Assembly (NCBI GenBank): GCA_002205965.3
Contig: NADL03000604.1
Location: forward strand, 1,178,001-1,242,000
Direction: 5' to 3'
DNA: 64,000 nucleotides
Origin: Kappaphycus alvarezii
Taxonomy: Eukaryota; Rhodophyta; Florideophyceae; Gigartinales; Solieriaceae
In this document: positions 1-64,000 of the stretch, piece after piece
Layout of the letters: each line of letters opens with the position of its first letter
How positions within the stretch are numbered: the first letter of the stretch is position 1
The notes under the pieces: generated by a model
Database searches by the model: none
What the model was told of the DNA's origin: nothing
Seen by the model: the letters and a program-made list of their open reading frames with translations, nothing else
Position numbers and translations under genes: made by a program

Positions 1-1523
1 TCCCCCCCTCAAGCTTCCAACCGCGCCAGAACGAAAATACGTAATAGATTGCCCTTGGCCTCCGACGCAGTTGGATGAACCAGGGGTACCACGAATTATT
101 TCAGCGATCATCTCCGATTGCGTAGTCTAAAGATCCGCGTGTCGTCCAACATGCTGTGCTGCGGATGGCAGGCTGACGCCACTGAACACATGAATAGGGG
201 ATGCAGACATTGCAGTGGGTTGGGTGGTCGGTGAAGTAGCCCTATTCCAATCTGATGTTATCTTCGTCGGTTACCAACTCCGATTAGGATGGAGATCTGA
301 CTTCGACAGGGCCGGGAGGGGGTCCTGATTTCAAAAGGAAACAGGGTAGGAAGAGGGTGCTGTTAACGGAGCGAGAGGGTGTTGTGGGGTTGTAGGTGAA
401 CCCACAAGTTGTGGGTGTTTGGGGTGGAAGGAGTGTTTGAGACTTGATGAAGAAGCGGTATAAGAACAGGAAGGGGCTCCGACAGGTGCTAGGGGTGTGA
501 AAGAAAATTGGAGCTGGGCGAAGTTCGACAGGAACTGGAGGGGAGAGATGGGGTTGTTTTTGGGGGTGCTGCAGCAGTTTGTGTTGCCGACTTCGGTTGC
601 TGTTGACAGCAACTTGTATGGAGAAAAATGCCGCCCTAAAAGCTTGCTCATCGGCAAGCCTCCCCCTCCCGGTGACTCACCGGAACTCCATCGCGTAGCC
701 CGCGCAAAAAAAACGTACAGTTAAATTTGTCGTAAAATTTAATCGATCTAATTGGGCCAGGGGCAGGGGCGATGTGCTCGTAACATGTTTTGAATTTATT
801 TCAGTCAGAACTCTGGAATATATAAACTTGTCGGGCCTAGAGTTTCCCATCAACGTAGTACCCACCTCTCTATTCCGGTGGAGTGTGTATCTCCCGCTAC
901 ATGAAACCTCCCCGGTCATTTCTTGTTCTGCAAAAGGTCGTACGGAAAATTTATTCCCACTTATTTGCCGAGTTGTTAAAAAACACAAAAAACAGCACTC
1001 TACTACAGTAAGCCGCCGGCTTACTGTGGTAGAGTGCTGTTTTACCGCCGGCTTGCCGGTGAGAAAAACTCACGGTCCAGGTACGAGGGCTGGTATTGAC
1101 ATCAGGGCTTTTGAAGATGGGAGGATCAGACCATGCCTTAGTACATTTGCCATATTATAAGTGATCCTAGGTCTTGACGACCAATTTCTGCGCCATACTC
1201 CAGGCCTGCACATCTACCCGACAAGTTCATCCGCCTTCTTAAGTTCATCATTTCATTCACAACAAAGCACAACAATACTTGTGCTCTAGATTTTATCATT
1301 CTAACGTACTTTAAGGACTGAAGCAGCTTAAGTTAGACCGCAGACTTTACGTCAGGTCCTGGGAGAGGGTGTGGCTGATTCATTGATGGTACTGTAGTCC
1401 TTACTTTTAACCATTAAATGTCAACGCCTGCTGCTTGTCTTCCACTTCTTCCTCTCCCCAATCCAGAGTTAACTCCCTCTCCTGAATGCTATTCCAGAGC
1501 ATCATCGTCATTCTCGATCTGGT
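1..1523. other. No recognisable gene; repeat-like sequence with one strong hairpin
   Basis: I see no convincing coding region here. Short open frames exist on both strands (about 331-657 minus, 774-1160 plus), but their composition is biased and none shows a domain. The only clear structure is the hairpin at 989-1043. The stretch from 1050 to 1523 holds nothing I can name. Confidence 0.5.
989..1043. repeat. Near-perfect 26-bp-arm hairpin
   Basis: Positions 989-1014 and 1018-1043 are reverse complements with a single T/C difference, which would be a G-U pair in RNA, around a 3-nt GCC loop. The arms contain AACAGCACTCTAC and its complement. It could be a foldback remnant, a cruciform, a terminator-like structure or a small-RNA precursor. 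Nothing flanking it identifies a host transcript. Confidence 0.85.
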
Positions 1524-2480
1524 TCAATTCCTTGGAGGCTCGGAGATAATCCCTGTACCACATATCGCCGAACGCAGGTAGGATTTTGTGTAGAATTTGT
1601 TCGGCCGCAATAAACTTGGCCACTTTTTGTTGTCCTTCCTCTTTTTTATGCGTAGTCGAACGACTCGCAGCCCCTGAAACCTGCTCGTCACGTGCCCAAT
1701 TACAATTTCGGCCTTAATTCGGATCGAGCTGTGGTGGAAATTATACGCGAAAATCTCAGACAATGAAGTGTGGGGTGATGTGTAGTTGGGGATGAGCCGG
1801 GGATAAATACCGAAGGCAGCGTCCTCCAGCCCATGCTGCTTGCCATCAAAGAATTCATTCTCCAGCTCCTTTTCCAGAAACGATGCCGACCGTGCAACCC
1901 TAGCATCTTGGACGGAACCTGACCAGCCCACCACCAGATGGCGAACCTGTAGATTATAATCGTTGGAAACGAGGGACTGCACACTGTAGTTACTTTTGCA
2001 GTCTATAGAAAGTTTCCTTTTCGTAGCCCGGTGTGAACCCCAGGTTGTGACTCGTTCCGTCCGTTATAAATAAAGCCCAGTGATATCCATATTTAGACTT
2101 AATCTGGGAGCAAAGCTGAGCCCTTTCATCTGATTTCAGCCACTTGATAAATTCACTCTGAATGCTACAAATTGTATTCACCACCCTACGACGGCACTTG
2201 TGAATAACTCCAGAACTGTTGCCATACAACGCCGAGGTTCGAAGCAAATTCGCATCGTTTCCACTAAACCCAAGGCACTGTGGAGCCAGAACCAATTGAT
2301 TGTCAATAGGTAGCTGCTTACTATTAGATTTTTTCGTAAAAAAGCGACCCGCTTTGTGGCGAAGAAGGTCTAAAATTTTGTCAAATGCTTCAGGGTTCAT
2401 TCGAGCGTGCATACAAAAAAAGTGGCGAGATAATTTCTGTAGGACGTTCTCGAACCAGTGAAATGATCTGGGAGCTCGCT
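1524..2480 (-). pseudogene. PIF/Harbinger transposase (DDE_Tnp_4/HARBI1-like), frameshifted
   Basis: This is a decayed DDE transposase of the PIF/Harbinger superfamily. The upstream half (to about 1990) carries an N-terminal part with MNPEAFDKILDLL followed by the first catalytic aspartate in FITDGTSHN. The downstream half (1524-1982) carries NDYNLQV, the second aspartate in GWSGSVQDARV and a plausible catalytic glutamate in IRIKAEIVIGHV. The two halves are in different frames. Translation ends after TFYRLQK at about 1990 and resumes one base later, so a single-base insertion explains the break. Reading continues upstream of the ATG at 2412 (FENVLQKLSRHFF), so the original start lay further 5'. 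No partner DNA-binding gene or terminal inverted repeats were found nearby. Family assignment is from motifs; the copy cannot make a functional enzyme. Confidence 0.75.
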
Positions 2481-3574
2481 GGCGAGGATCAGGGTATCTT
2501 GTTCTGAATTAGGCCTGAATATAATCGAAGCAGTGCATAATATTTGCCGCATGACCCAGAACCAAGAGGCTCTCACTCAAAAGCAGCGTGTCGTCAACAA
2601 CGGACATTTTTTTCGCGGATATAATCATGCAAATATATCCTGAGAGGGCAGAAGGTAACACACGAAGCAAGAATTTGATCGCTGTTAGCTGTAGATCTCA
2701 TTAGTTCGGTTGACATTACCTCAACTAAAGCTGGCTTCCATAGAAGGGTTCTGACTTGATCTTGAGGACCAACGCGTGGCATACTCTGTGTTTCAGGGTA
2801 CTCTGTGTTTTGTTTCCTTGTCTCCCCTTCTTCGTATCGTTTGCTTTCGCAACCTTGCGCTACCGTTTTGAGCGTGCGCGAGGGAGCTACTCTAGAATGT
2901 TTTGAACTAGTTGCGTAAATACAGAGTTGCGATTAGAACGGGAGAGCAAAGGAGTATGCTGAACTGCTGGCTTGATGCCTCACAAATTTACCTGATAAGT
3001 TCGACTCTCGCTGTTGAAATTTCGCGCTCCCCGCCCTCATCCATCTCTTAGCCCCTGAGAATCTTTCCATAGCGCATGCGCTCTCGTCACCACGGAGCTC
3101 CAAGTAGAAAGCTTTTTATTGGGCAACGCGTCACCACTCCGTGATTAGGTGCCGTGTGCTCGCGCTACACTCATTGGCTCCCGGAATCCATGCATTACAG
3201 TAAGTTGGGCGGCTGACTGATTCAAAAGCAGACTAAACTCGCGAAGACTCCGCTTGATGTGCGAAATTCGGCCAACAATATTTCCACACGTCGCAGTTTG
3301 GAGTTGGGAAAATTTTCCCAACAGCTGGTGTGAATATATCCCTGATGTCACCACGACTACAAAATTTTTCACTATACCGTACTTGCATACTGTACATGTT
3401 TGTCGTCCCTACAGTACAGTACTGTACTGTACTGTTACAGTACTCAATACTGTAGTTTATGTGCGGATCAAATGTGAAGGCCAAAACATTGGTAAGTTAA
3501 GAATTTTACTCATTAATTTTCTGAATTACTTGTGCAGAGCCACTAAAATTGACTAGCTTTGGAGGGGGAGGCAA
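2481..3574. other. Intergenic, no gene recognised
   Basis: Only short open frames without domain signals. The main structure is the GTAC-rich palindromic run at 3411-3455. A second partial motif occurs around 3390. Confidence 0.5.
3411..3455. repeat. GTAC/TACTG palindromic oligomer run
   Basis: Alternating ACAGTAC and GTACTGT words form a self-complementary run. The same word recurs near 8201-8222, 8384-8407, 8848-8868, 9502-9522, 37170-37210, 37788-37820, 37979-37992, 43156-43173, 54599-54621 and 59482-59505, always outside the recognisable host coding regions. It looks like a dispersed self-complementary microsatellite or the core of small palindromic elements. Confidence 0.7.
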
Positions 3575-3738
3575 TCATTTGCATGTTGCGGGCTACGACC
3601 AATCGTTGAAGCTGCACACGTGGTCCAAATGGCATAGCTGAGCTTTTTATAAAGCCGTAATGACAACTTCGCCTTAGAGCTTCCGATACGGGCCGCGATT
3701 GCGGCCGCATACTCGTCGACCACCTTTGATCACACTGG
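3575..3738 (-). pseudogene. LINE 3' coding tail, downstream segment
   Basis: Read on the minus strand, this is the continuation of the LINE fragment at 4930-5414 once the inserted element (3748-4920) and one target duplication are removed. The frame gives a basic tail with AAAIAARIGSS and KLSYAIW. A similar tail (KLCYAIW) can be read on the minus strand near 37490-37560, which supports a shared repeat. It contains at least one stop. It matters mainly because it shows what the target of the inserted element was. Confidence 0.5.
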
Positions 3739-3747
3739 TAATCGTAG

Positions 3748-4309
3748 CCGGTACAGTACGAAATGGAGACCTTTAATTTGATTTTTAGTGGGCCTGCTAA
3801 ACAGACTCAACCCAGCACCGGCTGAACCGATGCCCACGCCAACAGAAGGGAAGGAAGAAAATTCCACCACCGACACCTGCGGGCCAAGGCAGTGGTAGCT
3901 TGTAAACCTCCTTGTGTAAGCGCGATGCTTACAGAGGGCGCCGACGACGTCAACATGTGCTCCCGGTTTGCGGCCTCGGACACAACCAGCAGAACCACGG
4001 GACCCAGGACCCCTCGCTTGCTGTCCAAAAGGACAGCCGGATTAAGTGCGGCAGGGTACGCTAAGCGTTGCAGAACTTGATTCGGGTAGAGGGCCCTCAC
4101 CCGCCATTCCCAGTTCGAGGACCCACGTGTGCTGGGGGCGCGGGAAGACAATCCACTTGAAAAGGACATGGCCAACGGCATTGCAGCGGAAGCCCAGTAA
4201 TGTAAGATGCACGAAGGAACGGGCGTCCGGCGCCCGCGCCCATAGCAGCGCGGGCGCCGAGAGTGGCGGGATGAAGGTTGGAGAAATCCAAGTGAAGCGG
4301 AGAGAGAGC
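3748..4309 (+). repeat. Left arm of the long inverted repeat
   Basis: Reverse complement of 4355-4920. It contains, in inverse orientation, the structured repeat module described for the right arm, including the GTAAGC and GGACAGC hairpins. Confidence 0.85.
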
Positions 4310-4354
4310 AGGGAACAAAAGCTTACCGCTGGCACTGTACTGGTACTTTTTGTC

Positions 4355-4920
4355 GCTCTCTCTCCTCTTCACTTGGCTTTCTCCAACCTTCATCCCGCCA
4401 CTCTCGGGGCCCGCGCTGCTATGGGCGCGGGCGCCGGACGCTCGTTCCTTCGTGCATCTTACAGACAGCTCTTTGTTTACTGGGCTTCCGCAGCAATGCC
4501 GTTGGCCATGTCCTTTTCAAGTGGATTGTCTTCCCGCGCCCCCAGCACACGTGGGTCCTCGAACTGGGAATGGCGGGTGAGGGCCCTCTACTCGAATCAA
4601 GTTCTGCAACGCTTAGCGTATCCTGCCGCACTTAATCCGGCTGTCCTTTTGGACAGCAAGCGAGGGGTCCTGGGTCCCGTGGTTCTGCTGGTTGTGTCCG
4701 AGGCCGCAAACCGGGAGCACATGTTGACGTCGTCGGCGCCCTCTGTAAGCATCGCGCTTACACAAGGAGGTTTACAAGCTACCACTGCCTTGGCCCGCAG
4801 GTGTGTCGGTGGTGGAATTTTCTTCCTTCCCTTCTGTTGGCGTGGGCGTCGGTTTAGCCGGTGCTGGCTTGAGTCTGTTTAGCAGGCCCACTAAAAATCA
4901 AATTAAAGGTCTCCATTTCG
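4355..4920 (-). repeat. Right arm of the long inverted repeat, with two internal hairpins
   Basis: On the plus strand the arm includes a conserved core (CTCGAATCAAG, then CGTATCCTGCCGC) followed by hairpin 1 at 4640-4657 (GCTGTCC, TTTT, GGACAGC) and hairpin 2 at 4744-4762 (TGTAAGC, ATCGC, GCTTACA). The same order of core and hairpins appears in a diverged copy at about 38600-38945, and the core alone near 27480-27515. The open frames through this arm have no domain and change with the arm copy, so I do not treat them as genes. Confidence 0.8.
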
Positions 4921-4929
4921 TAATCGTAG

Positions 4930-5414
4930 AAACCATTTGATGAATAATTTTTGAAAATACCCAATACATGGTATCATTAACGAAGCGGGAACAATGGCCC
5001 AACGTGGAGATGACTTCATCGGGGGTGCGAGTGGTGGCATTTGACTGGGCAACCAAGGAGTCAAAGGAGATGGGCTGTAGGAAAAAGATGGGAAAGGGTA
5101 TTGCGCCGTAGAGGACATTGATGGGTTGGCGGGCCAGTTTGCGATTGAGGTCGCAAAACTCGTCATTATGGGGAACTCAGCTGCACCAGCGACGACATGT
5201 GTCGCCTTTTTGTTTGTATCCGATTTGAATGGGGAGACTTTGATAGTATCCAACGCGATGGAGCAGGAGTCGGACGAAGAAGACGTGGTGGAGCGCCGCA
5301 GGAGAATGTCTGCAGAGTACAGGTCGGTGCAGGGGACGAGGAGAGGGGCCTCGAACTCGCATTCACGTCTGGCAGCGCGGATCGCATGGAAACGCAAACG
5401 CGTTTCGAACTGAT
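4930..5414 (-). pseudogene. LINE (non-LTR retrotransposon) C-terminal fragment
   Basis: The minus-strand frame contains PCTDLYSADILL followed by SIALDTIKVSPF. The same arrangement appears in the larger LINE at 28438-29091 (PGTDLRPADIF then LVCNMTIVS). In R2/CRE-type LINEs a C-terminal restriction-like nuclease has a PD...(D/E)xK core, and this order of residues fits, though the K is not certain. The fragment is interrupted at 4929 by the Mutator-like element and resumes at 3738. No reverse transcriptase part remains next to it. Confidence 0.55.
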
Positions 5415-6761
5415 GTGTGACAGTGGATTCTGCTGAAACCTGAGTTTAAGGACCTTTCGGTGGCAATGGTGATGTGCAGTAAGAAGATTTGGCACCCAAT
5501 TACCGCCCTATCATCCCATTTGCCATCATGCTGTCAAATCCTGGAAGCCGTCCTGCTTGGACCACTGAACGTCCGCATCCGCAACTAAGCTCCTGATCCC
5601 AGTGGCCTTCGTCCGTCTATCCGCCACGTACTTTTCTGTCCCTCAGCCGGGCTCGAGACAGAAGATAATGCCCCTATTGCGTTCTCCACGTTCGTGAACT
5701 ACCTTGTAACCAGACGCATCCTCCATTTCCAACCCTAATTCTTCGGCACATCTCTCATTGCCGTCTTTGAATGCGTTGAAGACCCCAACCGGGCCAGACC
5801 CCTCACAATTAGACTCTGGTTCCTTCCCCTTGTTACTCCCAACCTGGGCACACAGCTCAGCTCCAGCACCTAACTCGCATCATACCTCTGACCTCTATGA
5901 CATGGAGGCTGTCATCAACTCGAAAAGGGCCACTGACAACGCACAACACCGAGGGAAATGTGTGCTGCAGAGCATAGACCTACAAAACCTAATCAACTGC
6001 GTCGAGAAATAGCGCATCCTCGGCGAAGTCGCCCAATTCGCATCGACGGCAGCTTGCTTTGCGCATATGACGGCAGCTGTCTACCCTTTTCTTTTGCTCA
6101 CGACAAGCCACAAAAATTTTCCCCTAGATCCAGGCTTTCATGATCCTTCTCAGGCTTGGAAACACCGTATTTATTGGGACCACACTTTGCCCGCGGTGTG
6201 CCCTATCTCGCGTGCCCTCACTCCCACCTTTCGCCCCTCTCGGGCACCACGTAACACTGCCCAGCCAGGGAGGACTTCTTGCCCAGGAACAATTTCCTTC
6301 GGGACAAGCTTTTCTCTTTACTACTGCACCCTCCGTCATCATCAACCCCCAAATCGAGTATACCTTTTCATGCGACTCACACCCTCCTTAAAATGACCGC
6401 CACTGTTTGGACATCCTTATCGACTACATTGGATTTTCCCCGAAATCTCGCGTCCCAGACACATATTTGTTACGAGCCCCTGCACAGCCAGATCCCCATT
6501 CACCTCTTCTCGCGCATGGTGGCCACCGAGAACAAGAAAGAAAAACACTATGCCACTCTCTGCCCTTGGAAGATAGCTACTTCGCCACTTGTCGCGGAAA
6601 TAACTCATCCAAAGAGTACTGACGTCTCGTCACCGCCCTTTCATTTCTCGTCCTACAGCTTACACCACTCGCTTTCTCACGCCGTGCACTCGCCCTATCT
6701 TCCTCGGATTGACAAAGACCGGCTTCGTAAATTACAGACAGAGTGTCTCTCTCTCGTTTTC
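5415..6761. other. Degenerate sequence, possible retroelement remnant
   Basis: No intact gene. At about 5492-5518 the plus strand reads APNYRPIIPF, reminiscent of the NYRPI motif that opens many LINE reverse transcriptases. Downstream frames break repeatedly and I could not follow further motifs. The longest open frame (6279-6770 plus, 163 codons) has no recognisable domain and runs into the 3' end of the bHLH gene. The identification is weak. Confidence 0.3.
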
Positions 6762-7814
6762 TCACCCTGATATCCCGCCCTCTCTCTCCGGGAATAAGCT
6801 CTCTGTCGCCACCTGCCATGGACCGCCGTTACTCGGAGAATACACCTCCTCTAGACATTGAGAAAGTAAACACGCCAAATCATAACATTCTGGATTGTAG
6901 CCTCTCACCTCTCTCGCGTAAAATGCCATAACTGAATGCACATGCCCTCCTATCGTGATCGGCACCCCTAGACACGTCTTCATCCCAAACTCCGCTGCAA
7001 GCCGACCTCTGATAAAGGTTTCCCGGTCTGCCAAATCAATGAGCCATTCCGCCCTCTTCGAAGTCCAAACTCTTCCAGGCATTCCCATTTTCGGCCGAAA
7101 CTCAAATCCGCGACTAGCTCTGGCAAATGACGCCAAAGCCTCGTCCTCCTTCCCTGCCCCGTCACAGCCTCCAGCTCCGCACTGTATCAGCGTCCACCCC
7201 AGCCTCATCACACTCACACTATCTCTCACCACACACCCATGGACATTTCCAGGCTCCTCCATCACGCCTACTAACCTTCCCGCCCCCGTCCCAATATCCT
7301 CCCTGCTATCCTCTTCCTCACTCTCATCCCGTCGTTCAGCCAACGTCCACCATTCCGCATACCGCCAGCCCCGTCTGGCTGCAAACAACTTCATCACACT
7401 AGACACTGCATTCACCAACGGCTTGCGGCCATCATCCGCGCAATTCCTCACCCATCTTCGCGTCGCCTCGGGTGTGACTACTGCTAGTTCCAATGCCAGC
7501 TCCGCAGCACGTCCCATTAACGACCGTATGACATGCAATGAGTGTTGCAGTACCTGTGCCTTGGCCGTTAGTTCCAACCCTCCTTGCGGTTCGGGTAATA
7601 CCCGTCGCAACTGTTCATACTGCTCTCCCAATCGGTCCCTTGTTGCACGTACATCGCGGCGGCGTCTATGAATGGCAGACTCCTCTGGGCCTGCCTTCTG
7701 AGACCCCGGAGATGTGACCGAATCTGCCTCCGCATTCGCTTCTTCCTCGTCTTCTTCGCCACGGTCAAGTGCGGCTTCTGCTTCTGTTTCTCTTGAAGGA
7801 GAGGGCAACGACAT
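6762..7814 (-). CDS. bHLH transcription factor with C-terminal GAF-like domain
   Basis: A single-exon gene of 350 codons with start ATG at 7814. An open stretch of 40 codons continues upstream but begins in non-coding-like sequence, and MSLPSPS is the better start. Residues 1-55 are acidic and Ser/Glu rich. Residues about 60-120 form a basic helix-loop-helix: the basic region HRRRRDVRATRDRL and helix 1, a loop after VLPEPQG, and helix 2 with AQVLQHSLHVIRSL. This predicts DNA binding as a dimer. Residues about 150-335 resemble the GAF-like or bHLH-MYC_N module: WRYAEWW, then GMPGRVWTSKRAEWL and TCLGVPI, possibly a ligand-binding or protein-interaction part. It is likely nuclear. No introns, breaks or missing key residues are visible. 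The 5' flank carries a 17-bp tandem repeat. The bHLH call is firm; the second domain is by pattern only. Confidence 0.8.
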   Translation of the reverse strand: MSLPSPSRETEAEAALDRGEEDEEEANAEADSVTSPGSQKAGPEESAIHRRRRDVRATRDRLGEQYEQLRRVLPEPQGGLELTAKAQVLQHSLHVIRSLMGRAAELALELAVVTPEATRRWVRNCADDGRKPLVNAVSSVMKLFAARRGWRYAEWWTLAERRDESEEEDSREDIGTGAGRLVGVMEEPGNVHGCVVRDSVSVMRLGWTLIQCGAGGCDGAGKEDEALASFARASRGFEFRPKMGMPGRVWTSKRAEWLIDLADRETFIRGRLAAEFGMKTCLGVPITIGGHVHSVMAFYAREVRGYNPECYDLACLLSQCLEEVYSPSNGGPWQVATESLFPEREGGISG

Positions 7815-7886
7815 TGTGTACAGTGTGTGAGGATAGGTGTGACACAAGCGGGATGTGGATGAAGCGAGGATTAGGACTGGGTGAAC

Positions 7887-7920
7887 TCGATGGACGAAAG
7901 ATATCGATGGACGAAAGATA
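7887..7920. promoter_or_regulatory. 17-bp tandem direct repeat upstream of the bHLH start
   Basis: The word TCGATGGACGAAAGATA occurs twice back to back, 7887-7903 and 7904-7920, about 75-105 bp upstream of the bHLH ATG. It could be a duplicated regulatory site or part of the 5' UTR. Function is not shown by the sequence. Confidence 0.45.
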
Positions 7921-8953
7921 TCCGAAAAAGTCAAGCTCTGCCAAAGGCAGCGACTGTATCAGCCAGTGGCTGCTATTGGAAGCTTAGTGCACAGATGCGG
8001 TCAAAGAGGTTTGGACTACCGTGATTTCTATCGGTGTGTCGCTTCTTCTGTTTCCCCAAGCCCACTGAGGCCTTGCGTTAGTGCAGTATGGCTTACTTGA
8101 AGGCATTTGCATTAAACCAATCATGCTGCGCTACAAAATCGTTGAAGATCTAACGCAATTTGCAATTGGCTGACCCGCCAGTTCGCATACAAAAATGTGT
8201 AATGTACTGTACAGTACTGTACAAGTCACCCTGATGCATCATTACAGTTATGTAAAAATCGATAGCGCGGGACTTGTAAATTGCTCTTGCACAGTACTGT
8301 TCTGTCAAGTTTTACTCATTAATTTTCTTCAATACTTGTACAGCACATGCGGATTAGGGGTTTTCAGAGGATTAATGGTTTATTGTACTGTACTGTACTG
8401 TACAGTAGGTTCTCGCTGAGAGCATTCTCCTTGGCGGAAGACTGCTCTACCCCTTGAGGGGTATCGTATCATACCCGACACTTTCTTGTCCCGTTTCTTG
8501 GTTCCCCCATGCCGACCACTTGTACCAATCATTTGATGCGCTTTGGAACATAGGCTAACCTATTTTTCAATCATTAAAACACCCCAATTTTTCCCCTTTC
8601 TTGAAAATGCCTCATCTGACCTGACTGGACCCGAAAGTGGTCAGTTCTGATTGTCGACACTACAGAGCTGCTTGATGGCAAAGAACACCCCCCTCCAACC
8701 CACCGTACTCCACCCAAACCTAAAACAATAATTTTTAAGGGGGTTTACGGTGTGCGCGTTTCGTGTAATTTTTGCACAGGATATAGTAGTTCTACGTTGA
8801 AACTGGAAACCAAAGACGGATTCTGCGAAATACAGGGAGATGCGAGAATGTACTGTACAGTACTGTACAAATATCGCGATTTTAAGGAAACTACTCCAAA
8901 AAACTCTCTCACTGTTAAAATACAGGATACATATAATTTATTTAGGATCTATT
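7921..8953. other. Intergenic with GTAC-rich palindromes
   Basis: No gene recognised. GTAC/TACTG runs occur near 8201-8222, 8384-8407 and 8848-8868. Short open frames here (for example 8195-8419 plus) arise largely from those repeats. Confidence 0.5.
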
Positions 8954-9310
8954 TAGTCCTGTAGTGTAGTTTTTTGCCCTTTGTGCTATTTCTATTCTAC
9001 GTAGTCTATATTTTCTCTACCGTATTATACTGTTAGCGATGTCTGCTAGGACTGTAGTGTAAGGGTCACTAGGACCGTCCGCAAGACTATCAACTAGGGA
9101 ATTTAGTAAGTAGGTAGAAGATGTGCTAGAGATAGTCGACGGCATCTACTGCCTATAAAAGGCCTAGCCGCCTTGGGCACTGAAGTAAAAGCATCATCAA
9201 TAATTTTATTTCAACCTACTCAACTTGTCTTCCCGAAGCAAAAACGACTACAGATTTTTTCAGGTACGCCGCTAACGGAGCCAGTCTACTTTTTATCCTT
9301 TGAATTTTCG
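8954..9310 (+). repeat. LTR-like repeat, copy 1
   Basis: About 357 bp that align in direct orientation with 13464-13828. The shared landmarks come in the same order: TAGTCC then TGTA, TAGTCTATAT, TTAGCGAT, a GTCACTA..GACCG block, ATCTACTGCC, a TATAAAAG box at 9154-9161 and a terminal TTTGAATTTTCG. A TG-like start and an internal TATA box suggest a retrotransposon LTR. The copies differ considerably, so they are old. Confidence 0.6.
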
Positions 9311-10842
9311 CGACACTCATATATTCAAACTAACAGCTTCACTACGTCAAAAAAGAAGCAGCAAAGAAACACTCCAGCTTGTGCCTGAACTTACAACCAA
9401 GTGAACCGACTTGTTTCAGGCGTTTTGTCGCCGCTTAATTACTTGATCTAAGTAATTTATGATGACCCACCTATCTATTGTTTTGAACAGGGTTGGGAGA
9501 TATGTACAGTACAGTACAGTACGTATCATTGAGCGGTACATAAAAAAGTTTCAGCCCCTCGCTTTTGACTCGCGAGGAGCTGCATGCTCCGATAACATCC
9601 GTTTCCTGGTACTTTTTATCGACTTAGCTCTGAACAAATGTCACATCTCTCCCACTATCTTCCGCACACACATACATCAACGCTTAAGCTGCATCACATG
9701 GTCTTCGGTAGCGATGATTATCATCTCGTGCGCTCCACTGCACGTGCCCGATTCGGATCATCCGATTTGTTCTTAATCTTAATAGGCGGTCAGGAAGTGC
9801 ACACTCGAAATGAAAGATGAGTGAAAATTATTAACAGTACATTGCACATGTGCAGTATTGTATTTTCCGCCTAAATTTATCTTTTGGGTACCGGAATTGT
9901 ACTCCAGCACACAAAAATTACCTTTCTAAATACTCGGACATGTATTTCTAAACTGTCTTATCTATTTACCAGTCAACTGATAAACTACACATGCATTTTT
10001 GTACCTTGTCATTGATGATAAACCGTCGGTTGTGTCCTTGGAAAACCCGGAAGATATCATCTCGTTGTTGCAATTGATATCTTTGCAAGGAGCAATATGA
10101 GCAGAAATATTTTTCAACGAAGCACCATCACACTCTGAACAACGCCTGCAACCGAAAGATTTTGAAGGTGGTTGCAGACCATGAATAAAAAATTTCAATA
10201 GAACAAGAGGAAATTGGGCAGAATGCAGTTCAAGATCGACCTCAACCATAAAGTGAACAAAACATTTTGAACATTGCTAACGACAAATGGAAATCAAACA
10301 ATAAAAACGGAAATAAAACGCTTATAAGGGGTTTTACAAGTCTGTTGGTAACTCTCAGTATGCGCGCACTTTTTGTTCACCAAACGCAAACACAGCGACA
10401 GCTAAAAACGAAGGAGAAATAAAATTAATACTAACGTTCAAAAAAAGCAGAAAAAACTCTTTCGCTCCCATGTCACATATCATCATCCAGGATTGATGAA
10501 GCAGTTGCAGCAAACTTCGTAACTGAAAAGCTTCCGAAGAAGAAGCAGAAAACTAATCCAGGCAATGCTCATGACACAGGAAAAGTACAGCCCATCATCT
10601 AGTGCAACTAACGGAATCAACAGAAATATTGTGCTTATGGTAAACTGAGCGAGTTTACCCTTTTCGTTTGTTGAACATCCAGACTTCCTTCTGTTCTTCA
10701 ACAGAATCAAGCCGAGAGTGTCTACTCCAAACAGCAATCGGTTCAATCATAAAATTGTTCCATCTTTTACAAAAGAAGTTGAATACAATGTAGTATTGCT
10801 CAGACCTTCTTCCTTGAATTCAGTATATATATAATTTGACCT
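9311..10842. other. No recognisable gene
   Basis: AT-rich sequence with a GTAC run near 9502-9522. Minus-strand frames at 9962-10249 and 10483-10746 are Cys- and Leu-containing but show no domain I can name. They may be degraded transposon coding sequence next to the hAT fossil that follows. Confidence 0.4.
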
Positions 10843-12456
10843 TTGAATCGCCAGAGGTGCAAGGATGTTTTTGGCCTTATTGCGCATGGAGTTAGTACGA
10901 GTTATGAGCTAGTGCAAGTTCATCCCGCTCTTATCGAATATGATAATATCAGCGGCCAGAAGTTGAGTATCATGCGTTTAGATCAATTGGAGAAATACAA
11001 CTTTCGAACAAAGTCATCGCTTGTTTGGAGGATTTTGGTGTCGATCTCAAAATTTGTACTAATGCTTTACGTGCCAAATCTTCTTTCGAAGCTGCCGATA
11101 CGAATAGATGCTTTAGCGCTTCCTGCTTTGCGCATGTCTTTGCAAGCGTATGCATCGCAGCAATGTCCAGTGAAGTTTGCGATGGCCTTCCATTGACATG
11201 ATTCAATGCAGTTCGCAAGTCACTTCAAATTTGTATTGAATGGACTAAAAAGTCAGCAAAAGTAAGAAAGGCTTGTTGCAAACAAGAAGGGAAGCGACTG
11301 ATGCCTACACCTGTCAAGATGAGATTTTTGAGCGCAATCTTAATCATGAGAATGATGGTGAAATACAAAGGTGTTGTGGCAACGTGCTTTGGTTCTCAGC
11401 AGTCTTAATCTAAGGAAAACAGTTCCGACAGGAGAAATTTGGGATAGGTTTGAATGTGTGGTTAATCTGTTGGAGTCTCTCATTTTTCTGACTTTGAAAT
11501 GCCCGAAGTTTTGGTCGGCTGGTGATGCGATCAAGGAATTTGACTCCTCGTACCAAGACCTCAAAAATAATTGCCAGACTGTCCATCCTGTTACAAGTGA
11601 TGAAGTTGATGCCCAAGTTGCAATGATGATGTCTAAGATGTCTTTTGCAGTTTGAGAAACATTCCATGAACTACTTCATCCATTCTTCAAAGTTCAAGAT
11701 TCAGACGGCATATATACTCATCATTATATATCTGTTGTGTTTGACCCCGACTGGACTGGAAAAGTATGAAGTCGACTTCGATGACGTTGCACAAGTCTGA
11801 TCTAAGCAAAGCTAGGACAATAGCAAATGAATATGACAAGGAAGTAATAATTCCACTTTTGGTGAGCGCTAATAATAAAGCGAAAGAATCGAGCGACGTA
11901 TCAGCTCTCCTTTCGCGAGAGCCAAATGAACATGCAGAAGATTGCTTTGTATACGTTTAGCCAGAAGCTGTGAACAGGAACATGATTGACTTAATGAGAG
12001 CCGAACTTACAATGTTTAAGATGGAGAAGTATTCAGAAGAAGATAACAAATTTAAGTGGTAACAAGAGAGAGAAGCTTTATTTCCTACAGTTGCGAAGAT
12101 CTGCAGGTTCTTTTTGGGTATCCCTGTTATCCAGATTGATAAAGAACGAGTTTTCAGTATGGATGGTATAACTTGCAGTCCCATCCTAAATATTATTTCA
12201 ACAGCATCAATCAACATCGTGACTGCGATTCCAAAAAACTATCCGGCTATTATCTATGGAAACGAAAGGGTTATATCTGTCGAAGATTTTAGCGACTTTT
12301 TTCTATGTAGTGAAGAGGATGACTTGGTCGAGTCGTTGGAAGAAGAATAGAAAAGATGTGCTCATCCGACAGAGAAATCACTATCTAATAATTCCTGGTA
12401 TTGCTGATTGTCCATTGAATTCAATGGATGACGTCGAAGGACTATTCCTCGTCTAA
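10843..12456 (+). pseudogene. hAT-superfamily transposase fossil
   Basis: A decayed coding region in several frames. The best evidence is the 3' part (about 12050-12230), which reads as the hAT C-terminal dimerisation region: LFPTVAKICRFFLGIP followed by ERVFSMDGI. The family pattern is FP..a.iar.fL.ip..s...ERvFS..g. A tryptophan expected just before it is followed by a stop (KW, TAA). Upstream, about 11040-11200, a segment reads like the CFAH..N region of hAT proteins, and 11371-11700 contains KFWSAGDAIKEF and HPFFKVQDSDG, consistent with the central portion. Many stops and frameshifts make it non-functional. No terminal inverted repeats were identified. Confidence 0.6.
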
Positions 12457-13463
12457 CTAAATCTTAGCTACGAAAGCTATTCCCACTGTTAGGGTGGAAA
12501 ATATATAGCTCCAAGTATAAACAGGACATTTCATCAGTCTAGAACCAGACTCTAAACGACAATCCCTTGTTTTCTCTCTCTAATTTTACACATAATACAG
12601 AAGAAGAAACAGAAATATTTATTAGCTTTCTACATCCAGCAACGGGATGCATTAGAAAACGTTCCAACACCACTTTCGAAAATTTTTCTCGCCGACACTA
12701 GATATGAAGGCATTAATATGCTCAGTTGAATAATTTTTAAAGAAAATTAAAGTCCAGAGCAAATGAAGAGCCTCCTGATCATAGGGTAGTAAAAATAAGC
12801 CAAACTTCATACTATAGCAGCCACCTTCAGGCTTACCCCGAAACTACATGCGAAAGCGGCGTATCACAACACAGATTCCTTACGGTTAGTTCCTGTTGAG
12901 AAATTATTTCCCGACATAAAAAACTTGGTCTGTTATAAGGAATGGAGTTAATTTGGGATTGCTGCGCATAAGCGGAAGGAAGGAAAGAAAACAAATTCTG
13001 CATTAAGAGCTTGGCAAGAATGAAACCCTGTGCTTCGGATTCAAAATGCCTTTAAGATTAAAACAAAATTTTGAATAAATTTTTGGCCAAAATAAAATCA
13101 TATATATGATATATATTAATTATAAAATTGGAAAATGTATGCTCTAAATGTGATTTCCAATCATTTTTTTGTGGTTTCCGATCCTTTTTAGTGTGGAAGT
13201 GAGCATCATGCAACCTACCGAACTGCGAAAGCCTGAAGTTACACAATCAGAATTACAATAGGCAGTATACTAGTTACCTCGTCACGTTACTGAAATCCCA
13301 TCCTGTTAGGCATATTTATGATAAAAACTCATATATTAAATTTTTTGGTATGCAATTGAAACTATCAGTGTTGGCTTTTGACCTAAAACTTTGCAGAGAG
13401 GACATTTTTTATCATAACTACCAGAATACATAAAATCCATTTATTTACTATTTACATATCCTG
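12457..13463. other. No recognisable gene
   Basis: AT-rich. A stretch at 13070-13130 is strongly AT-biased with repeated ATATAT words. Nothing else can be named. Confidence 0.5.
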
Positions 13464-13828
13464 TAGTCCTGTAATGAAGAAATTTTTTCCTTGCGACTAT
13501 TCCTATCCTAAGTAGTCTATATTTGATATTTCCTATCGCACTTTTAGCGATTCCTCTTAGGATTTTTGTAGTGTCAGAGTCACTATGACCGCCTGCGGAA
13601 CTATCCGTTAGGGTTTATAGCTGGTAGTTATTATATGTGCTAAGAATGGTTGACGGTATCTACTGCCTATAAAAGGCCTCGCTGCCCAGGGCTTTGAAGG
13701 AACAAAGACCATCACAAATTTTTTTAGCCTATTTGACTTGTCTTTTCTATGTAAAAACCACTCGGTTTTTCCAGATCAGACGCTAACGCCGATCGTATGC
13801 TTTTCCTACTCTAACCTTTGAATTTTCG
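13464..13828 (+). repeat. LTR-like repeat, copy 2
   Basis: Direct-orientation partner of 8954-9310. It keeps TAGTCC/TGTAATG at the start, a TATAAAAG box at 13668-13675 followed by GGCCT, CGCTAACGCCGA and the TTTGAATTTTCG end. With copy 1 it encloses about 4.2 kb that contains a hAT fossil rather than recognisable gag-pol. So either the retrotransposon interior is unrecognisable or these are two independent solo LTRs. Confidence 0.55.
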
Positions 13829-16800
13829 GGGAAATTTTTTCTTTTTCGTTCATGGACGTTCGCAGGGAAAAATAAATACGAAATAGTAATGAAAGTGATG
13901 AAGTTGTTTTCTTTGCGCTAAGCAAACCATGCAGAAATATATAGTCGGTAGAAATATGATTTTTCAAAAAAAACTAATGCATGTTTTGACCAGAAAATAG
14001 ATGTATTTTCAATAGCACAAAGAATATCAACTGCTTGTACAATTTCCATCCCGGTGCCATTTCAGGCTTCACGGTCTACTTCAAATCTCAACCTTTCAAA
14101 TCTTTGACGAAATACCCCAAGCAAAGAAGCTTTCGAAAATTCTGAGGCAGTTGCCCAGCACTACATGCTGGACAACTACGAATTCTCACTTCTTGCTTTG
14201 AAAAGTGTCCTTCTTTGCGATATATGGCACTACTCGAGTTCTCTCTCCACAACGATCGGAAAATTCCTTGCCCTCCAAAATTCTGCACTTTTTCGCAGCC
14301 GTAAGATCCTTGACGACCTGAAACAATATCTAAGCGACCTTATTTCTACTTTCCGATGCTCGAAGGCCACAGAACTTCGCCCAACTGGAGATCATTTTTC
14401 TTCTTCTTCTGTGCTTTTATTTTTCATCTGGTCCTTTTTGTTCCACCCGAATAGTTTTAGAATAGTTTAGAAACTCTGCTGGGCTGGAATCTTGAACAAA
14501 CCCCTGTGAGTATTAGCGCTGACGCCACTACTTGTTGTAACAATTTTCTATATATTCTTCGCTCAAAATATCGTTAGTTGTCCCAACATTTCGAAACAAG
14601 GATGTTACTTGTCTAATTGCACCAGTAAGATTTTACTACTCTTCATTATATAGCATCAAGCTCCTTATGAATAATTTCTTTTTGGGATGTTAAAATTATT
14701 AGAGGACGGCAAGGAAGCAGTTTATTATCCAATGCGTCCAGATATTCTGAAGCTCCGACTTCGACTTATCTTATCGGGATAATGCATTTATTTCAAAAAT
14801 ATGCCACAAGCGGATACAAACTTGTTGCTGTGAAACTCTAGGTAATATCTTCTTTCGTATTTTGTTATAACATTTAACATCTCATGTAAGATTAAATCGA
14901 ACCCACCGGTGATCAGAATTGCCTTTTTGGCAACCGTCACTCAAAAAACCCATTGTTTTGAATCTATTATTGAAGAACTGCTCAAAAGTTTGAAAAAGGT
15001 TTGGTTTGTTTTCAGAGTTGAAGACGCAGATAATCTTGCATTTTTATGTCTTTCAGCCAGCACATGTCCTTCCTTGAAGAATTTTCATCCATGATCAACT
15101 TTGGTTCGTGATTTCCCACCTTTTTAAAGATTAATTTTGCCTTCCGTCTTACTGTAGCTTTTAGAAAGTACATTTACATCTAGGCTTTTGCAAACACTTT
15201 AAAAACAGGAATTACAGTGGAAACCAATTCTGTAAACGCTATCGATTGCGTACCTCCCTTCTTAAAAGTTCCATTTTTATCGAATCGTTTTACCGAATCG
15301 AAACAATAATTTATTATTCGGTAAATCAAGGACAATGGCACTTTGAGGACGCAATGAGACGCACATAGTACAGCGATAACATGAAACACGGGATTTAGTT
15401 TGGAGAACATTTCTTTTAACCTCTACTGTGTTTTTTGCTGCCTTGGGTACTTTTTTCATATTTCGCATCAGCAGAAGTTGCATCAAAGTTTAAATAAGTT
15501 TCATGTTTTGTAAAACACACTGAAATCGTTACCTTATCTCTTTAATAATATCAAAAATAGTTTCATGTGATCTCGGTGCTCTGAATTTAATTTGGAGGTT
15601 TACTTGGGATATTGAGCACAAAAATTAATGTATTGATGCCATGATAGAAAGGTATGACACATATCCACATTTCTAATACCGCCTTAGTATCCTTTTCAAC
15701 CATTTTCCTAGCCCTGACATAGCATGAGGTAGACATTCGCACACGATTGTCGCTCTTATTGCAACTGCTGTTCTAAGTCCTTTGAATAAAATGTCCCCTT
15801 ATTTACTGTTCGAACAGTTTCCGTCCTGCAATGGTCAAGAGCTGAGAAGGTATCACATAGATTTTTCATAGTGATTCTATAAGCTAAGGCAAAGATCATT
15901 ATGATTTTTACCATCTATCCTTTTCATTTTGCGAATACTGCGATCAACCGTCCTTAACTTTGCTTATATGCGAAGTCACAACTTAATCACTGCCTTATAA
16001 AGGTTTGAATCACGAAATTCTCTACTCTCATTCGTTTTACCGTCACATAGTTTGGAACGGTATGAATGGAGATATTTGAATTGTTTACGGTAGTGCGTTT
16101 TGCTCCTGCCTAGCAGGGAATGTCCCCAGGAGCTCATGGTATTTATGGGAAAAAGGGAAAATTAGGTGTTCTGCTCTTGAAAAAAGTATTTGAATCTATT
16201 TCAAAACACTCCATACAGGTAAAATCGGCTCAAAGAGGGAAAACTAACATCAATCACATCCAGTGAAACACGCCTCTGCAGTAGCCGCTCCATTTTCTGG
16301 GAATATACGACTGCGGTGTGGTAACTGACCCAATGAAAACCATAAATTTAGAATGGTTAAATATTATACAAGCTTTATTCCAGTTTTCCAGTCCCAAAGA
16401 CACTTCCTGATAATTTTTTTCGTCCCATTTCTGTCTCCAATTCATTTAATGCCTACTAAATTATAGGCAACGCTCGCTAAATACCAGATACAACTCGAAA
16501 ATTTGCTTTGGACTCCCTTCATCACCTTCTCACTGATCTTACTGACGTGACTATACCGGATAGTCAAAATTTTCAGTCAATTTCTATTACCTTTGCATCT
16601 CTGGTACGACATTGGCGCCACCTGGCAACTTCAAGTCTATTAGACCTTACCCAAATTGATTAATATTACTGCAGTTGTCAATCTGTATATAATATCGCGG
16701 ATCATAGTTCCCTGTGCAAATATGCCCTATCGTTTTTTCTCAATACTTGATATTCCCCAAAATATTCCATTCATACGTTTACAAGGACGTACTTCTCCCT

Positions 16801-18600
16801 ACTACTCACAACTGTAGAAAAATAGGCAAGTTCGGCCAAACAGATCATACGAAGGTCCTTCTGGGGCAATCAGGGCTGCACGAGCGTCTTATAATACAGC
16901 TTTTGACACCTCATTTGCGTCCAGATTTCAAGTCGCGACCAGTCTTAAAACTGCTATTTAACCAGTTTCAAGTAAATAGGACATATTCTTGACGCAAATT
17001 CTTATCCTTTTCCACATCACTACCAGGCTTAGAGCACTATTTGCAACAATTGGTGATGATAAATCCTCAAATGCAGTAAATTTTACCTAAAGCAACGAGC
17101 TAACCACAGAAGAAGACGTTCATGAAATATTCCGGTTTCTAGTAGTCATCTTTGAGACAGCAGCAGGAACAAATTATTCCACCTATTTTGACCATCGGAT
17201 TTCAGTCCATTCCTTATTATTAAAAGAGCGCTTCAGACTTTGGCGTAGATCACATTACTAATCACTTTTCTAAAAATTGTCCTAATTCCACAGTCCGCGG
17301 TGTCTACATTCCTTCTCCTACCTGATTCTAGAAGTAAAGATTACGATATATTATTCGCTTCTCGAGGAAAGGAGCACACAGAAAGCGGTAAAGGCGCTAC
17401 GCCCAAAAAAACAGACGATCCAAGCCATTCACAGAACAAACAGAGCTCAGATGGGCTCACACATACTCTGCCTCCATGATCACCAACGACGCGGGACTTC
17501 TCCTCTGAGAAAGGAGTACCGGGAGTTAAATAATTCAACGTGAACTTCGCCCGAATCATTTTGAGCAACGACTAAAGGTGCCTAATCGCTAGCGCTGCTT
17601 TCCTCCCTATTTAACTCACAAATGGTCATTAATCCTGTGGAAAGGGGGGAAATCCCACAATTAAAAGCATGGCAAACGGGTGTACATTGACTGTTTCCCC
17701 GAAAATGACATTAATTTGCCTCTAAATGTAGTTCAAGAGACGTCATTACGACTGTTAAGCGCTTTTTTCCTGCGCTATGCACATTTCAATTCAAAGAGAG
17801 GAGTCCAGCCCTTTCAATTTGGAATAACCACATGGACTGGAATAGATAAGTTCTTATCACTGGTAATATCAAGTCATAAATTCTTCTTTGCGCGTAACTC
17901 GCATCATTTCCTTGCATAAGGAATCCGGTTACAACACTCATGAATCTGATGCATTAGGTTGAATCACATGGCTACATGGTTAATGTGAATAAATCAGGCG
18001 ATGTTCTTTTTTGAATGGAATAATACTCAATCAATTTGTAGTCTTTGTTTATTGTGGTGTGAAATCCGCGGACAATGAGGTGGGCTGGCACTTAATTTAT
18101 GCTTATTTGGTACTGGGAGCAGATCTACAGTCGATGAATGGCTTTTCATTGTAGTTAGTCAGTATTACATGTGATGTATGGTTAGAAGGCGATTTCCTAC
18201 CATTTCTTCAGCTTTGATGTTATCTCGGCTTACGTTTTTCACCGAATTGTTGAGTACAAAAGGGCTCTATGCGTTTTTAGTAAAGAAATACAATAAAGAT
18301 AAAACAAATTTTTTGGTGTGAAGTTGTTTGATCATCGACTCATTTCCGCAAAGTTTTCACGGACTTTGACGGGTCTTTGAGAGGTTTAGTCAAAATTCAA
18401 CAGTGTGTATGCTGCCAGTTGAACTCTGAAGTATCTTAAATCTCTGCAGCAGAGATTTTTACCTCGATTCAATCCAGAACACGCTTCTTTACCTATACGC
18501 ATAGGTAAAATATTTTTGCGACTGCGATAATCCATATCTCTTCACCGGATTAGATGTGATGTGGAGTGATATTAGGGTACAAAAAGGAAAATATGTCGTC
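13829..18600. other. AT-rich region without recognisable genes
   Basis: Short open frames only (for example 14165-14470 plus and 17341-17568 minus), none with a domain I recognise. A perfect 9-bp-arm palindrome (TTTACCTAT, ACGC, ATAGGTAAA) lies at 18488-18509. The character fits ancient, mutated transposon sequence, but I cannot assign it. Confidence 0.5.
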
Positions 18601-21600
18601 CTTCAGTTGACTTCAGTACTTCTTAACATCTAGCAACGGCCCGTAAGTGCGCCGTTCACGTCCCGTAATAAAGTTAAAGAGGGCCTTTAAATGATCCTCA
18701 TAGAAGTGTGGCTCTCCACTACGGTTCGTTTATAGCACACAGAGATATGCGTTTCAAATCCATTAAACTACTGCCCTTAGCTGCCTCTATTCACATAGAT
18801 CTTCACTTTAGCCTGGCAAACAGCAAGCTCTGGTGGCCTACTGCACATCCGCAAAGTTTGCACGACGCATTCCCTTCAGCGCTTAAGCAAGTACTCGGAA
18901 CAAATAATACGATTATCATTGCCAAATTGGTACGTGTAGTTTCATAAAGGATTACTTTGGCGACTACTTTGACTCTCTGTAGACCTTTATTTCTGTCCTA
19001 ATCTGTAAGGTGTTAAGCGCCCACGAGCAGATCTGGTCAGACCTTTCGTTGAAAATTGGTTGAGGCTGGCAGGGTTCAGCCTCTCGCTTCAAACCAGGGG
19101 CGTATATAGAACTAGAGATAGCTACATACTGAAGGGAAATGTAGTGTAACAGTAGCGAATGCAAATTTTTTACCACAAAAAAACTCTGAAGGTATCTTAA
19201 GTAGCGTTTTCGGAACTTGCAGTCGCACAGGTGACATACTATGACAACATGTCAGACGTACATTGGTCCAGGTAGCATGGGATAGCAAGGCAACTTTTGA
19301 TTGGTAAAGCAATGATAAATATCCCGGCATGAACCTCGCGCGTAAATATTCCAAGTGTGCCAATGGGGTCAAACGTTGTGGTAATAACTGTAAGTAAAAG
19401 TGGAAAGACAGCAAATTGCCTAATAACCATGGGTATCAGGTTACCGGTGGCTTAAATCTAAGGTACATTAGATGCAGTAAATCTGTGTAGATCTGTAAGG
19501 CATGTGAAATACCACATCACAAAGGAAGGTGAACCTGTGGAATATGACATTACGACTGCGGGGAACAAGCACTTTTCATTTCAGTTGCTCGGAAACTGGA
19601 TTTAGTTTTGCAAGATTACCTTTTTACTCTGCCTATTTCCTCCTATCTCCACAGAAGAGAGAACCATGGCTTTCGTCGACAAGATGGAATTTGCGATACG
19701 CCTCTAAAATCGAAAATTTTTTCGGACTGAAAATCTCCCGAGAGATTCAGCTTCCTTTTAAGACTACTTTGTACAGTCAGTGCTCTCTAGGGTCTAACTT
19801 AAGATGAAACACGCCTCGCAGTGCAACAATTTCTGGTCTCCAGCTGTTCTGTCCCATGAATTTACCTATCAGTTCTATCCCAGTTCTATCCAGCTCCATT
19901 TCATCATTATTATTCACCTATGAGGATTACGTCCCTGTATATGCATATTACGAAAGTTATTTTGATTAGATGTAAATTTACAATTTAGTTCTCACATTTC
20001 AAAGAACATAACTTATGATAAAACACTGACAGATGGGATTTCGAAACGCGTTCAAGGCAATTAAACCTCAAAGTATTAGAACTTTCGCGTATTTCGATCT
20101 TCAAGGGCAGTGTCAGCCGCAAAGGGGAAATTAAATTCCATAACCAGCACCAGGCTTCGGCGCTGACATCACCCGAAAGAATTACATTTGTACCTATAAT
20201 ACTCCTTATGACTACCTCTGTTGGTTAAAAACACCCAGTGAACCAGTAACGTAGGCTCGAGAACCTTCAACACCCATGGAGACCCCCAGCTTCATTGCAA
20301 GTGCGACAGATGTCTCATTTACCTCCAAGATACTCAAGTGCAACTATTGTCGCCAGATCTATCAAAAGCAATTTCCACACTCCAGACGATTAACAGCTAT
20401 GATATCGCCAGTGCCCCGACCTACAGGATTTAGGATCTCGTGGAGATGTAGACTTATTGGATGTAACCTTTGCCAACCCTTCGGAAAGGTCTTATTTTCG
20501 AGTTGGTAATTTCGCCCCTATCGCCCTGCGAATCATTACCAGATCCGCTAATCATTCTATTGACGCGAGTATTGTTTCGATAAAGATAACGGAGATGCTC
20601 TCGCTGATCCCGATATTAATACTGTAAGGGTGTACCTGATTGGGTAATGACAGCGTAGCCCCTGGTGTCCTACGCTTTCATTACCAAATTAGGTGCACTT
20701 ATGGCCACACGGACGATAGAGAACCTCTGTAAAGCCTAACATTCCTTCTTTATGTTCATACAAATCATGCTTTCTTATTGATCGCTGAATGTTTTCTTGA
20801 AGTCTTATTGCCTTTAATGAATTCAGTTCCGAGTCCCTGGAGCTCCACATCAGCGATTAACTTGTATTAAGCCTATCAGTACTTGATGTTACTATGTTCA
20901 CTCCGTTTTTTCAAAAGACGAAGGAAACTGACCGCTTTTTCTCCTAAATCTATTCAAATAAAATCTATTATTCAGCAGGTAACAGTGCAATGTGAGCTTG
21001 GATGAGAAATAGTGTAAAAAGGAGAAGAATTTAAATTTTAATATTGGGAAACAATCCCTGGAGTTGCTTGAAGTGAGTGAATAATTGGCCCATTTGATGA
21101 TTTAAAATGCACGGATTCCACAAAAACATTTTTGCTGCTATAAAAGATCGGATGGTAAAACAGAAAACATTATTTACAGTACACTAAATCCACATCTGAC
21201 GATCCGACAACGATGGATTTAATACCACTGTAAGTAGGTAACCCTTAGGAAGAATTCATCTTTCAAGCGCATCAGAACCATAGGTATCTCCACCAGCAGC
21301 CCCGTACTGCCCAAATCTCAACTTCAAACCGCCCTCTACTATTTAATCCTCCCCACTGACTTTCTGTTTCCCAATTTCCTGCCCAAACATACCCTTCTCA
21401 TCTGTTTTGTACTATTAAGAGTAATTGTAATTGTAGATCGTATTTGATCTGGAAAATCATTGAAACGTATTGCTTAGCTACACGAATAATTCGCAGAGGC
21501 CTTATGGTCTGGTACAAGTACATGTACATTTTTTATCTTATCATATTGTACCAGGTACATATAATTTTTGTTTATTGCCCTTATCCGGCATTTTTTAGTT

Positions 21601-23159
21601 TTTATTGTACTAGGTGCATCGAAAATTTTCATTGTTCATGACGGATTTTTTTTGGGGGGGTTTGTGTGGTACATTTCTAATAATGCTTTCAAAGAAATAT
21701 TGCCATGTACCAATGCCCTACTCTAATCTAGAACTGATCCTTACCCATTTTTGCTTCTACTCGGCACATGTGTTTTTTACATGCCCGATGCAACCTTGGT
21801 TACAACTTCAACTTAAAGCTGCAAAGCACGGACCAGGACTGTTTTACTTCCCATCTCTGATGTCTCTCTGGTCTTGGACACCAGGTCAGGGGCACTTCAT
21901 ATAGACTACGGAGGGAAATCAAATGCACATTAGGTTAGTTACTGACAGCATAATGTTGTAGGATTTACTGAATTTCAGCTAACAATACACGTTTACATGC
22001 CACGTACTAATTGAACCCTAAAAATACTGCACCGTTGTTACCTCCAACAGGGATCGCTAAAGGGCCCTATATGACCCGCTTGGGGCTACCTTTGGACCGT
22101 CTGAGTCCATCGCAGAGCTGCAGCGTCTGCTGCTAACGCCTCTATTCATTTCCAGTTTTTCAGCTCATCATCTGTAGTACAGATGTTGTATATAAGCTGC
22201 AGCCTACCATAGCCCTCTCATATGCGCCCTCTTGAGAGGTTGTAACTATATCCTATCAATAATATAGATATTATACTGATATTTTTGTTTAGTCCGGTCT
22301 ACCTAAGCCATATAATGCATATGTATATTTCTTATGGTAGATATTTATTAATATTCTAGTTAGATCTTTACTGTATTAGGCACACCTTACCGCACACGTT
22401 AGAGCTAGAGTACGGTACCTGGGTTGAGTATAAGTAATGTGGCGACCGTGGCCAAGTCGGAATATGGAAGACTCAGCTCAAGAATTTTATACACACACAA
22501 CCCAACCCAAAAAAGCAAAGAATTCATTTTCTTGATTTCTTGGAAAATTACTGGGTACTAGTATTGGGGATTCATCCTTAGAACAACGGCCACGTGGACA
22601 TTCCACCCCATAGTCCGAGGCGATTCTCATCAGAGATCACATTACAAACTCTCTGTAATCCTACCTTTTTTCCCTCTGAGTGGACTTAGAAGTTCCATGT
22701 TGCTTTGCTAGTATGTCAGTACTCAGTAAATTGAATGCCTCGAAATTGCTTTGGGAAGTACAGGCTGCGAGATTGCTTTTAGCTCCACCCCCAGACGGCC
22801 CATGTTTCCACTTCAACTTATGAGTATGTCTGCCAAAAGCTCGTACTCCTGTGCCATGCTGAGTTCGAATATGTGGCGTTCAAAGTAGAATACCACCAAC
22901 AGACGCCAAAAGGGCTCTAAATTAATTAGAATCCAACAAATTTGAATGGAAAAAGGGCTAGAAATTCAAAAGTAAAGCCCCAAAAAGTAATACTGGACAT
23001 GAAGACTGCAGAATTCTTTTAAATGGCACCAAGTTCACAGCCGCAGAAACCTTAATTTATATCCACATGGGTGGCTTAAAATCACTCACAGATTATTTAA
23101 AGGGCCAAATAATTGCCTGCCGCATCGAGGTGATATCAGGTCGAGAGATTGCGTAATCA
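18601..23159. other. AT-rich region without recognisable genes
   Basis: Open frames up to about 100 codons occur (18708-18947 plus, 19112-19414 minus, 20276-20509 plus, 21614-21904 plus) without convincing domains. A longer imperfect hairpin sits at 20630-20698. The remainder shows no feature I can support. Confidence 0.5.
20630..20698. repeat. Imperfect inverted repeat, arms about 29 bp
   Basis: The left arm (20630-20658: GTGTACCTGATTGGG...GCGTAG) pairs with the right arm (20670-20698) with about five mismatches around an 11-nt loop. It may be a small foldback element or a hairpin transcript. Confidence 0.65.
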
Positions 23160-24440
23160 TTTCAGACAAGTCATCAGAAAGATGGCGAAAGGAGAGACTA
23201 AGAAAAAAGTTCACAAAGCCAGCAAAATTTCGGAATAATCAAAAAGGAAGTTGATCAAAGAGGTATTTAAGTGCTTTTGAAGCGGGACGGATTTACGAAG
23301 AACACTAAATTTGACGGCAAGCACGCAGTAAGAATAGCAACTTTTATCAGACTGCGAGCATCTGAAATATCGCAAGATTACCAATGTTCCAGCAATTATC
23401 ATCGATTCTCGGAAGGTGCAACTGAGATGGGCGCGAAATAACATGAGCGAGTATGATCAATTATGGCTAAAAGTGGTTTTTTCGGATGAAAAAAGTTTAC
23501 TCTGCATGGGCCTGCTGGATTCAGTTACTTCTAACATGACTTGAGAAAGGATCAATAGCGCTTTCCTACTCATCAACACGGTGGGGGTTCTTTGATAATC
23601 TGGGGTGCTATAACTTTTTATGGAGTCTCTGATTTGATTGTATGCGATGGTAAGGTGACTTCTGCGAAGTGTTGAGGTCCTGAGCACTGGTTTACTGCCG
23701 CTTGCGACCGAAATTTTTGGGAAGCAAAAAAATTGAGTGTTTTTTGAGATATTGCTTTTTGCAGTCAAGTGTGTGGAGTCCGAATCAGGTCAACGGGCAC
23801 CGGTGCTTCCAGTATTTTCTACGCTGTCATTTGTGCAATCTGGCATAGTCGCTCTCTTTTTTGAAGAAAATTTTTCCTGAACAATCATTGCCACATTTTT
23901 CAGGCTGTCTTGAAGTCTCGAGTAAAACATCACACAAACAGGATGTCAAGTCGGCTTGCGCATTGTTGTCCCGTCCAGGAAGCGGAGCATGACCCTGAAC
24001 GAGGAGCACACCGTAAGAACCACGCACGAACAAGTCTTACAGTCGACTAAGCGAGCGTCAGGAACTAGTTACTCACTGGTTGCAGGATGCTTGCGCAACA
24101 AGCCCACAACTGGAGATGCAGTCTAGTCGCAACCAGGCTAAGGAGACGTTCACGTTGCTTGTGCAACGAGTAGTACTACAGACTTTTTAAGACGTACTAG
24201 GTGGAAGTTAGACTTGAATTCCATCCGGTCAGACACCAATAGAAAGGGTAAAATCGGATCGTTCGACTTTGTACTCAGTCGTCGATTATCGTCAGTGTTC
24301 CAGCAAAATAATGCACCTATTACCACTTCTCGTGAGACTCGTGCATAGATGCAGAATAAATATATTCGTGTTCTACTTTGGCTCGTGAGATACCCCGACG
24401 CGAATATGGGTCGATTTCAACTTGAAGAGTACGACTTTCA
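23160..24440 (+). pseudogene. Tc1/mariner transposase fossil
   Basis: The plus strand reads as a mutated Tc1/mariner transposase. The N-terminal part has a helix-turn-helix-like segment (MAKGETKKKVHKASKIS). The first catalytic block follows at about 23405-23495: KVQLRWARNN, then WLKVVFSDEKS, where the family has W....viFSDEk. Next comes the GGGSLIIWGAITFYG block in another frame (about 23575-23630). A later block at about 24295-24345 reads VFQQNNAPITTS, where the family has FQQDNAp.H, so the second catalytic aspartate appears changed to Asn. About 450 bp separating the blocks (23830-24280) does not fit the family and may be an insertion. Numerous stops and frameshifts are present. Confidence 0.7.
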
Positions 24441-25002
24441 AAATTCCTGAAACGAATGTTATGGGAAAATATCAATTTTTCGCCAAAATGTCCCCAAAAT
24501 CAATTTTTGAGCTGTTCAACCGATCAATGATTCAATAGTTAATCCAGTAAAATTGGCCAACTCTCTACGGAGTAAACACATATATTAAATATAGAAAAAC
24601 CTAAATATTCAAAATTTAATACATCGAGGCAAATAATGGGCGGTATTTATTGTTTTCCAGAAGAGAAGTATCTCTTTGCCAAAACTTTGTCCTGGGAATA
24701 GTATCTATCCAAGATGTTCACCATTAGGTAATTAGTTATATTACTATATTGAGCAGAATGAACCTCTTGGAGGTGTAATAACTGAATTACAGCTTGGTGA
24801 CTCACATTCCGTTAACCAGGAACGCCTTATAAGATCTACAGTCACATTCCAACTTGAAAGAATGCGACCGTGTACATGTTGACAGCTTCTTCACTTCAAC
24901 ATTCTCGGGCTTTTCCTTTGAGAACTTAAAAACATGGAACTATGAAAGCTGAAATGAACTTGGAACAGTAAAGTAGTCACCCAAAAACGCCTTCCAATCT
25001 TT
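24441..25002. other. No recognisable gene
   Basis: AT-rich spacer between two transposon fossils. I see no domain-bearing frame or clear terminal repeat. Confidence 0.5.
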
Positions 25003-25870
25003 TCAATTCAAATCCACTGAGGGTACGCATTCAGCCCTTGATGAGTTTTCCCTTACGTAGTTCATCATTTTAACTGGAGTAAAAACACCTCTGTTTCCTG
25101 TTTTTCTCTTGACTAGGCCAAAATACCCATCACATACGTTTTTTGGATGTCCAGCTACCAAGAAATTCAACTTAATAAAATCATTGAAACCCATAGTAAC
25201 GCGTCACATTAGATAACACAACACAAATCGATTTTTGTTTTGCCCACTGCAGTTATCTTCATGTAAGCGTACAACTTTGTTGAATGAAATACCTGGTCAC
25301 ATAGAACACTTAAAACAAACTCTAGCATTAAAGAGACCATATTGGCGGTCTTTTATGAACGGAACGGGTATTACACTTTCCACTACTTGCTTAGCATGTA
25401 TTTGAGTAGTACGGTCTGATAACTGTACAACAGCGGCAAAACCATAAAGGCACACTTTATGACCTTTGACAAAGTAGCCTGTTGTAGTATTACCATCCGA
25501 ACCTTCCCTACGGCGCTTTTTCCTATACCTAATCTCAGTACTTCCATGTAGTGTCCCATTAACCTTATCCGATTTAGCCGACACTGCAAACAACATGTGT
25601 CGGACAAAAGACACTCGTTCGGCTTCGGTAAAGCTTGCAAATGCTAGCGCCATCTGTTTGTGATCATCAGTACTGCAACTTGATTCGTATGTACGCAAAA
25701 GCATCCACTGATTGTAGTGGTCCTCAGCAGGTTCAGTCGCATACTTGTCACTAGAAGTTACATCGTTTGTTTCATTGGCCGACGTTAGACTTAGAAATCC
25801 ATCACTTGGGGTTATTTCGTGATCATGATCGTAGTGATCGTCTTCTACATCGGATGGAATGCCCTGATGA
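25003..25870 (-). pseudogene. DUF7869-like, transposon-associated protein with two in-frame TGA codons
   Basis: One minus-strand frame runs from about 25870 to 25003 and is interrupted only by two in-frame TGA codons, at about 25294 and 25207. The C-terminal part reads RLHEDNCSGQNKNRFVLCYLM, a TGA, then RVTMGFNDFIKLNFLVAGHPKNVCDGYFGLVKRK. This matches the pattern I know for DUF7869 proteins (H.DNC.GQNKN...Yl.wR, then fl..GHTK..pD..FG.iK). The second TGA falls where the family usually has Trp. The upstream part includes YFVKGHKVCLYGFAAV and an acidic N-terminus. DUF7869 proteins are commonly linked to DNA transposons and may be DDE-like nucleases; function here is inferred. The frame between the ATG at 25704 and 25870 is open but has no ATG. 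Confidence 0.55.
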
Positions 25871-26907
25871 GTTGTTTTTTTTGCTTTGTTTTGAAAGTTT
25901 TCGGCTTGTTAAACTTCAGGACCCATGAAATTGCAAGGGAAAAAAGGTGATAGAACAGTTGGGGATGGGAGGTTGGGGGTAAGTGGAGGTGAGAACGGAG
26001 AGAGATGATCTCCTGCAGAGCTCCCCCTTTTCAATCCTACGGTCTTCCTCGTGTTAATTAATTAATGATGATGAAATCTCTTTTTGCCGTTTACTTCCTA
26101 TTCCCTTCAGTTTCTAAAAATAGGTGAGAATAAAACCTCAGCGACAAATACTAAAACAGTCCCAATATCGTCCTAATTTAAAAGAATAACCTGACAGTTC
26201 GATTTAGGGCTCAAAAAGCAATCCAGTAACGCATTAACATAAAAATCTTTAAATTTTGCGTATCGTACTCTTCCAATTGAAATCGACCCATACTATAGAA
26301 AACGCCTGGGGCTATCTTGAGAGGAAGGTTTATAATCGAGGCAAACAATATGATGACTTTCAGGATTTGAAAGTGACTGTTAGTGAAGCCTGGAGTACTT
26401 TCACATCTGACTATATCTTTAGTATTTAACTTAGTATACTCAAGAGGGTGTTGGCGATGATTGATGCGAATGGAGGGGAAATTAAATATTAGTTCCATGA
26501 CTTTAAAAGTATTGGGGCTTACTTGATTTCTCACCCGAATAGCCCATGGTTAAAGAATTTTCTTGTTTACTGTGTTCCTGTGTATCATTTTTAGAATTGA
26601 ACTGTATATTCGGATTAAGCACATCATTTTACTTAAGATCACGCTCTTCGCAGTAGATATTGTTGAGTTCCAGAGGAAATGTAACGCATATGGGGGGTAG
26701 GGCTAGCTCTATTTCGCGGATTGAAAACATGTCAAGCCATCAAGCTAGGACAGGGGCCATAAACTGAATGTGAGTAGACTGTGCATACTACCGTGAAACC
26801 GTCAATTTATTCAAACTTCTGTGTCTTTAGTGAGGTAGCATAATAGTGATTTCTTTGTACAGCAAGTTATTGTCTTTAGATGGTCAAGAAAATCCAAATA
26901 TCATAGC
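25871..26907. other. Spacer containing a Tc1/mariner C-terminal fragment
   Basis: No host gene. The recognisable piece is the transposase end at 26240-26440. The acidic frames on either side (25704-25870 and 26908-27315, minus) are in the same reading phase, which may be chance. Confidence 0.4.
26240..26440 (+). pseudogene. Tc1/mariner transposase C-terminal fragment
   Basis: The plus strand reads TIENAWGYLERKVYNRGKQY followed by a segment with DLKVTVSEAWSTF. This matches the Tc1/mariner end, where the family has SPDLNPIEN.W..lk..v and then sl...i...W. The catalytic Asp of the SPDLNPIEN block has been lost upstream. A 28-bp piece around 26268-26295 matches 24413-24440 in the opposite orientation with two mismatches, so the two fossils share sequence but one has been rearranged. 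Confidence 0.6.
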
Positions 26908-27315
26908 TCATATAAAGTCTACTCTCTCGGCCTTACTCAACTCGGTCTTGCTCGTCAGTTTTACACTGACGAAAATTATGTCCGTAATTGAGATTTTGCA
27001 TTCCTCGTAGTGACAGTGTTGAGACATAAACTCAGGTTGAAACTCCTCTATTATTATCGGATCACAGCTTTCCTCCTCAAGCTGGCTATTGCTTTCCACA
27101 GCCGCAGGTTCAATTTGTAGAGTAGCACTTAAACCGATGTCATGGTGATAGTCATCTTCACAAAGGTTTCCATCAAAAGTGCCCCAGGTTTCGTTTCCTG
27201 GACCATTGGACATTTCGGGCGGTGACTGCGCCACTAGAAATTCTGTGTCAGCAATCTCTATGTTGGCGAGACTAGAAAAAGATTCTCTCAGACCATCGTC
27301 TGATAGGGTCTTCAC
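26908..27315 (-). CDS. Acidic hypothetical open frame
   Basis: An open frame of about 135 codons, rich in Glu, Asp and Ser (for example EEESCDPIIIEEF), without a recognised domain. It lacks an ATG at its 5' end (the first codon is GTG), so it could be an exon, a truncated gene or chance. It is in phase with the DUF7869-like frame 1 kb downstream and shares an acidic EDDYHHD-type patch with that gene's N-terminus. That makes a broken transposon gene plausible. Confidence 0.25.
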   Translation of the reverse strand: MKTLSDDGLRESFSSLANIEIADTEFLVAQSPPEMSNGPGNETWGTFDGNLCEDDYHHDIGLSATLQIEPAAVESNSQLEEESCDPIIIEEFQPEFMSQHCHYEECKISITDIIFVSVKLTSKTELSKAERVDFI

Positions 27316-27439
27316 ACTCTTGGTAACTTAAAATTAAGATTGAAAATGAATGGTCAAGAAACCAAACTTCATGAGCAAACCCTTTCATTTCAATTTTGAT
27401 TCTTGCAGCTTTTGTTAAATTGCCATCGCTCGCCCTCAC

Positions 27440-27800
27440 TGCACGTTGGATCGATCGGATGGGCGTTTAAGGAGGTCCACCCACCTCGATCAGGCTCAAC
27501 AATGCTTAGCGTACCCTGCCGTTGTTGAGATCACCGTCGTTACTTCGAGGGCTACGCGCGACTTACGAGACGATATGCTCAAGATGGTCAAACGGGAAAG
27601 CTTTTACTATATGTCAGCTAGACAATAGATTCAATGGGGAGAAGGTTTAGACGGTGGCCACTCCGGCGGTGAGCGTGGGAACCTAAGTACTCGGCAAGTC
27701 GCTCTGGATCCAGCCCGTGTCCACGTGTAAACTCATTACACTTCCCGCGACAATTATTGCGGGAAACATTCTACGCTCAGATCACTACGTTTTGCCCAAC
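27440..27800 (+). repeat. Diverged copy of the structured repeat family (copy B)
   Basis: At 27480-27515 the order CTCGATCAGG, AATGCTTAGCGTACCCTGCCG matches the core of the inverted-repeat arms (plus strand near 4590-4630) and of the copy at 38600-38945. Downstream similarity is weak and the TTTT-loop hairpin is not evident. A short hairpin (CCCGC...GCGGG) lies at about 27745-27766. Confidence 0.5.
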
Positions 27801-28437
27801 AGCCGTACCTCAACTGTGGATGTCTTCGTCACAGCAAACGAAGGTTCCTGGCTGTTGCTGCCTTGCGCTCTGGATGGAGGCATGGGGATAGGCTGAGCCA
27901 GTTACCCGATGCTCTGCAAAGGCGACCAGGCTTGCGGCGTTGGATGCCCGAAATATACTGAAATATGGCTGGAATCCATGCCTACCGTACCGGGTGGGGA
28001 GTGTGACCTGAGAGCGAGTGGACGGTGTGAGAGGGACGTGTTTGAGACGGGCGTAGGCCTGCATTCGGCGGCTGTCGCACTGGATCGCGAGGGGAAGTGA
28101 ATTATCTATGGGCGCCACACGGAAAATGTGTTGAATGCAGCAGACCGACGAAGCGTCACGGTTGAGGTGGAAGCGGGTACGTGCATCGGGGATTATATCG
28201 AGCAGGCCCCATGCAGATTAGTACCTGTCTATACAACCCTGAGGTTGTAGATGTATGAAGTCATGAGAACCCAGAGGGGCGTTGACGAAGCAAAATGCCA
28301 TCCTCAAACACTAGGGAGACAATGTCAGCACCGGTCGGAGCAAGGAGGCGAATCGGACACAACGTGAGCAAGAAGGTGCGAGACTTCAAGGCGTTTACTT
28401 CAAAGTTGATTTTGGGACCGAGCCTACTTGGGGCGCC
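27801..28437. other. No recognisable gene
   Basis: Moderately GC-rich sequence leading into the LINE 3' end. Opposing short frames (27810-28118 minus, 27909-28100 plus) show no domain. It may include the LINE 3' untranslated region. Confidence 0.4.
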
Positions 28438-31400
28438 TTAACCACCTCGGAGATGTGAGCATGCCATCATCTGTGTACCAACGGTAAGCAGAAGGTCACA
28501 TACAGCTACTGTAGGGTTGATAAGAGGCTGGACGACGACGAAGAACAACGGCCTACTAGCGGGATCACCTTGTTCAGATACGATAGTCATGTTGCAGACG
28601 AGTGAGAGGGGTTGCGGCGGCGGGGCTTTAGCCTGGGGAAGGATGAAAATATCTGCGGGGCGGAGGTCCGTCCCCGGGATGACGGGCGGTGCTTGGAGCT
28701 GATACTTGCGGCCGGCGGTGGCCGCGACCGTCGGCACTAAGGAGTTAAAGGAAAAGTTGCGCCGGTGGAGACGGCCGAATCCGATGGGACAGAGGTTTAC
28801 TGCAATCTCGCCATGGTTGTCCATGGGCTTATGACAGTGCAGGTACAGGAGGGGCAGGGGGCCAGTGCACGCAGTTAGAGTGAGGTGCGTTTCGAGAATT
28901 ACAGACCATTGCCTGTCACGGACCAGGTAGGAGGAGGGATAGGAGTCGAGGAAGTCTGCAGCAGGGCTATGGCGGAGGGCGTCGCCTCGGATTCGGGGCC
29001 GAATGTCCTTGTCCCTGTGTTGAGGGGGGACAGGGTCGGCTTCCCAGTCCGCACCACGCAAATGGACATAGGATGGGGCGTCTTGCTGCACCCTTGTTAG
29101 TTAGGATTGGGTGTTTTGAGGGCATGCAGCGGGGACAATGGGGTCAAGCTCTCCCAGGATAGCAGAAAGCATGAAGGAGCGGGCGGGCTTGATCGACGAG
29201 GGAACGCTGGTCCCCGGGGTACAGCAAGTGCAGGAAGACCGCGGTGCAGTGGGAGGAGGAACTGGTGGTGCGTTCGTGAGCAGGGGCAGCGTCAATGATG
29301 CCAACAGCGACGATACCGTGGGTTAGGGGCCGCTTTCGGGAAAATTATGTCCACCTAGTCGGATCGGTAGGCAGGCTCGGGTCTAGGCTTGGCCAGTGAC
29401 GGAAACGCCGTTGGGTTTCAGGAAGCGGAACGTGGTGGGGATTCGAGAGGCCGCACGCGTGTAGCATTGGGCACGAGGAAGCATAGGGACGATGAGTATG
29501 AAAGCGGGCTTGAAAGTCTCCGGCGAGTTGGAACTACTCGAGAGTCCGACGGCAGGACGCGACCCTCGCGAGGGGTAACTCTAGCGTGTATTCGCAGGTG
29601 CCAATCGGGGCATCACGGAGGTGCCAATCGGGGCATCAAGAAGCTCGAAACCATGAATGGAGCATCGCTGCAGTGGGAGATCGACGAGAAACTCCTGGCG
29701 TGTTGTAAGGGATGGGGGGGCCAATTGAAGTGCGCCCTGCCCATATTTGGGTGCAGCGCGAGGGGAGGGCCGTGTTCGAGGAATCTAGTGAGGGCTCGGC
29801 GGAGGGCGGAGAGTGTGTCGACTACTGGCATCGCCCGCATACCATTCATTGAACTTGAGTCCGCGTCTTTCGAAAGTTTAACCAAAAGCAGATGGATGGT
29901 GGGGGGGAAACTAAAGCATGCTGGCTGGGTCACCCTGCTGGGTGCCCTGGGCGCTTAGGATAATGGCCCGCTCACGGTTTAGGACGAGGAGCGGAGGTTG
30001 CGAATGACTGTAGACCACACGGCTGTCTGTCCAAGCGGTTGAACGGGTTAAAGGCATCAATAAGAATGGTACCGACCTGGGGTCCGTGGGAGAGGCGTTG
30101 GTGGAATCTCCGCGTATTGTGTACAGCGGCGTCCAGTCCAGCTTTTATCCCGTTTGCCGTCTGATGGGGGCCGAGGAAGTCCCTACTGTCATCAATGGCA
30201 TGAGGGGAGGGTCTTCGTAACGATGCGGTGGAGAACAGTCCCGGTTGCGATGGGGCGGATCTTGCCTGGTTATGGCTGCATGGGGAGGAGTATAGCGACA
30301 GCGATGAAGGGGAGGACCTCGTCGGGGAGATCGCCGCGGGCGATTCAATTGACAAGTCAGGTGAGCACGGCGAGGGCGGTGACGCTTTTGTCGGGACTGA
30401 CCTTGGTCTTGAGGAAAAGGTGAAACCAGCGGGAGGGCACGCGGTCCGGCCCGGCAGCAGTGTCACGAGGGATTACTCGTGCAGCCCAGGAAAGGGCCTG
30501 GTGAGTAGTAATAGAGAGGGCGGGAGCAAGGACCCAGGGGGGGTGGCGGGAGCGCAGGGCCTGGATGGTGTCGGGGAGGTTGACATCGTCGAGTGGGGCA
30601 CTGAGCAGGAAGCGCATGCCCTTATCGTAACGACCTTCCTTTCTCAGAGTCTCCACACGGCGGAAGCGCCGGGAGAGGGAAGGCGAATGGATTGGCGCGG
30701 GGCGGTGTTGGGCAAACCAGTCGGCCCGATTTTGATGGGCGTTGATGGCCTCGGCCCTGAGCGCTCCCCATTGGTTGCTGGTGTTGGCAAGGCGTGTGCG
30801 GTTGACAAGGGCAGTGTCCTGACCTCGGTGAAGTAAGCCTTCTTCACAGCGCAAGGTTCAACGGAGGACGGCTGTGGGAAGCATATGAAGGTTTAGGAAG
30901 GTGCGGGCAGTGGCACTGATGTCCCGGGCCGTCGCCGCGGAATTGAGCAGCTTGGTTAGGAGCAGGACGAACGGCCAGATGCTGGAGCCGCAGATGTCTT
31001 GAAAGATGTCTGGCTCTCGGTGCGAGGTGCGAAGGATGTCGAGTGAAGACAGCAAGGAAGGGGGGAGAGGGGACGGGGCTTTTGAAGATAACAAGTGTAG
31101 AATGTAAACTGAGATGCGGACGACGAGGGAGGGAGGGGCATACGTGGAGTTGGGAGCTTCAACATGTTTCATTATGGACGTGATATCAAGCTTGTCAATC
31201 CGGTCCTGGATATGGGCTCGCGGGAGGTTCGGATCGTCCCCTAGAGACTTGGGCTTGAGATGGACAAGAGTCAGGGAGAAAGTATCGGCGTGCGCGGCAG
31301 CCTTGGCTTCATCGGACAGCCGATGGGCGTACTTGCCGCGCCTAGGGCGGCGGTGCATGCGGTGATGACAGGGTGTAGGCGGAGGTCAGAAGTGTCGGGG

Positions 31401-32301
31401 CGGGGAGCGGTGGGCGTGCTGCGGTTGTTCACGGCATCGCAAGTGACCTCCGAGTCGGAAACACGAGCATTGTTCGCGGTCGTCGGGGCGAGGGAGTTTG
31501 GAGCGGGTTTGCGGGGGCCGTCAGAATTGCGGGCAGCACAGGGGCGCTGGGCGCAATAGGGGCCAGCGTGATCGAGGTTAGAGGGCTGATGGGCCATAAT
31601 GGGTTCAGTCGGGGTGGAGAGCGGAGAGGCGAGGCAAGTGGCGGATCGGGAAGGGCGGCCCATGAGGAGCTCCCTGATGCGGTGACCTGCCAGGGGTGAG
31701 GGCAGCAGCTAAAGCATGGGGCGTACGAAGCGGGACGGCAGTGGCTGCTCGGGGATTGAAGAGCCGGCGGCAGTCGATGGGCAGGCGAGTGACGAGTCCG
31801 GTGGCGGTATGTGGGGCGATGACATTGCGATGGCCACCAGGGAACCCCTGGTGATCCGGAGGTCCGGACACATGTGGCAAAGGTAGGAGAGCACTGCCAT
31901 TAAAGCAGGGAGATGAGTTTTCGGCAGGGCAGTGCAGGTCCACGGGCCGAATTTTGAAATAAGTTACGAGCGGCGGGAGGCGGTTGTTGGCAGCGGAGGG
32001 GTGAGGGAGGGAACGGTGCGGGCAGCTTCAAATGTCGCAAACTCGCAGACGTCGTCGAACGACAGGGCCAACCCAATCGTTCGAGTATCGGGGGAGGGGC
32101 AGCAATGGTGGTGGCCGGGCAGAGGACAGGGGAGCCCATTGCGCGGACTTCAGCGAGGCGCGGGTGCGGGGGATCCTGGCACTGGTGAAGAGTCTGTTGT
32201 GCTTCGATAACGGAGAGAGGGGAAGGGGTCCGAGTCGTCGACGGGGATCTAGTATTCGACGGGGTGGTGGGGTTCGGGGCGGGGCAGCGGGGGAGGGACA
32301 A
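28438..32301 (-). mobile_element. Non-LTR retrotransposon (LINE) with RT and restriction-like C-terminus, degenerate
   Basis: A GC-rich minus-strand coding region broken into several frames. In order from the 5' end, 31271-32301 is Pro/Ser/Arg-rich and may include a cysteine/histidine finger, though I could not confirm one. The RT region runs from about 30860 to 29600. It contains DTAAGPDRVPSRWF, then GKIRPIATGTVLHRI in another frame, FLGPHQTANGIKAGL, and motif A in TILIDAFNPFNRLD (about 30040-30066). A GDPA-like turn near 29920 follows, then a thumb-like segment with LEHGPPLALHPNMG. The C-terminal part (28438-29091) has PGTDLRPADIFI then LVCNMTIVS, fitting the PD...D core of a restriction-like nuclease as in R2/CRE-type elements. 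At least four frame changes make it inactive. Long plus-strand frames across it (for example 30228-30836) are antisense shadows. Confidence 0.65.
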
Positions 32302-32483
32302 GGGCGGGTGTGGGTATCAACAGGTCAACAACCGCCCAGGAGCGGCGGGATCCAGCCATGTTTGGGGAATCCAGGGATCGAGGCATTTTGACAAAATGAT
32401 TTTGTGTTTGTTCAATTGCTGTTGAAGATTAACGAAAGGGTTGGGCCCCCCAGGCCGCCACCGTTCGTATTGAGGCCTTTCAT
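32302..32483. promoter_or_regulatory. Short gap between LINE 5' end and the 95-codon frame
   Basis: Composition changes abruptly near 32400 from GC-rich LINE sequence to more balanced DNA, marking the boundary of the retroelement and the start of the host gene island. No motif is certain. Confidence 0.3.
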
Positions 32484-32771
32484 ATGTCCAACCGCATAGA
32501 CAAGCAGTCGCTGCTTAACCTCTTGCCTGCCTACCCACCCACGATCGCGCGGCTTATCGACATGGTCCACGGCCGTTCGCAAGCTCCACTCCTCGTCGCG
32601 GTCCGTGAGCGTACCATGATTCTATGTGCCCCCGGCATCCGATATCAACAGGGTGGTACTCTATTGCCATTCTTCTGTTCTCGCGAGGACTTCGAGCTTC
32701 CCTTCCATGCAGATAACCAACCACAAGAAAAAATTTTAACAATTGTTGAGGGGTACGATACGGAACGGTAG
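32484..32771 (+). CDS. Hypothetical protein, 95 aa
   Basis: An ATG-initiated frame (MSNRIDKQSLLN...) just inside the host gene island, 150 bp upstream of the transporter. It has the balanced amino-acid make-up of a real protein: a hydrophobic segment with PLLVAVRERTMILCAPG and then an acidic end with ILTIVEGYDTER. No signal peptide, membrane segment or family motif is recognised. It may be a small gene, a remnant of a longer one truncated by the adjacent LINE, or chance. A CTGTCTCAGATATC-like direct duplication lies just downstream at about 32777-32805. Confidence 0.35.
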   Translation: MSNRIDKQSLLNLLPAYPPTIARLIDMVHGRSQAPLLVAVRERTMILCAPGIRYQQGGTLLPFFCSREDFELPFHADNQPQEKILTIVEGYDTER

Positions 32772-32922
32772 TTTGGATATCCTGTCTCAGATATCCTGTC
32801 TCAGGATTCCAGTGAAAGAGATCGTATCAAGCAAAACAGAAAACAGAAAATTTACATCGAGAAAACGTCTGTAATGTACAGGCGTCAAACCCAGCATTTG
32901 TTCGTAGGCGAATCCCCGCAAA

Positions 32923-34359
32923 ATGAAATCCCGATTCCTTTTCTTTTTTCTCTTCTGCTTTTACGCTGTTCCCGGTCGTTTCACACCTATATTCTTTTCA
33001 GAGCATTCCCTGACCCCTGCTCAACTTGGCCTCATCATTGCAATCCCTAAATTTGTCTCTCTGGTCTCTATCCCCATAATATGCAATCTTGCCGACCGAA
33101 CAAGCCGGGAAAATGTTTCAGCCGCCTCCCATATTCTTGGCCTGATCTTCTTCGAGCTTCAGGTCATAGCATTTCCCGCCCTCAACCTCATTGATGCCTC
33201 ATTCCGCTTTCCTCTTCTCCTTACACTTTCCGTTGGCTATGGTTTCTTCGGCTCAACCACATATCCACTCGTTTACGCCATCGCCGTTTCCCAACTTCGC
33301 TCCTTGCACGGCGAGGAAGAGGGCCCACTGCTGATAGGCCTGGAGCGTCTATGGGGAGCCGTTAGTTGGGCCATTGCGTCCCTCCTCCTTGGCTTTATAC
33401 TTGATCTCAAATTTACAGATATGTCCGCAGTTTATGTTGGAAAGCTGATTTTTGGCATCATTTTCGCAATTTCTCTCAAGCTTTTCTCGGAGGAACGTGA
33501 CAAACTTGTGGCCTTGCATAACATCGGTGGCGAAAAGGATTCACTAGCTCAGGATGCGCTTTCAGAAGTACAACCTGAATACCAGGAAGCTGTCTCAACA
33601 TTGACCTACTCAACATTTGACGCTTCCCCAGGTGAACACACTTCCCCTTCTATGTCCCCACTCTCAGCTATATCAGGAATTCTTTCCAAAGATCTGCTTT
33701 CCTGTATAATGTTTCTTAATCTCCTCTTCTGGGTCAGTGCGGGCATGAGTCTAGTCGAGAGCCTCCTCTTCATCTTTATGCAGGACGATCTCCGCGCCTC
33801 CAACTTTGTTTGCGGCCTCAGCGTCGTTATCACTGTCATATTCGAAATACCTTTATTTGCCGTAACGCCAACCTTACTTCGTCGTCTTGGTGCTCCAGGG
33901 CTTGCCATCCTCGGTTGCATCTGTTATATCGTCAGGGCATTTGCGTATACCCTTGTGCCAAATGCGTGGGCACTCTTACTGTTTGAACCATTGCATGGAG
34001 TCACCTACGCAGCTGTGTCTACTGCGGCCGTTGCCTTTATAGCGGAGCGTGTACCTCAGAGATTAGAGGCCACTGGACAAGCTATCTTGAGTAACACCCA
34101 AGCATTCGCATATGCTTTCGGCACTACAGCAGGTGGCTACGTCATTCAAAGATTTGGTTCTAAGGTTTTGTACAGATGCGCTGGGATTATAGTTCTGACG
34201 GCAACGGTAGCATACGGCTTAGTTGACAGAGCATCGGGGAGAAACGATGAAGAGCAGAAGACAGTAGCGCTGAAGGATTGTGATTTGACGCAAAAAGGGC
34301 TTGATAGGGATAGGAAGCACATTAGAACTATTGGGGGTGAAGTGAATTTTGATGAATAA
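32923..34359 (+). CDS. MFS transporter, LacY/MFSD6-like (MFS_1_like), 478 aa
   Basis: A complete, intronless gene with a clear ATG and stop. The protein has about 12 hydrophobic segments in two halves separated by a hydrophilic loop (residues about 180-245). The N-terminal half starts with FYAVPGRFTPIFF and an early GLIIAIPKFVSLVSIP, then LADRTSR, the usual charged loop between TM2 and TM3. The C-terminal half has LFIFMQDDLRASNFVCGLS, EIPLFAVTPTLLRRLGAPG and LLLFEPLHGVTYAAVSTA, a pattern typical of the LacY-like branch that includes MFSD6-type proteins. TM10-12 follow (YAFGTTAGGYVIQRFG), with a polar tail of about 40 residues. It should be a membrane secondary transporter; the substrate cannot be told. 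It converges with the CTLH gene on the other strand. Confidence 0.9.
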   Translation: MKSRFLFFFLFCFYAVPGRFTPIFFSEHSLTPAQLGLIIAIPKFVSLVSIPIICNLADRTSRENVSAASHILGLIFFELQVIAFPALNLIDASFRFPLLLTLSVGYGFFGSTTYPLVYAIAVSQLRSLHGEEEGPLLIGLERLWGAVSWAIASLLLGFILDLKFTDMSAVYVGKLIFGIIFAISLKLFSEERDKLVALHNIGGEKDSLAQDALSEVQPEYQEAVSTLTYSTFDASPGEHTSPSMSPLSAISGILSKDLLSCIMFLNLLFWVSAGMSLVESLLFIFMQDDLRASNFVCGLSVVITVIFEIPLFAVTPTLLRRLGAPGLAILGCICYIVRAFAYTLVPNAWALLLFEPLHGVTYAAVSTAAVAFIAERVPQRLEATGQAILSNTQAFAYAFGTTAGGYVIQRFGSKVLYRCAGIIVLTATVAYGLVDRASGRNDEEQKTVALKDCDLTQKGLDRDRKHIRTIGGEVNFDE

Positions 34360-35011
34360 CAAATTCAGTGGAATAAGCGAGTGGCCTCGTGTGCAATTTT
34401 CGGTCTTTCATGCCCCATGCGGATCCCTCCGTTATCAATTCTAATTGCACCAGGTGAAGGTGAAAGTCACTGTCCTTTTTCAGCTTCGATCTCACAGCAG
34501 TTTTTCGAGAAATGGTCCAACTGTAGGCGGGTGGCGCCATAATGTAACACTACCAGAAGATATCAGTGGGGTCCTCATTCCTGATCATGCCTTTCCACTT
34601 GCCTCTACTCTTGAAAACACCAAGCAAATTTAACTGCCATCCCAAAGGGATGCGATAAGGACATCAGAATGAGTGTTTCAAGGTTTTCGCAGGTGAACCC
34701 TAGTATTTCAAAGCTGAACCGTCCTTTTGTTTTCTGTCTATAAGTTAGCTGTTTGTCATTCGTCTGATCACTCCCTTTAAAGAAAACTTGATCGTGATCC
34801 AAGGTATCGATGTACTATATTTGCGCTTGCGCTAACAAAGTCTGCGATCCTGTTACCAGTTATGGCCCTGTCCCTCGCCAGTGATTTCCTTCTGAAATTT
34901 ACATATTACTGAGTACCGTATCGAGAATCGCTTGCGCATTCTGGGCATGGGGATGGTTGCGGACTATTGCCAGCGCCTCTGCCCGTGAAATCGCTAGAAA
35001 CTCCATTAATG
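34360..35011. other. Intergenic region between convergent genes
   Basis: About 650 bp separating the 3' end of the transporter from the 3' end of the CTLH gene. It presumably holds both 3' UTRs and polyadenylation signals. No gene, tRNA or repeat is evident. Confidence 0.6.
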
Positions 35012-36981
35012 TTAGAACCATTGTTTCCCTCTGTATATCCCGTCGATGACTTCGGGATCCCCTGCCGATCCCGTCCCTTGTATCTCAGATATACCCTCGC
35101 TGTCAGTACCACTTTCACTTTGTCCCTGTCCCGCATTTTCATCTGTGTCCGGATCCCGCGGATTTATCCTCTCTTCCTTCAAGCCGCGAACCTCACTTAT
35201 TCCCATCGCGCTAGCATAATTGTCTGTCATCATATTATGAGTTTGCCACTCCTCGTGGGTTGAAACTAATCTCTTTAAGAGCTGTACAAGCTGCGGTTCG
35301 CCGCGTTTGGCCTCATACGCGTTGTACACCTCCGATGTAATGGCCTCCAGGGAGACGCTCTCTGTAACGGAATGGAACGCATCACCTATGAAATCCTCAA
35401 ACGATTGTAATTCTCCCGATGGCGCTGGTTTGTCTATCACTCGCGTGTGTCTGATCCTCTTATCTCCTCCATGTCGACTTCGCCTTCCTTCTACATCAGT
35501 GCTAGATGCCTTTTTTTGTCCGCAACCTTGTTCCCTCTGACGTTTAGGCCTGCCCTCGATCTTTTCCAAGTCCGAAGCAAACACGAGAAGCGTTGAGATC
35601 TCCATCAAATATGGGAGAAATTCGGGGTAGCGCTGTGCCAAAGGTCCTAACTTTTGTTGCGAGATGTCGTTGGCCGCTGGGAAGTCACCACATCGAATAA
35701 AACGCAACATTTGACATTGAGCGATTCGAAAATCCAATACCGGGGCACTCTCTGACACAGCGGGATCTACTTGCTGAACAGCTTTCAAGAAGTCATCAAA
35801 GTGGTCATTCTCGGCCAAACTGCGTAATTTGCGTAAAACGGAGAACATTTCGAGGGAAGTTGAGGAGATTAGATGCCTCGAGATGACAATGCGATGTGGC
35901 GACGATAATGCGGGATATTCTTCTTGACTTCCCTGGGAAGGAGCATGCTCAGCTGTTTCACAGACATCAAGGCCCCGTGCGGCGCAGTAGTCAGCGACGA
36001 GGGCGCGCAGGCGGGTGCGGTTAATGACGACACGACCAAGTTCGTTTCGAAGGGCTGCAGTGACATCACCGTCGGTAAAGTGGAGACTCTCGATGGAATC
36101 CTGACGGGAAATATTGACGCGCTCGGGGAGAGCTTGGACGTCGGCCTCCCTGTATTCTGCGCGGTGTGAAAACTTTTTGGTCGAGGCAGATCTGTTTCCC
36201 AGGTTATTCTGGTGGCCCTATCGTTAGAAGTTGGTGTGCAGAGCAAAAGGTCGCAAATGAGATGGTCCAGGGGATCGAGAGTTTGGCCGGGAGTGATGAC
36301 GGGGGACTTGAATTGAATGTAAATCAGCAGAAGGTACCGAACAAGGAAGGAGAAACGCGACTCGCGTGCACAGACGTTCATACGGGTAACGGAAACGAGT
36401 TCGTCGGCTAGTTGTTGTCGACGTTTTTGAATTGCAGCCAAGGTACTGGCGCATTCGGGATAAGCAAAGAGCATCATGGATTCTGTGAACTGCGAGTAGG
36501 CCTCGGGGAATGCGTTGAGTGCAAAACCGGCAAGCTGTTGCGAATATCTGAGGGCATGCTGAAGAGCAGTGTTATGTGCATCAGGGTTCTTGTTATGCGG
36601 AATGTTTTCAGCAATATGGAGTAATTCAAACATCTTGTGAACACGAATGTTGAGTTGGAGACGAGGGTCACTGATGGGATGCTGCGTGACGGTCTCCGCA
36701 ATTTGACACGCGGAGTCAATAGAGCCGGCCATGACAAGGTCGCGAAGCCGATGAAGGCCATAGATGATTTGATGGTCCGCGGGAGGGTTGGGTATGGACG
36801 TGGGGTTGCGATAGCATCTTGAGCAGAGGTACTCAAAGCGAATGTGATCGGTGGTGAAGTTGTCGAGGACATGCAAATGAATCATGTGATGGGCATACGA
36901 GGGAAGGAGGGAGAAGGCGCGACCAAGGATGTTGTCGTCTTTAGGCTTGGACGGGAAATTGAGAATACCAGGCCCTGACAT
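35012..36981 (-). CDS. LisH/CTLH/CRA protein with two CTLH modules (RanBPM/GID-type); two apparent frameshifts
   Basis: A minus-strand gene starting at the ATG at 36981 (the upstream GTG-initiated extension is not needed). Part 1 (36981 to about 36178) has a CTLH-like segment, LRDLVMAGSIDSACQIAETV, then a CRA-like segment with FPEAYSQFTESMMLFAYPE. The frame then shifts at a T5 run (36174-36178). Part 2 continues in a second frame: KKFSHRAEYREADV, ESLHFTDGDVTAALRNELG, then a LisH-like INRTRLRALVADYCAARGL. A second shift near 35937-35942 leads to part 3: MFSVLRKLRSL, NDHFDDFLKAVQQVDP and FRIAQCQMLRFIRCGDFPAA, a second CTLH, followed by a CRA-like stretch, a basic Lys/Arg linker and an acidic C-terminus. 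Proteins of this class build the GID/CTLH E3 ligase. Base slips in an otherwise conserved gene suggest assembly errors or recent inactivation; introns are a less likely explanation. Two adjacent genes is the alternative. Confidence 0.65.
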
Positions 36982-36999
36982 GGATTCGCGGACGGTCAA

Positions 37000-38599
37000 T
37001 CGTGCGGTCACCTGTGGGAAACGGGGCTTGAAATCATGGGTAGAACACCATCCTTTCTAGTTTCAACAGCTGTGCACCCGAGGTGGTATGCTAAAGGACA
37101 GTCTGTGCAAGATTGCTGCTGACGCTTCAGTGCACAGGACGGCTTAGTATTGTACTGCGCAGGAAAGTAAATTACATTACAGTACAAGTACAGCACAGCT
37201 CAGTACTGTACATGGTATTTTCGACGAGAAGTTTTTCCTTTTTCATTACAGTGCATGTAACCCCACAAAACATTCTTTGACAACCCTTTTTTTTTGTACA
37301 GTAGCTGTACTTTACTGTAATTAGGCTGATGCAGCCACATATATTGAACAGTAGTACTTTGAACTGTTAAGTACTCTAGTACTGTAATGTTCAGTATACT
37401 GTACTTTTCACTTTAATTTGTATGTGCAACACAGTGAAGTCGTTGCAACATTAATTTTGAATATGGTGACTAAATTCTGCGTGTTGCGGGGCACGACAAA
37501 TTACAGACGCCGCACATAGTGGACCAAATAGCGTAGCAGAGTTTCTGGTACAGACGAGTCTTCACTCCCCCCGTAGAACAGCCGCTGCGAGACGCGACAG
37601 CTGCCGTGTACTTCTCTATGACCTTCGACGTTGTCTCAGAAGGTGATCCAAGCGAGTCAAAAGCAGTGTTACCGTACTATTATACAGTGAATACTGTACG
37701 AGCGGCCGTGTCCAATCGCGGGCCACGACGGAGGTGACTTGGCATGTCCGATGAGTATGCTCTATTCTTACAAGTACGTCGACAGGTGGCAGTACAGTAC
37801 TATTGTACAGTACGGTACTGTTGTGGAAATGAGACCCTATACGCGCACTGTACGAACAGCTAAATGGTCCCACAAGGCAGAATACGGGACCGTTCGGAGC
37901 AGCTAAGCATAAGCATGCTTCAAATAAACGTTCATGAATTGTATTTGCTATGCACTTTGATGTCTGTAAGGAAGGTCATGTACTGTACTGTAGTGTTACC
38001 CATCAGCGACGACTTATCCCACATAACGCATCAGCCGCGTGGATATAACCGACCACATCTTCCATGCATTAAAATAACCCAAAAATTCCCCCTCTGATGT
38101 GAATTCCTGAACACTGTTCTTCACCGATGCTGGGTTAACAAGCTAGCTGTTAGTTCCACACGCGCTGCAGGATGCTGGAAGATACCACCTCTGTGGTATA
38201 TGTCTGGATCCACAAAAGGTGGATGACGAAATGCAAGCTGTTGCTTGCAGGCCCAAGGAGCTATGGAAAATGCTACTATCTCACCCTCAGGCTGGGTGAA
38301 GAATCAAGCTATTAGAGTCACATCTGCTGCAGGGTGTTGAATTCGATACTTCACGGAAAGGTCAATGCCGGGATAAATGCGTACGCAGGAACAAATGTAC
38401 TCATGAATAATGAGCGACGAGACCACTGCAGTGGAAAATGCTATGATCTACTATGGTGGGTTCCATGCCAATGCAAGAAGCGGAACAAATGCCACCATGC
38501 ATCTGAAAACTGATAGAGATAGCGAGATAGGGGGCGTTTAGTCTCCCTACATAAGCGACACGAGCGATGGCACACGAGTAAAGATAGAAGTGGGACGAG
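37000..38599. other. Upstream region with GTAC palindromes and a LINE-tail relic
   Basis: No intact gene. GTAC/TACTG words cluster at 37140-37210, 37300-37400, 37788-37820 and 37979-37992. On the minus strand, about 37600-37475 reads KLCYAIW-type tail sequence like the LINE tail at 3575-3738; the nucleotide match includes TGTTGCGGG and GTGGACCAAAT. It suggests another small LINE 3' relic. The start of the CTLH gene promoter presumably lies in the first few hundred bases. Confidence 0.4.
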
Positions 38600-38945
38600 A
38601 CAGGACCGAAGCCCAGCACTTGTATAAGGATGGCTCTACTACTCGAACAAGGTTTGCGAAGTCCTCCGTACCCTGCCGCACTCAAATCTTCCGTCATTTT
38701 GACGGACTGCGAGGGGTTGTGGTCTTCACAGCCTTGCGGGCTTGTCGTCAAGCTCTCTCGTCCGGAGTTCTCGCCGTTATCGTCGCCGTCTCTATCTATA
38801 AGCCTATGTGCTTACAGCGGGAGTTTTTTAAGCCTTCTGAATCCCGGTTCAGGTGGTGGAGTTTTCTTCCGGTCCCTTTTTCGCTTGAGTGGGCAATCGG
38901 TTCAGCCATTGCCCGGAGTCGTCCGTCTAGCAGAACCCGAGGTCC
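38600..38945 (+). repeat. Diverged copy of the structured repeat family (copy C), single arm
   Basis: Aligns with the plus strand of 4550-4905 over about 340 bp. Landmarks in order are CCCAGCAC, CTCTACTCGAACAAGG, CGTACCCTGCCGCACT, a hairpin at 38690-38706 (TCCGTCA, TTT, TGACGGA), GCGAGGGG, a hairpin at 38797-38816 (TATAAGC...GCTTACA), GGTGGTGGAGTTTTCTTCC, CGGTTCAGCC and GTCTAGCAG. Only one arm is present and no matching inverted arm was found nearby. Open frames here (38590-38952, 38630-39004 plus) are not conserved with the other copies. Confidence 0.7.
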
Positions 38946-39156
38946 TGTGTAGTGCGGACATGTCTTCAAACAATAAACCGTCATTCTTCTTCTTCTTGTG
39001 CTGAATCAGTATCCGACCCCCAGACCGAAGAAAACAATCAAATACCACAGTGCTTTACAGTACCCCCCACGTACAGTGGGTGAATTATACCACATGAATC
39101 GCGATCACAACGATTTAACAACTGTACAGTGCGACCCGTAATAAAGTGGCTGCCTG

Positions 39157-39472
39157 TGTTGACAGCCCTGCACTGTATGGCGCTGTAATTACCGTACTGT
39201 GTGCAGCGCTGTAACTTCGGCCCATTCGCGCCGTTGTTCAGTACTTATGCCTTGACTCCCTCGGCACTGTCTTGTAGATGAGGGATAGGGAGGAATTGCC
39301 TAGTTATCCGTGCGGCGCACTTTACTGGTATCCTTCGCTACTCGTCCTTATCCTCTAGCCTTCTTATTACTCCCTAGTCAACTATCATTTTCATTCTAGT
39401 CCCAAATCGCACAATCCTCCGCAAAGGGCTCTTACCCTTTGTAGTGTCACGAGAGACCCGTGTGGTACCACA
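39157..39472 (+). repeat. 5' LTR of the copia element
   Basis: Starts TGTTGACAG and ends GTGTGGTACCACA. It matches 42826-43140 throughout with scattered substitutions (for example GGTACCACA versus GGTGCCACA), so insertion is not recent. Confidence 0.9.
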
Positions 39473-39484
39473 ATCAGGATTCGC
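39463..39484 (+). promoter_or_regulatory. Possible tRNA primer-binding site straddling the LTR end
   Basis: The strand from 39463 reads TGGTACCACA then ATCAGGATTCGC. Its complement resembles a tRNA 3' end: a TGCGAAT loop close to the standard TTCGAAT, a stem, an acceptor strand and CCA. It overlaps the last 10 bases of the LTR, which is abnormal for a primer site. It may be a coincidence or an unusual priming arrangement. Confidence 0.3.
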
Positions 39485-39507
39485 ACCCCGCGAACTCGTG
39501 AAACAAG

Positions 39508-39960
39508 ATGACCCCTACTCCCCGCATTGATGCACGCCGATCAACTTTCTCTCGGATCAAGCTCTTCGCCGACAAGTACAAGCCGTCGGATGGGACCGAG
39601 AGGAAGTTGCTGGATGTATTTCAACTCGTGTTAGCACTGAACCCGATCGGAGGAGAAAACCCACCCGAAGAAATTACGTCGTCCATCAAAATGCTTCTTC
39701 CTCCGGTTTAATCTTTGGTCTCCGATGATATGTTTGGAAAACCACCGATCACTTCTCGGCTTCTCAAGAACATTAGCGACCTGTATCAGTGCCTTGCGCT
39801 AAAAGGAGACGTCATCTCCGCAGTAGATGATGCCACCCTACAATAGAACCAAATGCAACGGCTTTTGTCTGGCTCGCATGCGTAGCCACCGACAGCAGAG
39901 ATCAAGCGAAAGATTTAGCGAAGACAATCATAGCTCGCTACAAGAATTTTTTTGAACTGC
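39508..39960 (+). pseudogene. copia gag-like 5' region
   Basis: The first ATG-led frame after the LTR (39508-39711) reads MTPTPRIDARRSTFSRIKLF and contains a Lys-rich helix-forming segment. The same phase continues after a stop with SRLLKNISDLYQCLALKGDV. Its position right after the LTR and its helical character fit a capsid N-terminus. No zinc knuckle is seen. Stops truncate it. Confidence 0.45.
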
Positions 39961-40069
39961 CGCTGGAGAACGGGACGTTGGCTCCACCGCACTCGACAAT
40001 TCAGGCTTCAAAACAGTCACCTCAAACCACAGTCAACCCGGTCCAACACCCCTCGCAACCGCCCCATCA

Positions 40070-40818
40070 CTTCTTACGAAACACCGCAAACTGCGCTCCG
40101 ACTATCCAGATGCCCCTCAGAACGTCCTTCTTGCCTTATCCGTTAAGGCGGTGAATGAATCGCTTGGACCAGAGGGTCTCGTACCCTCAGCTCTTGTCTT
40201 CGGGGAATACCCGTCCATTCGAGTTTTTGGTGAGCAAACAATGCCTAGGTCCTCTCTTCAACACCGTTCGATCTTCTCCACCACAAAACGTCAACAAATG
40301 GAGAAGGAGATGGCCCGCCCTCGCATACAAAGTGCCCTAATCGAAAAAGTTTCCCCCTCAGCTGACATCACTGTTGAGGTTGGAAGTCAGGCGTTGGTGT
40401 GGCGAGAGGATCAAGTTGCCAACCGCATGGCGAATGGACTGGCCTGTGGCGCATAACTGCTGTGGATCGCGCAAAGAAACTAGTTTATGTTACTGACGAG
40501 CAATCAAACTCGGACCCCTCTTCGTTTGGCTTTGCACAGGTCGAACCTTTCAAAACTCCCGCTGATGCATCCAGTTCATTCTTTCTGGATTTGCATCGCT
40601 CTTTGTATCAGCATCAGTCCCCCGTGGGTTTATCGGATGGCCACTTTTTGCCACTTACAGAGATCCTCGACCCCCGTGATCTACGCCGCTCATCTCTTGA
40701 GATGAACGTGGCGAAGCGCAAGAGATCAAAGGAATTCTTGACTGCGGGACTTTTGGGATCATACTCAAAGAGGTCGTCCCTCTCGATGGAAACGTGCTAC
40801 GTGGCCGCTTTATACTAG
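40070..40818 (+). pseudogene. copia integrase C-terminal region
   Basis: In shifting frames the plus strand reads NVLLALSVKAVNESLGPEGLVPSALVFGE, the stretch after the integrase catalytic core (vkA.N.t.gp.gl.P..LvFG). A VWREDQVANRM region follows, corresponding to the domain where the tether to chromatin lies. The second copia fossil at 56.9-57.2 kb has the matching sequence SLSVKAMKDNMNPDSL, showing the two belong to related families. The catalytic DDE part of the integrase is missing. Confidence 0.65.
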
Positions 40819-41545
40819 CTTTCAAGTCTACTGAAGATAGCGATGTAAGATTTAAGGCGCGCTATACGTCATTGGGGTGCATAGCGATAAGATGAAACGA
40901 ATGATGCTTCATAACGCGCAAACACTCCAACCAACATCGATCAGGTTAATCCCTGCGCTCGCTGCAGCCCATAAGTTCCAAGTTTGGACTTCTGATGTAC
41001 GACAGGCTTACTTATAATCTGCTGCCCCTTTCTGGCGAGACGTATACATCAAGGATGTCGCCCCGGAGTTCTCCATATCCGCTGACCAGTGCCTGCAAAT
41101 CTTGAAGCCTATCTACGGTCTTTGCGATGCAGGAGATTTATGGTTCCAAACAATTGACTATCACAACCGCAAGGACCTCTCCTTGAAACATATGCGCTCT
41201 GATCAGGCCCTCTATGTGGCCACGAAAGACGGATCAATCCAAGGTTTTACTGGTACCTACGTGGATGACATGCTGAGAGCTGAGAACGAAGAATTCAGAG
41301 AGCAAGTCAATAAAACGTCTCACAGCTTTGACATGGCCCAAGATGAGACTCCGCCTGTTAATTTCACAGGCTTTTACATTGCATTAGATAAGAATTACAT
41401 CCTGAAAATGGAACAAAATTTTTACATCCAACGCATGCAGCCACTTTCACCAGACGCGGACTTCTCGAGTTTCGCATCTCTTCGTTTGAAACTCGCTTGG
41501 CTTTCGAATACGCGCCCGGATCTCATGTATGAAGTTTCTCAATAG
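40819..41545 (+). pseudogene. copia reverse transcriptase
   Basis: From about 40830 the reading gives SDVRQAYL, a stop where Gln is expected, then RDVYIKDVAPEF and CLQILKPIYGLCDAGDLWF. The catalytic YVDDM follows at 41258-41272, then FTGFYIALDKNYILKMEQNFYIQRM. This is the copia RT order. The ATG-led frame 41102-41545 covers the part from KPIYGLCDAG onward without a stop. The final segment LKLAWLSNTRPDLMYEVSQ is the RT-RNase H connection (caW....RPDi.y.vs). Upstream frameshifts disable it. Confidence 0.8.
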
Positions 41546-42245
41546 ACACAGGTCTCCGCGGATAAGTTTCGAGAAGGACACAGCCCTTATACTAAGTTCA
41601 CGAATCGTACCGTTGACTACGCCAAGAAAAATGCACTTGGAATTACATTCCGGGACCACGAACCAAGCTCTTTTCAGCTCATCGGCTATTCGGATGCATC
41701 TTTTGCTATGAACCACGATGCCACCTCGCACTTGGGTACATCGTTTCCTGGCGGACAGCACAGGTGGTGCAATCCCAGTTGTTTTCATATCGTACGAGGC
41801 ACACAGTGTTGTTCTTTCTGCACTAGTGGCCGATATGATCGCGTTTGCGGACATGTTTGATGAGGTTCACACCATCGCTGAAAAATTCGCGCGTTGCACC
41901 CATCCTTTATAGTCCCTGTCAGACTCTACACCGACAACAAAGGCTTGTTCGACGTTATCTGTAAAGGGTCTCGGACATTTGAAAAGAATGCTGGATATAG
42001 CTGCCGCTCGCGAAGGATTCAGACTAATGCTGGATATAGCTGCCGCTCGCGAAGGATTCAGGAACTTCGAAATTTCTGACGTCGGCTTCGTTCGCATCGC
42101 TGACAATCTGGCTGGAAGACTGAAGAAGACCATGAATCAAGTGGCACCGCGGGAAGTGCTACTGTCTGGCACACTGAGCCCCAGAGTTGAAAAACGGATC
42201 ATTCGTAAGAAGAAACCCGAGGATGAGTGTAAGATCTGCATTTAA
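41546..42245 (+). pseudogene. copia RNase H with 39-bp internal duplication
   Basis: Frames read YSDASFAMNHDATSHLGYIV-like sequence (the first Asp of RNase H in SDASFA), FISYEAHSVVLSALVADM (family S.k+.rV..S.laaE) and LYTDNKGLFDVICKGS, then DIAAAREGFRNFEISDVGFVR. A 36-bp word is repeated at 41987-42022 and 42026-42061 (period 39), giving an in-frame repeat of RMLDIAAAREGF. The tail KRIIRKKKPEDE follows. The tandem copy probably arose by slippage. Confidence 0.7.
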
Positions 42246-42825
42246 ATATGGCGCGCCAAAAAAAATGATCCAAGTCCGACTGTTAGTTCACTGTTTGATC
42301 ATGTTCCCCTGGCTGATAACTCGACCCCTTGGGTCTAGATGGATCATCCTTTGTCTTGTTCATTGTGTGAATGCCATGACTGTTTCTGTGCGGGTCTACG
42401 CGCTTTACCGCATGTAGGGTATCCTGCAGACCTGGTGTGACACAGCACGTCACCATACTTTGATCAAGTCTGAGTGAACTGATGTTCATTTTTATTGTCA
42501 ACCTGACTGACAACGACGCGATCCAGCAACTGTATACCGTCGAAGCTCATGGTACTTTTTCAAGTTCCGACCATGAAATTGGGAATTCATTCTATATATA
42601 CCTCGTTTTCTGTTTTGGAATTATTACACGATAGATACTCAATGAAGTAAAGTTTTATCCAAGCTCGAGCCTCGAGGCTGGCCCCTTTTCGAATTACAGT
42701 GCTGCTGTCTGTCAAAATGGAAATATCATGCGGCAGAGCGGAATATTTGGCAGCCTCATGCACTGTGGCCTCAAGTTCAATTCCTAATATGATAAACACC
42801 TCCGCGATCGTGCGACGAGGGGAAT
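42246..42825. other. copia 3' untranslated region with polypurine tract
   Basis: No coding motif. Just before the 3' LTR the sequence GACGAGGGGAAT (42814-42825) is purine-rich and in the right place to prime plus-strand synthesis. Confidence 0.6.
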
Positions 42826-43140
42826 TGATGACAAACCTGCACTGTACGGCGCTTTAATTACCGTACTGTGTGCAGCGCTGTAATTTCGCCCCATTCGCGC
42901 CGTCGTTCAGTACTTATGCCTTGACTCCCTCGGCACTGTCTTGTAGATGGGGATAAGGAGGTATTGCCTGGTAATCCGTGCGGCGCACTTTACTGGTATC
43001 CTTCGCTACTCGTAGCTATCCTCTAACCTTCTTATTAATCCCTAGTCAGCTATCCTTTTCCCTCTAGTCCCACATCGCAAAATCATCCGCAAAGGGCTCT
43101 TACCCTTTATAGTGTCACGAGAGACCCGTGTGGTGCCACA
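42826..43140 (+). repeat. 3' LTR of the copia element
   Basis: Starts TGATGACAAACC and ends GTGTGGTGCCACA, followed by the GCCTG duplication. It shares blocks such as CTTGACTCCCTCGGCACTG and GCAAAGGGCTCTTACCCTTT with the 5' LTR. Confidence 0.9.
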
Positions 43141-43155
43141 GCCTGACTTCTATAC

Positions 43156-43378
43156 AGTACTGTACTGTTACAGTCCAGCACATGAACGTAGATATAAGGC
43201 TGCCCGCTCCGCCCAATCGGGCCATGAGGGAAGAAGGAAGAACGACCTACCTACTGTACCTATCTACCTACTGTACCTACCTACCTACCTACCTACTGCA
43301 CCTACTTGCTGCACCTACCTACCTACCTACTGTACCTACCTACAGTACCTGGTACCTACCTGCCTACCCCCTCACCTA
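43156..43378. repeat. GTAC run and (TACC)n simple repeat
   Basis: A GTAC/TACTG run at about 43156-43173 is followed by an imperfect (CTAC)/(TACC) tetranucleotide tract from about 43250 to 43378 with interspersed TGTACC. The two short overlapping Thr/Tyr/Leu-rich frames here are products of the repeat. Confidence 0.8.
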
Positions 43379-44567
43379 GCTAACGTATAAGACAATCGGC
43401 CTAGTTAACAGCATCAAGTACGGGACCGCGCTGCTGTCCCGGGACTTTTTATACCCGTTCACTGCTCCTGCCTCCCTCGCTTCCCTCGCTACCTCAGCGC
43501 ATACCATACTATGTACTGCACAAAAAAGACGAATGCAGTACAGTATTTCTTTGCAAAACCTGCTTTAGCACCCACGAATGATTAAAAAAATTTACAAGCC
43601 CCACGTCACCTTCGCGCGAAGCGCGCGCGTCGGCAAGCGCTATTTTTGAATGCTTTCAAACAGAGTCCGAAGTCACGGTCAGTTGAGGAAGTTTAGAGTT
43701 CGTTTCATTTCCGCGAATGTAAAGGTGGCACATTCGTCACCATGAGGGGGTCTTCGCCGGAATATTCGAGTTTCTAACCTACTACGTTTGCGGCGATCCC
43801 GCAAAAATTTGAAAAAAACTCTTCAGGTCAGGGACCAATAAAAGAAACAGTTTATTAATCGTCTCCGCTCCCGTCTCCCTCACTCTCCGCCCCTTCCAAT
43901 AGCAAACGCACAAGTCTTTCATTTATGTGAAAGCGCTATAGATGATATATCATTCCAAAAGTGCGACGCTCGATTTTATTGTCCATTATATGGTAGAGGA
44001 GCCTTTACGGAAGGAAAAGAGACCCATGTAGGCCGACAATCGTGATGCAGAACTCTTAAAACTCTGGAAAAGAACAATAGACTTTAAGGTTTGAAGGGAA
44101 TAGTGCAGATAAAGACTGCATGAAGGCAGCAGCGTATCACGTAATAGGATCAAAGCTGATAAAATGAGGAATAGAGAACAAAATATTAAGTAAGGGGGAG
44201 TCGTCACTGCAGACGACAAAAAAATAACATAACTATAAACGATTTACGTACTAGCTTTGTCAAAAGTTGTAGAACAGCGCCATGCATATTTATTGAAATT
44301 TATATAACTATTTATAAGTCAGTAGAGCTATTGGAAACACTGTATGAGCAACTTTTGTAAAGAGGGACGACGAAATGAAAATAAGAGGCTTTCGGCAACC
44401 GCTTCTAGACGGCTTGTATGGAATTGTAGTTCTAGGGGGACGAAAAACAAGAATAAAATAGTGTCAAACGGCTTGAAACGACTCATTTTGGTTAGTTCAT
44501 TGATTCTATAGATCAATGAAATACTCTATTGTATGCGTACGATTAAGTTATGTTGGAGCAGAGGACA
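43379..44567. other. No recognisable gene
   Basis: Contains a short GC palindromic patch (TTCGCGCGAAGCGCGCGCG) near 43614 and AT-rich sequence after 43900. A 77-codon minus-strand frame at 43986-44219 is hydrophobic but matches nothing I know. Confidence 0.45.
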
Positions 44568-45122
44568 TGTGTCGATTGCACGGCACTCTTCGAAAGATGA
44601 TGTACAATCAAGATTAGCAGAGGATGAATTCAGGCTGACGCAGACGCCTTGATTGACAAAGCCGTAGATATGTGTCACCATATCGACACATGCGTCTAGA
44701 AGGTGACAGATATAGCCACTGATGAAGTAAGTGACGATCTGTGTGTCATCGCAACGACAAATATGTCGATGTGGTGACACAGATACCCAATAACGATTAA
44801 TATAGAGAGCTATGTGTCGCCAATGCGATACGTAAGGTGAGGAATGTGTCGCCCGAGAGACAAAGCTCCAAAGCGGGGGGATATAAAATTGGACCTGTGT
44901 CACCTACGCGACACATATGTGTGTGTCAGCGGCACAAAACCATTACGAGAGCGGATCATTATTCTTCTGTTATGTCACACTACAACACATGCATTACGGA
45001 CGCGACGAAACATAATAATTAAAGCGTTACACATCACAGGGGCGATTCTTCTGTGTCGCATGAGCGACACAGGTATTTCGGTATTATGACACATATTTAC
45101 AACGTGTCGCTACTGCGACACA
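44568..45122. repeat. Left array: eleven palindromic units
   Basis: Units of 20 bp (7-bp arm, 6-nt centre, 7-bp arm) start at 44568, 44671, 44742, 44762, 44813, 44845, 44896, 44922, 44971, 45052 and 45103. The best preserved are 44896 (TGTGTCA/CGACACA), 45052 (perfect TGTGTCG/CGACACA) and 45103. Others have one to three arm changes; 44922 is poor. The centres differ (for example CCATAT, TCGCAA, CATGAG, CTACTG). Spacing is irregular, but many steps are near 26, 51 or 81 bp. Confidence 0.85.
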
Positions 45123-45763
45123 TATTTGAAAATTGGTGGTATTTTATTAGGAACACCTGTATGCCCCCATTTCGTCCGATTCACGCCATTAACCTCTTCA
45201 TCACCCTCCCCATCCTCATCCCCACCCGAACCCGCACCAATCCTTTCCTCACTGCTCGCCGCATTGCTACCTCCCGCGCTCTTTCGATATGTCCGAATCG
45301 CTCCCCACAACTCCATCCACACCCTAACGACCCCATTGTGACAGTCGTGCCATCACCCCACCATCAAGCCCATTTTTGTCGAACCTGTGACAGTACCCGC
45401 ACCATCACGACCTGAATTGTCACCCTCGTGCCAGCTTCCGCACCATGACGTCTCCATTTTCGTCCTCTGTAATTATATGCACAGTCACATTGTCTTTTGC
45501 CGCCCTCCTAGTACCATTTGATCCCCAATTCCCTGTCTAGTCGACCCGCTAATACCCGCATCCAAGTTCCCTCATCCGTTGGCACTGTCATTTCGCCCCA
45601 ACGTCCGTATCCGCCCCCCTCTTCTACCATTCTGCCCTTCTGACATCCTCATCACTCCAACAGCCATAACCCGCACCATCATCCCTCTCCCGCGTTGGCC
45701 TACCCCAAGCATCGTCTAATCTCCAACGTTCCAGTACAGTGGTTTGTTGGAGTAGTATTGGTG
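45123..45763. other. C-rich spacer upstream of the recombinase gene
   Basis: The plus strand is rich in CC and CACC words and encodes only biased frames (for example 45126-45341 plus; 45110-45322 and 45624-45833 minus, the latter Asp/Glu/Gly rich). It may carry the recombinase promoter. No motif stands out. Confidence 0.4.
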
Positions 45764-47092
45764 ATGGCGGACGGAATATCGAAGAAGCGAAAACTTGTGA
45801 GCGCTCAGTCTCGTCGTGCGCAAATAGAGACATTTAGTCTTTGTTTTGTGAAAAAGAGCAGCAACGTAGTTTATGAGAGGAAATGGAAACAATTTAGGGT
45901 GTTTTGTACGGATAAGGATCTGCAAGATGAAGGCATATGTATCGACTCGAAGGGTCCTGAGGAACCTAGCTCCAAAATTGTGGGCAATTTACTGGAATGC
46001 TTCTATTAAGAAGCAGTTGAGACTGGGTGTGACCCCGGTGAGGTCGCCAATATTAGAACAGCACTGGACAGTGTGTACAAGAGGAAATTTAGAAGAGATG
46101 CCAAATGGCGAGTCCTCTAAGGCGGTAAAACGGAAGAAAATCCAGGGACATTACTCAATGTGGAGGAATAAAAGGGTTACTATGACTGGATAGAGAAACA
46201 GGTAGGGTACAAAAGGGCGCTTCTATTCAGATATCGGTACATTGATAGAATGGAACGTTACGCAGCTCGAATCGGGTCCCAATCTTTGCAGGCGCTGTAC
46301 GTAATGACAAATTACTCAGTTAAGTTTACTTTGTGGTTGCGTATAGATGAACTGGTCAATTTTTCATGGGAAGGCATTCAATTGGACACCGTGAACGATC
46401 AGAAGGTACCGTATCTCGAGATTCGTCTGAAAGGGCGAGAGTATGAGCGGAGTTAAGACGGGAAGCTATACGTAATTTATGAGCAACGTGTAGAGTCGTG
46501 TATTTGTTCATTCACTCATGTACGAGCGTGGGTGCAGTCTTTTAAAGTCCATCATGTCGCCCTCTTTGGCATCTGGGGACCCTATAATTCCCCATACAGA
46601 CGAGTTAGTCTTCCAGATCAGTTTTGGGACGAAGCAGAACGAGCAGAAATTCATGAAACCGTTAATTACTAGGTGGAGAGGTGTAACATCATTTCCAGGA
46701 ACGCCACGGGAGAGAAACTGGGGATTTCTACGATGCAATGATTTAGGATAGGCAGTGCACAGTATAGGTTCTCGATGGTATCCAGACAGTGGCCTCTTCA
46801 TGTTGTCGAGTGGTGGGGGGGAAGGGGGAGTGGTGATGATGTGAACAAAATCATTCGTTACCTCCCAAAAGAGACCTGGAACTATGAAGAAAGCTACACC
46901 CGTTTCCTGTTTAACAGAGATAAAGATCTCGAAATTAAATCCAGTACGGAAAGCGTGGATGATTTACAACGCGAGCTTATCGATCTAAATCTCGCGGTGC
47001 ATCTGAGTTTCAAAGATTTCGAGCACCGTGTGATGGTACAAATTTCAGCTCAGACATATTTCTTATCGGCGCTATGGAAGGAGGGAATGTAG
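45764..47092 (+). pseudogene. Crypton-type tyrosine recombinase, one frame with in-frame stops
   Basis: From the ATG at 45764 a single reading phase of 443 codons reaches the TAG after KEGM, interrupted by six stops (46007, 46118, 46169, 46454, 46670, 46739) but no frameshift. The N-terminus (MADGISKKRKLVSAQSRR, then YERKWKQFRVFC) looks like a core-binding SAM-like domain. The catalytic domain includes LWLRIDELVNFSWEGI (first catalytic Arg). It then has FRIGSAQYRF, where the family pattern is H.fRRG.AQYR, so the His and following Ser are lost. WPLHVVEWWGG and a candidate nucleophile Tyr in IIRYLPKE come last. The C-terminal 60 residues are acidic and helical. Cryptons use such enzymes to integrate by site-specific recombination. 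This copy is dead. Confidence 0.7.
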
Positions 47093-47395
47093 AAGGGGGA
47101 GGGAGGGGTACGTAGAGTTAGAGGACAAGTCGTTAATGTGGTACACGGACCTTCTACTGTAACGGGCTAGAATGACGTAGATCTCGCTTCAAAGTGTATA
47201 TTTACACCGTGGGTTAATAACTGGCGTCAGCTTATTGAGCGTTGGGGGGATGGTTGAAGGGCTCTCAACTTTGTTGAACCGTTGAAATAATGGCCAGAGA
47301 AGGCCAGAACGACGTCAATGAAAATCAAAATACCATGAGCGAAAATCTATCGCCGAAGAGTATGAACGGCTAGGTGAACTGGAGTTTGCGGACTT
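47093..47395. other. Spacer between recombinase and Cys-rich frame
   Basis: No gene recognised. The plus strand has a short in-phase stretch (MAREGQNDVNENQN) without domain features. Confidence 0.4.
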
Positions 47396-47695
47396 TTACA
47401 GCCCTGAAAAAATACCGATAACCGAATTGAGGATTAGAATGCGAGCGCGGAGGAGGGCCGGAACGCCGCAAACATAACATTTCATTGAATAAGAACAGTA
47501 TTCATCACTAGACTCTGGTAAGCAGTTCATGCAGTACACATTGGTGGTAATCCCGATATCGTCCGTTTCCCAAGTGATGGCGTCAATATAGGTATGGAAG
47601 CACGTTGCATGGAGAGAGCGGGAGCAGTACGCACAAGTCAGGTGCACAGCACCGCAAATATTAAGCACGGGAGTCAAGCCACCTAGAGTTCCCAC
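47396..47695 (-). CDS. Cys-rich, possible zinc-binding open frame
   Basis: About 100 codons with clustered cysteines: NICGAVHLTCAYCSRSLHATCFH, later YCMNCLP, and MKCYVCGVP. The spacing (CxxC pairs and a CxH in the middle) resembles a PHD/RING-like or other treble-clef finger. There is no ATG at the 5' end: a stop lies directly before the first GTG, so it is either a lost start, a downstream exon or a relic. Its place between the recombinase and the right palindrome array makes it a candidate accessory DNA- or chromatin-binding protein of the element. Identity is unknown. Confidence 0.35.
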   Translation of the reverse strand: MGTLGGLTPVLNICGAVHLTCAYCSRSLHATCFHTYIDAITWETDDIGITTNVYCMNCLPESSDEYCSYSMKCYVCGVPALLRARILILNSVIGIFSGL

Positions 47696-48305
47696 ATTCT
47701 ACATCTCCGAAATTAACACGAGCAGTATGCACGAACCCTCCATTTCTTAACGCTTCCTTTCCAAGTACTCTTTCCGAGCTTCCTTTTCTTTTCTATGCAG
47801 CAATTTTGGACTCGCTTACTGCCCTCATGCGTTTCACCTCATAATATAGCCTTTTTCCATTAGCTTCCATTCCCTTGCTGATATATTCTTCGGATCGAAC
47901 TGAGTTTTCAGCATAAGCCTTTCGTTGACACATACTTCGAACAAGATTTTGGACACAGTACACTCATCTTTCGAGAGACCGAGGCGGGCAGTGAGTTGAT
48001 ATATTACATAATTTTTATAGGCGTTGTCGATCTGAGCGGAGAGCGGATATTACGGAAGAGTACCTGCTTGAGACGTTATTAATACAGGACAGTAGACGAT
48101 AAGAAGATGTAAACGTACTTGTGGGACGTTGGAAGAGCGGTGAAGTGCGAGACAATCACCCAGTGTTGGAATCGGAGGAAATTACACATCATGATATGGC
48201 CAATTTTTTTGTGGGGCAGTCATTAAATTGATCAACCATATGATGTGACGAATTGGAAACTATACCTGACTAGAATAGGTGTTTTGATGTCGGAAAAAAT
48301 AGATA
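47696..48305. other. No recognisable gene
   Basis: Sequence between the Cys-rich frame and the right palindrome array. No domain-bearing frame, repeat or RNA gene was seen. Confidence 0.45.
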
Positions 48306-48651
48306 TGTGTTGTGCAAGCGACACAGGAGAATGATTCGACAGCCATACACACAGAGCAGCGGCACGAGATATGAACATAAGTGTAGAGTGTTGTGTTAGG
48401 GTATCGACACACCTACCTGTGTTAAAGTACGGATACAGGTAGGAGTGTGTTAAACTACCGACACAAATATCATATGAAATCACGGTGCTTCGGCCGTTTC
48501 ATCAACATAAGACAAGTACATGAATAGTCGATGCATTGACATCGGCGGTATGAGTCGGTCGGGCGACACATGAGGTATATGTCGATGAATCGACACAGGC
48601 TGTATGCGTCAATGCATCGAAACATGTGATATGTGTCGATCCGGCGACAGA
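48306..48651. repeat. Right array: nine palindromic units, five phased at exactly 27 bp
   Basis: Units of the 7-6-7 form start at 48306, 48392, 48418, 48446, 48524, 48551, 48578, 48605 and 48632. The unit at 48418 has longer arms (CCTACCTGTGTTA / GGATACAGGTAGG). Consecutive starts from 48524 to 48632 differ by 27 each. Arms are mostly TGTGTYR and CGACACA. A minus-strand frame at 48470-48676 with a 9-residue repeat is only the translation of this 27-bp periodicity. Confidence 0.85.
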
Positions 48652-49574
48652 AATACTTGACAACAACGGAAAACAAATATTAACTTTAATTCAACAGGAA
48701 TTCCGCACAGACCGCCGTAAACATCCACCTCGAACCTCCTCCCACCAACCCCGACAACTTCACCGCTTGTCCCTTCCATTTAGGGGTTCCTCGGGTGTGA
48801 GCCACACTTTCACACTGTATCCCCCAAACCGACCAGTCCGACGGCAAAAAAGTTCCATTAACCCCTCACAAAATCTAACAACCTCCTCTACAATGGAGGG
48901 CGGGGCCCGCACCTACGTGCTTCTGAGTACTGACATGGTTCCAATCTTGATCCGATCTTCATCAATAATCATGGGACCACAACCCAGTAACTCCTTTTCC
49001 ATCATGCTAATAAAATCAACCAAGAGCTGCTTTCCAAATCTGACTGTGTGATCAATTCGCACAGAATCTGTCCATGGTTTGATACTCTGCGGTAATACGA
49101 GGCAGCCCAAGGTGCAAAAAACATGGAAAATGGGACGTTCTAAGCCAACAGGGGGGCCACCTGCGGAAAGTAGAGAGTGAGAAATACGATACACTAGGCC
49201 AGCCCAACCACCTCGTTGGATCTCCAGTGTTCCTTTTTATTTTCAAAAAAAGAAATTTTGTAAATTTTAATCATTTTTAAACATCCAACTCCAAAAATAC
49301 CCTTTCTAGATGCTCTAAAGGCACATTATATAAATACAAATGCAATGAATGCATTTTGGCGCCAAGGGAGAAACAGGGTGCGCTGTCTGCGACAACTGGC
49401 TAAAATTTCCATGCATGAAAATTGAGCAGATACTATGAGTTTAGCAGAATCGAGCTGAAAATCTCCTGTAATCAACCCACAAGAGGAAAGCCTCAAACAC
49501 ATACCTCCTCTCCCATTGCAGACTACATTAAACTAACTATTCAGGAACCCCCCTCTTACCATGCCCCGCCAACC
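48652..49574. other. Region with one unassigned minus-strand frame
   Basis: The minus strand at 48913-49194 is open without an ATG and contains RIDHTVRFGKQLLVDFISMM followed by CGPMIIDEDRIKIG. It reads on past a stop with SIVEEVVRFCEGLMELFCRR. It looks like genuine protein sequence, but I do not recognise the family. It may belong to another transposon. Confidence 0.35.
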
Positions 49575-50179
49575 AAAAGCTCATAAATGCTTTGCGAGTG
49601 CCACCGTGGCCACCAACCTGGGAGTAACGATACACGATGCCGCTGCAATTGCCCGACTACCTCTCTCGAAATTCCACTATCCACTCAAACATTACCACCA
49701 GTAGCCCAAACACAGATGCTCTGTATCAGTCAAAGGGCAAACCCGTTTTATCTCTGATAAACCACTATATACTGAATTGGATTCCGCTAGGAATGGAGGA
49801 TGTGGCTGATGCCATTCAGCGTATTGCTCAGGCAATACCTGCAGAATGTCGCTCCCAGTTGCCCTTCGTCAACAACCACCCTGGTGCCAAGTTTCTCCGT
49901 AACCTTTTCCACAGGAATAAACAAGGCATTCGATTCGGAAAGCAGTCAAAAGAAGAGGAGAAAAGATGGGATGCATGCAATATAGAAACGCTTACGTCTG
50001 TATCCACGCCGCTACTAACCCCGTTCCTCCTCCCCGCTAAGCCATCCCCTACACTTACCATTCCTAGGCAGTTTGCCTCTGCTCCCATTCTTCCTGTCTT
50101 CGGCTGTCTTTTCATCACCAAGGTCTACACTGTCATTTTCTCAGGCTACAACTACCTCAAACTCAATTACAGAGGTTAG
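49575..50179 (+). pseudogene. psq/pogo-like transposase N-terminal fragment
   Basis: In one frame (about 49585-49690) the plus strand reads ATVATNLGVTIHDAAAIARL, resembling a psq-type helix-turn-helix. In the ATG-led frame 49637-50179 it reads LINHYILNWIPLGMEDVADA and LPFVNNHPGAKFLRNLFHRN, like the CENP-B-type DNA-binding domain (G.P....v...a..i, then F.n..Pg.kfl..F..Rh). The order fits a pogo/Tigger-type transposase, and the two parts need a frame change. No DDE region was found downstream. The remaining C-terminal residues show no domain. Confidence 0.4.
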
Positions 50180-52749
50180 TAGCCTTTCCTTGACGCCCAG
50201 AACCTGAGCCTACCTCTGAAGCCCCCAGACAATCGCCCTCTTGGTTCCTGGCCTTCGCTCCCTGCCAATTTCCTGCTTCGCTTCTTGACCTTCTCTAGCC
50301 TCCGCGCCTGCTGCGGCTCCGTCCCCATCAAGGGTTTCAAAACCTTATGGCTCTTTTGGCCTTTGTCTTGTACACCGAAATCGCTCCAGATCGTAGCTCA
50401 ACACCTCATAGATTAGTCCCCTTTCCCTTATTTACATACTCGCACACGCCGACCCTGTCAAATAAAGATTTGCCGACTCTTGTTACATAGGCCAAGTGCG
50501 TGGTCGCTTATGCGGCCCATTCATCTGTTACTTCTCGCCCATTTCAATAGCGCTATAAAGTTGAATACGTAAATACCCAAGTGTCGACATTGCAGCAGTG
50601 GCCACATCACGTTAGACCTACAATTTACCACAATAGGATGCGTTAATGGGAGGGCTTCCGCCAACGTTTCGGTTCTTGCGTGTCTACGGATCCCTTATCG
50701 TATGTCGTGCTCCTTGTGAGACGCGATGCTCAGTGTCCTTTCCCAACATTACCTTTCCAGAGCAGCAGTGCTGCTGAATTGCACCGGGGTTAATATATGA
50801 TTTTAGATGTACTAGTAGGCTTCTCAGCAAGCCTGGTAGCTCTCAAAGATTCTGGAAGCCGACTAGAGGTGTCGGAAGCAAAGCGGTGGCTCAGGGAACG
50901 CGGTTCAAGTTCAAAAGAGAAAAATAAAGGTGATAACGAAAAATTGAGCGAAGTGAACTTGTTAGTGTACATTGAAAACGACAATAAAATGTTGGGGCGG
51001 GATAAGAAGCTGTTATTGTTGTGGTTCAGGAAGAAGTCGACTATGAATCTGATTTGATCCTTCTTAGGCCAGGACTTAGGGGCCAGATGTAGCACATTCT
51101 ATAGATATTTGGGATTAACCAAATGTAATCGATGGGGGGAGGGACATTACGAATTTGAGAACTGAGGCGAACATTCAGGAATGACTCCGGAACATGGTTA
51201 GTCGGATCTCTGCGCGAAGTAGGAACGGAGATGAATGAATGAGGAGAGAGCTATTGTTTGGATGGCAGAGTTTCGGGTTAAGGTGAACAATAAGGAAGAG
51301 GATTAGGAGGGAAAGCGACTTGGTTGTGATCTGATAAGGGAAAGATAGAGATTACGGATTCAATGTCAACAGGGGATCAAGGGCGCGAAGAAAAATTGCT
51401 TTCGAATAGAAGTGAAAGGAGCACCACAGTCAGTGATACGCGAAGTCTGGAATGTTTGCGGAGAGTAGTATGATATCACATCACACTGCTTCATACTCAG
51501 AGGTTTGCAAGATCGATTTTACCGAAGATAACCAAGCAGAACGGCAATGAAGAGATAGGGGAGTCACAGATAAATAAAACATGTATCCGGGGGTAGAACT
51601 TGTTACGTAGGGTTTGCCTAACTGGAAAAAGTGGTATAGGAGGATGGGTTCGAAAGATCTGAGTAATGCTGCTACCAAGTGATGTGATTGTTGTGTCTTA
51701 TGGTCGGGTTGAAAGTCTCTGACAGAGATGAGTTTAATGTAGTGTAATTGCCTAATTGAAGTACTAATACCACATTCAACTGCTAAGCAGTCTCATGCAG
51801 TCGCCAGTGGCTGTCAAAAAGCTGTTTCTCGGGAGACAGGACAGATAATTTCAGCATTTGAATGAATAGATAGCATTTCTTTGGTTGAGTGAGTAAAAAA
51901 GGTTTGGTTCAATAGGTTACAGTGGTTTAATGGGTACCAGTGGTGTGGTTGAATAGGCAACAGAGACATTGAGGAGGTGAGCAGGAGTGTATTTCGTGGC
52001 CGGTTCCTTTCAAACTCTTGACTTGCTGCATCGCAGATGAAGCTATAGGGCTAAGTTCGGAGGTGAGAAATGAACAGGAGAATATTTTAAACCTGGAGAT
52101 CAATGCAGTTTACTTTGGTCTACTGAATACTGGAGTAAAGAGGTGCTCCATGTTCCTGAACCATATGGCTTTACGGCGCTATTATCAAGAGTACATTGTA
52201 GGGTCTAACTATTCTGCAACTTCTGCAGCGCCACTCGCCATGCAATTATTGACCGGAGAAAGGACCTGAAATTTGTGAAAGCCGAGCAATCAAGCCACAT
52301 GAAAAAATTGATACAGTAACCTCATCAAAACTGACACTTCGATAGATTCATGGGAAAGGCGCGGTCATTTGCCACTAACAACTTTTCCAGCTATAGGAAA
52401 CGGGCTCGCGCTCGCAACGCACTATGCCTGCATAGGCAGCAATTCATTCGCGAGTCTTGCTGTTCTTGTAAATCGTTCCTTGTTTACCTTCTACCACTCC
52501 AGTATGTCCACAGAATTGTCAGCGGTGCATGTGACTCGAAGAAAACGCCTGATCTAATTATGTTGCCCAATAAATGCCCTCCTCGCATTTTCCATACCTA
52601 AATCAATGAGAGATTTTAGACCAGTGTCTTTTATGTCCATCAATGCAGTTTCGCTGCGTGGTTCCATCTTTACGCTTAATTACTCAGTTTATACAGGACA
52701 GAATACTTCAATTCCACCCTTCAGTATCCTTTCATCCTCTGTTACGTCC
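50180..52749. other. No recognisable gene
   Basis: Short frames only. The plus frames at 52350-52601 and 52369-52557 include a motif-like THYACIGSNSFASL segment, which looks protein-like but which I cannot assign. The region 51060-51980 is G- and A-rich on the plus strand without a feature. Confidence 0.4.
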
Positions 52750-53640
52750 TTTTCAATTCTGGGATCCAAAAAGCTTGGCCACTAGCGCTAATTCCGAACT
52801 AAAAAATGTTGGTACTGCGACAAACAATTGAGTATCGCAGAAGCCACTTTGTGGGGAGGATACTTTTCTTTTTTCTGATGTTATACACATGCTTCAGCAG
52901 AATATTAAATTCAGATACAGTAAGGCTTATAGTAACGTGTTTCTGGGCAGATTGAGTCTCGGTTACCGTGGCAGCCATTGAGAGGAATTCACTTATAGTT
53001 TTAGCCATCTCCCACATGTCTGTACTGATGGCCGAGGTTTACAACTCTGGAACCATAGAACGAAGACATATAACCCGTACGAACTGAAAGAGCCTGCTAA
53101 ATCATAGTAGAAGTGAAAGAACACCGAGTGTCTCAGTCCAATGTAAGGAGCCCTTACATTATTTCCGCCGAACTTCTCCAATATGTCTGTCCGTCTAACA
53201 GATGAACTCAAACATTTATAAGTGTTCCCATATCTTCAATTTCGCTTCCGACAAAGCTATAGCTTCCCTTGACGGCCAAATTAACAACATGTGTCAAGCA
53301 TCTGACGGGGAATTAATCTATGGACATTCTTTTTTTCTGCATGCTTAAGTGCAGATGGAATCTCATAATACATAAGATGTCGCTTGCGTTATCGGATGTA
53401 ATGGCCACAAATTTTTCTTGTATACCCCATTTTTCAAATATATCCATCGTCACGATCGCAAAAGCCTCTCCTATGTGGGGAGACATAAAACGACTAATTT
53501 CTAAAACAAAATACCTTAAAGCCCAAATTTTAGTCAATGAAATGTACCGTGACGCATAATTTTCCCTTATAACTCCTAGAAGACCAAGCGTCGACCGTGA
53601 GAGCAATCCCGGAAGCATTTTTTACATCTTTTAGTTAATA
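52750..53640 (-). pseudogene. hAT-superfamily transposase fossil
   Basis: The minus strand reads, in several frames, parts of a hAT transposase. The 53313-53618 part contains LGLLGVIRENY, then HIGEAFAIVTMDIFEKWGIQ and FVAITSDNASDI, matching the hAT block (GvTahf...w.l., Htge.i...i...l..w.i..ki.aittDNasN). The aspartate in TSDNAS is the catalytic position. Downstream, 52799-53017 reads MAKTISEFLSMAATVTETQS and SLTVSEFNILLKHV, the later block (ia.fL..f...T...S, vs...l..i). The C-terminal dimerisation region was not found. Several frame changes show it is inactive. Confidence 0.7.
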
Positions 53641-55389
53641 CTGTAATGTCTTCTTTTCATCCAAAATGCGCCTTGGTAGTGTCCGGCGAGAGAAAATTTC
53701 AATATTCCCATATAGAAGTGTAGTGCAATGCGCGGTGCGCAGTTCTTCTCGTCTATGAACGGAACACCGTCAGACAATGAGAAACCCAACACGCACACAC
53801 CAAAACCCACAGGTTGTTCCCTGTCCCTCTTTCTCTTTAAGCACCCTGCGATGCAGTAGCACAGCTCGCCGACGGCGAGGAGAAATGGAGTTGGAAGAGC
53901 GGGGGTAATTCCTCGGACGGCTGGACGGTATACTTGTCCTCCGGGTTGTAAGGCCGGGCCGTGGTCCGCGGAATGCTAGAACCTTGGTAAGGATCGATTC
54001 CAAAGAATCGTATACACCAGGGGTGTAATATTTGGACAAAGAAGATGTAGTATTGGGGCAGCTGTGCTAAATATCTCCTTTGGAGATAAGGATGTTGTCA
54101 CCAACGACAACCTTGAAGTTCCTATTTGTATATAGACGCCGGAGTCCGGGGCGCCAAGCATGAGTAATTATCACAGACAAACAACAAAAGGGGTACTGTA
54201 ATATTGGATAGAGAGGGGGAAATAGAAGGGGGGGACCCGGGCGGATAAACGTGGCTATAGCCAAAGTTGCCGTTGGCAAGGTTTCTGCAAAGGCGGAAGT
54301 TGGAAGTCAAGTTCAGAGCCAACACCGGGGTGGCTGTTTAATCTAGGGCCCTAGTGGCCAGGTAGGTATAAATACTAGTTAGGTGGGTTACGGTTATCTA
54401 CGACGGCGGGGTGAGTGAAGTTAGGGAGATCCAAGTTAGAGATAAGAAAACTCGACACTTGGCCCAATAGTTACCTTTCACTTGCGAAAATATCAGGTCC
54501 AATTTGGGGGCCGAGTGGTCCAGATGGCAAGCTCTCAAGCCCCATCGGGTGGGTATACAGTACCAAAAATAATAGTGGGCGACAAAAGATAATTGCCCTT
54601 ACTGTACTGTCCAGTACAGTGACCACTGGTTAGCAGTGAATCAGATCAAAAAAAAGATCACCAAAATTAGCTCTGCCGATGGCAGTACAGTGTGAGTGCC
54701 TATTACACTACAAGAAGCATAAGCATGTCCTTGAAGTTTTGGTGCTCGACAGTGGAGAAAGACAAGCACGAGGAAACTATCTATTTTGTTAATAGTTTCC
54801 GAAACTTTTCTTTTCTTTCATGTTGTGACAATATTCCATCCTTGACAACCTTGAAGGACAAAAACAGTTTCACTTGCGTTGTACCTGAATGAAAGCCCTG
54901 TGTAATACAATATTGCTTGATATTGTTGTTTTCACTATTAAAGCTGAACGTGCGAGGGCGAGATAGGCATTTGTATTTGGCTGTGCTTCCATAGTTGACC
55001 CTTGAGAAGTAATCCCATACATCAGAGCATAGGTGGCGCCTTTTTGAAAGATTTTGGGCGGTCTGCGAGTCACCTCGTTCAGTGGATATCCCGATTTTGT
55101 TTTTTGTGAATGGTTACTTTGGTTTTGTTCCCTGGCGATCCGGGACCGGTGAGAATTTCATTCTTTACTCGAAAATTGGGAAAGATACTCCATTGTACTG
55201 TACCGTGCACTTCGAGTGCATGTTTGTGCTGTTCAGTACATTACGGTAGAGCAGACTGCAAATTTCTTTACACAGTATAGTGCACTCTGGAGATCACGTT
55301 ATCTGTACAGAATGACATTGCGCTGTCTGTAGAATACTGTATCATTCTGTATACAGACCTTGGTGCACAATTTTGAGGCCCAAACTGGT
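53641..55389. other. No recognisable gene
   Basis: Mixed sequence with a GTAC run at 54599-54621. Minus frames around 53770-54325 are Arg/Pro rich and overlap in several phases without domains. I could not identify an LTR or coding element. Confidence 0.4.
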
Positions 55390-55625
55390 CTTTTTGCTAA
55401 CAAAAATTCCGTCCGGACCACAATTTCATTGACAAAAATTTTACCGGACCGGAGAGCTGAACTTTTCTGTGGACCGGTCCGGTCTTTTTAATTCTTTCCT
55501 GTGGACCGGTCCGGTCTTTAGTTTTTCCTGCGTACCGGACAGTTCATTATTATTTTTCTTCGGACAAGAATATTTGCTTACGGTTCGGTCTTCGGACCGG
55601 TCCACTGGGGAGCGTGCCCATCCCT
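55390..55625. repeat. Cluster of CCGGTCCGG palindromic motifs
   Basis: The word GTGGACCGGTCCGGTCTTT occurs at about 55471-55489 and 55501-55519, with variants at about 55409, 55443, 55535 and 55591. The core ACCGGTCCGG is nearly self-complementary and units are about 30 bp apart, separated by T-rich spacers. Function is unknown. It may be a small tandem repeat or a protein-binding array. Confidence 0.7.
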
Positions 55626-55890
55626 ATGCTCGAGTGTGTGTGATAATGTGTCCGGCTGTCCCGTTTAACTGGACAGTATGACGCATTGTGTGCTAACCAT
55701 TGGTGCTTACAGTAGAAATCAGTTTAAGACTCATAGAAGCAATGAATTTTTGACAGAGAGACAAGGTCGAGGGAGGGAAGGCGAGAAAACGAAAAGAAAT
55801 GAAGTAAAACAACGAACCGGGGAAAAGGACTCCAAGGAATTGGAGCTCTGGTATATGAATTGTCTTAGCCAGCTGTTGCACAAAGAATAA

Positions 55891-55919
55891 CAGCCTGAAT
55901 CAGCCATCTATTTCACAAA
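55891..55919 (+). repeat. 29-bp repeat flanking copia fossil 2, left copy
   Basis: Matches 59398-59426 in direct orientation with three differences (CAGCCTGAA, CAGCCAT, ATTTCACAAA). Sequence on either side does not align. It could be what is left of terminal repeats or a chance match. Confidence 0.4.
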
Positions 55920-56435
55920 ATTTCCTCAAAACTTTTCACCTTAAAAAGAAATGGGCTCTGTTATCCTGAAATTGTAAATATAAGGGTAATAAGTCCATTA
56001 TCCTTCTCCGAACTCCTCTGAAACCTCCTCAAACCCCCGCCACTGTTTTTGCTACTTCTTCCCGAGTTGCAATCCATCGCATCGTTCTCCGCTGAACCCG
56101 TTGGCGCTGAACCGCTCACCATTGATCAGTTCACATCCGTGTTGTTCCCCGCCGCCCTGGTTGCCGCCGAATCACAGGCAGTCGCTGCTGGACTCCAGAA
56201 CAAGAAATTCTTTACTTAAAAGAAGTTGATATCCCTATCGCAGTCAAGAGGACTCTTAACAGTCCTTTTTATAACAGCTATATAGCTATACCTATGATAG
56301 ACTCCAAAAAAAATTAGCTTTACGTGGGGGAGAACGGTGACCTTTAATGTAAACCTGTGAAGTTGGGACAGAGACTCTCTGGATCAACCGTAGGCAGTAT
56401 TACTGAGAGCTGTCGCTTTTCATACGTATCTTTAC
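55920..56435. other. No recognisable gene
   Basis: Sequence upstream of the second copia fossil. It may include the old leader or gag region, but no motif is recognisable. Confidence 0.4.
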
Positions 56436-58690
56436 ATGGAAGCTAAGAAAATGGCTTTAAATGACCCCTACTTATTGCCGAAGGCATTTTTTATATCCAC
56501 AGCACATTCTAGTCGTGTTAATTTTCTTCCTCAAAAATCTCGGATGCCTCCGAGGATTCTTTGGGGAAGTTCCCGCTGGCCGAAAAAGAGGCTACAGTCG
56601 CCGGTCATAGCACCTCACCACGCTCGGAAACCCATCATTTGAGTAGTGCCTCTAGGAAATACTCCGATACGGAAATTTATATACCTTCAAAAATATATTA
56701 AGATTACCGAAAACCGCTTTCCTTTCCTGAAACTGATGTAGATACCTCCTCCTTAGACCAAATAATCCATGATTATCATTCTATTTCTGTTAAAATAGAC
56801 GATACCAAAGACGAAGCAACGGATTTTTGAAAGCTCTCTTGGCGTTGGCAAAAAATACCTTGACACGTTGCCGAGAAAGTGCCTTAAAAAAATTTCCTTG
56901 AATACCCATAATTAGACACCCATAACATTCTTTCCCTCTCCGTTAAAGCTATGAAGGATAATATGAACCCAGATAGTCTTTGGCATTCACTGTTTGTGTT
57001 CAGCGCCCTTCCTTGTCTCCCTTCCGGCAATTCTTCCCTCCGGAATCAAGCCGAACTAATGCGCGCCTTATGAATTTATATGGCGGGATGGAACCACTGC
57101 TCCCGAACTCCGCATTTGAAACAACTTCATGGCCAACCTTCCTTTCTACTCTACTTTCAGCTTCGAATCAGGACAAAAAACAATGTTTTATCGTGAAGAT
57201 GAGAATATAAAATGACTAGTAACCAATAAAATCGTAAGTATTGAAAAGAAAGAAGCTTTCATCGATATAGACGGAAGTGTAACACAGTTTTTGGTACATA
57301 AAATTCGCCCATATACAAGGAAATTTGATCATACTTTAGCCGCTCTTGAAATAGTCGTTACCATCCCATACTCCATGTTAACACGCTTCACTCATATATC
57401 CCCCAAAAATTTCCTATCTACCTCTCGAAGATATTCAATTTTAAGGAATCTCCCAGAAATATACAGCCATTTATTTACTCCGAACGTACACAAATACAAG
57501 GCCTCCTGGACCGCAAAGTCTGGACTACAGTTTCGCAGTAGGATCTTCCAAAGAGGGCTAACATTTTAAATAATGGATTGGTCCTGACTTTAACAATTGA
57601 GAAGCAGTAAACCCCGTCTTATAACTTTGATAAGTCGCAAAAGTGATACTTGAAGAGAATAGAAACCTATAAGTGCATAAATCCACAAATGTGAGGGAAA
57701 ATTCGACCTACTTCATCTCTTGACTTGCGGCAATTACCAAATTACGCATTTGGAGACCCAATTTCAGCCAGATTTACCTTTTTTCCTCGGAACTTCTTTG
57801 TATAAATTTCAATTAAAGACAACTCCTCAGTTGTGACACCTAGATGAAAAGATTCTCAAATAATTTAAGGCCCTCCTCGGTAAATCGTACAAAGAAGATT
57901 TGTAGAATCGTACGGTGGTTGCAAAACTAAAAGGTGATCTCGGACTTATACCGCCCTTGAGTGATATGGAACTTATACATGGATATACGTATACCACATA
58001 TACATATATATGGACTTATATCGTCCTTGGGTGATATGGAACTCACTCTCTTATTTCATTTGATAGATTGCGAGGAATGATTGGCGTCTAAATTGATAGT
58101 AAAATACTTTGTAGAAATTCATTTCTTAGTCTGACAGGATAAACACTTGAGAAGTTTGATTTAAGGGGGCACGAGTTCGACAATATCGCGTTTTCCGGTG
58201 TTCCTGTAACTACTATGGCCAGTCTTCTCATCATCTTCCAAAGATGATACATCTCTAAGCATTCTACTCTTTCTGGAGGGTCATCATTTAATGAATACCG
58301 CTTCCCTCGTAAAAAGCTTTTTTGGGACACACAAAATCGCCCATATATTTCTTGTGCCATCTTCTTGGTCGCCTAGTACACTTGATGCCACTTTAATTCA
58401 GAAAGTATCAAATTTGAACAAAATTGTCCCGAGCTATCAGAAAAATCCAAATACATCTATTTCTTATTCACAATTGAATATCCCTTCCCGTCTTATCATC
58501 GTGTGCTCGGAAGCCAATTTCTTAAATCATGAGTATATCAAATATCTGGTAGGTATTTTTATTCTGCCCATCGTCTCCTCCGACAAGTGCCACATACTCC
58601 ACAACTCTATAAATAAAATTCATCGCGTTGTACACTCTGCTCCATACTCGAAGCTCATTTTTCTCCTTCATGGATACTTTCTGTTTTGAC
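56436..58690 (+). mobile_element. Ty1/copia pol fossil (second family member)
   Basis: Read in changing frames, the plus strand follows copia pol order. At about 56930-57060 LSLSVKAMKDNMNPDSL and an RNQAELMRALMNL segment match the integrase C-terminal region of the element at 40.1 kb. At about 57235-57310 EAFIDIDGSVTQFLVHKIRPY follows, as in the dsDNA-binding end of integrase. At about 58060-58200 RGMIGVYID, SLT and FDNIAFSGVPVTTM fit the RT block around YVDD and the later FtG; the catalytic pair is degraded to YIDSKI-like. At about 58510-58660 CSEANFLNHEYIKYLVGIFI and SINKIHRVVHSAPYSKLIF match RNase H. All parts are broken by stops and shifts. LTRs were not identified. Confidence 0.65.
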
Positions 58691-60000
58691 TTTACAATTC
58701 GAATGAACATGCAATCATTTCATTGGCGAAGTATTGCTTTGAATATGCTCCGTATTTGTCGTTATAACAAAATATTATTTTACGGCCAAAAAGATTCATG
58801 ATTGACCTTGCCGTAGTTAAAGATGAGTAAGACAGTAAGGATGTTTCCAATTTTAGGTACCTGGGCACAGCTGACTACGAAACTGACGACTTCTTCAGGA
58901 TAAATAACTGCTTCTTTCTGACTACAATTATGTAGAATACATTTGTTTACTTCTAATTGAGCAATATGTCATACTTCAACCTAAAATCGCAGTGAGTCAA
59001 GAGTTTCATGAACAGAAGACTGGGAAGTGTCAGGAATTTTTGAGGTGACTCATCGTCGATTCGACTCATTTAAAGTAAGCTAGTTATCAAAATACTGCTG
59101 TGGAAGTCATAGCCACGCACACTATACACATTATACAGTTCAATGATTCAACTTCTTTGTAGACTCCCACTATAGCTAGCAATCCCTTCATTAAGCTGAA
59201 CCAATCGGGGAAAAGTATGCTTCCGACTGTATTATGTATTGGTTCCATACTTGTCTAGGTAGCAAAGCAATAAAATCCTTATTGTGTCAAGGTCCTTTGG
59301 TCTCTGACAGACCTTGTCCAAAATAAATTTATTCAATGCAGTTCTATCTTAGTTAGTCTATCTGAAGTTAGACAAATGCCGAGGTTCAGCAGAGTATCAG
59401 CCTGAACCAGCCATAGATTTCACAAAGCATAATTAAACCGGTGAACTCAAAAACAAAAAATACCTATTATCCAGACATTTCAGTACAGTACTGTAGTACT
59501 GTGCTGTTAGGCTTCCATTCTTATGTGCTCGGTACACGTGCAGTATCCGTTCAGTGCAGTGGCATGAACATTTTTTACAGGTAGTACCCACTTGGTGTGA
59601 ATTTAGTGCCCCTTCGTCTCCTATGTAAAGTGTCCCAGACCCGGTAACCAGGAGCGAAGACACATCAAATGATGGTACTAAAGTTAATACGCAAACCAGA
59701 ATTCTGCAACTAAACTGTAATTGTACTACAATGAAAAATCTGTAAGGATCTCTTTTTTTTCAGTGAGCTGAATTGCAGAAATGGGCTCACGGCTACAATT
59801 AAAGCTGGTCAAATGTGAGTATTACCAACTACCCTTTTACATCATACGCAAGTATAACCCTATTTATGCTTCCTGTTTACCCATCTCCCCCACCTCTTTT
59901 CCATCAATAATCCAATAATCCAAAGCACAATGAGAAAAGCTCGGCAAAAAATGAAACGAAAGTAGTCAGTCTTCAACGGCCAAAAAAGTAGCAAAACATA
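58691..60000. other. No recognisable gene
   Basis: AT-rich, with the right copy of the 29-bp repeat (59398-59426) and a GTAC run at 59482-59505. A poly-pyrimidine stretch lies near 59750. The 5' end of the Harbinger element presumably lies between 59700 and 60000. Confidence 0.4.
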
Positions 60001-61154
60001 ATGCTCATTATCATGAAAAGTAGACGAATGTACGTCAACAACTCAACTCTGCTTCCATCAGCAATGAAACTCTATATGAGGGTAAGAAAGGACTACAGGG
60101 ATCATCTCAGTAGGGAGATGCGTATCAAAGAAGCAGTATTTGTTGTCAAATTTTTCAGTATGTTTGATTTCGATTTCATACTGCACTTCAGGTTTAAAAG
60201 AAGTAAAATTGAACGAACCGTACCTCTCATTGAATGGACTGAAGAGAGGGTAGGCGCATCAATGAGCAAGTATAGAACCTACCCTTCACCATCTGCTTTC
60301 GTGTTACTTAAAAGAATCTCTACTCCGCAGACATGGAGGGAGGCGGAAGAATTCTTTGGAAACTACAATGAACACATATGTGAGATGTTTTGGGAGAATA
60401 TTTTGACTTCTTTTTTGAAAAAACTGTTCTCCCTGACTTCCAGGCTGAAACAATCATACATGGAAAACAGAATGGAAGCTTTGTCAACTGCATTTTTGGA
60501 AAAATGTCAGGCATTATCGAACTGTGTTGTATTTATAGATGGAAAATTTATACGAATTTCAAAACTCGGAGATAGCAAGCTTCAAAAGGTAGTTCATAAT
60601 GGTCAAAAAAGAAAGAGGTGTCTCATGTTTCAGGCTGTTCCAACACCTGATTGAATGTTTGCGCATAGATTCGGACCCATTGAATGTCTAAACCACGATT
60701 GGGCGCTGTATGTAGGATCTGAACTGGATAATAAGCTATAAAGTCTACCAAGCGCTGGTGGAAATCAATACTGTACCTACGGAGGTAGTGGACACAGCTA
60801 GGGGTCCTTTCTTGATAATCCATTTCAAGAATCATCCCTTAACATCGAGCAGAAGCACTTCATGAAGGCAATTTCTATTGGCAGAGTAACTTTGTAATGG
60901 ATGGTCAAGGAAGTCAAAATATACTGGACTGTGTTTTATTTCAAGAGGAGCTTCGAATCAAGCAGTTGCCAGTTGCAGCACTTTACTTCTCTGAAATTCT
61001 TCTGTCCAACGTTCGAAACTGTTTCTATCTTAATCAAAGACCGAAATTCTTCAACTGTAGCCTTAAAAATTTAGAATGGTTCATGAACTCCCAAGTAAAT
61101 GTATTTAATTCCTATATTCAACGGAACGGAAAGAAGCGAGGTCAAAATATGTAG
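60001..61154 (+). pseudogene. PIF/Harbinger transposase with catalytic Glu replaced by a stop
   Basis: The ATG-led frame (60001-60654, 217 aa) contains PSAFVLLKRISTPQTWREAE, NYNEHICEMFWE, then NCVVFIDGKFIRISKLG (first catalytic Asp) and NGQKRKRCLMFQAVPTPD. In the same phase it continues beyond a TGA with FGPIECLNHDWALYVGSELD (second Asp; the family has GRRHDw), stops at 60739 and 60799, LNIEQKHF and SIGRVTL. A TAA at 60895-60897 then stands where the family has the catalytic Glu (V.vEWMF), followed by WMVKEVKIYW. After one further frame change (about 60955) the C-terminus reads LPVAALYFSEILLSNVRNCF, KFFNCSLKNLEWF. The sequence is otherwise well preserved, so inactivation is fairly recent. It converges with the Myb-like gene at 61656-62156. 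Confidence 0.8.
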
Positions 61155-61655
61155 CGGATGTGGGGAGGAACGAACTGCGGGAGAAGGACTTTGCTGGAGG
61201 TCCGTGGGTGAAGCCCCCAAACGAAATCGACATTTATGTCTAGAGGAATATAATTGAAACGAAAGAGAGAAGACGTATGTAAACGAAATCCCTTAGACTA
61301 AAGAACTACCTCCTAAATATAAAACTTATCTAACTCAAGCTTGCTTCGATTCTCCCTTTCTTTTTTGCGTTCTGTGTGGTCTATTTAATCTTTCTCCTTC
61401 TCCAATTCCAAGGGCGCAATATATGCATATAGTGTCTTCTTTTCAAACTCAATCCGCGAGTTACCGAACGCCTTTAGTGCGACATGAACATATCATTATC
61501 ATCGTGGAACGAATTACTCGCAGTCTCGTCAGCGCGATGCTTCGGCGGTTTCTGTACGTCCGTTGATTGAACCCTGTCTCCCTCGCTTGTTGCCTCAAAT
61601 TCCTTTTATTTCATCACTGGCGCACGAATCATAGATCCTATCACATCTTTCCCGC
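61155..61655. other. Spacer between convergent Harbinger genes
   Basis: Non-coding sequence between the 3' ends of the transposase and the Myb-like gene. No structure seen. Confidence 0.5.
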
Positions 61656-62156
61656 TCATTTTTCTTCCATTTCTTTATGATTGGCGCATTTCGTGTCTGT
61701 GAAATCCTCGTCCTGTTCGGTAATAATGCTCAAAAGATGTTTCAGCTCCATTACTACTGCTCCAATGCCACTCATCATGCTGTCTATATTATAGCTCTCG
61801 TCAACCCTCTGTTGAATACGCGTATACCTATCCTGAATATATTTCCATGTAGCATTGCAGAACACTTTTTTTGCCGCATTCGCTCCTTTCACCGCAGTTT
61901 CAAACTTCTCTCTGGTCGCAACATTTGGTGCAATGTGCGCCTTGGCAGCTGAAACCTCGCGAACGATTTTTAAATCATCACCTGCCGTAAAATTGGGCCT
62001 GTGACACGTAAGTTCCATCGTCGATGTTGAACTTTTCGCATTTGTATTTAAGGTAGGCGCAACGGTAGATGAAGATGATTGGAGCTTCGGAGAAGGGGTC
62101 ATATGTGCATCAGCATAATTCACATCTGCATCCGCTGCAAAAGCAGGGTCGGCCAT
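61656..62156 (-). CDS. Harbinger-associated Myb/SANT-like DNA-binding protein, intact
   Basis: An uninterrupted 166-codon gene with ATG at 62156 (MADPAFAADAD...). An open extension upstream starts with GTG and is not needed. Residues about 65-130 read RPNFTAGDDLKIVREVSAAK, IAPNVATREKFETAV, VFCNATWKYIQDRYTRIQQR, matching the trihelix Myb/SANT-like domain of Harbinger accessory genes (dd..LlreV...., w..v...., v..r...dr+..ll). The C-terminal part has SGIGAVVMELKHLLSIITEQ, a helical dimerisation-like segment. Such proteins bind the element's ends and help the transposase enter the nucleus. A diverged partner lies at 63327-64000. Its open frame contrasts with the broken transposase next door. Confidence 0.65.
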   Translation of the reverse strand: MADPAFAADADVNYADAHMTPSPKLQSSSSTVAPTLNTNAKSSTSTMELTCHRPNFTAGDDLKIVREVSAAKAHIAPNVATREKFETAVKGANAAKKVFCNATWKYIQDRYTRIQQRVDESYNIDSMMSGIGAVVMELKHLLSIITEQDEDFTDTKCANHKEMEEK

Positions 62157-62599
62157 GTTGAAACGCGTAAAGGTGGTTATTGCATACGGGAGCGATAGAG
62201 TGAGGAATATATACACGAGTTAGGGGGTGATCGCGTGAAAATGATTACTTGGTGAGAGAAAACTCGGGAAATTTTTCGAAGTGTTGTAACCGTATTACGG
62301 AATAGTTGCAATTTTCACTTCACCAAGAGCTCACATTTCTGCGACTTCGCTCACGTAAAATTGCAGAATACTACAATGATTTCTATTACTGTAATTTAGC
62401 TACAGCTTCGTCAAGTTTAATTGAAGTTTTTCTTTCTTGTAAAATCTCTACTACCACCATTCTGTTCCGTGCTTTTCAACTTCGAATTGAATTTATTACA
62501 GTATTTTACTGTAGAGTACATTAATTTTTAGCTAACCATTGATTTATATTAGCCGCTGGTTCTCATTTCATCAATTGTCATTCCTATTCAAAATTATGG
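62157..62599. other. No recognisable gene
   Basis: Likely 5' side of the Myb-like gene and the end of the Harbinger element. No convincing terminal inverted repeat could be paired by eye with the left side near 59700. Confidence 0.4.
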
Positions 62600-63110
62600 A
62601 AAGGGACCGAAAAAATCTTAGTAGGGGAATTCTATTCTGCGCTTAGGGATGTCACGCTATGGTGGTATGAACTTGGTTTGGGAGATCCAGAAAGTCAAAA
62701 TTACTAATTTCGGAGGTGAAAATGGCAACATCAAGTATGTTGAGACTCTAACGAGTACTTCTCTGCCTTTTGATGGAGATATGCCTCTGATTCGGACGTT
62801 TATATAGGATGTTACACATTCTCATCGAGCTATAGTGGCCAAGTTTTGGCTTAAGGACAAGTTTTCAAAAGATGTGATGAACAGCCTATTCTCCTAGCTT
62901 AAATCTTATAGAAACTATATTAAATTTTATTCTGCTCTGTTTGTGCAAATAAGAGGGAACCAAATACACTGAAATCACTATAAGAACGCATTTTGGATAG
63001 TTGGGAGAGTATCGAATCTGAAATGTTTGAGAAGTTGGTCCTTCTGTGCCCAAACGGTGTGAAGACGTGATAAGTACTGATGGGATGCCGATTGAGTACT
63101 AAACTATTTG
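62600..63110 (+). pseudogene. Tc1/mariner transposase C-terminal half, degraded
   Basis: Frames read GENGNIKYVETL, TSTSLPFDGDMP and DVTHSHRAIVAKFWLKDKF. The family has n..kYve.L, llp and the second Asp block DnA..Hra......wl; here the residue before V is a stop. The SPDLNPIEN block is unrecognisable, but NAFLDSWESIESEMFEKLVLL follows at about 62980-63045, corresponding to the W..i.....kLv.smp end. It differs in sequence from the fossils at 23-26 kb, so it is a separate lineage. Confidence 0.55.
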
Positions 63111-63326
63111 AACTTTTCGTAGAGCTAGTCATGAGATGTTGTTATCCTTTGTGTTCTAAAAGTTTGTTCTAGGGTCATGCAGCATATTAGCCATACTACG
63201 CACGATAAATTATGAATACCGGGAGGCAAAATTATTCCACCAGTTGCAACTTATTTTACATATTGTAGAATTTCCCTAACATTGCGTGACGAACCAAGAA
63301 GATCTAAGGGTAGTTAGTGAAGTCCT
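63111..63326. other. Short spacer
   Basis: Nothing recognisable between the Tc1/mariner fossil and the second Myb-like gene. Confidence 0.4.
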
Positions 63327-64000
63327 GTGAGGAAATCGGTGCGCACAAAAGCAGGAACTGCTCCCTCCAACGGTCTGACTTGGGCGCCTCGAAAAGAAAT
63401 GGCGGAGCCCAAGCTTGACAACAGCCCATCAGAAACCCAGCTTCAAGCTCAACACACCCAGCCCTTTCCCCTATACATGTCCCTCAATACCTTTGTCCGT
63501 TCTGCATGCGCAGAAATTCGCCCTCAAGGGTAGTACCCTGCTGAGCCGCGTACCGCAAACGCTTAACCACCCGTCGCGCTTTTCCGGCGAATACTGCCTT
63601 GTCCTAATCCGAGATGTCGCCGCTGCAAAAGTTCACATAGCCCCAAAAGGTGACCCACGTGAGCGCATTTAGTTTGCTGCGACAAAAGCCAATGAAACAA
63701 AACGGCTATGTGATGTGGTGACATGGAAGTCCGTTCAAGACAGGTATATGCGGTTGCAAGAACGTTTTAATGGCTACGAAAAATGTAGAGCCGTATGGTT
63801 GGGGTTGCTGGAGAGATATAAAAGATGGAAGAGCTCTTGACTACAATGTGCGTCGCAAGCTCTGACTCCTACAGGATGCGCAACGCAAAAAGCGACAGAA
63901 GGTAGTGGACGAAGAGGCGTGGAAAGAGTTACTGAGGCAGAAATCAGAAAGTACGCGACAAAGCGGCGCGGTCGAAGTACGAAAACTCTGTTTTGGGTCT
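63327..64000 (+). pseudogene. Second Harbinger Myb/SANT-like gene, broken and cut by the window edge
   Basis: The plus strand at about 63560-63780 reads RFSGEYCLVLIRDVAAAKVH, IAPKGDPRERI, then after a stop FAATKANETKRLCDVVTWKS and VQDRYMRLQERF. Block for block this parallels the intact gene at 61656-62156 (FTAGDDLKIVREVSAAKAHI, IAPNVATREKFE, TWKYIQDRYTRIQQR). Upstream is a Pro/Thr/Ser-rich N-terminus. It is a paralogue on the opposite strand with at least two breaks, and it continues past the end of the window. Confidence 0.6.

Follow-up and report, generated by a model that had tools for sequence, protein, structure and literature searches.

The DNA analysed here, referred to as the window, is a stretch of 64,000 nt from the red alga Kappaphycus alvarezii. 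It contains the decayed remnant of a transposon copy, whose parts are listed in Table 1; its palindrome arrays are a feature of an old transposon family, with elements 7-9 kb long and present in many copies. The recombinase pseudogene has six in-frame stops up to 47092, the segment 46545-46640 matches in another frame, and the C-terminus is frame-shifted from approximately 47338; at the place of the HCFR motif of other copies it reads Q-stop-FR. The first unit of array B overlaps the gene 2 match. Beyond the gene 3 fragment the window lacks the remaining part of the element, which in copy L014 is about 1 kb long and includes array C and the right end. With a disrupted recombinase and neither end left, the window copy is expected to be unable to transpose autonomously. 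Pairs similar to the inverted pair near its left side occur at the corresponding place in L009 (GAAAATG-N7-CATTTTC), L012 and L015; judged by eye, the pair is a possible accessory recombinase site.

Table 1. Parts of the transposon copy found in the window (positions count from the first nucleotide of the window)
Feature	Position	Strand	Remarks
Transposon-copy remnant	43582..49228	+	67-82% DNA identity by block to L013 and L014; both outer ends missing
Inverted pair CGAATGT ... ACATTCG	43714..43736		near left side
Array A, 11 palindromic units	44568..45122		5′ of recombinase gene
Tyrosine-recombinase-like pseudogene	45764..47479	+	between arrays A and B
Gene 2, decayed	47501..48331	-	convergent to recombinase
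Array B, 8 palindromic units	48306..48651		5′ of gene 2, between genes 2 and 3
Internal-deletion junction, ~1.08 kb	48828..48832		relative to L013 and L014
Gene 3 fragment	48832..49228	-	82% DNA identity to L014 8448-8844, inside the gene 3 match of L014

The whole window was scanned for the pattern TGTGTYR-N6-YRACACA with up to two mismatches. The scan returned 20 matches in 64 kb, 19 of which make up arrays A and B (11 and 8 units); six of the 19 were exact. Shuffled versions of the window gave a mean of 2.47 and a maximum of 7 matches, and none of the 100 shuffles reached 20. A reading made earlier from the sequence only had placed about twenty units in the two blocks and nowhere else; the blocks stand, with one further match, carrying two mismatches, at position 25596. 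In the 38 half-sites of the window the information content of arm positions 1-7 (TGTGTCR) was 0.86-1.8 bits each, that of the centre positions at most 0.2 bits and that of the outside positions at most 0.31 bits. The length of the spacer was controlled in a sample of 43 partly overlapping loci together with the window (305,666 b): with up to one mismatch, a spacer of 6 nt yielded 289 matches, any other length between 0 and 14 yielded 0-17. Both measures bear out the earlier observation that the centres vary while the spacing is fixed. A chance or window-only origin of the palindromes is ruled out by the shuffles, the spacer control and the genome counts given below. Conservation of the arms within subfamilies was not used as evidence. 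An earlier count had to be dropped because choosing exact units in one copy lowers the apparent divergence and biased the result, and the bias-corrected values for arms and centres (0.103 and 0.121, ratio 0.66-1.14) did not differ significantly.

The source genome (336 Mb) has 372 exact sites, compared with 10 for the reversed pattern. Positions were available for 50 of the 372, all from the first contigs. Among these 50 listed sites, 46 have a recombinase match within 8 kb, three fall in copy L014, which has lost part of its recombinase, and one is isolated from any element copy. The converse approach started from the recombinase. In the best 30 loci picked by recombinase, the 1.5 kb 5′ flank contained at least one unit in 28 cases and at least two units in 26; the flank was devoid of units in L037 and L043. 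Summed over these loci there were 133 units on the 5′ side and 5 on the 3′ side (four of them in L039), whereas 2.1 were expected from shuffled 5′ flanks. After removal of L017, L027 and L031, loci already known through the arrays or the window, at least two units were found in 23 of 27. The clustering of the motif near recombinase genes, which the sequence-only reading had proposed as a check, was thus observed, and the two contrary outcomes that it had named, arrays across the genome unlinked to recombinase genes and a single flank in other copies, were not seen among the listed sites and loci. As a separate observation, three viral contigs carry at least two units, with other predicted genes nearby in the two that were inspected (L001 and L003); scans of viral contigs with pieces of the recombinase gave no confirmed match.

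Long copies have the order left end, array A, recombinase (+), gene 2 (-), array B, gene 3 (-), array C, right end. Arrays A and B were present in all 14 long copies, nine of which had been selected for holding arrays. Array C was found in 11 of 12, a count that leaves out the window and L011, neither of which shows a gene 3 match or right end; it is absent from L012 and consists of a single unit in L016. The picture of two arrays either side of one gene is therefore true of the window copy, but fuller copies have three, each of the three genes having one in its 5′ intergenic region, with gene 5′ ends placed from tblastn matches and open frames, not transcripts. The arrays lie outside the gene matches except for 5′-edge overlaps in the window, L008, L015, L047 and L049, and a single unit lies inside gene 3 in each of L047 and L048. 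Between subfamilies DNA similarity is mostly limited to the coding parts and the vicinity of the ends; the arrays are kept in all of them.

Symmetric sites with a fixed spacer 5′ of all three genes would also be expected if the element had captured sites recognised by a transcription factor of the alga and were driven by this host regulator. Since 49 of the 50 listed exact sites (out of 372) are at element copies, there is little sign of a host regulon, and we regard this explanation as improbable. A still smaller chance is given to the arrays being iterons for the replication or partition of an extrachromosomal circle. Clusters of repeated 20-bp units would suit such a function, but an element has three distinct arrays, all of them located 5′ of a gene, and no replication family was matched in the element frames scanned.

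The left end of the element reads ACATT-nCATGTA-AAACAACC, the right end GCGAAAATG-GT-ACATT. Exact ACATT was seen at 12 of the 14 left ends shown; of the 13 right ends displayed, 6 had it, and two further right ends lacked it. Eleven copies showed both of their ends, and six of them had it at each end; the direct repeat fails in L047, L012, L009, L013 and L014. An imperfect inverted stretch is located near both ends (GGTTGTTT / AAACAACC, GTCACGG). In the set of 14 terminal pieces the end was visible in nine, and in none of L051, L053, L054, L056 and L062.

In outline, a pair of inverted arms separated by a fixed centre of 6 nt is similar to the core sites at which tyrosine recombinases cross over (PMC3212892), and the earlier reading had offered this as one of three options. 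Three results speak against it. The conserved arms are 7 bp long, compared with the 11-13 bp arms of recombinase core sites (PMC3212892). In 1487 pairs of units drawn from different arrays of one copy, not a single identical centre was found, with approximately 0.7 expected by chance, so nothing suggests exchange between arrays. Finally, the copies end at other sequences. The palindromes are thus very unlikely to be the recombinase's own crossover sites, and we rejected this option; the other two, a regulatory site or a site for an accessory protein, remain.

An accessory role would mean that a protein bound to the arrays bends the DNA and pairs the ends before the recombinase cuts at the termini. 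Comparable accessory sites are the arm-type sites of integrases and the subterminal repeats of CACTA and hAT elements. The location of array C, approximately 150-250 bp from the right end in copies showing both, and of array A in the left part of the element fits such a role, and the large number of units in an array would favour cooperative loading. However, array B, with up to 24 units the largest array in 10 of the 14 long copies, lies in the interior of the element at a distance of about 1.7 kb or more from its right end, and array A begins as far as ~1.0-1.4 kb inside the left end (nine long copies with the left end seen). The unit spacings are in helical phase in L009, L016 and L049, as an accessory role would favour, but not in the subfamily of the window (p ~0.3), in L008/L015 (0.09) or in L011 (0.5). 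Helical phasing was therefore rejected as a general feature, and tandem growth could account for it where it occurs. On balance we consider it rather unlikely that the arrays are accessory sites in the first place.

The recombinase was characterized by the motif R ... HCFRRGGAQ (or close) ... KWWGG ... YL, found in 14 distinct copies, with the R in LRIDEL; we take this motif to resemble those of Crypton recombinases. PF00589 matched below threshold in 6 of the 57 members of the alignment (best E 0.016), unrelated families scoring alike in the same alignment (Gal-bind_lectin, two members, 0.013; Trimer_CC, one member, 0.00055). Matches to the integrases phrog_1/phrog_216 were likewise sub-threshold (E 0.09-0.47 in three of eight fragments). 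From the motifs and the weak profile matches, the recombinase is likely of Crypton type, an assignment that the sequence-only reading had stated outright. Protein searches with the recombinase found no relatives, PDB sequence searches nothing convincing (only two weak Prp8 matches, E ~0.2) and the Rfam search no match. AlphaFold predictions for the recombinase were unusable (mean pLDDT 34 and 54), and Foldseek comparison gave no usable result. Genes 2 and 3, both on the strand opposite to the recombinase, are without family assignment. By eye, the gene 2 product has a C-terminal Cys/His cluster with RING/PHD-like spacing; its Pfam matches were sub-threshold only. Profile searches found no DNA-binding family above cut-off for any of the three element proteins.

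We lean towards reading the arrays of this Crypton-like DNA transposon as operator clusters, through which a dimeric protein probably controls all three genes. Each TGTGTCR-N6-YGACACA unit would be bound by a dimer of a symmetric DNA-binding protein, and binding at the arrays would place the three genes under joint control. The binder would most simply be coded by the element; candidates are the N-terminal part of the recombinase, the zinc-cluster product of gene 2 and the product of gene 3. Strand exchange would take place elsewhere, at the termini; the left and right ends may join in a circle that would then recombine with a target sharing a short match, a route proposed for Cryptons. Because array C is so close to the right end, the arrays may have a second role in helping synapsis or bringing the ends together. 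More tentatively, and with considerable doubt, the family might represent a lineage of eukaryotic tyrosine-recombinase transposons with a self-run regulon, in which one element-coded dimeric protein binds the arrays before all three genes; this would give phage-like self-repression and copy control, and the arrays would act in trans on resident as well as incoming copies.

The palindromes, with their exact geometry, distinguish the genes of a family present in many copies and have been retained even between deeply diverged subfamilies, and control of the element therefore becomes a direct binding question. The motif could also serve as a DNA signature for finding relatives in other red algae. 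In the 2011 survey Cryptons were without conserved nucleotide sequences, and their regulation had not been studied (PMC3212892). Literature listings that cover few subscription papers and leave out Repbase showed no description of such arrays.

Many copies of a short motif near the ends, bound by an element protein, are known from the CACTA (En/Spm) and hAT transposons. The present arrays share the high copy number of a short motif, but they belong to another enzyme class, their units are palindromes whose centre is strictly 6 nt long, and one of the arrays lies inside the element. CACTA and hAT elements have a DDE transposase and terminal inverted repeats; the frames scanned here gave no DDE match, and the ends are not plain inverted repeats. 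The integrases of endogenous giant viruses of the brown alga Ectocarpus are likewise algal tyrosine recombinases with insertion at a very short shared sequence, whereas these viruses are many-gene genomes, and the portion of the source drawn on here does not mention such arrays (PMC13236599). Cryptons are defined by a tyrosine recombinase with R-H-R-Y, direct repeats of 4-6 bp at both ends and the lack of terminal inverted repeats (PMC3212892); the name CryptonV comes from PMC4455052, the other groups being CryptonF, S, A and I. GCR1_C, the CryptonF domain, was absent at E up to 1 and from the 25 of 26 families listed for the recombinase alignment. Most CryptonS members have TATGG termini and some a C48 peptidase gene; the termini of this element differ, and the element frames scanned had no C48 peptidase match. 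The element resembles Cryptons, as defined in PMC3212892, in its tyrosine-recombinase-like gene, the short direct repeats at many ends and the lack of a Pfam match to reverse transcriptase or DDE transposase in the scanned open frames, a subset of the copies' frames. It differs from them in having two further genes and three palindrome arrays.

In the window, the 20-bp palindrome TGTGTYR-N6-YRACACA (7-bp arm, 6-nt centre, inverted 7-bp arm) has 20 matches with at most two mismatches. Nineteen lie in two blocks, array A and array B, and six of these are exact; dinucleotide shuffles of the window gave 2.5 matches on average and never more than 7. The clustering is real and far above chance. About twenty units in two blocks had been claimed from sequence alone and are indeed present, but the claim that they occur nowhere else in the window has to allow for one match outside the blocks at up to two mismatches. 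Information is greatest in the two arms, with 0.86-1.8 bits at each position, and does not exceed 0.2 bits in the centre or 0.31 in the flanks.

The genome (336 Mb, 884 contigs) contains 372 exact sites, compared with 10 for a reversed control. The first 50 of the 372, taken by contig, were compared with the recombinase matches: 46 lie within 8 kb of one, and three belong to copy L014, which retains only the final part of the recombinase gene. The remaining one of the 50, an exact unit on contig C4 (G000:C4:621621), has no recombinase match nearby. For the opposite direction the genome was searched with a recombinase exon of copy L016. Most copies being hit more than once, this gave 144 matches in all, and the 30 highest-ranking were taken as loci with 1.5-kb flanks; L017, L031 and L027 (the window itself) are not independent among them. 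The 5′ flank held at least one unit at 28 of these 30 loci and at least two at 26, the others having one (L044, L045) or none (L037, L043). In total, 133 units fell on the 5′ side and five on the 3′ side (one in L019, four in L039), with 2.1 expected from shuffled 5′ flanks. When the spacer length was varied from 0 to 14 over all loci, 6 nt gave 289 matches and the other lengths 0-17 each. The genome search proposed in the sequence-only reading found the motif clustered near recombinase matches among the sites and loci listed, and the spacer scan confirmed the fixed spacing.

Fourteen long copies were compared: the window copy, nine picked for their arrays (L008-L016) and four picked by recombinase (L047-L050). 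They form about six groups (window/L013/L014; L008/L015; L009/L010; L012/L016/L048; L047/L049/L050; L011), between which the DNA is similar chiefly in coding regions and close to the ends, and also in a few additional stretches on the left side. The order is constant: left end, array A, recombinase (+), gene 2 (-), array B, gene 3 (-), array C, right end. Where both ends were seen, a copy measures about 7-9 kb, or 6.5 kb in the case of L014, which lost part of its recombinase. Arrays A and B occur in all 14 copies, nine of them picked for arrays. The recombinase gene is therefore flanked as described, but two blocks are not the whole arrangement, since 11 of 12 copies also carry array C (absent from L012, one unit in L016). 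This count leaves out the window copy and L011, in which neither a gene 3 match nor a right end was seen; the stretch fetched for L049 stops just at the right end. Array B is the biggest in 10 of 14 copies, with up to 24 units; array A is the larger one in three copies (window, L014, L015), and the two are even in L013. The arrays sit 5′ of the genes, overlapping gene matches at their 5′ edges in the window, L008, L015, L047 and L049, and L047 and L048 each have a single unit within the gene 3 match. Copies L009 (C4:53500) and L010 (C4:81700), about 28 kb apart, are perhaps one duplicated stretch, because they are ~87-90% identical and have sequence beyond the right end in common.

The window copy, which matches L013 and L014, lacks ~1.08 kb internally, all of the element beyond 49228 on the right and, measured against the match between L013 and L014, 83 bases at the far left. 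Six stops and shifted stretches disrupt its recombinase frame, which reads Q-stop-FR where other copies have HCFR. This copy is a fossil. The family looks old, because not one of the 14 long copies has, in the frame lists, a recombinase frame that runs unbroken across the motif region, and even close pairs are ~10% apart.

The recombinase family has an Arg within LRIDEL, together with a motif resembling MHCFRRGGAQHRFLTG-RWPLHVVKWWGG-GDDVNTIIRYLLEETWKYEESY, which we take to be of Crypton type; with stops and changes, it appears in 17 rows representing 14 distinct copies. Profile support for this identity is weak. PF00589 (Phage_integrase) was found in 6 of 57 alignment members at a best E of 0.016, where unrelated families score alike (Gal-bind_lectin 0.013, two members; Trimer_CC 0.00055, one member). 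PHROG integrase families matched three of eight fragments (E 0.09-0.47). The NCBIfam search returned no integrase family, the PDB sequence search no convincing match and the fold comparison no usable match. Gene 2 ends in a C-terminal Cys/His cluster (CxxC, HxxC, CxxC), RING- or PHD-finger-like by eye, and its family search gave no significant match; that of gene 3 gave no match.

The 282 units of the 14 long copies have 158 distinct centres, as variable as had been claimed. One reading of the units was that they are recombinase core sites. When units were paired between the arrays of each copy, none of the 1487 pairs had identical centres; with ~0.7 expected by chance, this is not a deficit, but the shared centres required for exchange are missing. 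Because between-array centres differ, the palindromes are probably not crossover sites. A symmetric dimer on the DNA would yield fixed spacing and a free centre, as in the units. With an array before each gene, the arrangement points to joint control of all three genes; array C, being close to the right end, may also have a structural role. A first count of changes (arms 0.071, centres 0.123) was biased by picking exact units. After correction, change among copies was 0.103 in arms, 0.121 in centres and 0.132 in flanks (arm/centre 0.66-1.14; arm/flank 0.65-0.94); conservation of the units therefore rests more on persistence of the arrays across groups than on recent constraint.

Other features are collected in the table. 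The two closest matches of the intact transporter frame have 74% and 75% identity, and its named matches are from the red algae Gracilariopsis chorda, Pyropia vietnamensis and Porphyra umbilicalis. We infer that the window DNA is nuclear and from a red alga. The RVT_2 fragment is presumably of Copia type. The IMG/VR contigs hold three palindromes in tandem, 31-32 bases apart, whose arms are nearly the same and whose centre is rich in A/T; they sit at ends of predicted frames. Arrays of this kind were not reported in the literature searched, of which coverage was partial; similar elements may be catalogued already, because Repbase counts 1181 entries for Chondrus crispus (PMC4455052).

Positions of the features (window positions unless a locus is named)
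Feature	Location	Strand	E value	Remark
Open frame with DDE_Tnp_4 (transposase endonuclease domain)	1527-2063	-	3.7e-13	
Transporter open frame	32908-34356			
RVT_2 reverse transcriptase fragment	41018-41542	+	3e-9	left of element
ACCT-rich tandem repeat	43245-43368			decayed; few hundred bases left of remnant
Window copy, match to L013 and L014	43582-49228			
Array A	44568-45122			
Array B	48306-48651			
Tandem palindromes, IMG/VR contigs	L001 1978-2060; L002 492-574; L003 7067-7149			
Hairpin-like stretches	L014 ~3290-3380; L012 ~1648-1800; L048 ~1539-1650; L009 ~529-600			by eye; turned, recombinase +

The left ends have the form flank-ACATT[A/T]CATGTA[C/G]AAACAACC...ATGTCACGG, the right ends the form ...TGTCACGGTTGTTTAAGGGCGCGAAAATGGTACATT-flank. 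Beside left ends, hairpin-like stretches seen by eye contain GTCACGG...GCCGAAGGC-like words together with inverted copies of the left terminus; they may be a MITE or belong to the end itself. Exact ACATT stands at 12 of 14 left ends shown (exceptions L049 and L013) and at 6 of 13 right ends shown; if only AC is asked for, 11 of these 13 have it. Two further right ends (L013, L014) are without ACATT. No end was visible in 5 of 14 terminal pieces fetched. Eleven copies have both ends seen. Six of them carry exact ACATT at both (L016, L048, L050 and copies on contigs C552, C467 and C676); in L047, L012, L009, L013 and L014 it is not exact at both. What can safely be said is that the ends of this element commonly carry a short direct repeat; for Cryptons, terminal repeats of 4-6 bp are described (PMC3212892).
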